NCBI RefSeq assembly: GCF_000266945.1 | Contig: NC_018025.1 | Span: 6,080,001-6,144,000 of the forward strand | DNA: 64,000 nucleotides | Direction: 5' to 3' | DNA from: Desulfomonile tiedjei DSM 6799 | GTDB taxonomy: Bacteria; Desulfobacterota; Desulfomonilia; Desulfomonilales; Desulfomonilaceae | The notes under the pieces: model-generated | The model's database searches: none | Told to the model about the DNA's origin: nothing | The model's input: the letters and a program-made list of their open reading frames with translations, nothing else | Part shown: positions 1-64,000 of the stretch, one piece after another | Position numbering within the stretch: the stretch's first letter is position 1 | How the letters are laid out: the number at the start of each line of letters is the position of its first letter | Position numbers and translations under genes: made by a program

Positions 1-200
1 ACGACGAAACACAGTGCGTAATCGAAGGACTCCAGAGAGTGTCCCGTCCCGGCCGCCGCGTGTACGTAGGCCATGAACATGGTATCAAAAGCCATGGCGG
101 GGTGGGTATTCTCATTCTCTCGACGTCTCAGGGAGTTATGACCGACAAGGAGGCGCGCCGCCGCCGAATTGGAGGCGAGGTGCTTTGCAGCATCTGGTAA
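1..200 (+). CDS. rpsH: 30S ribosomal protein S8 (C-terminal part)
   Basis: The open frame from base 3 to the TAA at 198-200 encodes the last 65 residues of S8, a primary 16S rRNA binding protein of the small subunit. The diagnostic C-terminal block is visible: GRRVYVG, then [16 protein letters not shown] and a final VLCSIW. The start lies left of the window. It is followed 25 bases later by rplF, the usual spc-operon order, so it is co-transcribed with the genes to its right. Confidence 0.96.
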
Positions 201-225
201 CGGAATTGATTGAGGAGCTTGAGAC

Positions 226-765
226 ATGTCCAGAATAGGCAAGGCCCCGATACCCATTCCTGAAAAGGTGAAGGTTACACTGACACCCCCGAACATCAGC
301 GTTGAAGGGCCGAAAGGGGCGCTTAACTTGTCCTTTTCAGACCTGGTAACCGTAGACCTCCAGGACTCGTTCATCAAAGTGTCCGCTGCGTCGGATCATC
401 GCAAGTCACGAGCTATGCACGGTCTGATGCGGACACTCATTAATAACATGGTCGTCGGAGTTACCGCGGGGTTTACGAAATCCCTCGAAATTCAAGGCGT
501 CGGTTATCGCGCTGAAACAGACAAGCAGACGCTTACCCTGAATGTGGGGTATTCCAATCCGGTGGTGGTCCCCATACCGGAAGGTCTCACTATAGAGGTC
601 GAAAAGAATACGATTATCCACGTCCGGGGAATAGACAAACAGCAGGTCGGTGAAATGGCCGCTCGGATTCGGCGTGTGAGGAAGCCCGAGCCTTACAGAG
701 GCAAAGGTATTCGGTATCTCGGGGAGCAGGTGAGACGTAAGGTCGGCAAGGCCGGAGGCAAGTAG
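226..765 (+). CDS. rplF: 50S ribosomal protein L6
   Basis: This 179-residue protein has normal L6 length. It begins MSRIGKAPIPIPEKVKV and ends with the conserved block GMAARIRRVRKPEPYRGKGIRYLGE that contacts 23S rRNA near the sarcin-ricin loop. The ATG is preceded by a GAGG-like site. It sits between rpsH and rplR as in nearly all bacterial spc operons, so regulation is presumably that of the operon. Nothing unusual is seen in the sequence. Confidence 0.98.
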   Translation: MSRIGKAPIPIPEKVKVTLTPPNISVEGPKGALNLSFSDLVTVDLQDSFIKVSAASDHRKSRAMHGLMRTLINNMVVGVTAGFTKSLEIQGVGYRAETDKQTLTLNVGYSNPVVVPIPEGLTIEVEKNTIIHVRGIDKQQVGEMAARIRRVRKPEPYRGKGIRYLGEQVRRKVGKAGGK

Positions 766-842
766 CGCATCCTTGAATCAAGGAAACGCCCTGGTAACTG
801 TCGACGCAAAAAAACTGCTCCAGGCGTGGAAGAGGAACCAAG

Positions 843-1211
843 ATGAGTAGTATCACGGACAAAGTGGAATCGAGAAAAAAACGAACCAGCCGAATCCGTC
901 ATAAATTAGCGGATAATCGAGACCGGCACCGATTAACTGTTTTTCGGTCAAACAAGAATATATTCGCTCAGATTATAGACGACAGAAAGGGAGTGACCCT
1001 GGTCCAGGCCTCGACATTGGATAAAGGATTCCGGAGAAAAGCGGGCGATCCTTTTAACAAAGACACTGCACGTGAAGTCGGACGCAGACTTGCGGCTCGA
1101 GCCATAGAAGCCAATGTCACAAAAGTGGTCTTCGACAGAGGTCCGTACCTTTATCACGGGAAAGTCAGAGCTTTGGCCGACGGAGCCCGTGAAGGCGGAT
1201 TGGTTTTCTAG
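843..1211 (+). CDS. rplR: 50S ribosomal protein L18
   Basis: This 122-residue L18 is a 5S rRNA-binding protein of the large subunit. Seen: a basic N-terminus ([14 protein letters not shown]), the [18 protein letters not shown] strand pair and the C-terminal [26 protein letters not shown] signature. A GAGGAA ribosome-binding site precedes the ATG. It is separated from rplF by 77 bases and followed 23 bases later by rpsE, the standard operon order. Confidence 0.98.
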
Positions 1212-1234
1212 ACTTCAAGAAGGAGGATTAGCTG

Positions 1235-1774
1235 TTGCTCAACAGATCGGATGTGGCAGCTGAAGGAGAATTGAAAGATCGCGTTGTTCACCTGAGCAGG
1301 GTCGCGAAGGTCGTGAAAGGTGGACGCAGATTTTCATTTAGTGCTGTTGTCGTCGTGGGAGACGGCCAGGGACGAGTCGGGTACGGACTCGGAAAAGCAA
1401 ACGAAGTCCCGGAAGCCATCCGTAAGGGAGTGGAACGAGCCAAATCCTCCCTGGTGGAAATCCCCATTGTGAACGGCACGGTTCCCCACGAAATTACCGG
1501 AGAGTATGGCGCAGCAAAAGTTCTCCTCAAGCCGGCCGGTTCCGGAACCGGAGTCATCGCCGGCGGCGCTGTTCGTGCAGTCATGGAAGCTGCAGGCATT
1601 CGCGACATCCTCACCAAATGTATTGGCACAAACAATCCGCATAATGTGGTGAAAGCGACATTTGAAGGCCTGAAAGGACTGCGGACCCAACAGCAGATTG
1701 CGAGAAAACTCGGAAAACTGGGGCCGAGCGAAGAAGAGTCCGATAAGGGAGAGGAGCTGGTTCCCAATGCTTAA
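1235..1774 (+). CDS. rpsE: 30S ribosomal protein S5 (TTG start)
   Basis: S5, 179 residues, of the small-subunit decoding region. It carries the N-terminal double-stranded-RNA-binding-like S5 domain ([27 protein letters not shown]) and the C-terminal domain with [20 protein letters not shown]. Translation starts at TTG 1235; an AGGAGG eight bases upstream (1221-1226) decides this start. Its last codons overlap the rpmD start by eight bases, suggesting translational coupling. Confidence 0.97.
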
Positions 1775-1946
1775 GGTGACGCTTATACGAAGCAAGATAA
1801 AAAGCACGGAAAAACAGCTGGCCACAGTACGAGGTTTAGGGCTAAGGAAAGTCAATCAGAGCCGGGTGCTCCAGGATACAGCCGCAATCAGAGGCATGAT
1901 TGACAAAGTGAGCCATCTGGTGCAAGTCGAAGAGGTTGCGGAATAG
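1767..1946 (+). CDS. rpmD: 50S ribosomal protein L30
   Basis: L30, 59 residues, a small surface protein of the large subunit. The product begins [11 protein letters not shown] and contains [22 protein letters not shown], the family core. The longer open frame beginning at 1698 is rejected because those codons lie inside rpsE. The ATG at 1767 overlaps the rpsE stop. rplO follows after 22 bases. Confidence 0.96.
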
Positions 1947-1968
1947 TTCCGCTCCAAACGGAGAAGAT

Positions 1969-2400
1969 ATGGATCTGTCAAATCTCAAAGGACCTAAGAA
2001 GCAAAAGCGCAAGAGAGTTGGGCGTGGAGAAGCTTCCGGCCTGGGAAAGACCAGCGGAAAAGGTCATAAAGGTCAGAAGGCCCGTTCAGGCGGCGGAGTG
2101 TCACCCGGTTTTGAAGGTGGACAGATGCCTCTCCAGCGGCGGCTGCCCAAGAAAGGCTTCACGAATATATTCAAGATCCACTACAACATAGTGAATCTGA
2201 AGGATCTCGTCCAGTTTGAGTCGGGTGCGGTCATCACTCCGGATTCCTTAAGAGAAAAAGGAATCGTGAAACGGAGTGGACCGATAAAATTGCTTTCACA
2301 GGGTGATGTGTCCGCTGCGTTCACGATCATGTTGGATCGGACGAGTACGGCAGCCAGAAAGAAAATCGAAGCCGCCGGCGGTAAAGTGGAAATCGCATGA
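1969..2400 (+). CDS. rplO: 50S ribosomal protein L15
   Basis: L15, 143 residues, of normal length, an assembly protein of the large subunit. It starts MDLSNLKGPKKQKRKRVGRG with the Gly/Lys/Arg-rich N-terminal tail (GRGEASGLGKTSGKGHKGQKARSGGG) that threads into 23S rRNA, followed by the FEGGQMPLQRRLPKKGF signature. The ATG at 1969 follows GGAGAAG at a proper distance; the in-frame upstream ATG at 1936 overlaps rpmD and is less likely. Confidence 0.97.
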   Translation: MDLSNLKGPKKQKRKRVGRGEASGLGKTSGKGHKGQKARSGGGVSPGFEGGQMPLQRRLPKKGFTNIFKIHYNIVNLKDLVQFESGAVITPDSLREKGIVKRSGPIKLLSQGDVSAAFTIMLDRTSTAARKKIEAAGGKVEIA

Positions 2401-2458
2401 TGGTCAGTGTCCGGTCTGTTGACGAACCAAACAGGCCATTTACGAGGAGATTCCCGTA

Positions 2459-3751
2459 GTGATTGGCTCTATCGGCAATATAGCGAAAATACCGGAACTT
2501 AAGCGCAGGGTTATTTTTACGCTTCTGATGCTTTTCGTCTATCGTCTGGGAGTTCACATTCCGGTCCCGGGGATTAATACCGCCGCGCTGAGGGATTTTT
2601 TCGGAAAATATTCGCAGACACTGTTCGGGGTTATCGACATGTTCACCGGCGGCGCCATGGAGAACTTCTCCGTGTTTTCGCTGGGAATCATGCCTTATAT
2701 TTCTGCTTCTATCATACTCCAGCTCCTTACGGTGGTTGTGCCCCATTTGGAGAGACTCTCCAAAGAGGGCGAAGCGGGTAGAAAGAAGATCACCCAGTAC
2801 ACCCGGTACGGAACTGTGGTGCTGGCTTTGATACAGGGATTGGGCATAAGTGTAGGCCTGGCCAAGAGCGAGGGCATGGTCTACATGTCCCCAACTGCCT
2901 TTGTCTTGCTCTCCATGATCACTCTCGCTGCAGGCACGGCGTTCATCATGTGGCTCGGTGAGCAGATGACTGAGCGGGGTATCGGTAACGGGATATCATT
3001 GATCATTTTCGCCGGTATTGTGGCCAGGATGCCTTCAGCTCTGGGACACACCGTTCAGCTCGTGCAGACGGGCGATATCGGTTTCCTCGTGCTACTGCTG
3101 CTCCTGGTGATCATGATAGCGGTGATCGGCATAATCGTGTTTGTGGAACGCGGGCAGCGCAGGATTCCCGTGCAGTATGCAAAACGGGTGGTGGGCCGGC
3201 GCGTGTATGGGGGGCAAAGCACTCACCTGCCTCTCAAGGTGAACACTGCCGGAGTTATTCCTCCGATTTTTGCATCTTCACTCATTATCTTCCCTGCCAC
3301 GATTGCTCAGTTTCTGAATGTCCCGATTCTCACGTCCATCACGAGCTATCTGAGGCCCGGAAGCTTTCTGTATGAGACGATCTTTGTGGCCCTGATCATA
3401 TTCTTCTGCTACTTCTACACGGCGGTTACGTTCAATCCCGTTGATGTTGCAGAAAACATGAAGAAATACGGTGGTTATATTCCGGGAATACGACCCGGGA
3501 AAAAAACCGCTCAGTACATAGACAAGGTGTTGACGAGAATCACGTTCGGGGGAGCGATCTATGTTTCAGTAGTGTGCGTTCTTCCGTCGATCCTCATATC
3601 GCGTTTTAACGCGCCCTTTTACTTCGGAGGAACCTCGCTCCTGATTGTTGTGGGTGTCGCTCTGGACACGTTGACTCAAATCGAGTCCCACATGATCCAG
3701 CGGCATTATGAAGGTTTCATCCGTTCGGGCCGGATTAAGGGACGGCGGTAA
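2459..3751 (+). CDS. secY: Preprotein translocase subunit SecY
   Basis: SecY, 430 residues, forms the Sec channel with SecE and SecG in the cytoplasmic membrane. Ten membrane segments are recognisable. Also seen are GVHIPVPGIN near residue 30, the plug region following it, LGIMPYISASIILQLL and the C-terminal loop with the conserved VLPSILISRFNAPFYFGGTSLLIVVGV. The start is GTG 2459, preceded by CGAGGAGA. It is placed between rplO and adk as in many spc operons. Confidence 0.97.
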   Translation: MIGSIGNIAKIPELKRRVIFTLLMLFVYRLGVHIPVPGINTAALRDFFGKYSQTLFGVIDMFTGGAMENFSVFSLGIMPYISASIILQLLTVVVPHLERLSKEGEAGRKKITQYTRYGTVVLALIQGLGISVGLAKSEGMVYMSPTAFVLLSMITLAAGTAFIMWLGEQMTERGIGNGISLIIFAGIVARMPSALGHTVQLVQTGDIGFLVLLLLLVIMIAVIGIIVFVERGQRRIPVQYAKRVVGRRVYGGQSTHLPLKVNTAGVIPPIFASSLIIFPATIAQFLNVPILTSITSYLRPGSFLYETIFVALIIFFCYFYTAVTFNPVDVAENMKKYGGYIPGIRPGKKTAQYIDKVLTRITFGGAIYVSVVCVLPSILISRFNAPFYFGGTSLLIVVGVALDTLTQIESHMIQRHYEGFIRSGRIKGRR

Positions 3752-3784
3752 TACCGCATCCCTATACTAAATAAGGAAGGTACC

Positions 3785-4432
3785 ATGAGAATCGTTTTGT
3801 TGGGTGGACCAGGTTCGGGTAAGGGCACGCAGGCGAAGAAACTCACAGATACGCTCGGCGTCCCGCAGATTTCAACAGGCGACATCTTCAGAGCCGCGGT
3901 AAAAGAGGGCACCCCCATGGGCCTGAAAGCGAAAGGCTACATGGAGCAAGGCGAGCTGGTTCCTGACGACGTGGTCATTGGAGTCGTGGAAGAACGACTC
4001 ACCAAACCCGATCTGGACAAAGGTTATATGCTTGACGGTTTTCCTCGTACCGTAGGCCAGGCAGAAGCACTGGACAAAATTCTTGCCGGCCAGTCAAAAG
4101 GTATAGATCACGTTGTGCTCGTGGATGTTCCTGATGAGGAGCTCGTGAAAAGATTATCGGGTCGTCGCACCTGCAAGAATTCGGAATGCGGCAGAATGTA
4201 TCACGTCATGTTCAATCCCCCGAAGAAAGAGGGAATCTGTGATGCGTGCGGTTCCGAGCTGTATCAGCGGGCGGATGACAGCGAAGCGACCATAAGAGAG
4301 AGACTGGGAGTGTACAATTCTCAGACCGCGCCTCTTATCGATTACTACGATCGAAAAGGGTTGCTCAGAAAAGTCGAAGGCGTAGGCCCCATCGACGAGA
4401 TCTTTGCCTCCATTCAGAAGGTCTTGAAGTAG
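3785..4432 (+). CDS. adk: Adenylate kinase, zinc-type long form
   Basis: Adenylate kinase (ATP + AMP = 2 ADP), 215 residues, cytosolic. The P-loop GGPGSGKGTQAKKL is at residues 7-20, the AMP-binding DIFRAAV and DGFPRT segments follow, and the LID domain carries two Cys pairs (CKNSEC and CDAC), the structural-zinc form. ATG 3785 follows AAGGAAGG. In many bacteria map and infA come next; here rpmJ follows directly after 27 bases. Confidence 0.97.
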   Translation: MRIVLLGGPGSGKGTQAKKLTDTLGVPQISTGDIFRAAVKEGTPMGLKAKGYMEQGELVPDDVVIGVVEERLTKPDLDKGYMLDGFPRTVGQAEALDKILAGQSKGIDHVVLVDVPDEELVKRLSGRRTCKNSECGRMYHVMFNPPKKEGICDACGSELYQRADDSEATIRERLGVYNSQTAPLIDYYDRKGLLRKVEGVGPIDEIFASIQKVLK

Positions 4433-4459
4433 GGACCCGTCCCGGGAAGAGGAGGGCCC

Positions 4460-4573
4460 ATGAAAGTACGGGCATCAGTTAAGAGAATTTGTGATAAGTG
4501 TAAAATCATTAAACGAAAAGGCACCGTTCGGGTGATCTGCGAGAACCCGAAGCATAAGCAACGCCAGGGATAA
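4460..4573 (+). CDS. rpmJ: 50S ribosomal protein L36
   Basis: A 37-residue L36 encoded between adk and rpsM. The translation starts [20 protein letters not shown] and ends [10 protein letters not shown], giving the C-x2-C ... C-x4-H zinc site of the C+ form. GAGGAGGGCCC precedes the ATG. It is a late-assembly large-subunit protein. Confidence 0.95.
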
Positions 4574-4609
4574 CCTTGGTAGGATTCGTCTTTTCGCCAG
4601 GAGGAGACC

Positions 4610-4978
4610 GTGGCGCGTATCGCGGGGATTGACCTTCCCAAAAACAAGCGTCTTGAAGTGGCGCTGACATACATTTACGGAATTGGACGGGCTACAGCTC
4701 GACAAATACTTGAGGAAACCGGTCTGGATCCGAATATGAAATCGGATGCCCTCAGTGAAGTCGATGTCGCCAAGATCCGCGAGACATTGGACCGCTCATA
4801 TAAGGTTGAAGGAGATCTTCGCCGTGAAGTGAGCATGAATATTAAACGTCTTATGGATCTGGGATGCTATCGCGGATTACGGCATCGTCGCGGGCTACCT
4901 GTTAGAGGGCAACGTACTCATACGAATGCCCGGACAAGGAAAGGCCCCAGAAAGATGCAGATCGGCAAGCGCAAGTAG
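4610..4978 (+). CDS. rpsM: 30S ribosomal protein S13 (GTG start)
   Basis: S13, 122 residues, a head protein of the small subunit that contacts tRNA and the L5 bridge. It begins [20 protein letters not shown], with the helix-two-turns-helix segment [14 protein letters not shown] and the C-terminal [24 protein letters not shown] tail. The GTG start at 4610 has GAGGAGA immediately upstream. It opens the alpha-operon part of the cluster. Confidence 0.97.
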
Positions 4979-4997
4979 TCCAATCCATTAGACAAAC

Positions 4998-5017
4998 CAG
5001 CCCGGTCACTCGGGCTG
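4998..5017 (+). other. Hairpin between rpsM and rpsK
   Basis: CAGCCCG and CGGGCTG form a perfect 7-bp stem with a 6-nt loop. It lies in the 128-base rpsM-rpsK spacer, which is long for this operon. No U-tract follows, so it is not a typical terminator. It could be a processing or pausing site; function is unknown. Confidence 0.5.
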
Positions 5018-5106
5018 TTGCCAGCAATTGCCTGTGCGGATGCTGAATGAATTGCCCGTCCGGCGTTGCGTAGAATCGGCCCGACACAGGGTGCACGGAG
5101 AGGTCA

Positions 5107-5496
5107 ATGCCAAGAAGGCGAGTAGTCCGAAAAAAGAAAGAAAAGCGTATTATCCCGAGAGGGGTGGCGCATATACAGTCCACATTCAATAATACCATTG
5201 TGACTATCACGGACCCTGAAGGAAACGTGGTGGCCTGGTCCTCCTCGGGAACACAGGGATTCAAAGGTTCCAGGAAGTCCACTCCATTTGCGGCTCAGCT
5301 TGCGGCCGAAGATGCTGCTCGCAAAGCCATGGAGCAGGGTATGAGAATCGTGGAAGTTTTGATAAAAGGTCCGGGCGCCGGCCGTGAGGCCGCTCTGCGT
5401 TCGCTGCAGGCAGCCGGATTTCAGATTTCTCTGATCAAGGACGTGACTCCCATTCCCCACAATGGATGTCGGCCGCCCAAGAGAAGAAGAGTCTAA
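5107..5496 (+). CDS. rpsK: 30S ribosomal protein S11
   Basis: S11, 129 residues, lines the platform of the small subunit near the E site. It shows the basic N-terminus [12 protein letters not shown], the core [36 protein letters not shown] and the C-terminal [18 protein letters not shown], which is nearly invariant in the family. AGAGGTCA precedes the ATG. rpsD follows 32 bases later. Confidence 0.98.
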
Positions 5497-5528
5497 CCAC
5501 AGATTTGAAGCACTAAAAGGAGACTGGT

Positions 5529-6155
5529 TTGGCACGATATCGAGAATCGGTCTGCAGATTCTGCCGCCGCGAAATGACGAAACTGTTCTTGAAAGGAGAC
5601 CGGTGCTACTCGGACAAATGCTCCGTGGAGCGCAGGAATTATCCTCCCGGGCAGCATGGCCAGGGCCGGCCCAAACATACGGATTACGGAATTCAGCTTC
5701 GCGAGAAACAGAAAGTCAAACGTATCTATGGGGTTCTGGAAAAGCAGTTTCGTAATTACGTCGGGCTTGCGGAGCGTCAGAAGGGCGTTACCGGTGAAAA
5801 TCTGCTCGTTCTGCTGGAGTCCCGCCTTGACAACATGGTTTACAGAATGGGATTCGCTTCGTCTCGGGCTGAGGCTCGACAACTTGTAACCCACGGACAT
5901 ATTCTTGTGAACGGACGGAAAGTAGACATCGTGTCATTCCGCATCAAACCCGGGAATGTGATCGAACTGAGGGAAAAGAGTCGAACCATCCCGTCGGTTG
6001 AAGAATCCCTCAAGACGGTCACCCGTCGCGGTGTACCGGAATGGCTGGATGTCGATGTTGCGAATTTCAAAGGCGTTGTCAAAGCATTGCCGACTCGCGA
6101 AGAGCTGCCTCCCACAATAAGAGAGCAGTTGATCGTAGAGTTTTACTCCAGGTAA
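5529..6155 (+). CDS. rpsD: 30S ribosomal protein S4 (TTG start, zinc form)
   Basis: S4, 208 residues, nucleates 16S 5'-domain assembly and is the classic autoregulator of alpha operons. The N-terminal zinc site (CRFC ... CYSDKC) marks the C+ form, and the S4 RNA-binding domain follows ([20 protein letters not shown] and [11 protein letters not shown]). The start is TTG 5529, fixed by AAAGGAGA at 5516-5523. About 400 non-coding bases separate it from rpoA. Confidence 0.97.
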
Positions 6156-6558
6156 ACTGGAAACAACATCCTGTCAGTGGGACCGGGTCGCCTCGCCCGT
6201 TCGGACGTGGAGAATCGGGAGCCGGCAGGAATGCCGAGTTGCAGGCAAGTCATACGGATATTTTTCTGTATCGTGCACTTGAGGCAGACAGTTCAGCAAA
6301 CGGCGAGCGGGAAGACCAGCCAAGAAAGCAGCCGCATTGAGATTTGTCCCTTAGGTTGAGGGTGAGCATGTGGCTCTTTAGATGGTCCGCATAGTTCGGC
6401 TCCACGGAGCATGTCGGAACTGCACGTCTGAAAGCAAGCGTTGGGGCGGGAATAAAGAAAATACTTGACCTTCTCGAGCAGATCAAACGATGCTTCGGGA
6501 ATGCAACTAGGCAAGCGAAGCTTAAATCAGTGACCGAATTCGCAATATGAGGGAAGCA
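6156..6558. other. rpsD-rpoA intergenic region, no gene seen
   Basis: About 400 bases with no convincing reading frame; the open frames here lack a ribosome-binding site and show no family features. A TTGACC at about 6467 could be a -35 element, but no good -10 follows. The spacer is unusually long for this operon and could hold an internal promoter or an autoregulatory leader for rpoA; nothing specific can be shown. Confidence 0.4.
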
Positions 6559-7608
6559 ATGAACGGAACAGGGCACACCCTGATGAGACGAAACTGGACG
6601 GAACTCATCCGGCCGCGCCGCATGGAAGTGGAAGACTCCACGCACACCCCGTTCTACGGCAAGTTCGTCTGTGAGCCGCTGGAACGAGGGTTCGGCATAA
6701 CCCTGGGGAATTCGCTCAGGAGAGTTCTCCTTTCATCTCTCCAGGGCGCAGCCATAACCTCAGTGAAGATTGACGGAGTTCTCCATGAGTTCTCCACGAT
6801 CCCGGGCGTAAAAGAGGATGTTACTGACGTAATCCTCAATCTTAAGAGAATTCAGCTTAAAATGCATACGTCCCAGCCAAAAGTGCTGAAACTTGAGGCA
6901 ACTGGCGAAGGTATAGTAAGGGCAGGGGACATCATCACGGATGAAACCGTGGAGATAATTAATCCTGATCAGGAAATTGCATCTCTGTCCAAAGAAGGCA
7001 AACTCTCTATGACTATTGTTGCGGAATGGGGAAAAGGCTATGTGCCCGCGGAACTGAACAAGAAGGAAGAGGATCCGATTGGCACATTGGCGCTGGACTC
7101 AGTATTTTCTCCTATTCGTAAGGTTAGTTACAAAATTACCAATGCCCGGGTCGGCCGAAGAACAGATTACGATAAGCTCACCATGGAAATCTGGACAAGC
7201 GGCGCTGTGTACCCGGAAGACGCCTTGGCGCAGGCAGCGAAAATCCTCAGAGAGCAGTTCCTCGTATTTCTCAACTTTGCCGAAGAGGAAAGACCGATTC
7301 ACGAAGAGAAACCGCAGCGTGAGCCGGAGATAAACGAAAATCTGTACCGGAGCGTAAACGAACTGGAACTCAGCGTGCGTTCGGCAAATTGTCTGAAAAA
7401 TGCAGACATCAAATTCATAGGCGAACTGGTGCAACGCACGGAAGCAGAAATGCTCAAAACAAAGAATTTCGGACGGAAATCTCTCAACGAAATCAAGGAA
7501 ATCCTTGCTGATATGGATCTCCATCTGGGAATGGCTATTCCCAGTTTTCCCAGCCGCGATGAATTGGAGCGAATGCGGCAGGAGCGGGAAAGCTATATCG
7601 GCGAGTAA
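6559..7608 (+). CDS. rpoA: DNA-directed RNA polymerase alpha subunit
   Basis: RpoA, about 349 residues. The N-terminal dimerisation domain is seen ([40 protein letters not shown]), as is [19 protein letters not shown]. After a linker comes the alpha-CTD with [48 protein letters not shown], which binds UP elements and activators. The ATG at 6559 has GAGGGA just upstream; an in-frame ATG at 6547 lacks such a site but cannot be excluded. rplQ follows after 13 bases. Confidence 0.96.
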
Positions 7609-7621
7609 TACGGAGTTGTAA

Positions 7622-8059
7622 ATGCGTCACAGAAAAGCAAAGTACAAATTGGGCATGAACACCTCTCACCGCGAGGCAATGCTCAGGAATATGGTAACTT
7701 CATTACTGGAACACGAGAGTATTACAACCACGGATGCTCGCGCAAAAGCGCTCAGGAGCGTGGCCGATAAGATGATAACTCTCGGCAAGAGAGGCGATCT
7801 TCATGCGAGACGCCAGGCGCTGGCAGTAATCAGATCGAAAAAAGTGACGCAAATCTTGTTTGAGGATATCGCTCCGCGGTTTTCCAATCGCGATGGCGGA
7901 TATGTCCGCGTCATCAAGAAAGGATTCCGTCAAGGCGATCGAGCTCCGGTGTCTCTTGTGGAGTTGGTAGAGAAGAAAGCCGAACCGGAAAAAGGGAAAG
8001 CCTCTGCAAAGCGCAAGGGTTTTACCGAAAAGATCGCTGATAAGTTTAAGAGCAAATAA
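7622..8059 (+). CDS. rplQ: 50S ribosomal protein L17
   Basis: L17, 145 residues, begins [52 protein letters not shown], the family signature. The core ends near residue 118 ([18 protein letters not shown]); a Lys-rich tail of about 25 residues ([18 protein letters not shown]...) extends it, as in some other bacteria. It is the last gene of the operon and is followed by an intrinsic terminator. Confidence 0.97.
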
Positions 8060-8078
8060 TTCCTTCCTTTTCAATATT

Positions 8079-8113
8079 CCGGGAAATTTCACATGCGGGA
8101 ATTTCCCGGTTTT
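8079..8113 (+). terminator. Intrinsic terminator after rplQ
   Basis: CCGGGAAATT and AATTTCCCGG form a perfect 10-bp stem with an 11-nt loop, followed by TTTTG. It lies 20 bases after the rplQ stop and most likely ends the ribosomal transcript. Confidence 0.85.
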
Positions 8114-8156
8114 GCGTTCGAAACAAGAATCTTATGCCATTTCGCAGTCATTCATA

Positions 8157-8345
8157 TATAGCAGATGACAGAATTTCTGACCTTTTGAACACATTGTGCT
8201 TTAAATGAACGGTAGGTGCCGGCGTCCCTGCCGGCCCGAACCGGTTGATTTGTATTTGAAAAATGTGCCGGCACAGAGGCACGGCACCTACCAATTGTCG
8301 AGAAGTGCCTTCTCAATTGGACACTGTTTTTATACACTTGCTATA
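8157..8345 (+). mobile_element. MITE-like dispersed repeat, copy 1
   Basis: A 189-bp non-coding element with imperfect terminal inverted repeats (TATAGCAGATGACA at the left, ending CACTTGCTATA). The core contains facing GTGCCGGC/GCCGGC palindromes. It is closely similar to the copy at 14462-14649. The TATAG...CTATA ends are consistent with insertion at TA, which would suggest mobilisation by an IS630/Tc1-type transposase; that is inference. No transposase gene is present in the window. Confidence 0.75.
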
Positions 8346-8354
8346 AGATAGCGA

Positions 8355-8457
8355 AGGCTGGGGTGTTCTGAGCGGAGTGATTAGACGGCCTTGCGTCGTC
8401 CGGAGCGAAGGATACCTCGAGCCTCCCAGATTATGAAAAGAAAAGCGAATCTGTATT
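8355..8457 (+). repeat. Dispersed repeat family B, copy 1
   Basis: About 100 bases from GGCTGGGGTGTTCTGAGCGG to the GAAAAGAAAAGCGAAT end. It is found again, inverted, at 22798-22906 and as a fragment at about 45952-46005. The region contains short inverted segments (GACGGC TTGCGTCGTCC). Function is unknown; it directly precedes the ABC-ATPase gene. Confidence 0.6.
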
Positions 8458-8462
8458 AATCC

Positions 8463-9257
8463 ATGATACTGATCGATAGCGTTTCGTTCTCCTACCCCAA
8501 TTCCTCCGGTCCCGCGGTGAACAAGCTATTCCTCAAAATAGCGGAAAAGAGCAGGGTGCTGATCTCAGGTCCCGGCGGGTCTGGAAAAACCACCTTCTGC
8601 AAGCTCCTGAAAGGACTCATCCGTCCTTCTTGCGGCCACGTGGTATTCAATTCGCCGATCTGCTTCGCCGCTGTCGCATATTTGAGCGGAGACCCGTACG
8701 ATTCGTTCGTGGGCGCTTCTGTTGAAGAGGACATCGTGTTCGGTATGGAAAATCAGGGAGTTGCACGCGAGGAAATGGCAAAAAGACTCCACCTGGCTCT
8801 TGAATCGACTGGATTGCAGGGTATGGAAGACAGGCTTGTTCACACCCTTTCCGGTGGTGAACAGCAGAAATTGGCTCTTGCCGGTGCATTGGCAGCAGGA
8901 GCAAGAATTCTGATTCTCGACGAAGCTCTTAACATGCTTGATCGTCCTCTGCGCACGCAAATACGATCTCTTCTGCAGAAGCTCCAAGAAGATCCCGGAT
9001 TGACGATTATAGAAGTGACTCACGACCTGGAGATTGCCACAGGCGCGGACAAAATTGTCTTTTTCTCCGGTGGTTCCATCATATTTGACGGATCATATTC
9101 AGACTTTAGCTCCTTTGCTTCCGGTAGAACGTGGCGCGAATGGTCTGACAACCTGGAATTATTAAAACAGGAACTGTATATACGCGATATTCACGTGCAG
9201 GATTGTACATCTAATTCCCGGCTTTCAGAGTGCTTCACCAGAGTTGAGAAGAAATAA
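8463..9257 (+). CDS. Energy-coupling-factor type ABC transporter ATPase
   Basis: A 264-residue ABC ATPase. Seen: Walker A GPGGSGKTTFCK (about residues 37-48), Q-loop region, signature LSGGEQQKLALAGAL, Walker B ILILDEALNML and the H-loop VTHD. The overall form resembles the CbiO/EcfA ATPases of metal or vitamin ECF importers. No EcfT or S component lies nearby, so it is an orphan subunit or supplies a remote transporter. The ATG at 8463 follows family B repeat sequence directly, with no strong ribosome-binding site. Confidence 0.8.
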   Translation: MILIDSVSFSYPNSSGPAVNKLFLKIAEKSRVLISGPGGSGKTTFCKLLKGLIRPSCGHVVFNSPICFAAVAYLSGDPYDSFVGASVEEDIVFGMENQGVAREEMAKRLHLALESTGLQGMEDRLVHTLSGGEQQKLALAGALAAGARILILDEALNMLDRPLRTQIRSLLQKLQEDPGLTIIEVTHDLEIATGADKIVFFSGGSIIFDGSYSDFSSFASGRTWREWSDNLELLKQELYIRDIHVQDCTSNSRLSECFTRVEKK

Positions 9258-9355
9258 ATGAAATTTCATGAGAATTGGGGTTGAGAATCTAATCTTCTTA
9301 ATGTATAAGTGAGCGCAATGGGGTTCATACTCTGTTCAGAGGAAAGTTACCGCCA

Positions 9356-9691
9356 GTGAAACCAATTCTGGGAAAAGCTATCAGGATAGCCCAAATCACG
9401 CTCCTATTTTTCGGTACAGCAGCACTAGGCATTCTTATGGGTGAGCAGAGTTTCACTCAAAAACAGATGCTGGAGCACAAGAAATCGTTGCTCCTGCGCG
9501 AAAATGAGAACCTCGCGGAAGAAATTAAGTCTTTGGAACGGCGAGTCACCCTTCTACGCTCTGATCCGAGAACCATAGAAAAGGCAGCGAAACGGAAATT
9601 GGGGATGTCATCTCCCGGGGAAACGATTTATATATTTGAAGGAGATGGCTTAAAAAAAGAAGAAACAGCTTTAGGGAAAGCCGATAACTAA
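9356..9691 (+). CDS. FtsB/DivIC-like septum formation initiator
   Basis: A 111-residue bitopic protein: a short cytoplasmic N-terminus, one membrane segment (IAQITLLFFGTAALGILMG, residues about 9-27), then a coiled coil (ENENLAEEIKSLERRVTLLRSD) and the family ending (IEKAAKRKLGMSSPGETIYIF). FtsB/DivIC proteins join FtsL and FtsQ at the division septum. The start is GTG 9356, nine bases after an AGGAAAG. It lies just upstream of the pil promoter and is probably a separate unit. Confidence 0.8.
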   Translation: MKPILGKAIRIAQITLLFFGTAALGILMGEQSFTQKQMLEHKKSLLLRENENLAEEIKSLERRVTLLRSDPRTIEKAAKRKLGMSSPGETIYIFEGDGLKKEETALGKADN

Positions 9692-9710
9692 CCTGAACAA
9701 CAGTTTTTTC

Positions 9711-9739
9711 TTGACATCTGTGTGTTTTTCGACTATCCT
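9711..9739 (+). promoter_or_regulatory. Sigma70-type promoter for pilMNOP
   Basis: TTGACA (9711-9716), a 17-bp spacer and TATCCT (9734-9739), 51 bases before the pilM ATG. The -35 is perfect and the -10 matches four of six. It is the only good promoter seen before the pil genes. Confidence 0.65.
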
Positions 9740-9789
9740 CATCTCGCGGATTAAAACAAACCGTTGGCCAGTTTTTGTAAGGATGCGAC

Positions 9790-10842
9790 ATGGCTCTCTC
9801 GAAAATCATTGGACTCGATATTGGATCGTATTCAGTCAAAATGGTTGAAATCGATCGCTCCAAAAAGGGGTATGAGCTCAACTTTATCGGCATGGCTCCT
9901 CTCCCGGACGGGAGTGTTGTCGACAAATCGATAAAAAAAGCCGACATGGTGGGAAATGCTATTCGGGCGCTTCATTCCCATTCAAGCCGTGTAAAGCAGG
10001 TGAGCACATCTCTTTCCGGCAAAGCAGTCATTATCAAACAAGTCACCATGACTTCCATGAACGATTCTCAATTAGAGAAGCAGATTCAGATGGAAGCGGA
10101 GCCGTACATCCCTTTCGATATCAAGGACGTGAACCTGGATTTTTTCATCATGGGGGACCGGCCTGAGAAAGAAGGCTCTATGGAAGTGGTGCTCGTTGCC
10201 GCCAAGAAAGATTACATGGCAGAGTATCTGGACCTGTTGAAGTCTTTGAACCTGAGTCCTGTTGTCGTTGACGTTGATCCTTTCGCTTTAGAGGTCATGT
10301 ATGAATTCTGCTACCCCAACGTCCAGGAGGAAATTGTGGCCCTGGTGAATGTGGGTGCAAGCACAATTAACATTAATATATTGAAATCAGGAGCTTCTCA
10401 GTACACACGGGACCTTGCTTTGGGTGGAGATTCCATTACCCGTGAAATCATGCGGTTTTTCGACGTGGATTTTGAACGGGCCGAAAACATTAAACGCGGT
10501 TCGGATCTTGACAAAATCAATGCACGAAATCTGCGAAAGATTTTCCAGAGATCTGTTGATTACATAGTTTCCGAACTCCAGAAAATACTCGATTTCTTCT
10601 CAACGAATATATCGTACGACCCGATTCAAAAGATTTTTCTTTCCGGCGGCGCAGCGCGCACGTACGGACTGGCTTCCACAATGGAAGCTGAACTGAATAT
10701 TCCGGTTGAAATCGTAGACCCTTTCAGAAGTCTGAAGATAAGCGAAAAAGTTTTCGATATGGATTATCTCAACAACATCGGAGCCACCATGGCGTTGGCT
10801 GTGGGGTTGGCTCTGAGGGATGAAAGGGATAAGCAGGTTTAA
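9790..10842 (+). CDS. pilM: Type IV pilus assembly protein PilM
   Basis: PilM, 350 residues, an actin-like cytoplasmic ATPase fold that binds the PilN N-terminus. The phosphate-1 motif IIGLDIGSYSVKMVEI is at residues 6-21, with VNVGASTININILKSG and the adenosine region FLSGGAART near residue 280. Its family is the SHS2/FtsA-like PilM. It begins a tight operon: the TAA stop abuts the pilN ATG. PilM-N-O-P align the inner-membrane machine with the secretin. Confidence 0.95.
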   Translation: MALSKIIGLDIGSYSVKMVEIDRSKKGYELNFIGMAPLPDGSVVDKSIKKADMVGNAIRALHSHSSRVKQVSTSLSGKAVIIKQVTMTSMNDSQLEKQIQMEAEPYIPFDIKDVNLDFFIMGDRPEKEGSMEVVLVAAKKDYMAEYLDLLKSLNLSPVVVDVDPFALEVMYEFCYPNVQEEIVALVNVGASTININILKSGASQYTRDLALGGDSITREIMRFFDVDFERAENIKRGSDLDKINARNLRKIFQRSVDYIVSELQKILDFFSTNISYDPIQKIFLSGGAARTYGLASTMEAELNIPVEIVDPFRSLKISEKVFDMDYLNNIGATMALAVGLALRDERDKQV

Positions 10843-11451
10843 ATGGTAAGAATAAATCTACTCCCCATTAGAGAAATCCTTCGCAAGCGCGAGCTGAAGC
10901 AGTTTGCGATTCTTTCGCTTGTCCTGCTTGTGGCTACGGCGCTTCTCATGGTGATGACGTACCTGTTCTTCTCTTGGAAGCAAGCCGATCTGGAGAACGA
11001 ACGCCGCGTTCAAGCAGCCAAATTGGAAGAGCTCAAGAAAAAGAACTCTGAAATCGAGGCGTTGAAGAATCGGATTACCCTGTTACAGAGACAGGTTGAG
11101 ACGATTCAGCAGCTCACGAAACGACGAGATTCACCTGCACCATTTCTCCAGGCCGTCTCTTTGGCCATTCCCGATGAAGCGTGGGTGGTAGCCGTATCCA
11201 AATCCGGGAGGAGCTTCTCATTGGATGGAGTGGGGCTGGACAACACGGTGGTCGTAAATTTCGTTCAGAGACTCCAGAAAATACGCGAGGGATTTACGGA
11301 TAAGCAACCGTTCATGGATCCGAAAGTGAAGGATGAGAAACCCTTCTTTTCTGACGTAAAGCTGATTCAAATAGTGGCCGCTCCTTCCGGACCGGGAGCG
11401 GGAGGCCTCGGAACCATGAGTTTCAAAATAGTGGGAAACCTCCCCCACTGA
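10843..11451 (+). CDS. pilN: Type IV pilus assembly protein PilN
   Basis: PilN, 202 residues. It starts MVRINLLPIRE, the conserved INLLP motif that docks into PilM, then has one membrane segment (FAILSLVLLVATALLMVMTYLFF), a periplasmic coiled coil (residues about 50-95) and a ferredoxin-like fold domain. The ATG follows the pilM stop without spacing, indicating translational coupling. It forms a heterodimer with PilO in the periplasm. Confidence 0.93.
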   Translation: MVRINLLPIREILRKRELKQFAILSLVLLVATALLMVMTYLFFSWKQADLENERRVQAAKLEELKKKNSEIEALKNRITLLQRQVETIQQLTKRRDSPAPFLQAVSLAIPDEAWVVAVSKSGRSFSLDGVGLDNTVVVNFVQRLQKIREGFTDKQPFMDPKVKDEKPFFSDVKLIQIVAAPSGPGAGGLGTMSFKIVGNLPH

Positions 11452-11461
11452 GGACCATGAT

Positions 11462-12121
11462 ATGGCTATAGCGGTAGATGAAATTCTATTCAAGGTTACA
11501 AAGCTGCAGCGAATGCTCATTGTGGCCGCCGTCTGTATTCTGTTGATCGTCGGATTCTACTTTCTTGTGATTGCGGACATCCAGGACCAAATAGCGGGTT
11601 TGGAAAAGCGGATCGCGCAGTTGAACACCGATATCAAGAACCAGGAACGGGTGCTGGCAGAAGGCCCCAAGCTCAAGGTCAAGATACAGGAATTGGAGCA
11701 GAAGCTGCAGACCATGGTGGCTTCGCTTCCCGAGAAGCAGGATATAGAGCTTCTTCTCAAGAAGATTACCGATCTTCTGTCTGAATCGAATCTTATCGCT
11801 ACGAAGTTTGCTCCCGGTCAAGAGCAGATCAATGAAGAACTGTACTATGCAACGATCCCCATTCAGTTGAGCGTTCGGGGAGATTACTCAAAACAGGGAG
11901 TATTTCTGACGAGCTTAAACGAGCTGCCGAGAATCGTGAACGTCCCTTCCATCAAGTTGGGCAAATCCGCAGGTCTCTCATCCAGAGAAAACGATCTCGC
12001 AAAGAAGCTCGAAGTGATCTCTCTCGACGCTGAAATAAGCGGCGTGACGTATCGGCGTCTTTCTGCTGAAGAGCAAAAGGCGATTGCCCAGAAAAAAGCC
12101 GCGCAACCCAGAAAAAGATGA
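11462..12121 (+). CDS. pilO: Type IV pilus assembly protein PilO
   Basis: PilO, 219 residues: a short N-terminus, one membrane helix (MLIVAAVCILLIVGFYFLVIA), a coiled coil (IAGLEKRIAQLNTDIKNQERVLAEGPKL...) and a periplasmic domain with ELYYATIPIQLSVRGDYSKQGVFLTSLNELPRIVNV typical of PilO. GAGGACC lies before the ATG. It pairs with PilN and contacts the lipoprotein encoded next. Confidence 0.93.
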   Translation: MAIAVDEILFKVTKLQRMLIVAAVCILLIVGFYFLVIADIQDQIAGLEKRIAQLNTDIKNQERVLAEGPKLKVKIQELEQKLQTMVASLPEKQDIELLLKKITDLLSESNLIATKFAPGQEQINEELYYATIPIQLSVRGDYSKQGVFLTSLNELPRIVNVPSIKLGKSAGLSSRENDLAKKLEVISLDAEISGVTYRRLSAEEQKAIAQKKAAQPRKR

Positions 12122-12143
12122 CAGAAACACCCGAGGTTTCGCG

Positions 12144-12974
12144 ATGAATTTGCTTCAACTGAAAACCATATACTGCATCGGCCTGGTGTCTGCGTCCCTG
12201 TTTCTTCTCACCGGCTGTGAAGAAGCCAACATGGCGATCGATTCCATTCTGGGAAGACGCACGCCTGTGCTTTCAGCAACTCCTCAGGTGCCCTCCTCCG
12301 TCATTCCGGCGGTCAAGAGAATGCCCGGTGAGAAAATAGCTCCACCCGAACCGGGAACGACTTCTCTTCCGGCACCACCGGTTGCTCCTCAGGTACAAAA
12401 CGATCCAGTCGGTCCTTTTGCTCAGTCCGCGCCTTCCTCGATGGCTCAGGCACCGACGGCCCCACCGCAAGCGGCACCTGCACAGGTGGCTCCCGCACCA
12501 GTAGCGCCTGGACCAGGGGCTCCCCCACAAACCGCTCCAAGCCCGGCTCCTCGGCTAGCGGAAGAAGCTGCTCAGATCAGGGGGAAAAGGCGTGTGCCGG
12601 GTGCACTTTCGCCGGAGCTAAAGCAGGCAGAAGAGGGTGATGAAAAAGCAGCCCGAGAACCCTTCGTGTTACTCCGCGATCCGTTCAAGCAGCCGACGGA
12701 AATCCTTCCTTCCGAATGTCCTCCTTCCATGCCGCTCTGCAGATTCGACCGCTCGCAGTTGAAGCTTGTCGGAGTGATGCAGGTGAGCGACGGACAGTTC
12801 AAGGGACTTGTGGAAGATCCTGACGGCCGCGGATATTTTATCACCGCGGGCATGCAGATCGGTGGCGCAACGGTAACCCAGGTAACAAATAAAGGGATTA
12901 TCCTGCACGTGCATCGTACAAGGCAAGACGTGACCATGCCCCTCTTCAGAGAGGCAAGAGAGATCGGCGATTAA
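12144..12974 (+). CDS. pilP: Type IV pilus lipoprotein PilP
   Basis: PilP-like lipoprotein of 276 residues from the ATG at 12144, chosen for its GAGG eight bases upstream. The lipobox LLTGC is at about residues 18-22, so an inner-membrane lipoprotein is expected. A long Pro/Ala-rich linker (about residues 45-140) leads to a C-terminal domain with DPFKQP, LKLVGVMQ, GRGYFITAGMQIGGATVTQVTNKGIIL, the PilP beta-sandwich that binds PilQ. PilP normally precedes pilQ; here a terminator follows instead. Confidence 0.88.
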   Translation: MNLLQLKTIYCIGLVSASLFLLTGCEEANMAIDSILGRRTPVLSATPQVPSSVIPAVKRMPGEKIAPPEPGTTSLPAPPVAPQVQNDPVGPFAQSAPSSMAQAPTAPPQAAPAQVAPAPVAPGPGAPPQTAPSPAPRLAEEAAQIRGKRRVPGALSPELKQAEEGDEKAAREPFVLLRDPFKQPTEILPSECPPSMPLCRFDRSQLKLVGVMQVSDGQFKGLVEDPDGRGYFITAGMQIGGATVTQVTNKGIILHVHRTRQDVTMPLFREAREIGD

Positions 12975-13017
12975 CAGATCCGAAATCAGTTAATCTAACG
13001 CTTTCCGGAGCAACAAG

Positions 13018-13062
13018 AACTGGGGAACCTTCTTTTTACAGCAAAAAGGTTCCCCAGTTTTG
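13018..13062 (+). terminator. Terminator after pilP
   Basis: AACTGGGGAACCTT and AAGGTTCCCCAGTT form a perfect 14-bp stem followed by TTTTG. It closes the pil operon 44 bases after the pilP stop. The sequence after it resembles the flank of the terminator-like repeats at 24602-24795 and 37180-37264. Confidence 0.85.
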
Positions 13063-13080
13063 TTTCATTCCGAATCGGTA

Positions 13081-13260
13081 TCAGTCAAAACAGCCAAGTT
13101 GGCACGAATGTATCTTGATTTTCAAGTCATCCAGGAGCCGGCCGATTTCGCGTCTGGCGGTTCCGGTTTGGTCTGCGATCTCGCATGCAATTTTGCATGA
13201 CATTCGCCCGTTAGACTGCTTCTTCATTATCAGGTCTTTCAATTCTTGTTCAGTTGGCAC
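13081..13260 (-). CDS. Small protein ending SCQLGCF-D, unknown function
   Basis: A 59-residue protein read from GTG 13260 to TGA 13081; AAGGTG lies five bases upstream of the GTG. The sequence includes SNGRMSCKIACEIADQTG, TARREIGRLLDDLKIKI and ends HSCQLGCFD. The central part looks like a small helix-turn-helix (REIGRLLDDL) and the tail has two Cys. I recall similar short proteins ending in KIxxCQLGCF from other anaerobes, with no known role. It is convergent with pilP. Confidence 0.7.
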   Translation of the reverse strand: MPTEQELKDLIMKKQSNGRMSCKIACEIADQTGTARREIGRLLDDLKIKIHSCQLGCFD

Positions 13261-13282
13261 GACTACACCTTAGAAATATGTG

Positions 13283-13480
13283 TTAGAACCCAGAGCATGG
13301 GATCGATTTCATTCTGACACGATGCGTTTTTTCCACATGGATTATTCCATCCGCCAAGACAGCCTCAAATGTTGGGTGTTCGGATTCCCGGAAGTTTGAC
13401 TCGAGGAAGCGTCGCCGGCACGTAAGTTTGCTCGACTTGACTCTGCAATCGTGAACCGGTATCAAGCGAATGAGGTTCAT
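13283..13480 (-). CDS. Possible small protein, unknown
   Basis: A 65-codon frame on the minus strand, ending 22 bases before the start of the 59-residue gene above, so the two could be co-transcribed. The C-terminal part (HPTFEAVLADGIIHVEKTHRVRM) looks protein-like. No ribosome-binding site precedes the ATG and no family is recognised, so this is a weak call. Otherwise the 13261-13568 interval shows nothing. Confidence 0.3.
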   Translation of the reverse strand: MNLIRLIPVHDCRVKSSKLTCRRRFLESNFRESEHPTFEAVLADGIIHVEKTHRVRMKSIPCSGF

Positions 13481-13568
13481 ACGTGTCTACAATATATCGG
13501 AGCTACAAAAAGAGCAAGACTCGTTCAATGCGTTTTTTGTTATTCTACTCAATGCGAGGAGGATATTT

Positions 13569-14456
13569 ATGCAGGAATTCAAATGTATTGAGATTGGCGA
13601 TAGGCCTATTTTTCAGGAATTCCTCGCAAAAGATCGGCCCAGGATTTCGGAACTGACATTCACGAATTTGTTCATGTGGAGATACCGGTATAGACCGGTT
13701 TGGCGACAATATGATGAGTGTCTTCTCATAATCATGAGTCCGGTTGAACAGGAGCCCTTCGGTCTCAAACCGGTGGGCACCGAATGCAGCATGCGAGAAG
13801 GTCTCGAGGTTATTCTCGGACATCTCCGGGAGCTCAGTGCCACACCCAAGGTAGCCCGGGTTTGCAGGGAATTCATAGACAAGTTTGTCGATCCGGGAAC
13901 TTTTGAGATCGTAGAGGACCGCGACAATTTCGATTATGTGTATCTCACCGAAAATCTCATCCAGTTGCCCGGAAATCGTTATCACAGAAAAAAGAACCAT
14001 GTAAACAAGTTCGTGAAGAATGTGCAGTTTGAGTATCGAAGCCTGGACAACGATCTATTGTGCCAATTCCTGGAATTGCAGGAAGATTGGTGCGAACTCA
14101 AAGATTGCGGGCAGGACACCGACCTTCTGGAGGAAGACCGAGCAATATACGAAGCTCTCAAGAATCATTCTGCACTGGGGTTCAAAGGAGGTGCGATTCT
14201 GATAGATGGCAAAGTGAAAGCTTTCGCTTTGGGTGAACTCCTGAATGATGAAACCGCAGTGATTCACATCGAGAAAGCGGATCCTGAGATTCCAGGCCTT
14301 TACGCTGCCATCAACCAGTTATTCTGTGCAAACGAGTGGAGCGGAGTAAAATACATTAATCGCGAGCAAGACCTTGGAATACCGGGCCTGCGCAAAGCTA
14401 AACAATCATATTACCCGGACCATTTGGTCGAAAAGTTTGCGCTTTTTCCCAGTTAG
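13569..14456 (+). CDS. DUF2156 domain protein
   Basis: A 295-residue protein from the ATG at 13569, chosen because GAGGAGG lies six bases upstream; the longer frame from 13470 is not supported. It is a DUF2156 family member, a GNAT-like fold related to the C-terminal domain of phosphatidylglycerol lysyltransferases. Visible blocks: FTNLFMWRYRYRP, GNRYHRKKNHVNKF, LGFKGGAILIDGKVKAFALGELL and YINREQDLGIPGLRKAKQSYYP. The substrate is unknown. No membrane segment is seen. Confidence 0.85.
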   Translation: MQEFKCIEIGDRPIFQEFLAKDRPRISELTFTNLFMWRYRYRPVWRQYDECLLIIMSPVEQEPFGLKPVGTECSMREGLEVILGHLRELSATPKVARVCREFIDKFVDPGTFEIVEDRDNFDYVYLTENLIQLPGNRYHRKKNHVNKFVKNVQFEYRSLDNDLLCQFLELQEDWCELKDCGQDTDLLEEDRAIYEALKNHSALGFKGGAILIDGKVKAFALGELLNDETAVIHIEKADPEIPGLYAAINQLFCANEWSGVKYINREQDLGIPGLRKAKQSYYPDHLVEKFALFPS

Positions 14457-14461
14457 ACGTT

Positions 14462-14649
14462 TATAGCAGATGACACAACTTCTGACCTTTTGAACACATT
14501 GTCCTTTAAATGAAAGGTAGAGGCCGGCGTCTCTGCCGGCCCGAACCGGTTGATTTGTATTTGAAAAATGTGCCGGCACGGAGGCACGGCACCTACCAAT
14601 TGCCGAGAAGTGCTTTCTGCAATTGGACACTGTTTTATACACTTGCTAT
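14462..14649 (+). mobile_element. MITE-like dispersed repeat, copy 2
   Basis: Closely similar over its length to 8157-8345, in the same orientation, with ends TATAGCAGATGACA and CACTTGCTAT. It lies five bases after the DUF2156 stop and ends 16 bases before the parE stop, filling the whole convergent spacer. Confidence 0.75.
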
Positions 14650-14665
14650 GGTACCAGTCTTGGTA

Positions 14666-16567
14666 TTAGATGTCGAGATCCTGGACTTCCCGTGCATGTT
14701 CTTTGATGAAGACGAATCGCTTCCTCACATCTTTGCCCATCAAGGTGTCAAAAATATCGTGGGTCTTTTGACGATCGGATATGCCGATTTTCAGGAGTGT
14801 ACGGGTTTGCGGGTCCATAGTGGTGTTCTTCAGCGTTTGTGCATCCATTTCGCCCAGTCCTTTGAAACGCTGAATCTCCACTTCTTTCCCGTTCTTCGAT
14901 TTGAGAAGCTTGTTCTTCTCGTCATCAGAAAAGACATATTTGATCAGGGTTTTTTTGCCTGAGCCCATTCGTATCCTGTAGAGCGGCGGCATTGCGAGAT
15001 AGACATGACCTTTTTCCACCAGGACGGGGAGAAAGCGGTAGAAGAACGTCAGGAGCAGTGTCGCGATATGGTGACCGTCCACGTCCGCATCAGTGTTGAT
15101 TATAATCTTGCCGTATCTGAGACGCGAATACTCGAAAGTCGGGCCCATTCCTGTCCCGATGCTTTGGACAAGGCTCTGGATTTCCTTATTGGCCTTCATC
15201 TTCTCAGCAGAGGCCTGCTCCACATTCAGAATCTTGCCGCGTATGGGGAGAATCGCCTGAAAACGCCTGTCACGAGCTTGTTTGGAAGAACCGCCTGCGC
15301 TATCTCCTTCCACAATGAACAGCTCTGTATGATCCCGGGAAGTCGACGAGCAATCCGCCAGTTTGCCCGGCAGCATGAGCCTACGAGTCGCTGCCTTCCG
15401 AGTAACCTCATCGCGAGCAGCGCGTGATGCAGTCCGAGCCTGCGCGGCGAGAACGACCCGGTTCACTATCGCGGCCGCCTGTGTGGGGTTTTGATGCAAC
15501 CACGTCTCAAACGCGGTTTTCACCAATGGTTCGATTTGGGAAGCCGAAGCACTGTTGAGCCTGTCTTTTGTCTGACCCTGAAATTCAATGTCGTTCAGAT
15601 ACACGGAAACGATGGCAAGCAGTCCTTCCCGAACATCTTCGGCTGTCACATTCTTTATGCCCTTAGGGAGGCCGTTCTTCTTCTCAATGTACGTTCGGAG
15701 TGCGCGGGTGAGGCCGTTGCGAAAGCCGGTTTCGTGTGTACCGCCTGCAGGTGTTGGAATTGAATTTACATAGGACAAAATCTTCCCCGCTGTATCCAGC
15801 GTCCATGCCAGGACCATCTCGAATCTTAGGCCATTGTCATGCCTGTATGAGAAAGGTTGAGCATCTATAGGAGCCCTGTCCGAAAGCAGTTTTTTGAGAA
15901 AGTCGCTGATACCCTCAGGATACACAAACGTTTCTGTATTATCTTCCGCAATGTCCCGGAGCTTTACGGTCAAACCGGCAATGAGAAAAGCTTTGGTTTC
16001 GAGACGTTCCCGAATGGTATTCTTTGAAAACACCGTGCTGGAGAAGATTTCAGGATCGGGAATGAATATTACCCTTGTACCGGTCCCTTCAGCTTTGCCC
16101 AACTTCTTCAGTCCAGTGAGAGGGACGCCTTTCGAGAATTCCTGCTCGTACCTGATCCCGTCACGTCGCACTTCTACTTCGAGTTTTTCAGAGAGAGCAT
16201 TTACCACTGCAGCACCGACACCGTGAAGACCACCGGCGACTTTGTACACGTCATCATCGAATTTTCCGCCAGCATGCAAATTACAAAATATGGTTTCTAC
16301 GGTGTTTTTTCCTGTGGTAGGGTGGACTTCCACAGGAATGCCGCGTCCCCAATCCTCCAGAGAAATGCGTCCGTCGGGATAGAGAATTACCTCGATAAAA
16401 TCACAGTGTCCGTTGAGTGCTTCGTCCACGCTGTTGTCAAGGATTTCCCATACGAGCTGATGCAGACCGTCGATCCCCGTATCGCCGATGTACATTCCCG
16501 GACGCTTACGAACCGCTTCTAAACCTTTCAAAACCTGAATATCATCTACCGTGTAACCATTACTCAT
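14666..16567 (-). CDS. parE: DNA topoisomerase IV subunit B
   Basis: A 633-residue type IIA topoisomerase ATPase/TOPRIM subunit. Seen: the GHKL ATPase domain ([11 protein letters not shown] near residue 45, [21 protein letters not shown]), the transducer (QTKDRLNS), the TOPRIM motifs ([17 protein letters not shown] and [12 protein letters not shown]) and the end [13 protein letters not shown]. Length without an extra TOPRIM insert and partnership with a ParC-like subunit favour ParE over GyrB. Its ATG overlaps the parC stop by four bases (ATGA). Confidence 0.85.
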
Positions 16568-18960
16568 TCGGATTGCTCCCGCACGTATCGCTCCATACCG
16601 ATCATTCCGGGGAAGTTCGCTTTCCCGACACTTGCTCGCTGACCCAAGGCGATTTCCTGTACATCGATTATTTTTTCTTTGCCGCGTTTTCTCGTAATCC
16701 TGACAGAATCCTCAGAACGCACTGTTTCCAACGCTATGACCCGGGATTCAGGGGAAAGTTTCATGAGGCGCACCCCCAGCCCCGGTCCGGAAAGAACAGG
16801 TATCTGATCCAGGGGAAACATGAGAAGCCTCCCTGAATCGGCAGCTATTACCGCAAGATTTCCCGATTCCGGTTTCACCGTCAAAACTTCATCATCCTTC
16901 TTGAGCACCACCAGGCGCCGGCCCATTCTCTTGGTAGGCTCCTGGACCTGATTATAGTCGAATCGGAAGCCCTGTCCGGTTTTGGTCACGAGAATCGCCC
17001 GGCCCACTAGGGGAGGCGCCTTCTCATGGAACTCAAGCTCCCCTTCATCGGCCTGAAACAGTGATACCTGGGATAGATCTCCATAATTATAACCACTCAC
17101 AGAAGGCGAGGGCTCCTCTGGCACCGAAGATTGTGCCGCAGCACCAGATAATCCAGGAGCTATCATACCGACTACATACTCGCCGTCTCCTAGAGTGAGA
17201 ATGCTTCCAAGGGGCTCACCGAAACCGGTGGTAGCAGGCACGTCCAGTGCTCTTATGACATAGACTTTCCCGAAATTGGTGAAGATTGCTATGGTTTCGG
17301 CAGTGTTCACCCGGGCCAGACCGAACAAATTGTCCGCTTCCCGAAACTTTAGAGTGGATTCGTCTTCCACCTCGCTCTTCATGCGACGTATCCAACCCAA
17401 TTTGGACAGTATTACCGTAGTGTCTTCGTGATCCACGAATTCTTCGGGATTGTAATCCGTAGCAGCCGCCTGGTGAGTCTGCACGATACGCGTGCGTCTG
17501 GTATCCCCGAAATGGGATTCTATATCCGCGAGTTCACGATCTATTATCTTCCATAACCGTTCAGGGCTGGCCAGATCCTTGCGTATGTCTGATGCCTCTT
17601 TCCGTTTCGCGGACAATTCGTCGAGCAATTTGCCGATTTCCATACCGACCAGTCTGTACAGCCTCATTTCCAGGATCGCTTCTATTTGTTCGTCATCAAG
17701 GTGGAACGCTTCTTTCAGACCTTGTTCCGCCTCGTGCCTGCTCCGTGCTGCGCGAATAATTGCCAGAGCCTTGTCCAGATCCTGAAAAAGAATATCGAAG
17801 CCCTCAAGAATATGAATGCGTTTCAGGAGAGTTTCAAGTCGATGATTCAGTCTGCGGACGGTCTTTTCGTAACGGAAATCGAGAAAATACCTGATGATTG
17901 AAGCAAGTCCCAGCCTGTCAGGCACTCCCTGCGGGGTAATGGCAATAAAATTTATGGGAAAATTGATCTGCAGATCAGTGTGTTTGTACAAAAAGGCCAT
18001 TACGGATTCTACGGAAACGTCTGCCCCGCGTAATTCGAGGACTATTCGGACATCTGCAGTGCTTTCGTCACGAACATCCTGTACCAGCCTGAGCTTTTTG
18101 TCTCGTATAAGCTGTGCGATGCGTTCGATTAGGCGCGCTTTGTTCACCGAATAAGGGATTGAATCTATTATGATATCTTCACGCCCTCTCGTCAACTTTT
18201 CGGTGTGAAACGAACCCCTGACCCGTACCGAGCCGTGGCCGGTCCGGTAGACTTCGGCCAGTTCGCCGACTTCGTCCAGGATCTCTCCGCCGGTAGGAAA
18301 ATCCGGCCCCTTCACGTACTGCAGCAACTCGGAGGAATCGATGTCACGTTTCTTTATTGCGGCTCTGCATGCTGCAACAATTTCAAGCAGATTGTGGGGC
18401 GGAAAGGAACAGCTCATCCCAACGGCTATTCCGGAAGCGCCGTTGAGCAGCAGGTTGGGAATCATGGCCGGAAATATGTCCGGCTCTTCGCCCATAGCAT
18501 CGTACGTGGCCCTGAAATCTGTGGTGCCCTGGTCGATCTCTTTGAGAAGAAGGCTCGCGAACTGGCTGAGCCGGGTTTCCGTATAACGCATGGCTGCGGG
18601 AGAATCGCCGTCAAGAGATCCAAAATTACCCGAGCCGTCGATAAGCGGATACCGGAGACTGAAGTCCTGAGCCATCCTCACCATGGCATCATATGCAGCC
18701 TGATCTCCATGAGGATGATATTTTCCGATCACTTCCCCGACGACCGCTGCCGACTTTCTCATTTTGGCGGTATCGGAAAGCCTCATACTGTGCATCGCAT
18801 ACAGAATCCGCCTGTGTACAGGCTTCAGACCATCGCGCACATCCGGCAAGGCCCTCGATACAATCGTTGAGAGCGCATATGCCAGATATCGTTTTTCAAC
18901 CTCCTCATGCAGCGGTGTTTCACCTTCATAAGGTTTTTTCTCGGACGTGATACCCTTCAT
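16564..18960 (-). CDS. parC: DNA topoisomerase IV subunit A
   Basis: A 798-residue breakage-reunion subunit. It contains the winged-helix region ([21 protein letters not shown]) and the catalytic Tyr in [13 protein letters not shown]. The C-terminal propeller has [25 protein letters not shown] and [15 protein letters not shown], matching ParC; no GyrA box (QRRGGRG type) is seen. The ATG at 18960 has AGAGGA upstream, better than 18999. The residue at the quinolone-contact position after HPHGD is Gln rather than Ser. It is transcribed ahead of parE. Confidence 0.87.
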
Positions 18961-19073
18961 TGTTCCTCTGCTTCCGTTCTTGCCCATCCATGCAGGCACT
19001 CCAAAATATCCAAGCTAAAATTAATATCAACAGAAAAATTGCGGAAGAGCCCAAGAGAAGCTGTTGACAATAG

Positions 19074-19101
19074 TTTACACTTATGTTATTGAAATTATAA
19101 T
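19074..19101 (+). promoter_or_regulatory. Promoter before the propeller gene
   Basis: TTTACA (19074-19079), a 16-bp spacer and a perfect TATAAT (19096-19101), 47 bases before the GTG start at 19149. An alternative TTGACA at 19064 with TATTGA at 19087 also exists. The region is AT-rich and divergent from parC. Confidence 0.5.
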
Positions 19102-19148
19102 AAAACTCGCTCCACAGAACACTATGCACGGCAAAATGTGGTGTCACA

Positions 19149-20537
19149 GTGATTAAACCCAAAATTGACGCCAGACAAGTCCTCATCGACATACGAAGCG
19201 GAATGGGTGATTCCGTGCTGATGGATAAGTATAAATTATCCGCCAGAGGTCTCCAGAGTCTATTCAAGAAACTCCTGGATGTTGGACTTATCAAGCAGAG
19301 TGAACTCGACGAACGCATGCCGCTGAGTCAAAAGACCGTGGATATTGCGCTTTTTCGGTGTCCGGCATGCGGAATGCCCCAGTTTTCGGAATTCGAAGAG
19401 TGCCCCCAGTGCGGAATCATTGTGGGCAAATATATGGAACGACAGGCCAGGGTCTCGGAATCACTCAGGGAGTCACCTTCTGCAGCTGCAGTGAACACGG
19501 TGATCGACGCGAGACAGGAGATCACGTTTCGGGCGAATTCTCAGCGGACGGGGTGCTTCGATTCAAAAGCTGTACGTGAGTTAACGGAACTGAAATGGAG
19601 ATATAAAACAGGTGGATGGGTCTCGGCGTCTCCGGCTGTTTCGTCTGCAGGTGTTTTCGTGGGCAGCCTGGACGGCAATCTCTATCTCTTGGATGAAGAT
19701 TCGGGGCGGCCGATATGGCAATTCAACGCGGGAAGCTCCATCTATTCATCCTGTTCTCTGTTGGATTCGGTCGTGTATTTCGGGACTCTGAACGGAACCC
19801 TGTACGGAGTGAACGCGCTGGACGGAAAAGCCGTATTTCAATTCTCTACCGCCGGCCCCATCTACTCCTCACCTGCCACAACCGAAGGGACGGTGTTTTT
19901 CGGAAGTCTCAACGGGTATATTTTTGCTCTCGATTTGAACACTCGTGCCGAAAAATGGAAAGTTCGGACAGGAGGTCCTGTCTACTCGGCTCCCTCGGTA
20001 AGCAGCGGCGTCGTCTTTTGCGGCAGCATAGACGGTCACTTATATGCTCTGGAGACTTCAACAGGAAGAGAAGTCTGGAGATTCAAGACCGGCGGCCCGG
20101 TGACCAATGCAGCGGCTATCGCGGACAATATCGTGTATGTCGGGAGTGGCGACCGGCACATGTACGCTGTGGACATTCGATCCGGCAAAGAACGTTGGAG
20201 TTTCCGTACTGGAGACAAGATTACGTCCTGCCCGGCCATTGTCGGAGGCGTGGTGTACTTCGGCAGCGCAGACAAACACGTCTACGCGGTAGATGTGCGA
20301 ACGGGTTTGGATAAATGGAGCTTCGAGACTGGAAGTGCGGTTTATTCCTCTCCTACAGTAGCAAATGAGATGATTTATTTCGGAAGCGGCGACAAGCATC
20401 TTTATGCGTTGGAAATGAAAACGGGCCGTGAACTCTGGAAATTCAAGACCGGGAGCCCCGTTTACTCTTCTCCTTGTATAGCGGATTCAGTCATATATTT
20501 TGGAAGCGATGACTGCTGTATTTACGCGATCCGTTAG
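19149..20537 (+). CDS. Eight-bladed PQQ-like beta-propeller with N-terminal zinc ribbon
   Basis: A 462-residue protein with no signal peptide, so probably cytosolic. Residues about 6-60 form a helical module (DARQVLIDIRSGMGDSVLMDKYKLSARGLQ...) shared with the protein at 20653. A C2C2 zinc ribbon (CPACG ... CPQCG) follows. From about residue 142, eight repeats of exactly 40 residues, each starting with W or F plus (R/K/Q/S)F-like and containing YFGS..D..LYAL, make a PQQ-enzyme-type propeller. Catalytic residues of alcohol dehydrogenases are absent. Start GTG 19149. Role unknown; scaffold or sensor is a guess. Confidence 0.75.
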   Translation: MIKPKIDARQVLIDIRSGMGDSVLMDKYKLSARGLQSLFKKLLDVGLIKQSELDERMPLSQKTVDIALFRCPACGMPQFSEFEECPQCGIIVGKYMERQARVSESLRESPSAAAVNTVIDARQEITFRANSQRTGCFDSKAVRELTELKWRYKTGGWVSASPAVSSAGVFVGSLDGNLYLLDEDSGRPIWQFNAGSSIYSSCSLLDSVVYFGTLNGTLYGVNALDGKAVFQFSTAGPIYSSPATTEGTVFFGSLNGYIFALDLNTRAEKWKVRTGGPVYSAPSVSSGVVFCGSIDGHLYALETSTGREVWRFKTGGPVTNAAAIADNIVYVGSGDRHMYAVDIRSGKERWSFRTGDKITSCPAIVGGVVYFGSADKHVYAVDVRTGLDKWSFETGSAVYSSPTVANEMIYFGSGDKHLYALEMKTGRELWKFKTGSPVYSSPCIADSVIYFGSDDCCIYAIR

Positions 20538-20652
20538 TGAACTTCCTCCAATTGCGCTCGATCCGATCCTCCGTCCTTCTTGAAACACTGTTTTTAAGCA
20601 CTGTTTTTTCAAAAATGATATGATCGGTCTGAATGAAGCTTACGGAGCGTAC

Positions 20653-21336
20653 ATGGAAAAGCGAAAAATAACCGCCAGAGAAGTGCTTGCAGACATACGC
20701 GTCGGCAAGAACGACTCAAGTCTTATGCAAAAATACAGCTTGTCTGCACAGGGTCTTCAGAGTGTCTTTCAAAAACTTCTCCGCGCTGGTTTAATTACCC
20801 AGCAAGAACTAAACGATAGGAATCCGGTGAGCGAACAGACCGTGGATATCGGTCTGTTCATCTGCCCTGCGTGCGGAAACATTCAAGGAAAGGAATTTGT
20901 AACCTGTCCCAGATGCCAATTCAGTCTTCCCGGCAAGGCAGGTTCCGGATCTACCACTGCTACTACTACTGCTGTTGAGACTGAACGCGACGAGACCAGG
21001 AAGAAACCGTCTGTCACAAAATCTCCGGCCAGACATCCCGATTTTCGGAATGAATCTGCTCCCGCAACAGACCTGCTGCGCATGGCAGGTTACTGCCGAA
21101 CTCTGGGAATTGCAGCAATTGTCACCTACGTCATAGCAGTCATCGGAATCCTCGCCTATTTGTTTGTGCCTTCGCCATCTTTTGGCGTGAGTGTCTTGAT
21201 AGGCTTGGTTGCGCTTGGAATTCCGGCGGTCGTGCTTTCGATCATCGTGTTTATGACTATGCGAGTTTTGACAGAGGCAATTAAGTTTCTTCTGAGTAGT
21301 TTCGAGCATCATACTAGCCCCTCTGCAGGAGACTAA
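20653..21336 (+). CDS. Membrane protein with the same N-terminal module and zinc ribbon
   Basis: A 227-residue protein from the ATG at 20653, chosen for GGAG five bases upstream. Residues about 4-58 (ITAREVLADIRVGKNDSSLMQKYSLSAQGLQ...) are a paralogue of the module in the preceding protein, and a zinc ribbon (CPACG ... CPRC) follows. A Thr/Ser-rich linker leads to two membrane segments (about 141-163 and 169-193). The partner gene 116 bases upstream suggests related roles. Function is unknown. Confidence 0.65.
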   Translation: MEKRKITAREVLADIRVGKNDSSLMQKYSLSAQGLQSVFQKLLRAGLITQQELNDRNPVSEQTVDIGLFICPACGNIQGKEFVTCPRCQFSLPGKAGSGSTTATTTAVETERDETRKKPSVTKSPARHPDFRNESAPATDLLRMAGYCRTLGIAAIVTYVIAVIGILAYLFVPSPSFGVSVLIGLVALGIPAVVLSIIVFMTMRVLTEAIKFLLSSFEHHTSPSAGD

Positions 21337-21515
21337 TCACATCCGAACATGCTTATGGCCTGGTCCATGAGCAGAAATCATTGGCGTTATCAAGCGAGAT
21401 ATGTGATCTTGCGTTGCGAGCGTAGCCACTGCAGGCGCGAACACGCGGAATGCCTGTCCTCGTGGAATAATCGACTCTGGAACCGACTCTCATTTGAATT
21501 GAGGATATGATCTCC

Positions 21516-22550
21516 ATGCAAAAGGCGCCTGCGCCAAGCCGCAGCAGTAACATTCCATCGACTCGTACATCAAAACGGTCCGCTACGGTAACGGTCACCA
21601 AGCTCTTCCTTGTCAGTATAGCCGTTTTTATCTCTCTTAGCCTGGCAGTGACGTATTTCTTCACGTCAGCATCGTATGCGACCGGTCATGAAGACAATAT
21701 TGCTGCGTTCAAATCCTTCGCCGGTCCCTTCCAGGAATACAAGAAGCTCAGGCAGGAATGGCGACCACGGCTTTTTTCGAATTACCTTGCCGGATTGTTG
21801 ATGCCGCGAGGAAATGACCGAAAACTGTTCGAATACTCTGTCGGTCTCTGGAATGCCGGCTTTTTCCTGATATGCTGCGCGGCGTACATAATTTTCGACC
21901 ACAGGAACGCAGTGTTTCTGATTTTCGGTACCTTTGCATCTCTGTACTATGCATTTTCGCCACTTTCCGAATCGCACATTTATCCGTGGGATATGCCTGC
22001 TTTGCTTTTCTATGTTCTCATGTACTGTGCGTACAAGCGGAGCATCACTGCATTACTGGCGGTGCTCTGGGTAGGCACGGGTTTCAAAGAAACCGTTGCA
22101 CTGGGAAGTATACTGTTTCTCTTTTGGCCCGGGATGACGGTTCCCCGCAAGCTGGCATACTTTTTCGCCGGATTCGTGGGCTGCATATCCGTGAAACTGG
22201 CAATAGATCTGATTACCGGCAATCCATCACCGCTTTTTACCATGACTTTTTATAATTTCGGGCTTCTTAACGACGTGGCCGAGACATCCAGGGGGCTGTC
22301 TTACAACATTAGGGCACTTTCAGGTGTTTACCTGAACCACCCCATATTTGTGAATGCAGGGACATTTGTTATCTTCCTTCTGCTCCTGCCGCGAGATCCG
22401 GATGACTGGATGTGGAAGACTATAGGAGTGCTTTTCCTGGGGGGAATTCTCTTATTTGGCGTCGTCAATGAAGCCAGGGTATTCTTTGAGATGATACCCA
22501 TTGCGCTGTGGGCGATTGTCAAGAAGTTTCCTGCTCAATCGGTTCCCTGA
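21516..22550 (+). CDS. Polytopic membrane protein, possible GT-C type
   Basis: A protein of about 344 residues with some eight to nine membrane segments, beginning at about residue 28 (KLFLVSIAVFISLSLAVTYFF). The soluble loop after segment 1 contains GHEDNIAAFKSF, and later blocks include YPWDMPALLFY and NEARVFFEMIPI, reminiscent of GT-C glycosyltransferases and related DUF families, but I do not recognise a specific family. The start could be 21507 or 21516; GAGGA spacing favours 21516. It is followed by a convergent small gene. Confidence 0.6.
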   Translation: MQKAPAPSRSSNIPSTRTSKRSATVTVTKLFLVSIAVFISLSLAVTYFFTSASYATGHEDNIAAFKSFAGPFQEYKKLRQEWRPRLFSNYLAGLLMPRGNDRKLFEYSVGLWNAGFFLICCAAYIIFDHRNAVFLIFGTFASLYYAFSPLSESHIYPWDMPALLFYVLMYCAYKRSITALLAVLWVGTGFKETVALGSILFLFWPGMTVPRKLAYFFAGFVGCISVKLAIDLITGNPSPLFTMTFYNFGLLNDVAETSRGLSYNIRALSGVYLNHPIFVNAGTFVIFLLLLPRDPDDWMWKTIGVLFLGGILLFGVVNEARVFFEMIPIALWAIVKKFPAQSVP

Positions 22551-22559
22551 GCAGACCGG

Positions 22560-22763
22560 CTATTCTTTGGCAAGATCGCTCTTAATTATGGCGCGTACTT
22601 CCGAATCGCTGAACCCGCCTTCCACAGAATCCAGGCACTGTTTCAATTCTTCTTCAGTGACTTCTGCCGGATCTCTCAGTGTATCCAGTGGACAAATGTA
22701 CTCTTTGCCAGATCGATCACGGACTCTACCGTAAAGAGGTTTCCGCTCTGTTTCGTCACTCAT
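22560..22763 (-). CDS. Small acidic hypothetical protein
   Basis: A 67-residue soluble protein (MSDETERKPLYGRVRDRSGK...) rich in Asp and Glu. AAGGA lies six bases before the ATG, which supports it as a real gene. The frame includes EYICPLDTLRDPAEVTEEELKQCLD. No family is recognised. A strong minus-strand terminator 236 bases upstream could belong to its leader or to a separate RNA. Confidence 0.6.
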   Translation of the reverse strand: MSDETERKPLYGRVRDRSGKEYICPLDTLRDPAEVTEEELKQCLDSVEGGFSDSEVRAIIKSDLAKE

Positions 22764-22797
22764 GGCGATTCCTTCTCTGCAACTAGGGGCATTTTAT

Positions 22798-22906
22798 GCC
22801 GATTCGCTTTTCTTTTCATAATCCGGGAGGCTGGAGGTATCCTTCGCTCCGGACGACGCAAAGCCGTCTCATCACTCCGCTCAGGACACTCCAGCCTTCG
22901 CTATTT
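22798..22906 (-). repeat. Dispersed repeat family B, copy 2
   Basis: Inverted copy of 8355-8457: from CCGATTCGCTTTTCTTTTC through the CCTTCGCTCCGGACGACGCA block to CAGCCTTCGCTATTTTA. It lies upstream of the 67-residue gene. Confidence 0.6.
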
Positions 22907-22998
22907 TATGGGCACAACTGCGAACTGGTATTACGGCTTCGCTGATGGCCTTTGCCACTCCGAAAGCGAAGTCTGTTTTCTATAGAATGTTTCCATGC

Positions 22999-23029
22999 AA
23001 AAAAAAAGCAATCCTTCAGGAGGATTGCT
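22999..23029 (-). terminator. Strong minus-strand intrinsic terminator (small RNA or leader)
   Basis: AGCAATCCT and AGGATTGCT form a perfect 9-bp stem with a 5-nt loop. On the minus strand nine T follow. No gene is transcribed into it from the right, because kbl at 23390 runs the other way. So a short minus-strand RNA from roughly 23030-23200 is implied, either a small RNA or an attenuated leader of the gene at 22763. The rest of 23030-23389 shows nothing else clear. Confidence 0.6.
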
Positions 23030-23389
23030 AAGAGGGTATGGTTTAGGATTGTATTAAAGGAAGTAGCAAGACCCGTACCACTATCATAAGGGGCTGCTAT
23101 CATTGACTCTCATGCAGGTGTAACTGGAAGAAACGGGTAAAACGCGCTCACTTTTTTCGCAGTGCACGGGCATATTCTAACTACTGCGAAATGGTTGCGC
23201 ACTATCTCCGTAGTCAAGACTGGGACATACGTACACAACATCATGCGGCAACGCATGTGAAAAAAATAATCACTCGCCCTTCTGTTTCCATGTGGTCCAT
23301 TCGGAAAACTGTTGTTTCAACGCGGAAGGGTGTACCATTAGGACTAATGCCGCTCCCGGGTACAGTCTTCCAGTTTGAGGAGATTCGTC

Positions 23390-24574
23390 ATGCATACCAT
23401 GCTTGCAAGTATTCTTGAAACCGAACTCCAGGAAATCCGTTCTGCGGGTCTTTACAAAGAAGAACGCGTTATCCAGAGCCGTCAGGGTGCGCATATTCAA
23501 ATCCCTGAGAGGGAAGTCATCAACCTGTGCGCGAATAATTACCTCGGGCTCTCGTCTCATCCGGAGATCATCAAAGCAGCTCATAGAGGATTGGACGAAC
23601 GCGGGTACGGCATGTCTTCAGTCAGGTTCATCTGCGGCACCCAAGACATACACAAAGAGCTGGAAAAACGCATTTCCGAATTTCTCGGTACGGATGACAC
23701 AATTCTCTACTCGTCTTGCTTTGATGCAAACGGAGGTCTCTTCGAAACACTGCTGGGAAAAGACGACGTTGTCATCTCGGATGCTTTGAATCATGCCAGC
23801 ATTATCGATGGTGTAAGATTGAGTAAAGCCGCACGGAAAGTGTATCGGCACGCTGACATGGACGATTTGGAAGTCCAGTTGAAAGATTCTGCAGAATTCC
23901 GAGTGAGAATGATTGCCACAGACGGCGTTTTCAGCATGGATGGAGATTTGGCACATCTGGACAAGATTTGCGATCTTGCAGAACGATACAATGCTGTGGT
24001 CATGGTTGACGACTCGCATGCTACGGGTTTTGTGGGGTCAAAAGGGAAGGGAACGCCTGAGCATTTTGGAGTCACCGATAGAGTGGACATCATTACCTCA
24101 ACGTTGGGAAAGGCGCTTGGAGGTGCATCCGGCGGCTTTACCAGCGGCCGCGGATCTATTGTGAAATTTCTCAGACAACGTTCCAGACCGTACCTCTTTT
24201 CCAATACTCTGGCTCCACCCATTGTCTATGCGACCCTTACGGCGCTGAACATGATCGACGGCTCAGACGACCTTCGCCGAAGGCTCAAGGAGAACACTGA
24301 ATACTTTCGGCAGCAGATCGAAACTGCAGGCTTCGACATAAGGAAAGGCAGCCATCCTATCATCCCGATAATGCTCGGAGATGCAAGACTTGCTCAGGAT
24401 ATGGCACGGGAACTCCTGGACGAAGGAATCTACGTGGTAGGCTTCAGCTATCCCGTTGTTCCGAAAGACAAAGCCAGAATCCGGGTGCAGATTTCAGCAG
24501 CTCACACACGAGAGGAATTGGACAGAGCCGTCAAGGCGTTCACTCTCGTGGGGCGGAAACACGGGCTGATCTAA
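23390..24574 (+). CDS. kbl: 2-amino-3-ketobutyrate CoA ligase (glycine C-acetyltransferase)
   Basis: A 394-residue PLP enzyme of the alpha-oxoamine synthase family. It joins acetyl-CoA and glycine to 2-amino-3-ketobutyrate, or the reverse in threonine breakdown. Seen: [40 protein letters not shown] and the PLP lysine in [10 protein letters not shown]. The start ATG 23390 has GAGGAG seven bases upstream; the longer TTG frame includes that site. No threonine dehydrogenase gene is adjacent. The related AONS (BioF) is less likely from the block order. Confidence 0.88.
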
Positions 24575-24601
24575 CACCAATGTGCTTTCAAAGCAGTAAT
24601 A

Positions 24602-24795
24602 TCGGGAACCTTTTTTGTAAAAAAGGATCCCGAACCCTCCAAAAAACTTTTAGCACTCGCCCAAGCCCATAGTTTTTCGATAGAAAAACCGTGGGCTTGG
24701 GCGAATATTAAAAGTTCTTGGGAAGGGTCTGGGAAACACTTCTTACAAGAAGGGTTTCCCAGATTTTATCTCTTTGAATGCAAATCAGTATGACG
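24602..24795. repeat. Three-hairpin palindromic terminator element
   Basis: Three hairpins in a row. The first is GGGAACCTTTTTT/AAAAAAGGATCCC. The second is a large central stem (TCGCCCAAGCCCA ... TGGGCTTGGGCGA, about 24657-24705). The third is GGGAAAC-x-CTTCT/AGAAG-x-GTTTCCC at 24731 onward. The two flanks are roughly inverted copies of each other. A 61-base block (24731-24791) is identical at 37204-37264. It probably terminates kbl and the opposing hydrolase gene, whose last codons lie inside it. Confidence 0.7.
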
Positions 24796-25587
24796 GTCTG
24801 AATTTCGTTCTCCGGGTGGAAGAGATTGAACAAAGTCCCGGAATTTCCGGAAGTATTCTTCTCCTGCCACAAAATACGTGTCATTGTGCCCGGCTCCCGG
24901 AATCGTAACGAATTCCTTCGGGGCTTGTGCTGCATTGAAGAGGTCGCGCCCTAATTCAATAGGAACAATATCGTCGCGGTCACCGTGAAAGAACAGAATT
25001 TTGGATCTGACTTTTCCAATGCGATCGATGGAATTCAGCCTGTTTCTCACCAGACTTTCCGGAACAGGCAAGGGAAAATGATATCGTGCCATGGCTGCAA
25101 GATTGGTAAAAGTCGATTCAAGTACTACACCCGAGCACGGCCGCTGAGAAGCCAGATATACTGCAGCTATTCCGCCGAGCGATCTTCCGAAAACCACCAG
25201 CTTAAGCTTTCCCCCTTGAGTATGCTTGAGCACTTCGTCGTAAGCAGCTTCCGCATCGAGATAAAATCCCCGTTCGGTAATGCGACCTTTGCTCAATCCG
25301 TATCCGCGATAATCGAAAATGAATACGCTGAGACCTATGTCGTGCAACCTGCGAATATTGTCCACCCGGTGTGAGATATTGCCTGCATTTCCATGGCAGA
25401 ACAGCATAATCCCTATGCTCGGTTCAGCGGGAACCAACCATCCGTGGAGCGTCACGCCATCGCTTGTCTCGAACCGGATGTCCTTAAAATCGAGCCCCTG
25501 ATCTCTGGGAGTACATATGAGGAAAGGATCGGGGAAGAATATCTGTCGCTCTACAAACCTGTCCAAAGCCTCTTGAGTAAATCCCAT
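24766..25587 (-). CDS. Alpha/beta hydrolase, serine type
   Basis: About 273 residues; start ATG 25587 chosen because GGGGG lies six bases upstream. An alpha/beta hydrolase of the BEM46/FrsA-like group: oxyanion block LFCHGNAGNISHR, nucleophile elbow VFGRSLGG (Ser), acid region HGDRDDIVP and the His in GAGHND. No signal peptide is evident. Its last eight or so codons are read from the palindromic repeat element, suggesting that the element was inserted at or extended the gene end. The substrate is unknown. Confidence 0.82.
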   Translation of the reverse strand: MGFTQEALDRFVERQIFFPDPFLICTPRDQGLDFKDIRFETSDGVTLHGWLVPAEPSIGIMLFCHGNAGNISHRVDNIRRLHDIGLSVFIFDYRGYGLSKGRITERGFYLDAEAAYDEVLKHTQGGKLKLVVFGRSLGGIAAVYLASQRPCSGVVLESTFTNLAAMARYHFPLPVPESLVRNRLNSIDRIGKVRSKILFFHGDRDDIVPIELGRDLFNAAQAPKEFVTIPGAGHNDTYFVAGEEYFRKFRDFVQSLPPGERNSDRHTDLHSKR

Positions 25588-25668
25588 ACTTTGCCCCCGG
25601 CACGAATGCATCGCATAAGTCTTTTACGAGTTTTCACCAGAAGAGTCCAGAATGTTCATGCAATCCGA

Positions 25669-25996
25669 TACAGAGAAATTGCCACAATTAAATGTCCGAT
25701 TGGGGACAAGAATATTGGTGGGTGCCGGCCTCCGTGCCGGCACATTTTGAATATAATCAATGATATCGATAGAATGGACCGGCAGAGAGAGACTGTCACA
25801 AAAGTCGAAATTCATTCCAGATGGTGGCACGATTTTCTCATCAACTTCCGGCCTTATTGTAGGGGCGGACCTGCGTGTCCGCCCAGATGATGGTAGACGC
25901 ATTGGTCTACCCCTACTCGGATGGAGAATCGTAGCACGATTTGTTGTGTATTCGAGAGCGGAATAAACATCAGAATTTTTGATAGACCTTTCCTGA
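25669..25996 (-). mobile_element. Composite MITE-like element, minus orientation
   Basis: Reading on the minus strand, the arm of the 190-bp element is seen from 25669 to about 25788 (CATTCTATCGATATCATTGAT, facing GTGCCGGC/GCCGGC blocks). The second element follows (25789 to about 25965, with TTGTAGGGGCGG and GTCCGCCC arms), and then a remnant of the other arm to about 25996 (CAGAATTTTTGAT). The inner element sits at the same site as at 51684 but in opposite relative orientation. One inner terminus is lost. Confidence 0.65.
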
Positions 25997-26145
25997 AACA
26001 TGTTCCCTACAATTTGTTCGTGACGAACAGAGTATTTATTGTATATGGAATATATGCAATAAAATAAAATCCGATTCCAGAATCATGTATCGCATTGTCC
26101 TGCAAATGACTGAGTTTTCATAATGAAAGGTTAGCCGATCGTCAC

Positions 26146-27081
26146 ATGTCGATATCTTGTTGCAGCAATTCCTATGTCCTGAAGCTGGATGAACGAAACA
26201 CCTGGAATTTGCGCGCTACCAAGAGCACGGAAGCATGGTTACAGCGTTTCGCAATGACACTCGCACTAGAGCACGGACACAGACGGGAGCAGCCCACAAT
26301 TACCTTCGTCAGAGGAGGGGGAACAGGACCGCCCTCCACATCCCTTCCCTGGTCACCCGATTCCACTGCACTCGAATCGCTGGAGATGGCAAACTGGAAC
26401 AGAGTGAGACCCGGCCTGAGTCGATTCTGGTCTCCACCCAGGGGAAACGATCTTGTGTGCGAGCTTCTGAACACAGCTTCCGAAAAACTTGAAGTTCTCA
26501 TGATGGGAGAAGTCGTGCATCCCGTGTACCTGAAAGCTGCGCAATCCGGCGGACTTCCCATTCATGGAGCCCTCATTGCTCTGGACGGACGAGGGGTTGT
26601 CCTTGCAGGAGCAAACGATGCCGGTAAAACCACGTCGTGCTCCCGCCTGCCAGATCGATGGAAGGTCCTCTGTGATGACGAGACTCTGGTCATGAAAGGA
26701 GAGGGGAATCAGTACCGTGCTCACCCGTTTCCCACCTGGAGCAACCTCCTGCGATCCGGATTAGGCGCAAGCTGTGATATTTCTCGGAGCGTTCCTTTGT
26801 CGGCATTTTTCTTTCTTCAGAAAGCTACTTCTCCGGAAATCGTTTCTCTCGGCCGGGGACATGCTGCAGCGAGGATTAACGAGTCGGCAGACGAAGTATG
26901 GACATGGCGGGGGCAATATCTTGAAAGTAAGCAACTGAGGGCATGGCGAACTCAGCTATTCGAAAACGCATGCAGTATGTCGGCGAACATCCCGTCCTAT
27001 ATCCTGAGACTGGACTTGTACGGGAGATTCTGGGAGACAATCGAAAGAATCCTCGAAGATCTTCCGGTACCGGGAACATAA
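26146..27081 (+). CDS. HPr-kinase-like P-loop protein resembling ScmC
   Basis: A 311-residue protein. The C-terminal half is HPr kinase-like: a P-loop GANDAGKTTSCSRLP (about residues 153-167), CDDETLV, AHPFPTWSN and RINESADEVW. This block order is what I remember of ScmC, the HPr-kinase-related protein of SynChlorMet cassettes, which otherwise carry PqqD-like and radical SAM proteins for peptide modification. None of those partners is in the window. No close ribosome-binding site is seen, so the start may differ. A candidate modified peptide lies 4.5 kb downstream. Confidence 0.62.
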   Translation: MSISCCSNSYVLKLDERNTWNLRATKSTEAWLQRFAMTLALEHGHRREQPTITFVRGGGTGPPSTSLPWSPDSTALESLEMANWNRVRPGLSRFWSPPRGNDLVCELLNTASEKLEVLMMGEVVHPVYLKAAQSGGLPIHGALIALDGRGVVLAGANDAGKTTSCSRLPDRWKVLCDDETLVMKGEGNQYRAHPFPTWSNLLRSGLGASCDISRSVPLSAFFFLQKATSPEIVSLGRGHAAARINESADEVWTWRGQYLESKQLRAWRTQLFENACSMSANIPSYILRLDLYGRFWETIERILEDLPVPGT

Positions 27082-27360
27082 GAAGACAGAACCACCGGAA
27101 CGCACGGTCTCCATACCCCGATTTCCTCGTAAAAAAGTAAACTCGAAAGCCCACAACGGAAGAACTGAAATTCTGGGCTTTTCGAAAAATATTTCAATGT
27201 CGCCATAATTCGAATGGAATTTGTCAGAGAATTTCAGTAGACTATCATGTGGACGTTGGGCTGAAGAGACAAAAAGACGCGAAATGTCTATAACGCGTAA
27301 AGTTTGTGGTCACATTGTTTCCTTTTAAAAGCAACCACATAGCGGAAACAGCAAGAAATG

Positions 27361-27375
27361 TGACATTTTTTGTCA
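27361..27375. promoter_or_regulatory. Palindrome, candidate activator site
   Basis: TGACA-TTTTT-TGTCA, a perfect inverted repeat 74 bases upstream of the sigma54 promoter at 27449. This distance suits an enhancer-binding protein. A second inverted pair (GTGGT ... ACCAC) lies about 30-50 bases further upstream. No regulator is identified. The remainder of 27082-27573 holds no gene. Confidence 0.45.
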
Positions 27376-27448
27376 GACTGTACAAAGATTGGACGATTCC
27401 CATTGAACAAGAACAGCAACAGGTGGGCTTTTGGCTCTTGTACTGCAA

Positions 27449-27464
27449 TGGCACAGTAGTTGCT
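27449..27464 (+). promoter_or_regulatory. Sigma54 promoter for the DUF4347 surface protein
   Basis: TGGCAC-AGTAG-TTGCT: the GG and GC dinucleotides are exactly ten bases apart, as required for the -24/-12 elements. It lies 110 bases before the ATG at 27574. Confidence 0.75.
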
Positions 27465-27573
27465 TCATTGTCAGTGGGGTAGATTTGGTTAAACTGCACT
27501 ATGGTAATGGATGCCATATTGCCGTGAGAGGCTACATTTAGGTTGATTTTTCCCTGATTCTGGGAGGTCTTTT

Positions 27574-30500
27574 ATGAGAAGGCTTAGTCGCGGAATGATG
27601 AAGGTCTGCGCGCCGGATATAATACTGGAGAGACTTGAAGATCGAATTGTGCTCGATGCTGCTGTTGACCAGCAACTGGAGGATAGTTCGGACAATCTCA
27701 CGGACACGCAATCCACTGAAGCTTGCTCGATCGACGGCGAAGATTTACTCGCGAATTCGGATTGGCTGCAAATCGGACTCTCTCATGTATTCGAGCAGGA
27801 CCTCCATGTGCTGTTGGTATCCAATAATTTGGATCAAACAGAAATCGTTTCTGCAGCGGCAGATGATAGTTTGGTTGTGGTGTATGATTCGCAGACAGAT
27901 AACCTGAACACCCTTACTGCAATGCTTCACAATCTTGTGGCAATCACCGGACAGAAGATTGGCGCTCTTGCATTCGTAGATCACGGTAATGATGGAGTAA
28001 TCAAGATCGGAGTAGATCAGATAACTTCCCAAAATCTTTTTAAATTTGCCTCTACCTTTTCAGACCTGTCGGAAGATCTGACTCCTGACGCTCAAATCGA
28101 ATTCTTCGGTTGCTCTATTGCATATGGAACGGAGAGCCGGGATCTTCTTTCTCAGATTGCCTCCTATACGGATGCGGTGGTTTTCGCAAGCACCGACGAC
28201 ACGGGTGGAACCCACGGATGGACTTTGGAATACTCGTCAGATCCGGGGATTGTGCCTGTTACCATGATTGTGATCGACGAGATTTCTCAATCCGATTCAG
28301 TGCTCATTTTCCAGGGATATCCGCCTTTGGATGACTTGTCCACCTGTTATCAGTATTTCAGCTCGCTTGACTCGCTAGATCCGCGATCGGTTCAGACTCA
28401 GTATTCTTACGCTGAAACGTGGACTTTCACGATTACCACAACGATGGTTGTCTCCATTGGCATGCAAACGGTGCACCCGACCTTGAACCACGGTGATACG
28501 GGCTTTGTCGATTGCTGGATTGACTTGTACAGCGGGTCAACTCCTAATACCGCCAACAGAATAACCTACAATGACGATTGGGTAGGTCCCGGCACCACTA
28601 ATGCTCCATACTGGCATGGAAACGATTCATTACCTATTGACGCCGGATCTTACGGAGTGTTGTTGACTCCGGGTACGTACTGTATTCAGGCTACAAGCTG
28701 GAACGACCATGCCAGTCAGCCCCGGTACGATCTGCAGACAGGCGGATATTATCTGCTTTCCAATGTGGAGCTTACGTATTCGGGAGGACACTACATTGCG
28801 CCCCCGACATCCGAGCCGATTCCCGATCCTCCTTCAAAGCCGGAGAACTTCACCCCCGCTTTCACGTATGACGTTCATTCATATTTCAGCGATCCCCAAG
28901 GCGACACTCTCATGTATCAACTCGGTGGAATAACGTACTCCGGTGGGCTTCAAGTAGGTATCAGCATCAACTCCTCAACCGGGGTGGTGACGTTTACGAG
29001 TGTTGCAGGCTACAACGGTTCGGTCGCGGTTCAGGTAAGAGCTTACGATGGAGAGCTGTATTCACCTTATGAAACATTCGTTTTTACGGTGACCAGTCCC
29101 TACAATCTACCCACAGCAAATGATGATGCTATAACCGTTGCTACTAATGAATCCATCACGTTCAAAGTGATCGGTTACGATCCTGATTCTCATCCCACCA
29201 ATCAGGTGCGATTCACGATTCTTTCAGGTTATGATCCCAGGTTCGGCGACATTGAGGCGGTGGACGAAAACGGCGTTGCCACATCACCGCAGTACGATGC
29301 GGCTGGTCAATACTATTATCAAGTGTTTACCTATACGCCAGACGCGAATTACTGGGGACCGGATACGTTTCTCTTCACGCTTTCCACTCCGGGAGGAACA
29401 TGGAGGACATTTGCTACAGGTGCGGCGATAGGGCAAAGTTTGGACAGCCGTAATAGCTACGACCTGGCTCTGGTGGATTTCAATGCAAACGGCACCCTGG
29501 ATCTCCTTACGGCAAACTCAAACGATGCTTCGGGCCAGCACAACTATTATTATATCAACAACACTGGTAGTTTTGCAGGCGGTGTAAGCATGGAACTGCT
29601 GTCCGGACAGGCAGCTACCGATTCTGTGGGTATTGCTACCGGTGACCTTAACGGAGACGGTTTTCTCGATGCAGTGGTCAGAAACGGACGCTCGGGAACC
29701 ACAACCACGACACAAGCAGATTTGATTTATCTCTGGGATAATGCCGCGCAGGGATTCAGGGTCACTCAACTTCCAAAAACGGTGGCTCAAACCAGGGGCG
29801 ACATTGCTCTTGGCGACTTCGATGGTGATGGTGACCTCGATATCGTCCGTGTGTTTGGAACCAACACCGCAAATGAAATCTTCTGGAACAATGGCGACGG
29901 TACCTTCGGAGCTACACCCTCAACTCTTCCTGCCACTGCGGGTACCAGTTACACCGTTGCAACCGGTGATTTCAACGGTGACGGGTACGTTGATATTTTC
30001 GTAGGCAAGTCAGGCAATAACCAGAACCACTATGTCTACTTCAACGACGGGTACGGGAACTTCACAAGCGCAAACGCAAAAGCTCTTCCCAATGACGGCA
30101 GAGGTCGTGCGTCCGACTGTGCAGTCGGCGATGTCGATGGTGACGGTCGCCTGGATATTGTCGTGTCCAGAGGAACTACCTCGAATGGCTATGGGAATTA
30201 TTTCTATCACAATACCGGGAACAATGGCTCCGGGTACACTAACTGGACTGGAATCAACATCGGCGGCACCTACCAGACTCTGGGAATAGACCTGGCCGAC
30301 TTCGATCGAGACGGCGACCTCGATGTTGTCACGGCCAATTACGATGAAAATATAAGGCTGTACTTATATAACGGCACAGGATTTACAGGTTCGAACATAG
30401 GAAACACTACCCCTAACGCTCTGAGCTGCGCGGTAGGTGACGTCGACAACGACGGGGATATTGATGTCGTTATTGGTATGAGCGGCGATCAGAACGAAAT

Positions 30501-31524
30501 CTTTTATAACCGCGGATTTAACAGTGGAACCACGAATCCCTGGCATCAATCGGCACCCGCCGAGGTAACGATTCATGTGGAGATGATAAACAACTGGAGT
30601 TTCGAGAATTCGTCACCGTATAGCGGCTGGACTCTGGATGAAACGTACAGTTCTCCGACACCTCCCGGATTCATCCTGCCGGAGTTCGGTACGTTCGCTA
30701 TTATCGAAAATGAACCCGGAGGAGTGACCGTTAATTTCGGGGATATACTGCACGACTACTATCCGAGAGATAACAACGATCAGGCGCAGTTTTCACTGCA
30801 GTTGGACAGTAGCATTCCCGGTGTGCCTGGAGTCACGGTGGAATGGAGTGAAAGCGATCATACAGCTCTCCTTTTGAGCGGTGGCTTACGGGAAGCCTCG
30901 TTGATGCAGACGATCGATATTCCACGGGACCAGTATTTGGTCGGTCTCGAACTTCATTGGAACATCTCTTATTGGAACTGCATGCCGTGGGTAGCGGAAG
31001 GGGCCAGATTCTCTTCGACTCAGTATGTGAAAATCTCTCTGTATGATGCAAGTAGCGGGTCGACAACACCACTCTGGGGCACCACGAATGGAGTGGACAG
31101 TTCCGTGGTGGACTCGATGCAACATTATTCAGTCAAGCTGAATGCATCAGATCCGTTGGTCCAGAAAATTGCCAGTAGTGGTGCACAACTGGTTCTTATG
31201 CTTGAAGTCTGCGGTCTGGACTGGTACCTTGACGTAGCAGTTGATGACTTCAAGCTTGTGCCACGGCGTCATGGACCATTTGGTTCCGCTACCCTTGAAC
31301 CGGACTATACAACGATGGCTCTCGATGAGAGTCAGATTTCGAGTAACGCTGAAACAGGGTTTTATGACGATGTGATAGTAGCTAAGACTCTGTTGGCCTT
31401 CGATACTTCTTATGAAGGATTCTATCAACCCGATTCGGAATCCGACATATGGACATCTTCATCAGGCCTGGATGACGAGTTACTTCAGAGTCTACCGAAA
31501 CGAGCAACAATCGTAATCGCTTGA
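27574..31524 (+). CDS. Giant DUF4347 / FG-GAP repeat surface protein
   Basis: A 1316-residue acidic protein, presumed exported. The N-terminus has the LEDRIVLDAA motif (about 21-30), a variant of the LEPRxLxDAA motif that opens many large surface proteins. DUF4347 follows (about 78-235; LLVSNN, FVDHGNDG, FFGCSIA). A pre-peptidase-like region, cadherin/Ig-like domains (about 400-600) and six FG-GAP/VCBS Asp-rich calcium loops (DLNGDGFLDAV, DFDGDGDLDIV and similar, about 615-980) come next, then a jelly-roll-like C-terminal part. No classical signal peptide is seen, so a type I-like route is possible. A GGGAGG site precedes the ATG and a sigma54 promoter lies upstream. Confidence 0.85.
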   Translation: MRRLSRGMMKVCAPDIILERLEDRIVLDAAVDQQLEDSSDNLTDTQSTEACSIDGEDLLANSDWLQIGLSHVFEQDLHVLLVSNNLDQTEIVSAAADDSLVVVYDSQTDNLNTLTAMLHNLVAITGQKIGALAFVDHGNDGVIKIGVDQITSQNLFKFASTFSDLSEDLTPDAQIEFFGCSIAYGTESRDLLSQIASYTDAVVFASTDDTGGTHGWTLEYSSDPGIVPVTMIVIDEISQSDSVLIFQGYPPLDDLSTCYQYFSSLDSLDPRSVQTQYSYAETWTFTITTTMVVSIGMQTVHPTLNHGDTGFVDCWIDLYSGSTPNTANRITYNDDWVGPGTTNAPYWHGNDSLPIDAGSYGVLLTPGTYCIQATSWNDHASQPRYDLQTGGYYLLSNVELTYSGGHYIAPPTSEPIPDPPSKPENFTPAFTYDVHSYFSDPQGDTLMYQLGGITYSGGLQVGISINSSTGVVTFTSVAGYNGSVAVQVRAYDGELYSPYETFVFTVTSPYNLPTANDDAITVATNESITFKVIGYDPDSHPTNQVRFTILSGYDPRFGDIEAVDENGVATSPQYDAAGQYYYQVFTYTPDANYWGPDTFLFTLSTPGGTWRTFATGAAIGQSLDSRNSYDLALVDFNANGTLDLLTANSNDASGQHNYYYINNTGSFAGGVSMELLSGQAATDSVGIATGDLNGDGFLDAVVRNGRSGTTTTTQADLIYLWDNAAQGFRVTQLPKTVAQTRGDIALGDFDGDGDLDIVRVFGTNTANEIFWNNGDGTFGATPSTLPATAGTSYTVATGDFNGDGYVDIFVGKSGNNQNHYVYFNDGYGNFTSANAKALPNDGRGRASDCAVGDVDGDGRLDIVVSRGTTSNGYGNYFYHNTGNNGSGYTNWTGINIGGTYQTLGIDLADFDRDGDLDVVTANYDENIRLYLYNGTGFTGSNIGNTTPNALSCAVGDVDNDGDIDVVIGMSGDQNEIFYNRGFNSGTTNPWHQSAPAEVTIHVEMINNWSFENSSPYSGWTLDETYSSPTPPGFILPEFGTFAIIENEPGGVTVNFGDILHDYYPRDNNDQAQFSLQLDSSIPGVPGVTVEWSESDHTALLLSGGLREASLMQTIDIPRDQYLVGLELHWNISYWNCMPWVAEGARFSSTQYVKISLYDASSGSTTPLWGTTNGVDSSVVDSMQHYSVKLNASDPLVQKIASSGAQLVLMLEVCGLDWYLDVAVDDFKLVPRRHGPFGSATLEPDYTTMALDESQISSNAETGFYDDVIVAKTLLAFDTSYEGFYQPDSESDIWTSSSGLDDELLQSLPKRATIVIA

Positions 31525-31580
31525 GACGAAGACACGGTGCTGGCAACTAAAAGGGGTTCTAAGATCTTTCAAAGGGAAAT

Positions 31581-31808
31581 ATGAGTAGAGAAAAACCAAA
31601 ATACCAGATACCCAAGCTGGTTGATTTGCAGGAAGATAGAGTACCTCAGGCCGGGGGTGAATGCAGAAGCGGGGGAAGCGATCAAGGGGTATGTCGAACA
31701 GGAGCGAATGCGCGGACAGGCTGTACAAACGGTCACGGTGCTGCACTCGGTTGTGTTCAGGGGAATGGAGCCCGCTACATTTGCGTTTCGGGCGCCGGCG
31801 TTAAGTAA
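31581..31808 (+). CDS. Candidate RiPP precursor peptide with five C-x2-G decapeptide repeats
   Basis: A 75-residue peptide. The N-terminal leader contains KPKYQIPKLVDL, which has the Y-x2-P-x-L pattern known from leader peptides bound by PqqD-like RRE domains (for example lasso precursors). The C-terminal core has Cys at 28, 38, 48, 58 and 68, exactly ten apart, each followed by x-x-Gly (CRSG, CRTG, CTNG, CVQG, CVSG). The corresponding 30-bp DNA units are divergent, so selection on the peptide is likely. AAAGGG precedes the ATG. It lies 56 bases after the DUF4347 gene, so shared sigma54 transcription is likely. Modifying enzymes are not in the window apart from the ScmC-like protein. Confidence 0.7.
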   Translation: MSREKPKYQIPKLVDLQEDRVPQAGGECRSGGSDQGVCRTGANARTGCTNGHGAALGCVQGNGARYICVSGAGVK

Positions 31809-31961
31809 TTCACTCACGAGGACCCAAGCGGTTAAAATACTCGATAGTCCAAACAAAATATATTCCTTATGCAACATTCTACGTTTATGGATGGAGAAAC
31901 GAGCGGAAGGATCTTCCGTTTCTCGAGCAAATTGAACCAAAGTAATTATGGGAATTCGAAT

Positions 31962-34703
31962 ATGTGTGCTGAAGAAAATGCGAATGTCCGGAACTCTGAG
32001 TTATTACTCGAGTTGCTCGAGAATAGAATCGTTCTCGACGGGACTGTTGACGAACACATGGAAGGATCTCACGTAACGGATGCTGTCCAGGCTGATGGCG
32101 GTTCCGACGATGCTGGAGGAGTCGTTTCCGTCCTTGAGGCAGTGGATTATTACGACGGTCAATGGCATGAAGTAAATGGCTGGTTGTATCAGCGTCTGAA
32201 CGGATTTGATTTCTGGTATGCCGGTACGCACTACTACTACGCTATGGAACTTGCCACCGGTTACTGGTTCTGGTACGACGACCTGGATAGTAACAGTTGG
32301 GAGCCTTGCTGGGAATGGTATTACGACTACAGTCTCGGCGCATGGGTCTTGAACGGTACGGATGGAAGCAGTTACTACTACAATGAAGATCATTATTTTT
32401 ACCAGGACCACAACACAGAAGCCTGGGTCTGGTGGGACTCATTTGACGACTTGGCGTGGGAATCGGCATTCACGTGGTTTTATGACTTCGCGGACGAAGC
32501 GTGGATCTGGAATGATTGGAATTTAAGTTGTTGGCATTACGATGCGGACCACTATCTTTATCAAGAGCATGATAATGGAACATGGTTCTGGTGGGACAGT
32601 ATAACCGACAACCAATGGGAACCTTATCAAACCTGGTTTACCGGCAGCATCGGAGCACAGGTATATAACGACTGGGATTCGACGACTTACCACTTCGGGC
32701 CCGGTGGCGAGTACTCTTACGTCCAGCAACATGATGAGGCTCTGGTGAATGCGGCGCCTGTGATTGGAATTCCCGGGCCTTTGACAGGAAGTGAGGACAC
32801 GGAAGTCAGCATCGACGGCATTGCAGTGCTCGATGTCGACGCGGCAGGTAACGACATCCAGGTGACATTGTCTGTCGAACATGGGTCTTTCAGTCTTCAC
32901 AATTCCACGGGACTCCACTTTAGCGTAGGCGACGGGTCTCACGATACTGTAATGGTCTTCACGGGAAATCAGATTACTGTAAATAATGCCTTGACCCAGG
33001 TGCTGTACCAGGGGATCCGCAACTATAACGGTTCGGACGCCCTGGAAATCACAGTAGACGACCAAGGCCACAACGGTTCCGGCGGAGCGCATAGTTCCAG
33101 CCAGTCACTCGATATAACGATCGATGCGGTAAACGATGCTCCTCTCACCGGTGACTTCGCTGTGTCCGGCGATCCGGGAACAGATATCGCCATCACGGGA
33201 TGGATATTTGACGATTCTGCAGATTCGGTCCTGGGAGGATCTTCTGCAAACGATCCGGACCATGTGACCATAGTGGATCTTCCGAACCATGGCGTTCTGT
33301 ATTTGAATGGAACTCTCATTGCGGCAGGACAGGATGTTTCGTGGGCGGATGCGAATGCTATCGTGTTCGTTTCCGACCCGAACTGGAGCGGGTACACGTC
33401 ATTCCATTACACAGTGACTGAAACGGACGGCGGAATGACGAGCGATCGGGCGACTGCCAGGATTGCCGTGCATGGAATCGGTCTGGTGGAGGATATCCAT
33501 GTGGGAGCGGCAAACAGCGATCCTGCTGGATTCACCCAATTCAACGGTGATACATATTTCTCTGCCAATGACGGCATCCATGGACACGAGCTCTGGAAGT
33601 TTAACAGCAGCGGCCTGATCACACTGGTGTCAGATGTTAATCCTGGTCAAAATGGCAGTTATCCGGCCGGATTCACCGTTTTCGACAATGCTCTGTATTT
33701 TTCAGCGTACAGTAGCACGCATGGCTATGAGCTCTGGAAAATCGAAAGTAACGGAGTGCTTTCCAGGGTGACGGACATTAACATTTCAGGCAGCAGCAAT
33801 CCTGCAAATTTAACGATCTTCAACGGCAGCCTGTATTTCACCGCTTACAATGGGACTCGCGGAACAGAGCTTTGGAAGCTGGACACCAATGATGTGCTGC
33901 AATACTGGGATATACGGTCCGGCAGTGCAAGCAGCAATCCAACGGAATTGACCTTATTCAACGGTGAACTCTATTTTTCCGCAAATGATGGTACTCATGG
34001 AGCCGAGGTTTGGAAGCTCGACAGCAGCGGCATTGCTTCCAGGGTCACCGATATAAATCTGTCGGGTGGCAGTTCTTCCAAAGGATTTACCGTGTTTCAA
34101 AATGCCCTCTATTTTTCCGCTGATGACGGCATCAATGGTGCAGAGCTTTGGAAAATCGATTCCAGCGGAGCAGCCTCTCTGGTGTGGGACATCTATGCCG
34201 GGCCCACCGGCAGTTGGCCTCTATACTTAACAGCATTCAATGACGCTCTCTATTTTTCCGCTTATGACACTACCGCTGCGTACCAGCTTTGGATGATGGA
34301 CAGCAATGGAGTAGCTTCTCGTGTCCTGTGCGGCAGTTATCCATTGGGATTTACGCTCTTCAATAATGCTCTCTATTTTTCCGCGGATGACGGAGTGACC
34401 GGGAGCGAGTTATGGAAAGTGGACAGCACAGGAACAGCCTCATTGGTCGCCGATATCAACCCAACCGGGAGCAGTTCCCCTGAAAAATTTACCGTAGTCG
34501 GCGATTCTCTCTATTTTCGTGCGAACGATGGGGTTAATGGTGAGGAGTTGTGGAAAATGGATAGCAGCGGTGCAGTCTCGCTCTTCCGGGACATTAATCC
34601 TTCAGGCGACAGTTCTCCTGACAATTTTGCGGTCTTTAATGGTGCGCTCTATTTCTCCGCAAATGACGGTGCGCATGGGAACGAGTTTTGGATCTTGGTC
34701 TAA
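31962..34703 (+). CDS. Large surface protein: aromatic-rich domain, cadherin-like domain, nine ELW repeats
   Basis: About 913 residues from ATG 31962, chosen because this start aligns the LENRIVLDGT motif with its paralogue at 27574 and has GGGAA upstream; the frame is open from 31869. Domains: LExRIVLD motif; residues about 62-255 extremely rich in Trp and Tyr (24 Trp in some 195 residues) with a repeat of roughly 40 residues; a VCBS/cadherin-like region (about 265-400); an Ig-like region; then nine repeats of about 45 residues with YFSANDG-x-HG-x-ELWK, the ELWxxDGT type. It is presumed extracellular; ligand unknown. Confidence 0.8.
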   Translation: MCAEENANVRNSELLLELLENRIVLDGTVDEHMEGSHVTDAVQADGGSDDAGGVVSVLEAVDYYDGQWHEVNGWLYQRLNGFDFWYAGTHYYYAMELATGYWFWYDDLDSNSWEPCWEWYYDYSLGAWVLNGTDGSSYYYNEDHYFYQDHNTEAWVWWDSFDDLAWESAFTWFYDFADEAWIWNDWNLSCWHYDADHYLYQEHDNGTWFWWDSITDNQWEPYQTWFTGSIGAQVYNDWDSTTYHFGPGGEYSYVQQHDEALVNAAPVIGIPGPLTGSEDTEVSIDGIAVLDVDAAGNDIQVTLSVEHGSFSLHNSTGLHFSVGDGSHDTVMVFTGNQITVNNALTQVLYQGIRNYNGSDALEITVDDQGHNGSGGAHSSSQSLDITIDAVNDAPLTGDFAVSGDPGTDIAITGWIFDDSADSVLGGSSANDPDHVTIVDLPNHGVLYLNGTLIAAGQDVSWADANAIVFVSDPNWSGYTSFHYTVTETDGGMTSDRATARIAVHGIGLVEDIHVGAANSDPAGFTQFNGDTYFSANDGIHGHELWKFNSSGLITLVSDVNPGQNGSYPAGFTVFDNALYFSAYSSTHGYELWKIESNGVLSRVTDINISGSSNPANLTIFNGSLYFTAYNGTRGTELWKLDTNDVLQYWDIRSGSASSNPTELTLFNGELYFSANDGTHGAEVWKLDSSGIASRVTDINLSGGSSSKGFTVFQNALYFSADDGINGAELWKIDSSGAASLVWDIYAGPTGSWPLYLTAFNDALYFSAYDTTAAYQLWMMDSNGVASRVLCGSYPLGFTLFNNALYFSADDGVTGSELWKVDSTGTASLVADINPTGSSSPEKFTVVGDSLYFRANDGVNGEELWKMDSSGAVSLFRDINPSGDSSPDNFAVFNGALYFSANDGAHGNEFWILV

Positions 34704-34802
34704 CCGACACTACTTGCGGTCATATTTGAGGAACTGAACCGCGGACCAGTCTCTTATTCACCATTACAGTCGATCAAGTAAGAAGTTCCCTTTCCCGTTC
34801 CA

Positions 34803-35015
34803 TATAGCGATTGCCAAATTCTGGCGTTTATAGCGGTTATCGAAAGTCTTGACGGAATCCAATGCCTGCAATGGGAAGAATCAGTAGCGCCGGCGTCCCT
34901 GCCGGCGAGAATTTATTGATTTGTTTGGTGAATTGGTCGCCGGCACGGAGGCCGGCGCTACCAATTGCTGGGAACTGCTCTTCACAATCCGTGATTACTT
35001 TCGAGAATCGGTATA
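34803..35015 (+). mobile_element. MITE-like dispersed repeat, divergent copy
   Basis: Starts TATAGCGATTGCCAAATTCTGG and carries the facing GCCGGC palindromes (GCGCCGGCGTCCCTGCCGGC ... GCCGGCACGGAGGCCGGCGC). The right end is unclear, ending near GAATCGGTATATCC. It lies in the 920-base gene-free interval 34704-35624. Confidence 0.55.
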
Positions 35016-35065
35016 TCCCATGCTCCAACACAATGTACTGGTGGGGATTGGCACGTGCCTTCTTT

Positions 35066-35356
35066 ACCCCCCTTCTATAAAGGGGGGGAGGGGGGATTTT
35101 TCCCACGCATAACTAAGTGGATACCTGAATGACAATAAAGAACTTGACAGCGGAGGTAAGTAATGGTGACATGAAGAAGGTGAGTAAAGATCACTCACCT
35201 TCTTCAATGACTCGTGGGGCCGCACTGACTAGCAGCCATATCGAGCCTTCTCTTGGAGACCGGATCTGCGCAAATCCCCCCAGCCGCCTCTTACGAAAGG
35301 GGGGTAAGAGGCAACATCTTAATTCCCCCTTATTAAAACTGGGAAGGGGGATTTTT
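35066..35356. repeat. C/G-run palindromic repeats
   Basis: Several copies of CCCCCCTTCTATAAAGGGGGG-like palindromes and their halves (35066-35103 and 35275-35356), separated by non-coding sequence. A similar pair lies at 53632-53715. They resemble the common REP-type repeats of deltaproteobacteria and could form hairpins in RNA. No gene is seen from 35030 to 35624. Confidence 0.55.
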
Positions 35357-35624
35357 CGACTAACATCTGCACTGGGTTTCGGTCATTTATTTCGACAATG
35401 ACTAGAGAAGAAGAATCTCTCTTTCCTGCAACGGATAACAGGATCTTAGAAAAACCCCATGGTTCGGATTTCAATTCGCCAAACGAAGACAGATCCAGAA
35501 GAACGCACCCGATTGATGCCGCCCAATAGGGAAATTCCCTGTTCGCGCCAAGAATGGTTCACTGTCCGGAAGACTCTTGGTACCCCGGGAGCTACTCAAT
35601 ACTCAAGACAGATGGAGGTTCAGC

Positions 35625-37169
35625 ATGCATCTTGGAGGACTCGTAGCACGTAACAAGCGCACCGTTCCTGATAAGGAAGCAATCATCTATCAGGACAAGC
35701 GGTACACGTGGGCCGAAGTGGACGACCGAGTCAACACGATTGCCAACGCTCTCATCAAAGGAGGCATCAAGCAGGGCGATAAAATAGCCATGTGGATGTT
35801 CAATTCGGACCTGTTCGTCATTGCCTTTTATGGCATCGTGAAGGCCGGCGCTGTTGCCGTGCCGGTCAACTTCCGTCTGGCTCCGCCTGAAGCCGAGTAC
35901 ATTTTCGATAACTGTGATGCAGTCGGTCTGATTTGCGATGACATTTTCGAGCCCGCGGTAAAGGAGATGAAGAGCCGGCTGGACAAGATAAAGCGGTTCT
36001 TTTCGGCAGGAGCCGGAAAATTCGATGGATTCGACTCCATAGAAGAAATAATGGCTTCCGGTGATTCATCAGACCCCGGTATAGAAGTGGACGAATACGC
36101 CGAGAGCGAAATCATCTACACTTCGGGAACTACCGGACGCCCCAAGGGTGCGGTCCTGTTACATCATAATCAGATAGTCTTGACCACCACGGTTTGTTCG
36201 CTCTATGCACTCAATCCGGACGATCGCATTTTGCATGTTGCCCCGCTGTTCCACTCTGCCGAACTCAACCTGTATCTCAATCCCGGTACTTATATGGGAG
36301 TCACCCACGTTATCATGAGGGACTTCATTCCGAACCAGATTTTAGCAACGATTCAAAAAGAGAAGATTACGCAATTCTTCGGTGCTCCGGTAATGTACCT
36401 GGCGCTAATGCAGGTTCCAAATTTTGACGAATACGATCTCTCCTCAGTACGCTTTTTCGGATACGGTGCTGCGCCAATGGCTGCGGAATCCGTAAAGCAG
36501 GCGATCAACAAATTTAAGACCACCAACTTTTTCTGTCTGTGCGGTTTAACCGAAGGAGGGCCCGGAGGGATCGCTCTTTATCCCAAAGACCAAATCCGCA
36601 AGGCTGGCGCAGGGGGGAAGTATATCGTCAACATGGAAACCAAGCTCGTTGACGAAAAAGGCAATAAGATTACCGAACCCGGTGTGGTGGGCGAACTGGT
36701 GATCAAAGGCGAAACCACCATGAGAGAATACTACAAGAATCCTCAGGCCACGGCTGAAACTATTCGGGACGGTTGGGTTCATTCGGGAGACCTGGGCATG
36801 ATGGACGACGAAGGCTATATCACTCTGGTCGACCGTAAGAAAGACATGATAATTACCGGTGGGGAAAACGTGTATTCCAAAGAAGTGGAAGACGCTCTCT
36901 TCGAGCATCCGAAGATCAGCATGGCCGTCGTTATTGGAGTACCTCATGCGGTTTGGGGTGAGACCGTTATGGCTGTGGTAACACTGGCTCCCGACCAGGA
37001 GCTTACGCTCGCGGAATTGCGGGAATTTCTCAAGACACGTCTGGCGGATTACAAGATTCCACGGTTGATGGAGATTGTTCAGGCATTACCGGTCAATGTC
37101 TCAGGTAAGGTAATGAAATACCAGCTCAGGGAACAGTTCAAGGATAGAGCGTCCACCATGCAGAATTAG
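35625..37169 (+). CDS. Fatty/aryl acyl-CoA synthetase (AMP-forming)
   Basis: A 514-residue ANL-family enzyme from ATG 35625 (GGAGG six bases upstream). Seen: P-loop-like YTSGTTGRPKGAVLLH, the A5 region GYGAAPMA and LCGLTEGGPGG, YITLVDRKKDMIITGGENVYSKEVE and the catalytic Lys near the end (NVSGKVMKYQLRE). It activates a carboxylic acid to its CoA ester via an acyl adenylate. The substrate cannot be told from sequence; medium/long-chain fatty acid is likely. A hotdog thioesterase gene follows after 119 bases. Confidence 0.88.
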   Translation: MHLGGLVARNKRTVPDKEAIIYQDKRYTWAEVDDRVNTIANALIKGGIKQGDKIAMWMFNSDLFVIAFYGIVKAGAVAVPVNFRLAPPEAEYIFDNCDAVGLICDDIFEPAVKEMKSRLDKIKRFFSAGAGKFDGFDSIEEIMASGDSSDPGIEVDEYAESEIIYTSGTTGRPKGAVLLHHNQIVLTTTVCSLYALNPDDRILHVAPLFHSAELNLYLNPGTYMGVTHVIMRDFIPNQILATIQKEKITQFFGAPVMYLALMQVPNFDEYDLSSVRFFGYGAAPMAAESVKQAINKFKTTNFFCLCGLTEGGPGGIALYPKDQIRKAGAGGKYIVNMETKLVDEKGNKITEPGVVGELVIKGETTMREYYKNPQATAETIRDGWVHSGDLGMMDDEGYITLVDRKKDMIITGGENVYSKEVEDALFEHPKISMAVVIGVPHAVWGETVMAVVTLAPDQELTLAELREFLKTRLADYKIPRLMEIVQALPVNVSGKVMKYQLREQFKDRASTMQN

Positions 37170-37179
37170 ACCGGCGAGC

Positions 37180-37264
37180 GCTAAAAGTTTTTTGGAGGGG
37201 TCGGGGAAACACTTCTTACAAGAAGGGTTTCCCAGATTTTATCTCTTTGAATGCAAATCAGTAT
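37180..37264 (+). repeat. Half copy of the palindromic terminator element
   Basis: Bases 37204-37264 are identical to 24731-24791, including the GGGAAAC ... GTTTCCC hairpin and T-rich tail. AAAAGTTTTTTGGAGGGGTC before it matches the arm of the other copy. It lies 11 bases after the synthetase stop and may terminate or attenuate before the thioesterase gene. Confidence 0.65.
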
Positions 37265-37288
37265 CAGTCGTTGCCGCTGGAGGAAAAC

Positions 37289-37759
37289 ATGCATTTCACA
37301 CCGGAAACCGTGAAAGAGTTAGTGGAAAAGAAAATAGCCTTTGTGGAACGCATGGGGCTTAAAGTCATTGAATTAACGCCAGGATACGTGAAGCTCATAG
37401 CGCCGCTCCAGGGAAACGAAAATCACGTCGGCAGCATGTACGCCGGCGCACTTTTTACCCTTGCGGAAATACCTGGTGGTGCACTGATTTTGACCACTTT
37501 CGATCCCACAAAGTGTTTCCCCGTGATAAAAGAACTGACCATCAAATTTCTGCGTCCGGCAGTCTCCGATATAACCACAGAGATATCCCTTTCTCGTGAG
37601 GAAGTGGACCGTATTACGGGAGAAGTCTCCGAGAAAGGTAAGGCAGACTTTATTCTCCATGGAGAATTGAAGGATCAAACCGGGACTGTAGTTGCCGTGA
37701 GTCAGGGATTGTACCAGATACGTTTGACGGACAAAGCATGGGCTCACATCGACGGGTGA
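37289..37759 (+). CDS. Hotdog-fold acyl-CoA thioesterase-like protein
   Basis: A 156-residue protein from ATG 37289, fixed by GGAGG five bases upstream; the longer frame from 37247 starts inside the repeat element. It is a PaaI/YiiD-type (DUF4442-like) hotdog domain: GLKVIELTPGYVKLIAPLQGNENHVGSMYAGALFTLAEIPGG, with the conserved N-H-x-G-S and A-L-x-x-L-A-E pattern. It may hydrolyse CoA esters made by the upstream synthetase; that link is inferred from context. Confidence 0.78.
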   Translation: MHFTPETVKELVEKKIAFVERMGLKVIELTPGYVKLIAPLQGNENHVGSMYAGALFTLAEIPGGALILTTFDPTKCFPVIKELTIKFLRPAVSDITTEISLSREEVDRITGEVSEKGKADFILHGELKDQTGTVVAVSQGLYQIRLTDKAWAHIDG

Positions 37760-38034
37760 TCGGTCGCCGTCGTCTCTGTCTGCCCGAACTGGTCGATTTG
37801 TTATGAAAAATGTGCCGGCACGGAGGCACGGCACCCACCGATTTTCGTGAAGCGCTTTTCGCAATCGGACAAAATTCTGACGTCTATCTCACGCTCCAAT
37901 ACAAGATCTTAGTGGGGATCGGCGTCCCTATCGGTCTATTCTGGCGATATCATTGATCATATTGAAGATGTGCCGGCACCGACGTCAATACTCCTATCCT
38001 CGAATCGAACGTTATTTCTGGCAATTCCCATAGA
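37757..38034 (+). repeat. Two MITE-like fragments in tandem
   Basis: 37757-37875 matches the right part of copies 1 and 2 (GGTCGATTTGT..., GTGCCGGCACGGAGGCACGGCAC, CAATCGGAC). 37875-38034 is like the 42.6 kb copy (AAAATTCTGACG ... GATATCATTGATCATATTGAAG ... GGCAATTCCCATA). They fill the space between the thioesterase gene and the convergent O-antigen ligase gene. Confidence 0.6.
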
Positions 38035-38040
38035 GAAGGA

Positions 38041-39408
38041 TCACGTTCTTTCGGCAGTAATCCTGAGTAGTTCACGTTGTGGCTGATTTCTTACATTGGG
38101 ACCGTGGGCCGAAATCACTCTTGGGGTGGGGTACTCTCGCTCGATAAGGACAATGATCAAGCATATGAACACCAGAAGCAGTATGGAGCTCCGGTTCATT
38201 GTCAAAACAGGTCCGCCAAAACCTGCTGCAACGATCATCAACCATAACAGGAGCATTACCAGGCCGTATTTGCTGTTTTTCACGATTCCTTGAATGCCGC
38301 TTCGGCCGATTATTCCCAGGATGAATATATACCAGGCCAGGGCTACAATTCCTCCTTGTGTGAAGAACTCGAGGTACGCGTTGTCCAGTACATCGGAGGT
38401 TCCCAATCCTATCCCGCAGACTGGGTCACTTCTCAATATTCGCTCGACTTGCGTCAGAATCCACCCTTCCTTTCCGAATCGTCCCGCAGTGTATACACCT
38501 ATAGGATCGCTCGCCAGATAACCGGGATCGGTCATGAGTTCCAAGAAGGAGATACCGATCCACTGATCCGCAAATTCTATCGCAATAATCGCAACACCCG
38601 ACAATCCGAGAAAGACTTTGAACAGTGTTCCGAAATGCAATTTCTTGCAGAAAAGAAAGTAGAGAATTCCTGCCGGTATGCCCCCGAACAGAAATACTTT
38701 GGAAGCAGAGAGAATTCCTCCGATAATTAAAAACGGAAGTAAGAGCCACTGCCAGCTAGAGCGATATTGGTTGACATAGTAAGTCCAACTCACCAGGGCA
38801 ACCGAATATGCTAACCCATTTTCAACGGGCTGATCGAATATTCCACAATATCTTCCTTGTATGACTGCATTTTCCCATACAGTCCGTTCATCCATAGAGC
38901 GAAGAAAAAAATGGGCCACCGGCCACATGTCCCAGAACATCTGACATGCAGCAATCACGGTATTAAGACTCAAGAGAATACACATCGTAAGAGATACTTT
39001 TTGCAGTGCATCGGATAGTACTCTCTCTTGTTTCTCTGCCGTAATGAAGGCCATAATCCCTATGATAGCCATGGGTTGAGTAAAATTATCCAGACTGGCA
39101 AGCACCAAATTCCATGAAAGTTTTGGGTGCCCTCCGAAAAACGTTGAGACTAATGTCCATATAGCAACAGCAAAGAAAGAGAGGGTAAGCCACAGAAGCG
39201 CATGGTTAAATCTCATTGTGAAGAAGAAAGGCATATCCATAATGAAGAAAGCAATGCACAGACCATAAATAACAGCATGGTCGAGCCTCAATCCCAAACC
39301 GGGAAGCAAATATGGACCGAATGCCGATGCAACAAGACAGCAGCTCACAATACCGAGCCTGTGTGTATTGAAACAATGTGGAACACCGTGATTCCTATCG
39401 ACCATCAT
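38041..39408 (-). CDS. O-antigen ligase / polymerase family protein
   Basis: About 455 residues with some ten membrane segments and a large periplasmic loop, the Wzy/WaaL pattern. The loop carries the usual ligase features near ERTVWENAVIQGRYCGIFDQPVENGLAYSVALV, and later RILRSDPVCGIGLGTSDVLDNAYLEFFTQGGIVALAWYIFILG, where the G-x-G-x-S and N-x-x-L-E blocks are typical. The start is uncertain (GTG 39417 or ATG 39408/39405). It is the last gene of the minus-strand polysaccharide cluster; polymerisation of repeat units is the likely role. Confidence 0.78.
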   Translation of the reverse strand: MMVDRNHGVPHCFNTHRLGIVSCCLVASAFGPYLLPGLGLRLDHAVIYGLCIAFFIMDMPFFFTMRFNHALLWLTLSFFAVAIWTLVSTFFGGHPKLSWNLVLASLDNFTQPMAIIGIMAFITAEKQERVLSDALQKVSLTMCILLSLNTVIAACQMFWDMWPVAHFFLRSMDERTVWENAVIQGRYCGIFDQPVENGLAYSVALVSWTYYVNQYRSSWQWLLLPFLIIGGILSASKVFLFGGIPAGILYFLFCKKLHFGTLFKVFLGLSGVAIIAIEFADQWIGISFLELMTDPGYLASDPIGVYTAGRFGKEGWILTQVERILRSDPVCGIGLGTSDVLDNAYLEFFTQGGIVALAWYIFILGIIGRSGIQGIVKNSKYGLVMLLLWLMIVAAGFGGPVLTMNRSSILLLVFICLIIVLIEREYPTPRVISAHGPNVRNQPQRELLRITAERT

Positions 39409-39564
39409 AGTGAGCACACTTTCAACCAGGGAAATGCCCTGTTCGACTTCTCGTTCCCAGGGTCAATGCGTTCCTTACAAATAGTGTGTTTCAACGACCG
39501 CCTCCCTCAACCACAGGAAGAGAGCAGCCGATTATAATCAATAGACACTTCATCACTGCAACAG

Positions 39565-40941
39565 TCACTTCCGATGATCTCCTCTCAAACGAGACCATCC
39601 AAAATGAGGTTCGAACCCGCCTGGTACGGCTGGCGTTACATTTCTCAGATGGATTCTGCCTGATGAATCGTGCCGAAAGTCGTCTATTTCGATCTCTTCC
39701 AAATTCTGTGAGAAGATAGGCCATCGATGACAAGCAAAGGCTTCCCTGACCAAGGGGATCATAGAGGGTTCAAACCCCATCAGTCTTGACACTGTCGCGT
39801 CAACTTCTGCCGGATTACTCCCTGCTACAAGCACTTTGGATTTGACAGGATGCGGGCGAGTGGGACCATGGCCCTCACCACCTACGATCCCGTCTACAAT
39901 GCAAAGAAAGTGCTTGCGGTTCCCCGCCTCTCTCCAGGTACCATCCAGGTTTCCGTAAAGAAGTGCTCGATTCAAATCCAATGCCATGCGCCAGCACGTG
40001 TCATTACCGTACCAATTACCATTTCGCACGACACGTTCGCTGTCTCCCAGGAACTTCTTGCCAAGCGACCGCGTGACTTCCAGAATTCGTGTTCCAAGTC
40101 CAGGCATCAGAAGCGCCATCTGGTGCATACTCCGTTTGAGAACACTCTCCATATGGTAAGAGAATCGTGCTTCCGGAAATTCGTCTCCACCTTCTCCCGG
40201 GTAGCCTTCTGCATGATGGGGCAACCAATTCTTGTCACCGTTGATACCCACCAGATTCTTCAAAGAGCACGTCAGGCCTGTCTTCTTGTGCGTTTTGAGC
40301 TTGGGAAGATTGATAAACAGATCGGAATTGAGGGGCGTCGATGCTATCAGATACTCGTGCTTGGTTCCACAGTGATGGTCGTTGACTTCCTTACGGTCAT
40401 AATCCGCCCCATAATAGTGTCCCTCTCCAGGATGCTGAAAAAATAGGCTATCAACCCCCAGGTTCAACTGTGTGTAACCCAATGGATCGGGAACATTTGC
40501 CAATCTGTCGACAATTACTCCGTTGCGAATCACGAAAATCTCGCGGCGGAGATCCAGCACACTCAGCGACAACCGCGGGTAACGTTGTCGTAACCTGTCG
40601 AGTCTAACCCCAAGATCTCCTCGGTCGATTATCTTTGCAAACCGGGCATTACTATGAGGGGCGTCACAGATGATAATGGAACCAGTGCCCCCCATGTTTG
40701 CAGCCAATTCGTCAACGACAATTTCTACAATAATGGGGTGAGTAATGACCGATTCCCACTCGTTTGCATTCTTGTCGTGAGACTCTTGAATCCAGTTGGG
40801 TTTTACTACGACCATCTTGGATGTACAAGACAGTGAGTTCCAACCCATTGCTTCCCACTGCAGGCGTAATACTTCTCTGATAAAAGAGGCAATCTTTTCC
40901 GTTTCCTCGTAGGACTCTATGTGACCAATCCTTGGAATCAT
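39565..40941 (-). CDS. DUF362 domain protein in polysaccharide cluster
   Basis: A 458-residue soluble protein of the DUF362 family. Visible blocks: VVVKPNWIQESH near residue 46, IIICDAPHSN, FINLPKLKTHKKTGLTCSLKNLVGINGDKNWLPHH, the central family signature, and IVDGIVGGEGHGPTRPHPVKSKVLVAGSNPAEVDATVSRLMGF. No ferredoxin clusters are present, unlike some DUF362 proteins. DUF362 members occur repeatedly in capsule and O-antigen loci, but the biochemical role is unknown. Confidence 0.82.
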   Translation of the reverse strand: MIPRIGHIESYEETEKIASFIREVLRLQWEAMGWNSLSCTSKMVVVKPNWIQESHDKNANEWESVITHPIIVEIVVDELAANMGGTGSIIICDAPHSNARFAKIIDRGDLGVRLDRLRQRYPRLSLSVLDLRREIFVIRNGVIVDRLANVPDPLGYTQLNLGVDSLFFQHPGEGHYYGADYDRKEVNDHHCGTKHEYLIASTPLNSDLFINLPKLKTHKKTGLTCSLKNLVGINGDKNWLPHHAEGYPGEGGDEFPEARFSYHMESVLKRSMHQMALLMPGLGTRILEVTRSLGKKFLGDSERVVRNGNWYGNDTCWRMALDLNRALLYGNLDGTWREAGNRKHFLCIVDGIVGGEGHGPTRPHPVKSKVLVAGSNPAEVDATVSRLMGFEPSMIPLVREAFACHRWPIFSQNLEEIEIDDFRHDSSGRIHLRNVTPAVPGGFEPHFGWSRLRGDHRK

Positions 40942-41068
40942 GGCAATTCACATATTCTTACTATTGGGGATCGGAATCTACGTTCAAAGCAATTTCTCGA
41001 AAAACAAGGTGTACACTATAGATTAACATGAAATCCGTGCTGCTTATTGGTCGAGCTTTCAAAGGCAA

Positions 41069-42571
41069 CTATTTCACCGTCATCCATCTCAACCCTGTGA
41101 GCAGACCCGCTCTAATCCGCCACGGGGCCCAGGCAAACTTCCTTCCCAGCCATTCTGCATCTTCGCGATTTATGACTCTCAAGAATCTCAGACAGATGGC
41201 GTACATTCCGACTCCAGTGCCGACTGCTAAAGGAATAGCCGCAGGGAAGGGGAGGAGTGTCAAAACAGCCCGTGCTGACAAGGCGCAGAAGGCGGCTGCA
41301 AACAAGGTCTTCACAATGAACATATACGGTACCTTATGCTTTAGCCCAAACGCTATATACAAAGTCTGAAAAGCAATTATTCCCGTCTGAACGCCTGCGC
41401 GAACCCACACTGCTCCCCACGCGCCATGGGACGGAATAACAAAAAAACAGGCGCCTATAGCTATTAAGCCACCAAGTCCTTCTACGAATGCAACGAAACG
41501 CGAATAGCCTATCCCATACACAAGGGCAGACCCAACTCCACCGAACGTGAGACATGAAAGCCCTATCAGCACCACTGCCATAGGCACTGCAGGCCTAAAC
41601 TGCTCGCCGTACAAGAAGGGAAGCAGAACCGGAACAATTGCTGCTCCCCCCAGACCGAGTGGAAAAGCCAGCAATGTCATGATGCGTGTTCCGGCTGCGT
41701 ACGTATGTTCGATAGTGCTTCTATCCTCAGCTCCCAGGAGATTGGCGAAATGAGGCAAGAATGCACCCCGTAGTAGCAGAGGAGCATAAATTGCCATACT
41801 CGAAAGGGTGAGACCGGCGCTGAACAAGCCGACTTCGTAGCTGTTCCAATATTTTTCTATAAAGAAGATTTCGACCCGTCCCCAAACCACAGCGGAAACG
41901 ATATGACCGATCCATGCATTGCTCGTATATGTCCAGAATTCCTGTTTCAGCATGGGGCTTGGGGTGCGTGTAACTCGATTCGGTTTTAAAACGCCCAGGA
42001 TCAACAACAGTAATGGGAGACTGCCGAGCGCATAGCCTACAACCGCTCCGGTTACCCCGAAAAAGAATACTCCGAAATATTGTACTATGATCAAGAGAAT
42101 CGCAGAAACGAGATTGACCAAAGCCAGTGAATGAAAGTCTAACCTCCCGGTATATTCGGCAGTTTTCATGCTGGCGAAGAAAGTCGATACGAATGCAAGC
42201 ACTATTGAAGAGGTCAATACCATGTCTAAATAGTGTGTTTCTTTTTCGTACCACCATAGAAACAGCATCAACAGAGTGCACCCGAACAGACACGCAATAA
42301 CAGATCGTTTGTAGATCCATTTCATCAAACCATTAATTTCACTTGTGCGACCTCCTCCCTGCAATTCGGCTACATAGCGTGTCATTCCATTTGAAAGACC
42401 GAAATTCGTCAGTACGTAGAGGCTTTCACAGACGCACGTCAAGAAAGCGAACTGCCCTATTCCGATCGGCCCTAGTATTCGCGCGATCATGATGTTGCTC
42501 GCGAAACGCCCAAGAATGCCGATCACACTTGCAAATGCCGACCAAACGCTTTTTGCTGCTAACGACTCCAT
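41069..42571 (-). CDS. Polysaccharide flippase (Wzx-like)
   Basis: A 500-residue membrane protein of the MOP/PST flippase superfamily with about 12-14 membrane segments. The N-terminus has FASNIMIARILGPIGIGQFAFL, a typical Wzx start, with FWTYTSNAWIGHIVSAVVW and VEIFFIEKYWNSYEVGLFSAGLTLSSM in the middle. It would flip undecaprenyl-linked repeat units to the periplasm. It lies between the GT4 and DUF362 genes. Confidence 0.85.
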   Translation of the reverse strand: MESLAAKSVWSAFASVIGILGRFASNIMIARILGPIGIGQFAFLTCVCESLYVLTNFGLSNGMTRYVAELQGGGRTSEINGLMKWIYKRSVIACLFGCTLLMLFLWWYEKETHYLDMVLTSSIVLAFVSTFFASMKTAEYTGRLDFHSLALVNLVSAILLIIVQYFGVFFFGVTGAVVGYALGSLPLLLLILGVLKPNRVTRTPSPMLKQEFWTYTSNAWIGHIVSAVVWGRVEIFFIEKYWNSYEVGLFSAGLTLSSMAIYAPLLLRGAFLPHFANLLGAEDRSTIEHTYAAGTRIMTLLAFPLGLGGAAIVPVLLPFLYGEQFRPAVPMAVVLIGLSCLTFGGVGSALVYGIGYSRFVAFVEGLGGLIAIGACFFVIPSHGAWGAVWVRAGVQTGIIAFQTLYIAFGLKHKVPYMFIVKTLFAAAFCALSARAVLTLLPFPAAIPLAVGTGVGMYAICLRFLRVINREDAEWLGRKFAWAPWRIRAGLLTGLRWMTVK

Positions 42572-42596
42572 CGATGTGATTCACCGGCTTCGATTG

Positions 42597-42789
42597 TTAT
42601 AGTCAGTGCCAAAAATTCTGTCGTTTATCCCGCATGTGAATTACAGGATATTGGTAGGGAACCGGCGTCTCTGCCGGTCCATTCTAGCGATATCATTGAT
42701 CATATTGAAGATGTGCCGGCACGGAGGCACGGCACTCACCAATATTCCTAATCTTCAATCGGATACACTAATTTTGGCACTTACTATAA
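42597..42789 (+). mobile_element. MITE-like dispersed repeat with the best-preserved TIRs
   Basis: A 193-bp element whose ends are TTATAGTCAGTGCCAAAA and TTTTGGCACTTACTATAA, an 18-bp terminal inverted repeat with one mismatch. It contains GGCGTCTCTGCCGG, GATATCATTGATCATATTG and GTGCCGGC blocks. It lies between the flippase and GT4 genes, in a gene-free 273-base gap. The intact GGCGTCTCTGCC site here is the uninterrupted form of the site split at 51683. Confidence 0.8.
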
Positions 42790-42844
42790 TTTCTTCCAAC
42801 GAATTCCTTCCTGCATCATCAGATGATACAACCCATAAGGAATT

Positions 42845-44107
42845 TCACTTTTCACATTCTGCATCAGCATGTTTCTGTTGAGATCTCTTTTCAAGCAGCA
42901 ATTCCATGCATTTTAATGCATCTCTTGCTTTTACTTCTCTGGAATACTTTTCTTTTGCGACTTCTCGACCTCTCCTCCCCATCTGAGTCAACCTGTCTTT
43001 CTGAGCACTCAAACCGATTACTTCTGCGGCTAATTTTTCGGCATTGCCTGAAGGAATGCATACTCCAGCTCCTGCGTCTTCAACGAGACAAGCGCTTTCA
43101 CCTTCAACCGCATGAATAATAGGCACTTCCATTGCCATTGCTTCGAAAATTTTCGATGGAATTACGGTTCGAAATATGGGATCGGGCCTCAAGTGAACGA
43201 GAAATGCATCCAGACAACTCAGATAAGAGGGCATCTGCTCACGCGGAATGAAGTCTCGAATTATTACATTTTTGAGACCATTCGCATTCGTAAGCTCTTG
43301 AATTCGAGCTCGTTCAGCGCCTTCGCCCATAATAAGAAATTTCAGATGCTCGTGGTCCTTGCATAACGATGCCGCGTGTACAATGGTTTCTATCCCGTGT
43401 GCCATGCCTACCGTCCCGATATATCCGGCCAAAAAGTCTTTTCCATTCACGCCCAAAGCAGCTCGAGCATCCAATTTTACATTTGTCGGATGAAAAAAAT
43501 CAGTGTCCACTGCATTTTCCACGACTGTAATTTTTTCAGCAGGTATTCCTCGGCTGACGAGGTTTTCTTTGAAAGAATGTGTCAGGCTGATAACATGATC
43601 CGAATTCCGGTAAAGAAAGAGCTCGATTTTTTCGGTAAACGAGACGATTCCGCCGTTCAAGGCGCCCACGGCTTTTATCGAATCGGGCCAGAGGTCTCTC
43701 AGTTCAAAAATCCATGGACGATCCAACAACCTCGAGATTACGCATCCTGCCATAGGCACAAACAGAGGAGGAGAAGTTGCCAGAATGAGATCGAATCCGG
43801 GAAAACGAAAGGACTGCAGAATGGCGGAAACCATGAAGCTGGCGTAGTCGAGCACTCGTCTAACGAGTTTTTCATTCGGGGCCATGTAGGAAAACAATCT
43901 TATTACTCGAATCCCTTCAATGATTTCCTCTTGATACAAGGCGTTTCTGTACCCAGGAAACAGCTCCCCTCTCGGAAAATTCGGAGCGCACGTTACTACC
44001 GTGACTTCATTTCCCAGTTCAATCCATTTCCTGGAATGTTCCAGTATCCGAAAAGAAGGGGCCGTAATTTCCGGATAAAATCTATCTGTAATGATAAGTA
44101 TGTGCAT
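42845..44107 (-). CDS. Glycosyltransferase family 4 (WbuB/WcaI-like)
   Basis: A 420-residue GT-B fold retaining glycosyltransferase. N-terminal acceptor domain: ILIITDRFYPEITAPSFRILEHSRKW, VVTCAPNFPRGELF. C-terminal donor domain: AGYIGTVGMAHGIETIVHAA, GEGAERARI, and the EX7E motif region in IPSKIFEAMAMEVPII. It probably adds a sugar (often an N-acetyl-amino sugar in this subgroup) to the lipid-linked primer. It is the only plain glycosyltransferase in this part of the cluster. Confidence 0.87.
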   Translation of the reverse strand: MHILIITDRFYPEITAPSFRILEHSRKWIELGNEVTVVTCAPNFPRGELFPGYRNALYQEEIIEGIRVIRLFSYMAPNEKLVRRVLDYASFMVSAILQSFRFPGFDLILATSPPLFVPMAGCVISRLLDRPWIFELRDLWPDSIKAVGALNGGIVSFTEKIELFLYRNSDHVISLTHSFKENLVSRGIPAEKITVVENAVDTDFFHPTNVKLDARAALGVNGKDFLAGYIGTVGMAHGIETIVHAASLCKDHEHLKFLIMGEGAERARIQELTNANGLKNVIIRDFIPREQMPSYLSCLDAFLVHLRPDPIFRTVIPSKIFEAMAMEVPIIHAVEGESACLVEDAGAGVCIPSGNAEKLAAEVIGLSAQKDRLTQMGRRGREVAKEKYSREVKARDALKCMELLLEKRSQQKHADAECEK

Positions 44108-44164
44108 GATTGGAACCCTAACAATTTCGCTTTCAACCCAAGTCAGTTGAATCTCATTATCATT

Positions 44165-45658
44165 TCACCTGGCGCCACGCATAACTGTGCCAAGGGTTCT
44201 TATGATAATTGCAAGGTCCAATATAAAATTACCATTCTTTATATAGTATAAATCGTAACAGAGCTTTTCTGCAGCATCTTTTTCGCTGGATCCATACCGG
44301 TACATAATCTGCGCCCATCCTGTAATTCCGGGCTTTACTAGGTGTCGTACATCGTAATATGGAATACTTGACGAGAGGAGAGATACGAATTCAGGACGTT
44401 CGGGACGCGGTCCGACAAACGACATGTCGCCTTTTAAGACATTGATAAACTGAGGGGTTTCGTCAAGTCGGGTTTTTCGTAAGATTCTCCCGATTTGAGT
44501 CACCCGGCTATCGTTCTTGGATGCCCACACCGGTTTTCCCTGCGATTCAGCGCCATCCACCATAGATCTAAACTTAATGAGAGAAAATGTCTTGCCATCC
44601 AGGCCAACACGGGTCTGATAATAGAAAATCGGTCCCGGGCCGCTTATTTTTACAAGAATCCCGATTAACACCCACAGAGGCAGGCAGAGGACCAAACCTA
44701 CGCTCGCCAGGAGCACGTCCGAGGCGCGTTTGAATGCTCGGCCTAGCGGTCTCAGTAAATAGAGATCGGCAGACATGAGCCAATTCAGGTCCATTTTTTG
44801 CAAAGGGGCCTTCTGAAAAGTGCTCTCGAAATACCAGAAGAATCCTGCAACCTGTTTCCCTTCCTTGAGATACTCCAAAGCCCTGAGAAGTACTTCGCGG
44901 TCGCATGCGTCATCCACAATAATGAGATCGAACCCGCCTTTTTCGTCCAATGCCTTGGAGTCCGGGTCCGAGCGGGAAGATTGATCCAGAATGGCGCAGA
45001 AGTGACCTGGAGCAACTGCAGCTATCTTCGACAAAGATCCTCCGATCTTCTGAACTTCATCCTGAACCAGACTGGCAGTAGCAGTGGTTCCTACTACCAG
45101 AATATTTTTCTGATTTCTTGACCCAAAAAACGATAATAGTGCTCTCACGCCGAATGCTGTCGGAATGAGCGAAACTGTACTAATAAAAACGATCCATCTA
45201 CCTACACTACGATAGTAGATAACATAATTTGCAAGTAAAAATATTGCCCAAGCCATCACTACCGCTGCAATTACAGCAAGAAGAGGCTGCCATAGCATAC
45301 GTAAATGCCTTCGGTCGTATGCTCCTGCAGCTAGCCCGCACAGAGAAAAAACGGCACTGAAGGCCGGCATTGCGACCTCTGCGCTTACATGTTGGTCGGT
45401 CAAATCGAAAAAAGAATACGAAGGGGACAGTGAATACCCTAAAATCACTGAGGCTGCAGCTAATAAGACATCCGAAACCAGCAAAATCTTAATTTGCAGT
45501 GAAGGGGTGGCAGATAGTTGTTGTACGATCTTGATTAATTCAGACGCAATCGCTCTGGGTGTCCACCTTCTATTTGCAGGATTTTGGGCCGTACCGATGC
45601 AACTTTCAGCCGCTCGTGGACAGTTATGTATATTATCAATTCTTGAGTTGATGCTCAT
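44165..45658 (-). CDS. Initiating polyprenyl-phosphate glycosylphosphotransferase
   Basis: A 497-residue protein of the bacterial sugar transferase (PHPT) family: four N-terminal membrane segments, a CoA-binding-like soluble domain, one more membrane segment (ASDVLLASVGLVLCLPLWVLIGILVK) and the catalytic domain with GPIFYYQTRVGLDGKTFSLIKFRSMV, KTRLDETPQFINVLKGDMSFVGPRPERPEF and YDLYYIKNGNFILDLAIIIRTL. It transfers a sugar phosphate to undecaprenyl phosphate, starting repeat-unit synthesis. GGGAGAA precedes the ATG. Confidence 0.9.
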   Translation of the reverse strand: MSINSRIDNIHNCPRAAESCIGTAQNPANRRWTPRAIASELIKIVQQLSATPSLQIKILLVSDVLLAAASVILGYSLSPSYSFFDLTDQHVSAEVAMPAFSAVFSLCGLAAGAYDRRHLRMLWQPLLAVIAAVVMAWAIFLLANYVIYYRSVGRWIVFISTVSLIPTAFGVRALLSFFGSRNQKNILVVGTTATASLVQDEVQKIGGSLSKIAAVAPGHFCAILDQSSRSDPDSKALDEKGGFDLIIVDDACDREVLLRALEYLKEGKQVAGFFWYFESTFQKAPLQKMDLNWLMSADLYLLRPLGRAFKRASDVLLASVGLVLCLPLWVLIGILVKISGPGPIFYYQTRVGLDGKTFSLIKFRSMVDGAESQGKPVWASKNDSRVTQIGRILRKTRLDETPQFINVLKGDMSFVGPRPERPEFVSLLSSSIPYYDVRHLVKPGITGWAQIMYRYGSSEKDAAEKLCYDLYYIKNGNFILDLAIIIRTLGTVMRGAR

Positions 45659-45951
45659 GGATTAATTCTCCCCTCTACAATTCTGTACACGCTAATCGCC
45701 TCAGAGCATATAATTCATCTATTTAAACAGTTTGAGGCATGAATTTCTAAGTTAAATTGTTTCAGTAATTAATTAAGTGACGAATAATACGAACAGTAGC
45801 TTGCGGTGTCCCCCCTTTCGATGAAGATAGATTATCCTAGCAACCCCTGTACGTTGTGTCAAGCCTACAATTTGGCTACGTTTGTGACCATTTTTTGTTA
45901 CTTGTACGAGATCTCTACCTACTTACAAGTATTGCAGAACCCTTCTTATAC

Positions 45952-46005
45952 CGATTCGCTTTTCTTTTCACGATCTGGGAGGCTGGAGATATCCTTCGCA
46001 CGCGA
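45952..46005 (-). repeat. Fragment of repeat family B
   Basis: CGATTCGCTTTTCTTTTC and GGGAGGCTGGAGATATCCTTCG match the 22798 copy but break off after about 50 bases. The rest of the 363-base interval 45659-46021 shows no gene. Confidence 0.5.
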
Positions 46006-46021
46006 ATTGGTACAAGGCCTA

Positions 46022-48277
46022 TCAACAAAGAGATCGTCCATTCCTGAACACAGATGCCGTATCCGCTGCGTTGAAAACAGTACCGATGAGATTTGCCCCA
46101 CCATTCATCCCAGTAAGTGACGTAACCGCCCTTTGAACAACGAGAGGCGACGAATAACCATTCTTAACGACCAGTATTATTCCATCTGCCACATGTGTGA
46201 GGATTTTCGCATCCGATAATCCGGTTAAAGGCGGTGCATCGATTATGATGTGATGGAAATGCTCTTTAAATACGGGGATGACTTCCTCGAGGCGGCCTGA
46301 CTGCAGCAATCTGGAAGGGTGCTCGGGCAAGGGCCCTGAATCAATGTAATATAATCCTGGAATTTCCGATAATTGCATTGCTCGTGCAGGATTGATATCC
46401 GGCCGGGCCAGAATGGTCGATAGTCCGTACTCGCGCTTGTCCGGCTGGGAGAAAATCTTATGGAATCTCGGACGCCGGAGATCGCCTTCGATCAGGAGGA
46501 CCGGAGTTTTGTCGGAACTGAATGCGCTCGCCAGTAAAACCGAGATGAACGTCTTTCCCTCGCCGGAAATTGCGCTTGTCACCAATAATGTGCCGTGGGA
46601 ATTGTCCGGATGAGACAAAAGCAGGTTGATTTTTACGGATTCTATTGCTTCAGCTATATCGGACGTGGGCAGTTCATTCACGAGTAGTTCGACCGGTTTC
46701 CTGTTTCGGGAGTTCACTTTTCGTGCCCGACGAACATTCGGGATTTGTCCTAAATTGGGGATGTCCAGATTCTCCACGTCATCGACAGATTTGATTGTAT
46801 TATCCATCGACTCTGCCAGGAATGCTCCGACGAGAGCCCCAAAAACACCGATCAGGCAACCGAGAAGCAGGTTCAGAGCTTTCCGTGGTCTGATCGGTGT
46901 GATTGTCGCGGATGGGGGGTCTACCGTCACGACATTATTGCCGATGATTTGCGTATTTAGCTGTACCTCCTTGGATTTCTTGAGGAGCAGTTTGTAGATC
47001 TCCTGGGTGGTATCTGCGTCCTTTTTCAGAACAGCATATTGCACACCGAGCGAATTCGATCTGAGCGCTTCCCTTTTAGCCTCTTCAAAAGCTTGTTCAT
47101 TCATCAATTCTTTTTGTTTGGCGCTTTGGACAGTACTGGATATGATCTGTTTTTGGGTAGAAGCGATTCGATCTTTCAGGACCGCTATTTGGTTTTTTAG
47201 CAAGACGAGCTTTGGATAATCATCCGAGTACACTTCGGAAAATTCGGCATATGTAGCTTCCATAGTGGCGAGCTTGGTACTAAGAGTTTCCAATTCCGGT
47301 ATCTTAAACTCATGAGGAAGAGCCAACATTCCCTGCCCGGAAAGTCTATGAAGCGATTCAAGCAGTATACGATTCTCCTTTGATTTCAGAAGATTATCTG
47401 ATGTGTTGGCGAAAATTGCGAGTTTATGATTGACATTGGCATTGGGATAATTCATTTCTAACGAGACCATATCGTGAGTCGTGGTGAAATCGACCACTGC
47501 ATCCAAAGCCGCCAGGGCCCTGCTTTCGGCATTCTTGATCTCATCGACGAGCCAGCGGCTGGCTTCTGCATTCATTCGTCGTCTTTTAGAAAGGTTTTCA
47601 TCAAAGTAGAGTTCCAGGTATTTCTCAAGCATTCTCTTGGACAATTCCGGCGATTCCGATTCGATCGCTATCACCATCGTCCTGCTTTTTCCCTCTCGTG
47701 ACACCTGAATGCTATCCATAACTTTCTTTATGATTCGATCTCTTACTTCCGATTGTGACTCCAAAACATAATCATTGTCGCCCGAGAAAGCTCTGGGAAT
47801 TGCTGCAAGCAGTTGAAAGCTTCTTTTAATGAATGAAACTCTACTGAATTCGGGTATTGTGTTAAGTTGCAGTTCATCTGTTAAACGTTCAGCCAAAACT
47901 TTGCTTTTTATAATTACGATTTCAGTAGCAATATCTTCATTCTCGACACCGTTATGCAGTGTGGGGGATATAGAAGTTAGTATATTTGACAGAGAAACTC
48001 CCCCGTCTTTTTCAAGCTCTACTATGGCCTGTGCACGATAGACTGGTGTTGTAGCCAGAGTAAGGAGAATCGTCAGAAATACAGTGCCGAAAAAAATACC
48101 CAGAATAATCTTTTTTCGCCGGCGGATGATTGCTCCATAATAGGGAAGAGTGGCGCCACTCTTGGCATTATATGCGGATGCAACTGTATAGACACGGGCT
48201 GAACCGTGGCCCATCTCTCTATCAGGAACGCTAATGTGAATATTATCATCGGTAAAGTCTTCGGGTTTTTTAATCAA
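46022..48277 (-). CDS. Wzz-type chain length regulator fused to BY-kinase
   Basis: About 751 residues from a TTG at 48277, chosen because AGGGGG lies six bases upstream. The Wzz domain with a first membrane segment (IILGIFFGTVFLTILLTLATTP) and a long periplasmic coiled coil precede a second membrane segment (ALNLLLGCLIGVFGALVGAFLAE). The cytoplasmic kinase has Walker A SAISGEGKTF, A' LLIEGDLRRPR and Walker B HHIIIDAPPL. The usual Tyr-rich C-terminal tail is missing: the protein ends FRNGRSLC. It controls polymer length and export. Confidence 0.85.
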   Translation of the reverse strand: MIKKPEDFTDDNIHISVPDREMGHGSARVYTVASAYNAKSGATLPYYGAIIRRRKKIILGIFFGTVFLTILLTLATTPVYRAQAIVELEKDGGVSLSNILTSISPTLHNGVENEDIATEIVIIKSKVLAERLTDELQLNTIPEFSRVSFIKRSFQLLAAIPRAFSGDNDYVLESQSEVRDRIIKKVMDSIQVSREGKSRTMVIAIESESPELSKRMLEKYLELYFDENLSKRRRMNAEASRWLVDEIKNAESRALAALDAVVDFTTTHDMVSLEMNYPNANVNHKLAIFANTSDNLLKSKENRILLESLHRLSGQGMLALPHEFKIPELETLSTKLATMEATYAEFSEVYSDDYPKLVLLKNQIAVLKDRIASTQKQIISSTVQSAKQKELMNEQAFEEAKREALRSNSLGVQYAVLKKDADTTQEIYKLLLKKSKEVQLNTQIIGNNVVTVDPPSATITPIRPRKALNLLLGCLIGVFGALVGAFLAESMDNTIKSVDDVENLDIPNLGQIPNVRRARKVNSRNRKPVELLVNELPTSDIAEAIESVKINLLLSHPDNSHGTLLVTSAISGEGKTFISVLLASAFSSDKTPVLLIEGDLRRPRFHKIFSQPDKREYGLSTILARPDINPARAMQLSEIPGLYYIDSGPLPEHPSRLLQSGRLEEVIPVFKEHFHHIIIDAPPLTGLSDAKILTHVADGIILVVKNGYSSPLVVQRAVTSLTGMNGGANLIGTVFNAADTASVFRNGRSLC

Positions 48278-48317
48278 TTGCTTCCCCCTGCCGGTCTCAA
48301 ACAACAATTATGTTCAG

Positions 48318-48344
48318 TCTATATTGTGCGGCCACAGGAGTCAA
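48318..48344 (-). promoter_or_regulatory. Possible promoter of the polysaccharide cluster
   Basis: On the minus strand, TTGACT (48344-48339) and TATAGA (48323-48318) with a short 15-bp spacer, about 40 bases before the chain-length regulator start. The spacing is poor, so this is a weak call. Confidence 0.3.
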
Positions 48345-48492
48345 GCCATGAAATTGCAGTGAGGATAAAAAAATGTTCGTTCGTCGGAGCTTACTTTATA
48401 GATTCCACAGTATATGCAGACAACCTTTTGCGGCATGGCAGAGAGGTCTCCTTTATGGGGCAGTCACTCAAGCCCAGTTAAACCGACAAAGG

Positions 48493-48519
48493 AGAACGGT
48501 CAGGCAAGCCGTTCTTTTT
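48493..48519 (+). terminator. Plus-strand terminator without an obvious gene
   Basis: AGAACGG and CCGTTCT form a 7-bp stem with a 9-nt loop, followed by a T run and A. No plus-strand gene ends here; the upstream plus-strand sequence (about 48345-48490) contains no convincing reading frame. A small RNA is possible. The remaining sequence to 48955 shows no gene. Confidence 0.45.
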
Positions 48520-48955
48520 ATAGCGATTATTGAAAATAGCGACGGATTACGATTCACGTCATCATCCCCCATACGAATTCCCCTGGAATAAGATATGCTT
48601 GGAATCCTTCGGATTTGGGAAGTAGTAAGTATTAATTCCACATTATCTACCCCATGAAAGCAAGTCAACAGATTCCCGAACAATGCAATTATCGAATATA
48701 GCCAAGCCTGCTCATAGAGCGGACAGGTTTATTTTTTTCACCCTGGACGCGAGTATTACCATTCAGTAACGAACTTAATGCTGGTTGCCATATCAGGAGA
48801 ATCACGGTTGACTGAAGGCATAAAGTGAATTAGAGTCGAACGCTGATCATGCTCTTGCTCCGCGTCGAGTTCAATCAATGCAAGCCGCTGGATGAACTGC
48901 GCAGTACCAAGACAAATAGTGTGATCCCAGCAAAATCTCGCATCAGGAGTTGGCA

Positions 48956-49786
48956 TTGCGATTCAGAATTCGATTCTTACCGAGACAACTTTTCGCAGCA
49001 GCAGGAACAGCGTTGATCACCATTTTACTGGCCCCGATCATGATAATCAGAAGCATGTTTCCGGGCTCTGCCTATATCAACTACCGCATCGGCCGTTTGT
49101 GGAATTTAATTGTCGCGAAGTTTATGGGAATATCGTTCTCTATTACCGGAACGGAGAAGATCGTCCCGGGTGAATCGTACATCATCACACCCAACCATCA
49201 GAGTTTCGCTGATATCCTGGCGTTATTCGTCAATCTTCCGCTTCCGTTCAGATGGGTAATCAAAAAAGAGCTTCTCAAGATACCACTTTTCGGACGTGCT
49301 CTCGGCGCCACCGGCGCTATTTCTCTTGACCGTTCCGACAGGGAACGAGCAGTCAAGAGTCTCCGGGAGGGCGCTCGCAAATTAGGCGAAGGCTGGTCGG
49401 TCCTCATCTATCCTGAAGGAACCCGAACTCCCGACGGGCTTCTTCATTCCTTCAAAAAGGGAGCATTCATGATGGCTATTCAGACTGGAATTCCGATTCT
49501 TCCAGTCACCTGCAACGGCGCATTCAAAATCATGCCGAAGAACTCGCTTCTATTCAGGCCGGGGCACGTGTCTGTTGCTATCGGGGACCCGATCCTGACG
49601 AAAGGGCTGACCGAAAATAGCGTCATGGAGCTGATGGAGCGGACTTGGCAGGCTATTAACAGTCGTCTGAATCCGGCCTTCGATCCTTTCAGGAAGATTC
49701 TCGCAGGAACGGATGCTCTCCAGCAGCCAATTACTGACGAGGCTGTCGGTATATCGAGCTCAGAGAAAGTCCCTGACCCAAGGTAA
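48956..49786 (+). CDS. plsC: 1-acyl-sn-glycerol-3-phosphate acyltransferase
   Basis: About 276 residues; start TTG 48956, six bases after AGGAG. A membrane-bound LPLAT-family enzyme that acylates lysophosphatidate to phosphatidate. Seen: an N-terminal membrane segment, the catalytic NHQSFAD (H-x4-D), the glycerol-phosphate-binding block GAISLDRSDRERA and YPEGTRTPDG, then IPILPVTCNGA. Other LPLAT substrates (for example ornithine lipids) cannot be excluded. No operon partner is evident. Confidence 0.87.
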   Translation: MRFRIRFLPRQLFAAAGTALITILLAPIMIIRSMFPGSAYINYRIGRLWNLIVAKFMGISFSITGTEKIVPGESYIITPNHQSFADILALFVNLPLPFRWVIKKELLKIPLFGRALGATGAISLDRSDRERAVKSLREGARKLGEGWSVLIYPEGTRTPDGLLHSFKKGAFMMAIQTGIPILPVTCNGAFKIMPKNSLLFRPGHVSVAIGDPILTKGLTENSVMELMERTWQAINSRLNPAFDPFRKILAGTDALQQPITDEAVGISSSEKVPDPR

Positions 49787-50066
49787 AGGAATTATAACCT
49801 TCAGGCCGTTGCGAGTTTCTCTTTACAACTGAAGAAGTCGACTGATGAATCCCCCTGAACACCGGCTGCCTCCGACGGTGTCAAGGTGATGCTTCCATTG
49901 CGGGCGGCTCAATGGGATGAGGCTCGTCTTTGCGAGTCTTCTGCAGTGATTCTCAAAAGTTATCTCGTATTATTAAGAGCCGTTCTTCGAAATTAGTAGC
50001 CACCGGTCTCCTGCCTGTGGACGATACGTAAATAAATCAATCAATTAACTCTGTCCGAGTTTCCCA

Positions 50067-51590
50067 ATGAACATCAAAACACTCCTGGACACGAACCGCA
50101 CAGCAATAATTGATGAATGGCTCCGCAAGCTCCAGACTGAAGTCAGTCCTTCGTACTCGTCCAGACCGGAAAAAGAACTGATCCTCACGGTAACCCGAGC
50201 AATGGACGCCGATTATGATGCGCTGGTTCACGGCAATTTCGACAAGCTCAATCAAGCGATTGATTTCATAGGAAATCTCCGAGGAAAAGCCGGCTTCACC
50301 CTTTCTGAGGTGCAAAAAGCATTTGAGCTATTTCGAACCATCCTGGTTCCCATTCTCGAAAAAGAGATGACAAAATCCGAAGCCTTCAAAATCCTCGATC
50401 GCCTGAATCATTGCCTGGCCTATACCATTCATAAGTTCAGCGACCAATTCCAGCAGGTTCACGAACGAGAAATAAAGCAGCATGCCAAAAAACTCGAAGT
50501 GACGGTTGAAGAAAGGACCAGGGAACTGGCTGAGTCGGAACGCAAATACCGGCAGCTTGTAGAAGAAATCCGAGACGGCTATTTTATCCACAAACAAGGG
50601 ATAATCGTTTTTGCAAATCAGGCTTTTTGCGATATGCACGGCTACACGCTCGATCAGGTAATTGGGAGCAATTTCAGAGTATTCGTAGCTCCGGAATCCC
50701 TCGCCGACGTTGAACGGCTCTATGAAGATAGAACGTCGTGCAACAAAACCGAAAGCCAATACGCATACTTGCGACTTAACAGCCGGGGTGAGGCATTTCC
50801 CACCGAGAACAAAGTCATTGTCACTCAATATGAAGGCGAACCAGTGGTCATGGGGATCTGTCGAGACATAACCGAACGCACCGAAATAGAAAAGCGAGTG
50901 AGAGAAGCCGAACGTTTTGCACATATCGGTCAACTCACGACCTCCATAGCCCACGAAATCAGGAACCCACTCTCCGCAGCCGGCATGAGTGTCCAGGACC
51001 TGCTCAAGCATGCTTCGCTCTCCGGGAACAACGAGCGACGTCTCGAAATAATCGGTAAAGAGCTCGCCAGAGTGAATAAGATCGTGACTGAAATGCTGGA
51101 TTTTGCAAAGCCCGTGAAATTCGAATTTCATCCCGAATCGGTTGAGCTCTTGATAAAATCGTGTTTGGATGTACTTGAAGCACGCATACGAGAACAACGT
51201 GTCAGGGTAGTCCAAAGAATGTTGGAACCCTTACCCGAGCTGCTCATGGATCGGGAAAAAATGCTTCAAGCTCTTATAAACATTCTGCTCAACTCGCTTG
51301 AAGCGATCGGCGAAAATGGGCGACTGGAAATCTCTGCATCTATGGCAGACGGAAATGTAAGGATAGGAATCTGCGACAATGGCCCGGGTATCGCCGAAGA
51401 AGACCTGGCATATGCATTCGATCCCTTCTTTAGTAGAAAGAAGAAAGGAACGGGGCTCGGGCTTGCTAATGCCAAGAAAATCGTCGAGGCTCATGGCGGA
51501 CTGATCGACATCAGAGGGATGCCCAAGGGCACGGAAGTGACGGTGACCTTACCGTGTCCGGATACTGTTGGAAGCGAACGTAGGACATAA
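50067..51590 (+). CDS. PAS sensor histidine kinase (partner of downstream NtrC-type regulator)
   Basis: A 507-residue kinase without membrane segments. Domains: an RsbRD-like helical N-terminal domain (about 1-135), a short coiled coil, one PAS domain (about 165-280), HisKA with the phosphoacceptor His in SIAHEIRNPLSAAG, and HATPase with N box NILLNSLEAIG, G1 ICDNGPGIAEED and G2 KGTGLGLANAKKI. It is likely cytosolic and senses an internal signal. With the regulator at 52165 and the benzoate-CoA ligase it resembles the BamV-BamW arrangement of Geobacter metallireducens. Confidence 0.85.
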   Translation: MNIKTLLDTNRTAIIDEWLRKLQTEVSPSYSSRPEKELILTVTRAMDADYDALVHGNFDKLNQAIDFIGNLRGKAGFTLSEVQKAFELFRTILVPILEKEMTKSEAFKILDRLNHCLAYTIHKFSDQFQQVHEREIKQHAKKLEVTVEERTRELAESERKYRQLVEEIRDGYFIHKQGIIVFANQAFCDMHGYTLDQVIGSNFRVFVAPESLADVERLYEDRTSCNKTESQYAYLRLNSRGEAFPTENKVIVTQYEGEPVVMGICRDITERTEIEKRVREAERFAHIGQLTTSIAHEIRNPLSAAGMSVQDLLKHASLSGNNERRLEIIGKELARVNKIVTEMLDFAKPVKFEFHPESVELLIKSCLDVLEARIREQRVRVVQRMLEPLPELLMDREKMLQALINILLNSLEAIGENGRLEISASMADGNVRIGICDNGPGIAEEDLAYAFDPFFSRKKKGTGLGLANAKKIVEAHGGLIDIRGMPKGTEVTVTLPCPDTVGSERRT

Positions 51591-51608
51591 TTCCTGCCGT
51601 CTCGCATA

Positions 51609-51984
51609 TATTAGAGTGGCTGTCAAAAATTCTGACGTTTATCCTGCGCTCGGATACAAGATTTTAGTGGGGACTGGCGTCTCGAAACTGTCTCAAAAGC
51701 CGAAATTCATTCCAGATCGTGGCACGAATTTCCATCGATCCTGACTGCCCGATTGTAGGGGCGGGCCTAGTGTCCGCCCAGATAAGGGCAGGCACGAGAC
51801 CTGCCCCTACTCGGATGGAGAATCGTGGCACGATTCCTGTGTATTCGATAATTTTGAGACAGTTTCTCTCTGCCGCTGCATTCTATCGATATCATTGATC
51901 ATATTGAAAATGTGCCGGCACGGAGGCCGGCACCCTGCAATAGTCCTATCCTCAATCGGACATTAATTTTAGCAATTCGTATAA
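51609..51984 (+). mobile_element. MITE-like repeat interrupted by a second TIR element
   Basis: The outer element runs from TATTAGAGTGGCTGTCAAAA to ATTTTAGCAATTCGTATAA. It is split at its GGCGTCTCTGCC site by the 183-bp element described separately. Apart from the insert it matches 42597-42789 closely (GATATCATTGATCATATTGA and GTGCCGGCACGGAG blocks). It fills the space between the sensor and regulator genes. Confidence 0.8.
51684..51866 (+). mobile_element. Nested 183-bp TIR element with 4-bp target duplication
   Basis: Perfect 15-bp terminal inverted repeats GAAACTGTCTCAAAA and TTTTGAGACAGTTTC. Flanked on both sides by TCTC (51680-51683 and 51867-51870); removing the element plus one TCTC restores the uninterrupted GGCGTCTCTGCC of other copies. 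The interior has facing GGGGCGGGCC and GCAGGTCT-like arms. It is non-coding, so movement would need a transposase in trans. Confidence 0.8.
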
Positions 51985-52164
51985 TCTGGTAGGATGTCCA
52001 TCCCGCTCATATGAATTTTCCAGGCTTCCAGAGCCCCGCTGGTGAACCCGAGCGGGGCAGGTACTTGCGGAAAAGAGTACGAAGAGGTAAACGTAAGTTG
52101 TAATCGTAACTCAGCATTTGCCACGAATTCTCACAAAGTAGGCGCCGAAGGAAGGTCAGTAAGC

Positions 52165-53559
52165 TTGCAGCGAACCAGGATACTCATCGTCGATGACGAA
52201 CCGTCAGCCTTGGAAGTCCTTGAAATGCACCTCACTGAAAAGAATTTCGAGGTGTATTGCACTCTCGAAGCAAAAGGGGTTATCGACAAGATCGCTTCAT
52301 TCAAGCCGGCAATCGTGATTCTCGATGTACGACTGGCAGATGCGGACGGGCTCGACGTATTGAACGAGATACGTGCTTCATCCCAAAAGCCGTATGTTAT
52401 CGTAGTCACCGCTTTTCACGATATGGCTACTACGATAAAAGCCATCAAACGAGGCGCTTTCGAGTACATTCCCAAACCCATAGATCTGGACGATTTGGAT
52501 GCGGCCATTGAAAGGGCGGGTGACCTTTCCCGGGCTCATCTTGGTTCGGACGGCTTGTCTATAAGCGATCTTCACGATTTTGAACCCAAGGAGATCGTTG
52601 GCAAGACCAAGGAGATGAAGGAGATCTTCAAGACCATCGGGATTTTGTCCAACAACACCGTCACGGTTCTTATAGAAGGAGAGACCGGCACGGGAAAGGA
52701 ACTGGTAGCCAGAGCAATCCACTACAACGGTCCTCACAGGGAGGAACCGTTTGTGGCCATAAATTGTTCAGCAATAGTAGAAGGTCTTCTCGAAAGCGAA
52801 TTGTTCGGACATGAGAAAGGAGCCTTTACAGGAGCAGCTTCTTTCAAGAAGGGTAAGTTCGAAATAGCAGCGCATGGCACGATCTTATTGGACGAGATAT
52901 GCGAAATGCCTCTTTCATTACAAGCGAAGCTGCTGCGTTTCCTGCAAGACAAAGAATTCCAGCGTGTGGGAGGCGAGAAAACCATCCGCTCCGAAGCCAG
53001 AATTATTGCTTCGACAAACAGGGATATGTTCGAGATGGTGCGTCAAGGCTTCTTCCGTCGCGATCTCTACTATCGTCTCAATGTGGCGACTATACGAATT
53101 CCTGCCCTGAGGCATCGATCAGCGGATATCCCCTTGATCGTCGAATATCTACTCAAGAAGATCAATCTCAATCTCAATAAACAGGTGGATCATGTCGAGC
53201 AGAACGCTCTCAAACGATTACGGGAGTATCATTGGCCCGGAAACGTGAGGGAACTCGAAAACTTGCTTACCCGAGCCGTCATGCATACCCAGGGGAATGC
53301 AATACTCGATGATGTTTTAGTCCCCCTTTTTCAAAGTCCTCAACTTTGTGAAGATGTAGATGCCGAAACAATCCCGAACAAACAGCTTTCATCGGACAAA
53401 CCTCTCACCGATCGAGAACTTATATTGAACGCCCTGGAAAGTACAAAATGGCATTACGGAAACGCAGGTAAAATCCTGGGCATATCGTATCCGACGCTCA
53501 GGAAACGTATGAGAGCGTTTGGCATCGTCGCAAAACCTCATAATCAAAGTCATCCGTGA
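52165..53559 (+). CDS. NtrC-family sigma54-dependent response regulator
   Basis: About 464 residues from TTG 52165 (AAGGAAGG upstream); the frame is open from GTG 52042, but that codon lies in a hairpin loop (GCCCCGCT/AGCGGGGC) and the extra 41 residues are unlike the family. Receiver domain with the phospho-Asp in AIVILDVRLAD, AAA+ domain with Walker A GETGTGKE, the sigma54-contact loop GHEKGAFTGA, Walker B LLDEICEM, and a Fis-type HTH (GNAGKILGISYPTLRKRM). It likely activates the sigma54 promoter at 53885. Confidence 0.9.
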   Translation: MQRTRILIVDDEPSALEVLEMHLTEKNFEVYCTLEAKGVIDKIASFKPAIVILDVRLADADGLDVLNEIRASSQKPYVIVVTAFHDMATTIKAIKRGAFEYIPKPIDLDDLDAAIERAGDLSRAHLGSDGLSISDLHDFEPKEIVGKTKEMKEIFKTIGILSNNTVTVLIEGETGTGKELVARAIHYNGPHREEPFVAINCSAIVEGLLESELFGHEKGAFTGAASFKKGKFEIAAHGTILLDEICEMPLSLQAKLLRFLQDKEFQRVGGEKTIRSEARIIASTNRDMFEMVRQGFFRRDLYYRLNVATIRIPALRHRSADIPLIVEYLLKKINLNLNKQVDHVEQNALKRLREYHWPGNVRELENLLTRAVMHTQGNAILDDVLVPLFQSPQLCEDVDAETIPNKQLSSDKPLTDRELILNALESTKWHYGNAGKILGISYPTLRKRMRAFGIVAKPHNQSHP

Positions 53560-53631
53560 ACTCCACGTGCGGTAACTTAGGGTCGCAGTTGCTTAAATGG
53601 GCACCTCCTAGTGTCAAAAAGGCCATCAATG

Positions 53632-53715
53632 TCCCCCTTTTCTAAAGGGGGATTCAGGGGGATTTCAGAGGTTTAGATCAAAATCCCCCCTGGCCCCCCT
53701 TTATAAAAGGGGGGA
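53632..53715. repeat. C/G-run palindromic repeat pair
   Basis: CCCCCTTTTCTAAAGGGGG and CCCCCCTTTATAAAAGGGGGG, facing each other around a short spacer. They are related to 35066-35356. Located between the regulator gene and the ligase promoter, they could serve as a terminator for the former. Confidence 0.6.
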
Positions 53716-53884
53716 ATATTCTGATAAGTCAACGTCTATGCCCGTACACCTCAGCTTCTTTTTCAAAAATCAAAATCCTGTTTTCATAAATTGAAAGACA
53801 TTTTAAATCGCGGCTCACATCTAATTCGCCCAATTAAGGTGTAAATCCTTTCTTAATAGAGACTTGATTCTGCAGTGTTACGGT

Positions 53885-53902
53885 CAGGCACGATCCTTGC
53901 TT
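53885..53902 (+). promoter_or_regulatory. Sigma54 promoter of the benzoate-CoA ligase gene
   Basis: CAGGCACGATCCTTGCTT: GG and GC are exactly ten bases apart and the -12 element is TTGC with T following. It ends 38 bases before the ATG at 53941. Confidence 0.8.
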
Positions 53903-53940
53903 CCGTAAGCCCCGATTAATCATCAGAAAGGAGCAAGGAT

Positions 53941-55449
53941 ATGGCGGGCGCAGTCGAGAAGAAAGTTAATCTTGCTGAAGAGCTTATTGGGAAGAATTCG
54001 TTTGAGCGACCTGACAAGATTGCCTTTTTTTGCGGTGATGTAAAGGTTACTTACCGGGAACTCGCGAAAAATGTGAACAAATTTGCCAATGTTTTGCGAA
54101 CATTAGGGGTGAAGCCCACTGAGCGAGTTATGATTCACCTTCCGGATTCCCCGCTCTTCATTTATGCGTTTTTAGGAAGCGTGAAATGCGGCGCCTGGCC
54201 GGTTCCTGTCAACACCATGCTGTCAGAGGGCGATTACCGGTACCTGCTGACCGACAGCGAGAGCAGGTTTTTGGTCACTAATATGGACAGCAGAGCCGCT
54301 CAAATCGAAACCGATCACCATTGCGACAAAATCTTCCCTGACGACCGGTTTCGAGAATTGTTCTCGGCTGCATCGGACGAAGCCGATCCATACCTTGTAA
54401 ATCCTGATGATATAGCTTTTTGGCTTTACAGTTCGGGTAGTACGGGCAAACCGAAGCCCACACCGCACAAGCAGAGTTCCATGCTGTTCACCGCTGACAA
54501 TTACGCAAAGCACGTCCTGGGCATTCGTGAAGAAGACATCTGCTTCTCGGTGAGCAAATTGTTTTTTGCATACGGACTGGGAAATGGATTAACCTTTCCT
54601 CTCAGGTTCGGCGCCACGGCAGTTCTGCTCTCCGATCCTCCCACACCGGAAAAGGTGATAAACACTCTGGTCACCTACAGGCCGACCGTGTTTTTCGGGG
54701 TGCCGACAATGTACAATTCTCTCGTAAAGAAAATGAACGGCGCAGACACAAGTTCGTTGCGACTCTGTGTGTCTGCCGGTGAGGCTCTGCCACCTGAGAT
54801 CTTCAAACAATGGCAGGCAAAAACGGGTTGCGAGATAGTTGACGGCATCGGTTCGACTGAAGCTCTCCACATTTTTATCTCCAATCGGCCTGGTGCGGCC
54901 AAAGAAGGGTCCTCAGGGAGTCTGGTCCCCGGATACGAAGCCAAGATAGTTGACGACGAGGGGAGTGACGTTCCGGTCGGAGCAACCGGCCACCTGCTAA
55001 TCCGCGGTAGTAGCATTACACCCGGCTATTGGAATAGGCCGGAGCAGAATCGTGAGAAGATGCTCGAAGACGGATGGTTCAGGACTGGTGACATGTATAG
55101 TCGAGATAACGGTTATTTCATATATCAGGGTAGGGGAGACGACATGCTCAAGGTCGGTGGGATCTGGGTCTCTCCCATGGAGATCGAATACGTCCTGATC
55201 GAGCATGCAGCAGTCTCGGAATGCGCTGTAGTCGGCCATGAAGTGGAAGGTCTGCAAAAACCTTTTGCATATGTAGTCGTGAATCCATCCCATGACGGAA
55301 CGGGTAAGGAAAAACTCACAGGTGAACTCCTGGAATTTGTGTCTCAAAGATTGCCGAAGTTTAAACGTCCGTGGGGGATTCACTTCGTGAATGAGTTGCC
55401 CAAGACAGCGACAGGCAAGATCCAGAGATTCAAACTACGTAAGTCGTAA
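53941..55449 (+). CDS. Benzoate-CoA ligase
   Basis: A 502-residue ANL enzyme forming benzoyl-CoA from benzoate, ATP and CoA, the entry step of anaerobic aromatic degradation. Family-typical blocks: SSGSTGKPKPTPHKQSSM, ICFSVSKLFFAYGLGNGLTFPLRFGATAVLLSDPPTPEKV, DGIGSTEALHIFISN, GDDMLKVGGIWVSPMEIE and the C-terminal Lys in TATGKIQRFKL. AAAGGAGCAAGGAT precedes the ATG. The sigma54 promoter and the adjacent two-component pair match the regulation of bamY by BamVW in Geobacter metallireducens. A chlorobenzoate or other aryl substrate is possible. Confidence 0.88.
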   Translation: MAGAVEKKVNLAEELIGKNSFERPDKIAFFCGDVKVTYRELAKNVNKFANVLRTLGVKPTERVMIHLPDSPLFIYAFLGSVKCGAWPVPVNTMLSEGDYRYLLTDSESRFLVTNMDSRAAQIETDHHCDKIFPDDRFRELFSAASDEADPYLVNPDDIAFWLYSSGSTGKPKPTPHKQSSMLFTADNYAKHVLGIREEDICFSVSKLFFAYGLGNGLTFPLRFGATAVLLSDPPTPEKVINTLVTYRPTVFFGVPTMYNSLVKKMNGADTSSLRLCVSAGEALPPEIFKQWQAKTGCEIVDGIGSTEALHIFISNRPGAAKEGSSGSLVPGYEAKIVDDEGSDVPVGATGHLLIRGSSITPGYWNRPEQNREKMLEDGWFRTGDMYSRDNGYFIYQGRGDDMLKVGGIWVSPMEIEYVLIEHAAVSECAVVGHEVEGLQKPFAYVVVNPSHDGTGKEKLTGELLEFVSQRLPKFKRPWGIHFVNELPKTATGKIQRFKLRKS

Positions 55450-55475
55450 GAATAATGCTTTGCGGGATTTCGGAT

Positions 55476-55640
55476 TATAGCAAATGACAGAATTTTTGTC
55501 CGATTGCGAAAAGCTCTTCTTGAAAATTGGTGGGTGCCGGCCTCTGTGCCGGCACATTTGTCACAACCAAACAATTAGTTAGGCCAGGCAGGGACGCCGG
55601 CTCCCTTACAAAGGGAGTTCAAAAGGTCAGAAATTATGTC
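55476..55640 (-). mobile_element. MITE-like dispersed repeat, minus orientation
   Basis: Starts TATAGCAAATGACAG and runs through GGTGGGTGCCGGCCTCTGTGCC to GTTCAAAAGGTCAGAAATTATG, the reverse orientation of copy 1. The right end is degraded. Confidence 0.6.
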
Positions 55641-55679
55641 AAGCTGCTGCAAATAATCGTTGACCGTCAATCGACGGAC

Positions 55680-55817
55680 TTACCGCCCGAAGATACCCAG
55701 CAAGCCGATTATGATCAGATAAATGCCGACTATCCATGATAACAAACGCGGCACGGTCAAGATCAGAATACCGGCTATCAAAGCAATCAATGGCTCTAAC
55801 GGAATATTCGTTGGCAT
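55680..55817 (-). CDS. Small membrane protein, DUF3096-like
   Basis: A 45-residue peptide starting MPTNIPLEPLIALIAGILIL from ATG 55817 (GGAG eight bases upstream). Two membrane segments (LIALIAGILILTV and WIVGIYLIIIGLLGIFG) separated by PRLLS, the pattern of DUF3096 proteins. Function is unknown. The longer frame from 55904 has no ribosome-binding site. Confidence 0.7.
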   Translation of the reverse strand: MPTNIPLEPLIALIAGILILTVPRLLSWIVGIYLIIIGLLGIFGR

Positions 55818-56220
55818 AATTCTTTCTCCGGATGTCAAGCTGTACATTGTATGACAATAATTTAGTAATTCTTTTGGTAAAAAGTCGTCACTAATGTGAC
55901 ACACGGAGCGGCAAAACAGTTCAAATTGTTATTTCGTTTTCTAAATACAGTTTTCTCATCACGTGCGGCGATTCTCATTTCTTTTTGATAACTTGACATT
56001 CTATTCGGTCAAAGACCGGGGAATGGATATCGTAATTGGAGAAAAGGCAGGCATAAAACTTATGTTTCTGAAGGGCAGCGCGCATGTTGTCATTTTCGTT
56101 CAAACTCGGGAACTTGGCATCATTTAATCGTGATACTATTGGGTTACGGCATATTGCAACTACAATATCAATGAATAATTTGTACATGTATGTAATTACT
56201 AACAACCGAAAGGAATAACC
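55818..56220. other. Intergenic region before the CBS gene
   Basis: An AT-rich interval of about 400 bases between divergent genes. A TTGACA at about 55992 could be a -35 element but no clear -10 is placed. A minus-strand open frame here has no ribosome-binding site. Nothing else is seen. Confidence 0.35.
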
Positions 56221-56700
56221 ATGAAAGTGTCAGAAGTTATGACGCCAACAGTGTTGACAATAAATGGGGATTCCACCGTAATTGATGCGGCTAGGAAGAT
56301 GCGAGACTTTGACGTTGGTTTTTTGGCCGTGGTCTCCGATTATTCTGTTCTTGGAACATTGACAGATCGGGACATAGTTATCAGAGCCTTGGCTCGCGAA
56401 ACGGAAAAATCCCCGTTCGTCAAAGACATAATGACCAGAAATCCGATCACATGCACAACAGACAGCGACATTGAGGATGTTGCTCAATTGTTATCCAAAC
56501 ATCAGATCCAACGTATCCTGGTAATTGACGAGACTGAAACACCCGTAGGTGTCCTCTCAATAGGAGACTTGGCATCAAAAGTGGATGACAGCCAGCTCAT
56601 AGCGTCGACACTCAAGACTGTAAAAAAAGACATCGTGTCGAAAGAACCTCCGTGGATCAAAGAAGAACAGAGACCGGCAGAAATAAGCTACGAGGTGTGA
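56221..56700 (+). CDS. CBS-domain pair protein
   Basis: A 159-residue cytosolic protein made of two CBS motifs (about residues 7-60 and 70-125): VSEVMTPTVLTINGDSTVIDAARKM, GTLTDRDIVIRAL, VKDIMTRNPITCTTDSDIEDVAQLLSKHQIQRILVID, GVLSIGDLASKV. CBS pairs bind adenosine nucleotides and sense energy state or act as modules for a partner. GAAAGGAA precedes the ATG. It is convergent with the histidine kinase gene, with a hairpin between. Confidence 0.88.
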   Translation: MKVSEVMTPTVLTINGDSTVIDAARKMRDFDVGFLAVVSDYSVLGTLTDRDIVIRALARETEKSPFVKDIMTRNPITCTTDSDIEDVAQLLSKHQIQRILVIDETETPVGVLSIGDLASKVDDSQLIASTLKTVKKDIVSKEPPWIKEEQRPAEISYEV

Positions 56701-56718
56701 TTATGAGAAGAACTGGAG

Positions 56719-56748
56719 CTCTGCGGTCACATGCAGCCGGCCGCAGAG
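56719..56748. terminator. Bidirectional hairpin between convergent genes
   Basis: CTCTGCGG and CCGCAGAG, a perfect 8-bp stem with a 14-nt loop, between the CBS gene and the end of the histidine kinase gene. No long T run, so termination strength is unclear. Confidence 0.55.
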
Positions 56749-56761
56749 TCTCCTACTCTAT

Positions 56762-57844
56762 CTAATTGTGTATCTGTTCTTTTTTCGGAAAATGAGCAAC
56801 AAACGTAGTGCCATGTTTTGGTCTTGACCTGAAAGTAATGGTTCCGCCATGCTCGCGGAGAATCTTCTGAGTCACCATGAGTCCCAGACCGGTCCCTTTG
56901 TCACCTTTGGAGGTGAAAAAATCTTCAAAAACATGTTGTTTCAGGCGCTTATCTATTCCGATTCCATTGTCTGCGACTTCGATAATTGTAGCTCCTCTCC
57001 TGCCTTTGCGGGTACGAATTTCAACCAGGTGTTCGTCTTTCCAGAGATCGAGCTTACAGGCGTCCATTGCATTGGATACGAGATTCGACAGAACCGTGTG
57101 AAGGCCTTGGGGGTCTATTATTGCCTCTCCAAGCTCTTCATCGAGAGCCAGATGGATCTTGATAGCATATCTTTGAGCCGCGTCTTTGAACAACTCGTAC
57201 ACTTCCCGGACGATCTTATTCGGTTCGATTGTCTCGAGATTAGGCTCCCGCTCCTTTGAACAGTACAGAATGTCTTTCACGATATGGGAGATTTTCTCAA
57301 AATTTAGGAGAACAATTTCCCACCCTTCTTTCACTTCATCGGGTTTCTTGTCTTCAATGCCTTTATTGACGACGTAAATCCCGCCTTCAAGTCCCATCAT
57401 AATGTTCTTGATGCTATGGGCCATGCCCGCAACGGTTTGTCCGAGGAGTATCAATTGTCTTTGGATATCTTTTACGGAAGTAATGTTCACGCCGGTTTCT
57501 ATGACCGAAGACACTATTCCGGTTTCTTGATCCACCAGAGGTGCCGATGAGACCAGGATAGTCATGCGGGAGCCGTTACGGTTGGTTACCTGCAATTCTG
57601 CGCTGTGAATGGATCTATCCGAAAAGGTCTTGAGAACAGGGCATTCCGAGCAGGGCGCATTTCCGATATTGTAGAATTGATGGCAGGTTTTTCCGGACGA
57701 GTCACCGAAATCCTGTTGCACGAGATCGTTGGCCCACAGGATCTTGAGATTTGCGTCCTGAACAGTCACATAGCAAGGGATGGCATGGGCAATTCTGCCA
57801 CATCCATCCTCGCTCAATCGTGTGTCAGTTTCGTGTTCTTTCAT
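56762..57844 (-). CDS. PAS histidine kinase following the hmc operon
   Basis: A 360-residue cytosolic kinase. An N-terminal PAS-like domain (about 18-125) contains Cys residues (CHQFYNIGNAPCSECP) that could bind a metal or sense redox state. The HisKA helix has the phospho-His in GMAHSIKNIMMGLEGG, a variant H box, and the HATPase carries NLVSNAMDAC, EVADNGIGI and GDKGTGLGLMVTQKI. It starts 69 bases after the response regulator gene on the same strand, so the two probably form a pair. Confidence 0.85.
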   Translation of the reverse strand: MKEHETDTRLSEDGCGRIAHAIPCYVTVQDANLKILWANDLVQQDFGDSSGKTCHQFYNIGNAPCSECPVLKTFSDRSIHSAELQVTNRNGSRMTILVSSAPLVDQETGIVSSVIETGVNITSVKDIQRQLILLGQTVAGMAHSIKNIMMGLEGGIYVVNKGIEDKKPDEVKEGWEIVLLNFEKISHIVKDILYCSKEREPNLETIEPNKIVREVYELFKDAAQRYAIKIHLALDEELGEAIIDPQGLHTVLSNLVSNAMDACKLDLWKDEHLVEIRTRKGRRGATIIEVADNGIGIDKRLKQHVFEDFFTSKGDKGTGLGLMVTQKILREHGGTITFRSRPKHGTTFVAHFPKKEQIHN

Positions 57845-57913
57845 ACAAGAATCCGCTGCAGATCTTTCAACTGAGGAACTCCTGCGGTTTGGGCACTCTC
57901 GTTATGAAATCCC

Positions 57914-58270
57914 CTATTCGCCGATCGTCTCCTTGATACTGCTCAACAATGCGTTGCGATCGATCGGTTTTTCAAAGACCGCAACAGGCTTTGAGACAGC
58001 CAGGTGGCGTCCGGGAATTCCGCTTATGACAATCACGGGAGTGTCCTTGAAGTGTTTATCTTTGATCATATTGCGATAGAACCGCGTTCCCGTTTCATTC
58101 GGCATCTGTAAATCCAGGGTCACCAGATCCGGGTTCTCCTGCTTGAGGACTTCCAAAGCCGATTCTCCATCACCTGCGGAGCACGTTTCATATCCGCAAT
58201 CCTGAAGAAACGTTGTCAGATATTTTACGATATGGGGTTCGTCATCCACCACGAGAATTTTTTTCGGCAT
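57914..58270 (-). CDS. Single-domain response regulator (Rrf1-like position)
   Basis: 118 residues from ATG 58270, fixed by GGGAGGAAAC; the frame from 58306 overlaps hmcC. A lone receiver domain: KILVVDDEPH, phospho-Asp in LVTLDLQMPNETG, VIVISG, and Lys in VFEKPID. No output domain. It follows hmcC by 16 bases. In Desulfovibrio vulgaris the hmc operon also ends with a response regulator gene (rrf1), so a regulatory or signalling role for the complex is plausible. Confidence 0.87.
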   Translation of the reverse strand: MPKKILVVDDEPHIVKYLTTFLQDCGYETCSAGDGESALEVLKQENPDLVTLDLQMPNETGTRFYRNMIKDKHFKDTPVIVISGIPGRHLAVSKPVAVFEKPIDRNALLSSIKETIGE

Positions 58271-58286
58271 GATGTTTCCTCCCGTA

Positions 58287-59522
58287 TCAGTGCTTCTCGG
58301 GTTCAAAATCCGGATGTTCGTACAGAATGGGCATGCGATTCATGATCCACTGAAAGGTGATGATGCCGATAGTGATCACTGTCACGGTAAGCACAACTTC
58401 CATCCAGTGGGGGACGTACCGGTCAGCCCAGGACAAGTGCCAGTTGAACGCTATAATAGAGTGATTCACCCTGTTCAGAATGATTCCGATCACTGCAACG
58501 ATTGCCCAATTGCGAACCATCTGAACCAAATGGTTTTGCACTGCATACATGAGTGCGAAGGCCGGAATGAGCACGAACCCTATGATTTCTACCAGATACC
58601 AATATCCATAGCCGGTATCCAGGTAACTCCAACTGTTGCCGTGGGCAAGTCCGATCATCTTCATGAAGAAGTAGGCAAATAGTGTGACGGAAGTCGCCTT
58701 GCCCAGTCCCAGTGTAACACGATCCAGTTGATCGGGATCATGATTTTTTATCTGGTGAGCAAAGACTCTATGAGAAATGGTGCTCTCCAGAATTGTCATT
58801 GCCAAACCGCCTACAATAGCGCTCATGAAGAAAAAGAGAGGAATGTACTCAGAATACCACAATGGATGGAGCTTTTCAGGCATCAAGAGGAAGATGGAGC
58901 CCAGTGCCGATTGATGGAGCATGGAGAGACATACTCCGAATATGGTCGCTCCGAGTGTTGCTTTTATGAAAATACTCCGTAGTTTTTTCAAATTCAGCCA
59001 TTCCCAGATTGCCGGACACCATTCCACGAACTGACAGCTCAGATAAAGTGCCACATGCCAGGCAACCAGGAACAGCACGGAATTGACACCCCACGACACC
59101 ACCATGGGGTACGGAATTCGGTAGTACCTGCCCAAATCGAAGGTGAGGGCGATAATAGCGAACAAGTACCCGAGAAAACCTGTCAACACGGCAGGTCTGA
59201 ACAGAAAACCATAATCTTTCATTCCGAACAGATGAACCGCTGTGCCGATAACAAATCCACCGGCTGCCAGAGCAACTCCACAGAGCATGTCAAAACCTAT
59301 CCAGATACCCCAGGGGTTGTTATCTGACAGATTCGTTGAAGGGCCCAGTCCGTACACAAGGCGGTAGATGATGACCGGTATTCCCACCGCAAGAATGAAC
59401 GCGATCACGGCATTGGACGGAGTCATGTTGCTCCGCACATAGTCTTTGAAAGTCATGCCGAGAAACAGTTTTTCCTGCATCCATGTGGGCTTGATATCCG
59501 TTGTGATTGCTGTTGTATCCAA
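58287..59522 (-). CDS. hmcC: Hmc complex integral membrane subunit, NrfD/PsrC family
   Basis: A 411-residue membrane protein with about ten helices, NrfD family. It begins MDTTAITTDIKPTWMQEKLFLGMTFKDYV and contains NPWGIWIGFDMLCGVALAAGGFVIGTAVHLF and GRYYRIPYPMVVSWGVNSVLF, typical of the quinone-interacting subunits of Hmc, Dsr and Qrc complexes. The start TTG 59522 directly follows the hmcB stop; GGAGGG lies seven bases upstream, indicating translational coupling. Confidence 0.87.
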   Translation of the reverse strand: MDTTAITTDIKPTWMQEKLFLGMTFKDYVRSNMTPSNAVIAFILAVGIPVIIYRLVYGLGPSTNLSDNNPWGIWIGFDMLCGVALAAGGFVIGTAVHLFGMKDYGFLFRPAVLTGFLGYLFAIIALTFDLGRYYRIPYPMVVSWGVNSVLFLVAWHVALYLSCQFVEWCPAIWEWLNLKKLRSIFIKATLGATIFGVCLSMLHQSALGSIFLLMPEKLHPLWYSEYIPLFFFMSAIVGGLAMTILESTISHRVFAHQIKNHDPDQLDRVTLGLGKATSVTLFAYFFMKMIGLAHGNSWSYLDTGYGYWYLVEIIGFVLIPAFALMYAVQNHLVQMVRNWAIVAVIGIILNRVNHSIIAFNWHLSWADRYVPHWMEVVLTVTVITIGIITFQWIMNRMPILYEHPDFEPEKH

Positions 59523-60461
59523 TTACTTGCCCTCCTTGCTCTCGAGAGCCTTCTTGAGCTCTTCTTCCGCCAGCTTGTCTCTTCGTTTCTTGAAGCTGTA
59601 AAACCCCATAGCCAGTGCTGGTATGGTAATAAAGACCGGTGAAACCAGTGACAAGAACGGCTTTCCCAACGTAGGTATCGGAGTCGTTCCAAGATCTGTT
59701 CGGAATCCGATCATGTTGAAAGGCACGGCCGACAAATACATCCAGCTTGTTCCGCCTACTTCATTTTCTCCATACACGTGATTCACGTATCGAGTAGGGT
59801 TGTCCCTGATCTTTTTATGGGCCAGATCGATAAGATCTGTTCGCTTTCCGAACGTCATAGTTTCGACCGGACACATGCCGACGCAAGCAGGAACGCCGCC
59901 TTCTTTGGAAATCTTGTCAAAGCAGAACGTGCACTTGGTGACTTCAGGAGTGAAGGGATCGAAATATTGATAAGCCGGGATGTCGAAGGGGCAGGCTGCC
60001 ATGCAGTACCGGCATCCCACGCACAGTGAAGCATCGTATGTGACTGCGCCAACCGGCTGCTTCGTGAACGCCTTGACGAAGCACGATGACGCACAACCGG
60101 GCTCGTAGCAGTGCATGCACTGCTTTTTCACATAAATCGGCTTGGATGCATCAAGCGGATTGGGGAACCGGTTTACCACCGTGTAAGTGTCTGCATGGGT
60201 TCTTCGAACCTTAAGAAAAACGGATTGGTCTTTTTCGTATTCCTTCAAGGGCTGCTGACCGGGCAATTTATTGGATTCCTTGCAGGCCCACTCGCAGCGG
60301 CGGCAACCTATGCATACAGTCGTATCCACCAACACTCCGAATTGATCCGGATACCCACGGAGCGATGCTACGTCTGCCAGAGCATTGCCCTCCAGCCCGA
60401 ATCCGAGTGCCATCCCCGTGCCCGCGAGCATTTTCAGGAAGTTGCGTCTATCGGCATTCAT
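59523..60461 (-). CDS. hmcB: Hmc complex periplasmic iron-sulfur subunit
   Basis: A 312-residue ferredoxin-like protein. The Tat-type signal DRRNFLKMLAGTGMALGFG is at residues 4-22. Four cluster motifs follow: CIGCRRCEWACKESN (50-64), CMHCYEPGCASSC, CVGCRYCMAACPFD and CTFCFDKISKEGGVPACVGMC, i.e. four [4Fe-4S] centres. A C-terminal membrane anchor (PVFITIPALAMGFYSF) precedes a charged tail, as in HmcB. It passes electrons between the cytochrome and HmcC. Confidence 0.88.
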   Translation of the reverse strand: MNADRRNFLKMLAGTGMALGFGLEGNALADVASLRGYPDQFGVLVDTTVCIGCRRCEWACKESNKLPGQQPLKEYEKDQSVFLKVRRTHADTYTVVNRFPNPLDASKPIYVKKQCMHCYEPGCASSCFVKAFTKQPVGAVTYDASLCVGCRYCMAACPFDIPAYQYFDPFTPEVTKCTFCFDKISKEGGVPACVGMCPVETMTFGKRTDLIDLAHKKIRDNPTRYVNHVYGENEVGGTSWMYLSAVPFNMIGFRTDLGTTPIPTLGKPFLSLVSPVFITIPALAMGFYSFKKRRDKLAEEELKKALESKEGK

Positions 60462-60519
60462 TTTGAGATCCTCTCCTGTAGGGGAGTTTCTGGTCCGCTA
60501 TCTGAGTAGCGCAGTTAAC

Positions 60520-60642
60520 TCAGTCTTTTTCCCGGTATGTCAGGAATCTCCAGAAGGAGATGAACACAAAAAGGTAAACGATCACGATCAGGTATTCCAT
60601 TCCTTTGGTAAGGATATAGAATTCATGCAATATGTTCGGCAT
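60520..60642 (-). CDS. hmcD: Hmc complex small membrane subunit
   Basis: A 40-residue protein read from ATG 60642 to TGA 60520: it begins MPNILHEFYILTKGMEYLIV, has one membrane helix (YLIVIVYLFVFISFWRFL) and ends TYREKD. AGGAGG lies four bases before the ATG. Position, size and topology match HmcD, a tiny subunit of unknown function. Confidence 0.8.
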   Translation of the reverse strand: MPNILHEFYILTKGMEYLIVIVYLFVFISFWRFLTYREKD

Positions 60643-60662
60643 GGTTTCCTCCTGTACGACGA

Positions 60663-62438
60663 TCACTTGTTCGCCGGAACATGGGAAATGACTTCTAATG
60701 CAGTCTTTATCTCCCCTTTTTCAGCATGGCATTTCGCGCATTCCAATGCAGTCGGCTTCTGCTTCATCGATCCATGACATCCGATGCACTGGCGGTGGTA
60801 CGCTCCCATCAAAGTCGGTTTGCCCAAAGAAGCAAGATCCACGGTCTTATTGTGACACGTCGTACACTTGGGCACCTTGACCGCTGCCTGTTGAAATTCA
60901 CTTCTATGATGACACCCTGCACAGAGAGCCTGCTCTCGTGTAGAGTGGAACCACCGGGCCAGGGAACTTTCGTTTGAAATGGTCACGAGCTTGTTCACGA
61001 TTTTCAGATGCGCAAACTCTGCAGGCTTAAACTCCTTTTCCAGGAGCTTCATCACCACTTTGTCGGGAACCTTTTCTTTGTCCTGAAACAGAGGCATCGG
61101 CGGAACATCGATGGCTTTCCCGTTTGACGGACCTCGGTGGCATACGGGACATGAGGAACTTGGTGTTGGACCTGTTAACCACTGGTGACATCCTGCACAT
61201 TTCTGATCCTGCTTCTTTTGAGCATGACAACCGATACACGCCTGGTTTGACGTAACCATATGGAATGCCCGCTCGTAACTGATTCCGCCGCCCTTCTTTA
61301 CGTCGCCTGTTTGCGTGTGACAGTTCACACATTTTTCCAGGGAGTTGTGATGGCAAGCATTGCAGAATTGAGCACGGGGTTCATGAGCCTTGTGGTTGAA
61401 AGTCACTGCTTTCATGCGGACCGCAGGAGACTGGATTCCCGGAATTTCCTTGGGCATCTCCACAGAAGTGTTATCCGGCAAGACAAGTGCGAGATCCATA
61501 ACATCTTTCTGGCCTCTCACCAGTCGAGGAACTTTCATGATCTCTTCAGGGGTCAGCTCTTTGTGCTCCCCGTGGCATCCCTTGCATTCAAACGGTCCGA
61601 ATTTGTTCTGCGAAGTTGTCGATGACGATCCTTGCTGAGAAGTCGTTTCAGCCTTGGCTTTTTCCGCAAGCTTCATATGACAGCCGATGCACGCGGAATG
61701 AGCCACTTTCTGCATGGATCGTGCATTCTTTTCGTCCTTGCTCTTGTGACAGGCCTGACATGAGTTCTCGGTATCTTTTTTATAGATGAGCTTCTTCTGC
61801 TTCTCGTCGTACTGGTGATGGCAGAGTTCACACCTGTTACCGCTTGTATCCGAGACGACTTGAACCTTGTCCGCAATCGCAAATTCAGTTGCCGGATCGA
61901 GCTTCTTGACTGCTTCCACGTGCTTGCCATGTCGGGCATAGTTGAAAATAGGACTCCAGGCCCAGGTGGTTTGCTGGACTTCAGGACGTTTCTTGTGACA
62001 TTTGCCGCAAAGGCCGATATCCGGTCCGGATTTCTTCCCTTCGGATTGAAGGGTACGATGACAGCTCACACATCCCTCGTGATATGCATACATGATTGCA
62101 GTCTTGTCGGTTGGATCGAAAGCGCTTTTCGGAAATTTGAAGACTTTGACTTCAGGATTGGAAAGGCTGGCACTGGCATCCTTCACAATGTGACATATTG
62201 CACAATCCTGACCTTTAGACTGTTTCAATGCTTTCGTATGCATGTCATGATCGAACACTACAGGCGGACGCTCTAATCGGGGAGATGACCCCAAATGCGA
62301 TATAAGAATCGGCGGATTTGTACTACTGTTTTGAGTTGAACTTTGCGGAGAGTTGTCCGAGAAAGCCGGTACATTTGGAAACAAAGTCCACAGGAAACCC
62401 GAAAGAATTATCAAGATCGTCCTTGTAGTCGCTTGCAT
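60663..62438 (-). CDS. hmcA: High-molecular-weight cytochrome c, 16 haem motifs
   Basis: 591 residues from ATG 62438, chosen for GGGG seven bases upstream and because it starts directly at the signal peptide (MQATTRTILIILSGFLWTLF, cleaved near PAFS). I count exactly sixteen CxxCH haem-binding motifs (CAICH, CVSCH, CGKCH ... CIGCH, CAKCH), all regular. Sixteen haems and this length match HmcA of Desulfovibrio, a periplasmic cytochrome that receives electrons from type I cytochrome c3 and hands them to the membrane complex. hmcD follows after 20 bases. Confidence 0.93.
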   Translation of the reverse strand: MQATTRTILIILSGFLWTLFPNVPAFSDNSPQSSTQNSSTNPPILISHLGSSPRLERPPVVFDHDMHTKALKQSKGQDCAICHIVKDASASLSNPEVKVFKFPKSAFDPTDKTAIMYAYHEGCVSCHRTLQSEGKKSGPDIGLCGKCHKKRPEVQQTTWAWSPIFNYARHGKHVEAVKKLDPATEFAIADKVQVVSDTSGNRCELCHHQYDEKQKKLIYKKDTENSCQACHKSKDEKNARSMQKVAHSACIGCHMKLAEKAKAETTSQQGSSSTTSQNKFGPFECKGCHGEHKELTPEEIMKVPRLVRGQKDVMDLALVLPDNTSVEMPKEIPGIQSPAVRMKAVTFNHKAHEPRAQFCNACHHNSLEKCVNCHTQTGDVKKGGGISYERAFHMVTSNQACIGCHAQKKQDQKCAGCHQWLTGPTPSSSCPVCHRGPSNGKAIDVPPMPLFQDKEKVPDKVVMKLLEKEFKPAEFAHLKIVNKLVTISNESSLARWFHSTREQALCAGCHHRSEFQQAAVKVPKCTTCHNKTVDLASLGKPTLMGAYHRQCIGCHGSMKQKPTALECAKCHAEKGEIKTALEVISHVPANK

Positions 62439-62475
62439 GAGTCTGCCCCTTTTTGCACCCGAGTCGCACATTATA

Positions 62476-63822
62476 TTACTCGGCTCTCAGTTCATCGGGA
62501 ATTTCCATTACCTGCATGAGTATCTCACTAAAGAATTTCACATGCATGCCGAGTTTGTACGAACCGATGATATCTTCAATCCCACTGTGGCAGTTGTGGC
62601 ACGGCGTTATTACCACATGTGCTTTCGTTGCCGCCAATTGTTCAGCCTTGACGCTGTTACCCTTGACACGCGAGGTTTTCCACGGAGGACCGCAGTTGAT
62701 GACTCCGCCTCCGGCTCCACAGCAGTAGTTATGCTCAAAGTCAGGACTGGGAGGTACAAAATGCGAACAAGTAGCTTGAACGATTTCGCGCAACTTGGTT
62801 CCGAGCCCTCTGCCTCTCACGATGTTACAAGGTTCTTGAACAGTGACCGGCTCATCGAATTTGCGAGCAATCTTGATGCGGCCTGAAGTAATAAGCTCAT
62901 GGTAGAAGTCCACTGCATGAATCACCGGAATCGGAGGTTCACGCCATGCGAGCCACTTGGGGCCGTCGTACACTGCTCCTCTAAATGCATGACCGCATTC
63001 GCCCATCACAATTCGTTTGCACTTCAGCTTCAATGCAGCCTCGTGATGAGCGCGTTCAACTCGTCCCATGATCTCGAAATCGCCGGAGAACATGGCCATG
63101 TTGCTGTTATCCCAGCCATCGAACGAAGGCATGGTCCAATCGATCTTTGCTACAGCCATGATCTGAGCAATATTGCCGATGAGTTGCGCAAGAATTTTTG
63201 GTTCAGGAGCTATCACCGAGTAAAAGACTTCGGCACCTTCTTTGTCCAACGGAATTCTCGCCCCTACGACTTCAGATCTGGCATCTTCCTCTTGCCACTG
63301 GAGCGTATCGATCCACTCGTCCTGCTTCACCCACATCTGGTTCAGGGTGACAGCGTGGCTGTTAACAGTGTCTTGCATGAATTGCGGCACCATGTGGAGC
63401 TCATGGCAAATCCGCCGCACTACCAGAAGCAAATAGGCAATGTCGATGCCGAAGGGACAGTACATGCTGCATTTTCGGCAAACATTGCACTCCGTCTGGG
63501 CAATTCTGGAGCACTCCTTGATGAAGTCGGAATCCACATTCCCTTTCTTCTTGAGTATTTCCCAGAGCGTCTGTTTGACCTTGCCAACTGGAGAGAACCT
63601 GGGGTCACGATCGTTTGAAAGAAACCAGTGGCACGCGTCCGAGCAGAGTCCGCAATGTACGCAAGTATTTAAATATACGTTGAATCTGGCTGCCGTCTCT
63701 TTATCGATCACTCTGTTTATGACCTGGCTTATCTGCTCACGAGTGAGTTCCTTTGCATTGAGATCTAGACCCGGGTCGGAAACGGCCGGTAATTGTGGTA
63801 AATAGTATGCCGGTAAGCCCAT
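62476..63822 (-). CDS. hmcF: Hmc complex cytoplasmic iron-sulfur subunit, HdrD/DsrK-like
   Basis: 448 residues from ATG 63822 (GGAGG five bases upstream; the ATG at 63849 lacks one). Two [4Fe-4S] motifs, CVHCGLCSDACH (from residue 54) and CNVCRKCSMYCPFG, then two CCG-type domains with CGHAFRG and EHNYCCGAGGG...CHNCHSG, the heterodisulfide reductase D pattern. It acts on the cytoplasmic side; a thiol/disulfide or DsrC-like partner is possible. Between hmcE and hmcA in this cluster. Confidence 0.85.
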   Translation of the reverse strand: MGLPAYYLPQLPAVSDPGLDLNAKELTREQISQVINRVIDKETAARFNVYLNTCVHCGLCSDACHWFLSNDRDPRFSPVGKVKQTLWEILKKKGNVDSDFIKECSRIAQTECNVCRKCSMYCPFGIDIAYLLLVVRRICHELHMVPQFMQDTVNSHAVTLNQMWVKQDEWIDTLQWQEEDARSEVVGARIPLDKEGAEVFYSVIAPEPKILAQLIGNIAQIMAVAKIDWTMPSFDGWDNSNMAMFSGDFEIMGRVERAHHEAALKLKCKRIVMGECGHAFRGAVYDGPKWLAWREPPIPVIHAVDFYHELITSGRIKIARKFDEPVTVQEPCNIVRGRGLGTKLREIVQATCSHFVPPSPDFEHNYCCGAGGGVINCGPPWKTSRVKGNSVKAEQLAATKAHVVITPCHNCHSGIEDIIGSYKLGMHVKFFSEILMQVMEIPDELRAE

Positions 63823-63849
63823 ATTCGCCTCCGTACGGTTTGATGGCAT

Positions 63850-64000
63850 CTACCAATCCCTGGCATGACGGACTGCGCCGAATTCGGATCCCATGTACGC
63901 CCGGGTAAAGGGAAAGAAGAGCATATGGCTAAGTCTCGTGAACGGTATCGCCATAAGCATTGCTGACCCGCAGATGATGTGAAGGACAATGATAGTATCG
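63850..64000 (-). CDS. hmcE: Hmc complex cytochrome b-like subunit (C-terminal part)
   Basis: The minus-strand frame entering at the window edge ends at TAG 63850-63852. The visible 49 residues contain LHIICGSAMLMAIPFTRLSHMLFFPFTRAYMGSEFG, a membrane helix and the C-terminal signature of NarI/DsrM/HmcE-type haem b subunits. The start lies outside the window. It is the first visible gene of the operon; hmcF follows. Confidence 0.8.
   Translation of the reverse strand, partial: DTIIVLHIICGSAMLMAIPFTRLSHMLFFPFTRAYMGSEFGAVRHARDW

Follow-up and report, generated by a model that had tools for sequence, protein, structure and literature searches.

The closest named relative of the precursor described here is ScmA (TIGR04252) of the SynChlorMet cassette, to which ScmC, ScmD, ScmE and ScmF (TIGR04249, 04248, 04250 and 04251, respectively) also belong. 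To our knowledge, the NCBI description of the ScmA family treats its product as unknown, and a literature search on SynChlorMet and on the TIGR accessions found no paper and no characterised enzyme or product of the family. Two further known systems are close. Streptosactin (GggA/GggB) is reported to carry Cys31-Gly34 and Cys25-Ser28 sactionine rings, that is C-x2-G and C-x2-S rings, and its pathway uses a SPASM radical SAM enzyme (PMC8172795). The lasso-peptide tailoring kinases PadeK/ThcoK and PsmK share a His-Lys-Asp-Asp set, and PsmK is accompanied by the nucleotidyltransferase PsmN, which acts on the phosphorylated peptide (PMC9266682).

The precursor gene

The window, that is the whole stretch of DNA analysed, comprises 64,000 nucleotides of Desulfomonile tiedjei DSM 6799 (NC_018025.1, positions 6,080,001 to 6,144,000), and the features of interest in it are as follows.

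26146 to 27081, plus strand: scmC, TIGR04249 at 235 bits (cut-off 125)
27574 to 31524, plus strand: giant protein 1, 1316 aa, with an N-terminal LEDRIVLDA box, DUF4347 and FG-GAP repeats
31581 to 31808, plus strand: scmA-like RiPP precursor, 75 aa, leader residues 1-27 and core residues 28-75
31602 to 31619, plus strand: leader motif Y-Q-I-P-K-L, residues 8-13 (Y8-x2-P11-x-L13), from an alignment of 25 homologues
31662 to 31805, plus strand: core of five C-x2-G-x6 units, with rings predicted by a chemistry taken from streptosactin
31869 to 34703, plus strand: giant protein 2, 944 aa, with a LENRIVLDG box near the N-terminus and ELWxxDGT repeats

The precursor ORF encodes MSREKPKYQIPKLVDLQEDRVPQAGGECRSGGSDQGVCRTGANARTGCTNGHGAALGCVQGNGARYICVSGAGVK, in which Cys is found at residues 28, 38, 48, 58 and 68 and all five are in a C-x2-G motif, exactly at the ten-residue steps that the earlier note had reported. 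That note had also held a chance origin of the period to be very unlikely and the 30-bp DNA units not to be near-identical, and both statements stand. When five Cys were placed at random in a 53-residue core, equal spacing at any period had a P of 1.1e-4 and spacing at period 10 a P of 4.5e-6, and the 30-bp units are identical at only 9-13 of 30 positions (30-43%), and therefore a recent repeat expansion at the DNA level was rejected. The chance P for Gly at +3 of all five Cys is 1.2e-3, and no second ORF with at least four equally spaced Cys (periods 5-15) was found among the six-frame window ORFs of at least 30 aa. A promoter and terminator scan gave counts that were not above those in shuffled sequence.

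It could be argued that the ORF is untranslated and that its Cys pattern is a coincidence or an effect of an overlapping frame, and it is true that codon usage did not favour the precursor frame over the others and so gave no independent coding support. Against this, when a profile built from 17 precursors, all from outside the taxonomic family of the window, was searched against the 706 window ORFs, the precursor was the sole significant match (E 8e-14), and its leader alone (E 4e-4) and its core alone (E 8e-4) were each significant; moreover, across several phyla its homologues are found at the equivalent place in the cassette. We therefore consider an untranslated ORF extremely improbable and, with homology as the proof of coding, judge 31581-31808 to be a genuine gene and not a chance frame.

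The sole NCBIfam match of the precursor was ScmA TIGR04252 at 17.9 bits (E 0.0027), short of the curated cut-off of 35 bits. This model is narrow and gave an E of 0.01 or less for just 6 of 25 precursors, most of which come from Scm loci. Since the match is below the cut-off, yet the model is narrow, we file the precursor on its sequence as ScmA-like, a divergent relative and not a TIGR04252 equivalog. What it shares with ScmA is the leader Y-x2-P-x-L-x2-L and a Gly-rich core with C-x2-G units, and thus the earlier view that no precursor family of this design had been described has to be amended, because ScmA is a named, albeit uncharacterised, family. Across relatives the TIGR04252 model alone gave noise-level matches only, and so we built our own profiles.

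Homologous precursors and the canonical cassette

Further loci were reached by way of the ScmC genes in 395 genomes of the phylum and the ScmE genes on GTDB contigs; beside scmC or scmF these loci have a small ORF that shares the leader and the C-x2-G core. The usual order is scmD (PqqD), scmE and scmF (two SPASM radical SAM enzymes), scmA and scmC (HPr-kinase-like), or close variants of this, and in many loci scmC is followed by an S26/S24-type peptidase, an ABC exporter and an NTP_transf_5 protein. Carriers include Desulfobacterota, Nitrospirae, Lentisphaeria, Chlorobiaceae and a Methanospirillum MAG. The leader and C-x2-G core of the window precursor are thus homologous to those of precursors within canonical Scm cassettes, and the finding of homologues in Desulfobacterota and other phyla beside PqqD and radical SAM/SPASM genes upholds the proposal of a RiPP precursor whose leader is of the RRE type. 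In the alignment of 25 homologues the leader Y and P were nearly invariant. Among 26 precursors, C-x2-G is present at 125 of 149 core Cys (84%), whereas at the +6 position of the repeat the commonest residue, Ala, reaches 46%. The spacing of Cys is 10 in 51 of 123 cases (41%), 11 in 33 (27%) and 9 in 15 (12%), and exact ten-residue spacing, taken before as the design rule, was rejected as a rule of the family, in which the range is 9-11 and 10 is the mode. The C-x2-G repeat across the ScmA family is newly described here.

With a wider profile, precursors were recovered from 30 of the 395 genomes, and more were seen that have YEPP-type leaders and as many as nine units. These wider C-x2-G repeat precursors with YEPP leaders (L252-L268) adjoin ScmE/F-like enzymes and proteins that are only distantly ScmC-like (20-33 bits). 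Another precursor, L084 7345-7704 (+), has 14 irregularly spaced core Cys and lies beside two scmC genes; it is unlike the rest of the family.

Scattered scm genes

Only scmC, 4.5 kb upstream of scmA on the same strand, is near the window precursor. The other genes of the cassette were found elsewhere on the chromosome, at the following chromosomal positions.

2,002,612 to 2,003,685: scmE, 594 bits, over cut-off
4,423,353: second precursor, MSKKATYERPRLIEFGPNLEASAACSTGSTHGSGNC...
4,940,795 to 4,941,853: scmF, 568 bits, over cut-off
5,319,641 to 5,320,519: second scmC, 183 bits
5,416,914 to 5,417,162: scmD, 124 bits, over cut-off, adjoined by an NTP_transf_5 gene

The genome therefore encodes ScmC, ScmD, ScmE and ScmF, all over their curated cut-offs as in a SynChlorMet cassette, and the PqqD and radical SAM genes that the earlier note proposed to look for elsewhere in the genome are present and intact. 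Unlike in that cassette, however, they are not contiguous with the precursor, which lies at 6.11 Mb between two giant proteins while scmE, scmF and scmD are at 2.00, 4.94 and 5.42 Mb, respectively. Such a scattered cassette is new here. The CxxxCxxC and SPASM Cys motifs are complete in both ScmE and ScmF. Between genera scmE and scmF are 57-71% identical at the amino acid level with a pN of about 0.2-0.3 and a saturated pS, so that dN/dS is to be read qualitatively only. This conservation across genera, with pN much below pS, argues that the dispersed ScmE and ScmF would still work. Repeats about 100-350 bp long are dispersed through intergenic sites of the window (25677-25957, 34829-35015, 42594-42790 and 51621-51986) and are also found around the scattered scm loci (L094-L099, L187).

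The putative kinase ScmC

In ScmC the catalytic set H140-K161-D177-D178 is intact and was invariant in 14 sequences, and its AlphaFold model (pLDDT 86) matched PEPCK with a Z of 14.9, with an HprK profile match at E 2e-4. ScmC thus combines the HprK/PEPCK fold with the His-Lys-Asp-Asp set of the lasso tailoring kinases PadeK/ThcoK and PsmK, and NTP_transf_5 genes accompany Scm cassettes as the nucleotidyltransferase accompanies PsmK. This link of ScmC to the lasso-peptide kinases through the kinase motif is new here. By analogy, ScmC is predicted to phosphorylate a Ser or Thr in the core or leader of the precursor, although its putative substrate, unlike that of the lasso kinases, is a linear Cys-repeat precursor and not a lasso core.

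Giant proteins and the satellite locus

Giant protein 1 ends 56 bp before scmA, and giant protein 2 is a paralogue of the protein adjoining the second scmC at 5.32 Mb; that scmC also adjoins a LEERIVLD-box protein. The common N-terminal box of these large proteins is [IL]LE.LE[EDN]RIVLD[AG]. About 23 carriers were found in the genome with a profile built from the scmC-adjacent giants themselves, which favours their recovery; the other 20 were found independently. In a simulation, the P for two random places both being within 2 kb of a box protein was about 1e-4. Pfam and NCBIfam scans of the carriers named no family for the box, which may serve to sort or secrete giant surface proteins in this bacterial family, and the two flanking giants look surface-exposed. 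A likeness of the ScmA leader LVDLQEDRV to the LEDRIVLD box was dropped, as it was not seen in other precursors.

ScmC, ScmE and ScmF were found together in five genomes of the taxonomic family of the window. In G008 and G011 E-F-A-C forms one cluster; in G009 C is on a different contig from E-F; and in G001, a fragmented assembly of the same genus, E and C are on different contigs with other neighbours. G008 has a second locus, consisting of scmA, scmC and a giant protein without maturases. The window scmC groups with this G008 satellite scmC at 100/100 in a tree whose deep forks are unresolved and in which only a few pairs are firm, and giant protein 1 is 51% identical to the G008 satellite giant over 1058 aa. 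By these two similarities scmC and giant protein 1 form a satellite locus that another genus also has, which is new here. The window scmA is probably also part of it; it is 40% identical to the G008 satellite scmA over 79 aa, a similarity that does not exceed the one to the G001 precursor. The earlier note had overlooked the upstream scmC, the scattering of the cassette and this satellite locus with its giant proteins.

Further precursor-like ORFs were seen in these genomes. In G001, L189 1610-1984 (-) and the frame L102 2212-2529 (+) are a divergent precursor pair with eight C-x2-G units each, and there is no maturase on their 7.4-kb contig. In G008, L101 1369-1722 (-) is a third precursor-like ORF that has lost the repeat after about three units and is probably decayed; an ELWxxDGT-repeat protein is about 7 kb from it.

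Proposed maturation and alternatives

The reading that we favour, and hold to be reasonably likely, is that the ScmA-type precursor is matured in trans by ScmD, ScmE and ScmF to sactionine rings and phosphorylated by ScmC. The PqqD-like ScmD would bind the Y-x2-P-x-L leader, the predicted docking site, and hand the peptide to ScmE and ScmF. These would bond the sulphur of each Cys to the Gly at +3 through its alpha-carbon, the only site open to a thioether since Gly lacks a side-chain carbon. The product would carry successive four-residue sactionine rings that are not nested, five in this case. ScmC would then phosphorylate the precursor in the manner of the lasso-peptide kinases, and the NTP_transf_5 protein encoded beside scmD may put a sugar or nucleotide on that phosphate. 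We also infer export of the product, although neither an exporter nor a leader peptidase could be assigned to the window precursor locus. An ancestral single cassette would have broken up in this genus, for which recombination between dispersed intergenic repeats could be the cause, leaving precursor, kinase and giant LEERIVLD-box protein as a separate locus served in trans. Points against this reading, besides the ScmA score below the cut-off, include that the maturase genes are absent at the locus and that action in trans has to be assumed.

A thioether on each Cys, as the earlier note had suggested, is the most plausible chemistry, and the C-x2-G rings and SPASM enzyme of streptosactin are its model. 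Streptosactin differs in having two rings, one radical SAM enzyme and another leader and gene context, and we claim no sequence membership with it. It is possible, if rather unlikely, that ScmE and ScmF act on the same precursor by some other chemistry, such as thioethers elsewhere (for instance to the Ala at +6 or to a residue before the Cys), epimerisation, or a different reaction for each enzyme. Two distinct SPASM enzymes per precursor do point to two reactions, +6 is most often Ala, the literature search gave no characterised chemistry for the ScmA family, and no residues in ScmE or ScmF were found that tie these enzymes to sactionine as against other radical chemistry; but two-enzyme sactipeptides exist, such as ruminococcin C and thuricin CD, and strong conservation in the repeat is limited to Cys and Gly at +3. 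We think it a good deal less probable that the window precursor is a relic, a satellite scmA that has been unmatured and drifting since the cassette broke up. The scattered maturases, the decayed ORF in G008 and the G001 precursors with no maturase on the same contig would all fit such a relic, but the five C-x2-G units and leader of the window precursor and the catalytic residues of ScmC are intact, nonsynonymous differences in scmE and scmF are far below synonymous ones, and the satellite locus has been kept in two genera.

As to biological role, a doubtful but specific extension of the favoured reading is that the precursor and kinase form a satellite module tied to giant LEERIVLD-box proteins, with its parts spread chromosome-wide and maturation in trans, and that the multi-ring peptide would work with, or be displayed on, a giant cell-surface protein and would not be a diffusible antibiotic.

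A RiPP cassette that is dispersed over the chromosome with its enzymes intact is a case that cluster-based genome mining would miss. The ScmA family, which extends over bacteria and a methanogen MAG and has up to nine C-x2-G units, can readily serve for testing whether four-residue sactionine rings are made repeatedly by a SPASM enzyme pair, together with an HprK-type kinase, and this genome links the ScmA pathway to giant proteins.

What the first reader, a model, noticed from the sequence alone, without database searches (positions are those of the whole stretch)
51609..51984. Nested TIR element inside a MITE-like repeat, with a clean 4-bp target duplication
The 183-bp insert has perfect 15-bp TIRs and TCTC on both sides; deleting it restores the site seen intact at 42597-42789. 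This is direct evidence of transposition of a non-autonomous element into another one.
Basis: seen in the sequence. Interest (0 to 1): 0.6.

Follow-up and report, generated by a model that had tools for sequence, protein, structure and literature searches.

The report
Mobile DNA landing in hairpin loops
A tiny mobile DNA element sits inside another repeat because its family repeatedly inserts into the loop at the centre of DNA hairpins, copying the four-letter loop as it lands.

Summary
In detail: a 183-bp element (51684-51866) with perfect 15-bp TIRs and TCTC on both sides splits a ~187-bp repeat that is intact at 42597-42789. Genome-wide, this is one of many independent insertions into one spot. 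The insert is a MITE of an IS1182-family insertion sequence found in the same genome: 1681 bp, 19 copies, left end identical over 15/15 bp. Both make a 4-bp duplication, and the duplicated 4 bp sit at the centre of a palindrome. Of 61 copies with an exact TSD, 46 have at least 6/8 complementary pairs around it, against 0.6% of random sites. Targets include a REP hairpin (CCACGGGT-[TGAC]-ACCCGTGG), the outer repeat's hairpin (GGCG-[TCTC]-TGCC) and other stems. MITEs enter the outer repeat in both orientations and scatter over the MITE tree, so the pair did not spread as one composite. An unrelated IS110-family element uses the same hairpin in 14 of 14 copies, in one orientation. IS1272, another IS1182 member, replaces hairpins (published). 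Loop duplication by an IS1182-type IS and its MITEs looks like a new variant of known hairpin targeting. Recognition of structure rather than sequence is inferred, not shown.

The parts
51611..51984 (+). outer repeat, split copy (374 bp; 187 bp without the insert)
   Evidence: alignment of joined flanks to 42597-42789, 158/195 columns
51684..51866 (+). inner MITE of the IS1182-type element
   Evidence: perfect TIRs; genome-wide family
51684..51698 (+). left TIR GAAACTGTCTCAAAA, identical to the left end of the 1681-bp IS
51852..51866 (-). right TIR
51680..51683 (+). target duplication TCTC, left copy
51867..51870 (+). target duplication TCTC, right copy
51672..51679 (+). left arm of the target hairpin (decayed here: 4/8 pairs with the right arm)
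51871..51878 (+). right arm of the target hairpin
42597..42789 (+). intact (empty) copy of the outer repeat
42660..42679 (+). intact target hairpin AACCGGCG-TCTC-TGCCGGTC; DNA folding puts TCTC in the loop
25674..25788 (-). second outer repeat copy in the window, split at the same hairpin
25789..25955 (+). second MITE, opposite orientation relative to its outer repeat (match ends at MITE position 165)

Best explanation
The inner element is a MITE mobilised in trans by an IS1182-family transposase encoded elsewhere in the same genome. The transposase joins the element ends across a 4-bp stagger at the centre of a palindrome (a potential hairpin or cruciform), so the loop is duplicated and both stem halves are kept. 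The outer repeat carries such a hairpin and has been hit there many times independently, in both orientations. Shown from sequence: shared end, 4-bp TSD, dyad-centred targets, independent events. Inferred: that the MITE uses this transposase, and that the transposase reads the folded or dyad structure rather than base sequence.
For: IS1182 HMM 368.8 bits against cut-off 270. 19 IS copies, left end GAAACTGTCTCAAAA; 18 of 19 lie in REP-type hairpins with at least 7/8 arm pairs. Of 96 TIR pairs, 61 have an exact 4-bp TSD; 46 of 61 have at least 6/8 pairs; mean 6.44 at the TSD, at most 3.84 at any shift of 1 to 8 bp, 2.01 at random sites. Stems differ in sequence: CCACGGGT/ACCCGTGG, CCGTGGGT/ACCCACGG, GACCGGCG/TGCCGGTC, CCCGGCAA/TTACCGGG. 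37 of 77 MITE pairings lie in the outer repeat, 22 same and 15 opposite. Host class changes 35 times on the MITE tree, shuffled mean 37.7, range 30-43. The two closest IS1182 relatives (Aminicenantes, 40% aa identity) also sit at palindrome centres: L207 GGGCGAAT[CGCC/CACC]ATTCGCCC, and L206 in a long palindrome around ACGT (ends read by eye).
Against: 15 of 61 exact-TSD copies have fewer than 6/8 pairs, including one IS copy (134814, 2/8) and the window copy itself (4/8); some of these are decayed or shifted by a base, some are not hairpins. The hosts are repeat families, so the 46 are not 46 independent hairpins. The IS prefers one orientation in the REP (15 of 17, p = 0.002), which pure symmetry would not give. 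Many other IS1182 members duplicate GGCC in a dyad sequence motif instead. No orthologous empty locus was found in relatives (top-ranked hit 47% identity over the aligned part).
Confidence: 0.82

Rival explanations
1. Composite spread: the insert entered the outer repeat once and the pair then moved as one larger element.
For: Many copies share the full inner-plus-outer layout at the same position.
Against: Both relative orientations (22 and 15 of 37), two MITE length classes of about 184 and 212 bp, and no clustering of host class on the MITE tree (35 changes against 30-43 shuffled).
Confidence: 0.05
2. Sequence-specific targeting: the transposase reads the base sequence of REP and outer repeats, and the dyad is only the form of the recognised motif.
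For: REP and outer repeats make up most targets; orientation bias in REP, 15 of 17; related IS1182 members use a GGCC-centred dyad motif.
Against: Stems of different sequence are used with the same geometry, and the duplicated 4 bp vary (TGAC, GCAA, GTCA, TCTC, GGGA, TGAA, TAAG).
Confidence: 0.3
3. Survival bias: insertions are random and only those in intergenic palindromes persist.
For: Targets are mostly dispersed repeats, which would be expected to tolerate insertions (inference; gene context was not tallied).
Against: Survival cannot place the TSD at the exact dyad centre: mean pairing 6.44 at shift 0 against 2.2 and 2.0 one base away.
Confidence: 0.03

Closest known systems
IS1272 / TnSha1 (IS1182 family; PMC5678879 and PMC4923244, passages read)
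   Same: Same IS family; targets are inverted repeats of unrelated sequence; both orientations in one hairpin are reported for TnSha1.
   Different: IS1272 deletes or replaces the stem-loop and makes no TSD; here both stem halves stay and the 4-bp loop is duplicated, as in the model's pathway c of PMC5678879.
IS1397 and ISKpn1 (IS3 family) in REP/PU sequences (PMC1525189, passages read)
   Same: REP palindromes are the landing site.
   Different: Different transposase family; no MITEs or second repeat family in the passages read. Their TSD and exact position were not checked: the primary paper is not held.
IS621 and other IS110-family elements (PMC11208160, passages read)
   Same: The unrelated IS110-family element of this genome uses the same outer hairpin, with guide-like 7-mers in its long left non-coding end.
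   Different: Its 14 copies all have one orientation and meet the hairpin at a CT core; it did not make the insert in question.
GTAG REP / RAYT systems (PMC2817692 and PMC3733652, passages read)
   Same: The REP hairpin here has a GTAG foot, and two inverted copies flank a Y1_Tnp gene (L289).
   Different: That Y1_Tnp scores as IS200 (65.4 against 55) and stays below the RAYT cut-off (26 against 80).

Membership tests
IS1182 family (the 1681-bp IS) | transposase above the family HMM cut-off | tested here: met
   NF033551 368.8 bits, cut-off 270; DUF772 and DDE_Tnp_1_6 in Pfam
IS1182 family (the 1681-bp IS) | terminal inverted repeats bounding the gene | tested here: met
   GAAACTGTCTCAAAA / GAAAGCGTCTCAAAA, 13 of 15
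MITE of this IS | ends shared with the autonomous element | tested here: met
   15 of 15 with the IS left end
MITE of this IS | same TSD length and target class as the IS | tested here: met
   4 bp, hairpin centres, REP used by both
MITE of this IS | no transposase gene | tested here: met
   183 bp; no ORF of 120 aa or more overlaps it
MITE of this IS | mobilised in trans by that transposase | not testable with these tools
   needs a transposition assay
IS1272-type inverted-repeat replacement | loss of the target stem-loop and no TSD | tested here: not met
   stem halves kept, exact TSD in 61 of 96 TIR pairs
IS110 family (second visitor of the hairpin) | IS110 recombinase above cut-off | tested here: met
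   NF033542 240.5 bits, cut-off 140
IS110 family (second visitor of the hairpin) | bridge RNA matching its target | tested here: inconclusive
   7-nt left and right guide-like matches 24 nt apart in the 310-nt left end; both matches by chance at 36 of 48,543 other CT sites; exact-match donor guides were not found; the RNA itself is not shown
REP/RAYT | GTAG-tagged palindrome flanking a RAYT gene in inverted orientation | tested here: inconclusive
   layout met in L289; protein below the RAYT cut-off

The most novel reading that the evidence does not exclude
An IS1182-family DDE transposase recognises extruded hairpins or cruciforms as a shape, not a sequence, and inserts by duplicating the loop, the so far hypothetical counterpart of IS1272's stem-loop replacement. 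Through its MITEs it turns REP sequences and other repeats into landing pads, one of which is independently used by an RNA-guided IS110 element.
Probability: 0.45. Interest if true: 0.65.

Novelty: new variant of a known kind. Interest (0 to 1): 0.52.

Why it matters
DDE transposases are usually thought to read sequence or bendability (general knowledge, not from a call). A multicopy family whose TSD is the hairpin loop gives a natural, statistically strong test set for structure-guided insertion, and a partner to IS1272 that could separate loop duplication from stem replacement. The same genome offers a control: an IS110 element hits the same hairpin in one orientation only, as sequence guidance predicts, while the MITEs enter both ways.

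Tried and rejected
Composite-element spread: rejected by orientation and tree.

Outer repeat as a derivative of the IS110 element: I first read it so (note). The outer repeat's own mobiliser was not found in the 20 stretches taken around outer-end sites; its TATA-type ends suggest TA-target elements, not shown.

Orthologous empty site in 11 related genomes: no clear ortholog, top-ranked hit 47% identity. Close transposase relatives in genome contigs: the first scan gave none; an alignment query worked. Rfam: no match in window, L294 and L158. Solved structures: one weak hit to a designed protein, ignored.

General IS1182 survey: 85 loci examined (80 of 80, 5 of 7 plasmid loci; L203 left out as the same element as L201, L204 as too near the record end). 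59 of 85 gave TIRs of at least 12/16 with a TSD of 3 bp or more; 14 of 59 had at least 5/7 pairs against 5.6% for mixed flanks. The rest, mostly GGCC-type, do not support hairpin loops as a family-wide rule. L206 and L207 were judged afterwards by eye.

Sampling limits: BLAST-type searches scored only 40 of 555, 480 and 206 candidates, and one search listed about 100 of 209 pattern places, of which I carried 81 plus the BLAST places forward. The 96 TIR pairs include a few pairings across neighbours that share an end (for example 373218/373306 and 3743307/3743366). The tree used 68 of 77 MITE pairings; 9 outside 170-225 bp were left out. Among 20 matches to the IS110 protein, 5 rows at 25% identity were not examined.

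Full report
What is there. The window holds a 183-bp element at 51684-51866 with perfect 15-bp TIRs, flanked by TCTC, inside a repeat that runs 51611-51984. An intact copy lies at 42597-42789. With the insert and one TCTC taken out, the flanks align to it with 158 of 195 columns identical.

A family, not a single event. The genome (6.53 Mb, 2 contigs) holds 209 places with the TIR within one mismatch, against 2 for the reversed-pattern control. I collected stretches around the listed places and paired the ends by script: 96 pairs, of which 61 have an exact 4-bp direct repeat, while only 2 pairs match over 5 bp. MITEs come in length classes near 184 and 212 bp, plus a few of 77-78 bp.

The autonomous partner. 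A search with the DUF772 family found 19 places. All 19 have the TIR pair 1679 or 1681 bp apart, with left end GAAACTGTCTCAAAA. The 479-aa product is identical in 18 copies; the 19th is broken. It scores 368.8 bits to the IS1182 transposase model, cut-off 270.

The target is the centre of a palindrome. Around the duplicated 4 bp of the 61 exact cases, 46 have at least 6 of 8 flanking positions complementary. The mean is 6.44; it drops to 2.2 and 2.0 when the frame is moved by one base, is at most 3.84 at any shift up to 8, and is 2.01 at 50,000 random sites, of which 0.6% reach 6. Mixing left and right flanks of different copies gives 4.48, which is high because many copies share the same host repeat. 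The commonest hosts of the IS are palindromes with a GTAG foot, CCACGGGT-NNNN-ACCCGTGG or CCGTGGGT-NNNN-ACCCACGG: 18 of 19 IS copies, and 22 of 77 MITE pairings. 46 such palindromes remain empty (each is listed on both strands). Two of them, in inverted orientation, flank a Y1 transposase gene in L289, so this looks like a REP system; the protein itself falls below the RAYT model's cut-off. The second host is the outer repeat, 37 of 77 MITE pairings. Folding its intact copy as DNA leaves TCTC as the loop; folding the REP leaves GTCA as the loop. Rarer hosts include CCCGGCAA[TGAA]TTACCGGG and a hairpin like the outer repeat's second one (GTCAGCA[CGGA]GGCTGGC).

Many independent landings. In the outer repeat the MITE lies in the same orientation in 22 pairings and the opposite one in 15. 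On a tree of 68 MITEs the host class changes 35 times; shuffled labels give 37.7 on average, range 30-43. The window itself has a second, oppositely oriented case at 25674-25955. The pair was therefore not amplified as a unit.

A second visitor of the same hairpin. Outer-end sites led to an IS110-family gene in five of the 20 stretches taken. All 14 copies of at least 97% identity lie between CGGCGTCCC and GCTGCCGG, always in one orientation; 8 are in the outer repeat by alignment of the right flank and 6 in other repeats with the same hairpin. The element's 310-nt left end contains CGTCCCT and, 24 nt on, CCGGCAG, which match the left target and the complement of the right target around a CT core. 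Both 7-mers are present by chance for 36 of 48,543 other CT sites. The matching donor guides were not found as exact words. I take this as a likely bridge-RNA guide, not shown.

Elsewhere in the family. The closest relatives, two Aminicenantes loci at 40% identity, also sit at palindrome centres. Pseudomonas plasmid copies duplicate TCACT inside AAAGCCCGGC[TCACT]GCCGGGCTTT; two Acidobacteria copies duplicate 6-nt loops between different stems. Many other members in the survey duplicate GGCC within a dyad motif, so hairpin loops are one mode within the family, not its rule.

How it most likely works. The transposase brings the ends to a palindrome and attacks the two strands 4 bp apart at the dyad centre. 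Repair duplicates the loop and leaves each stem half at one end. This is the loop-duplication pathway that the IS1272 authors drew as a possibility, while IS1272 itself deletes the stem-loop and leaves no TSD (PMC5678879, passages read; PMC4923244, passages read). Whether the enzyme sees a cruciform or a symmetric sequence is open. The varied stems favour structure; the orientation bias of the IS in REP, 15 of 17, shows that some asymmetry is read too.

Novelty. PMC5678879 and PMC4923244 both cite a review that some IS1182 members target palindromes. I found no paper on MITEs of IS1182 elements in hairpin loops, or on a loop-sized TSD in this family, in the searches (listings, with passages from six papers). 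The library lacks most subscription journals. New variant of a known kind.

Noticed in passing
L313-L326 (for example L294 302-1763): IS110-family element in 14 of 14 copies at the outer-type hairpin, one orientation, with guide-like 7-mers in its left non-coding end: a predicted bridge RNA aimed at a repeat hairpin.
   Followed up: partly
L289 1409-2018: Y1 transposase gene between two inverted GTAG-footed REP palindromes; protein scores as IS200, below the RAYT cut-off.
   Followed up: partly
L159 (G000:C1 5129793-5131473) and G000:C1 4442639-4442852: Element copies whose two flanks come from different targets (TGAC/GCAA loops; REP on one side, outer repeat on the other), as expected after recombination between copies.
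   Followed up: no
window 25674-25955: Second MITE-in-outer insertion at the same hairpin, opposite orientation.
   Followed up: yes
L208, L210 (Acidobacteria): IS1182-type copies with 6-nt TSDs that equal the loops of two different hairpins.
   Followed up: no
L216-L272 in part (Pseudomonas, Burkholderia and others): Many IS1182 members duplicate GGCC inside a symmetric motif with GCT...AGC-like arms.
   Followed up: no
G000:C1 373306-373518: A MITE copy that appears inserted in a MITE-type hairpin (GGGCGGGC / GTCCGCCC arms, CTCGT on both sides): possible self-nesting.
   Followed up: no
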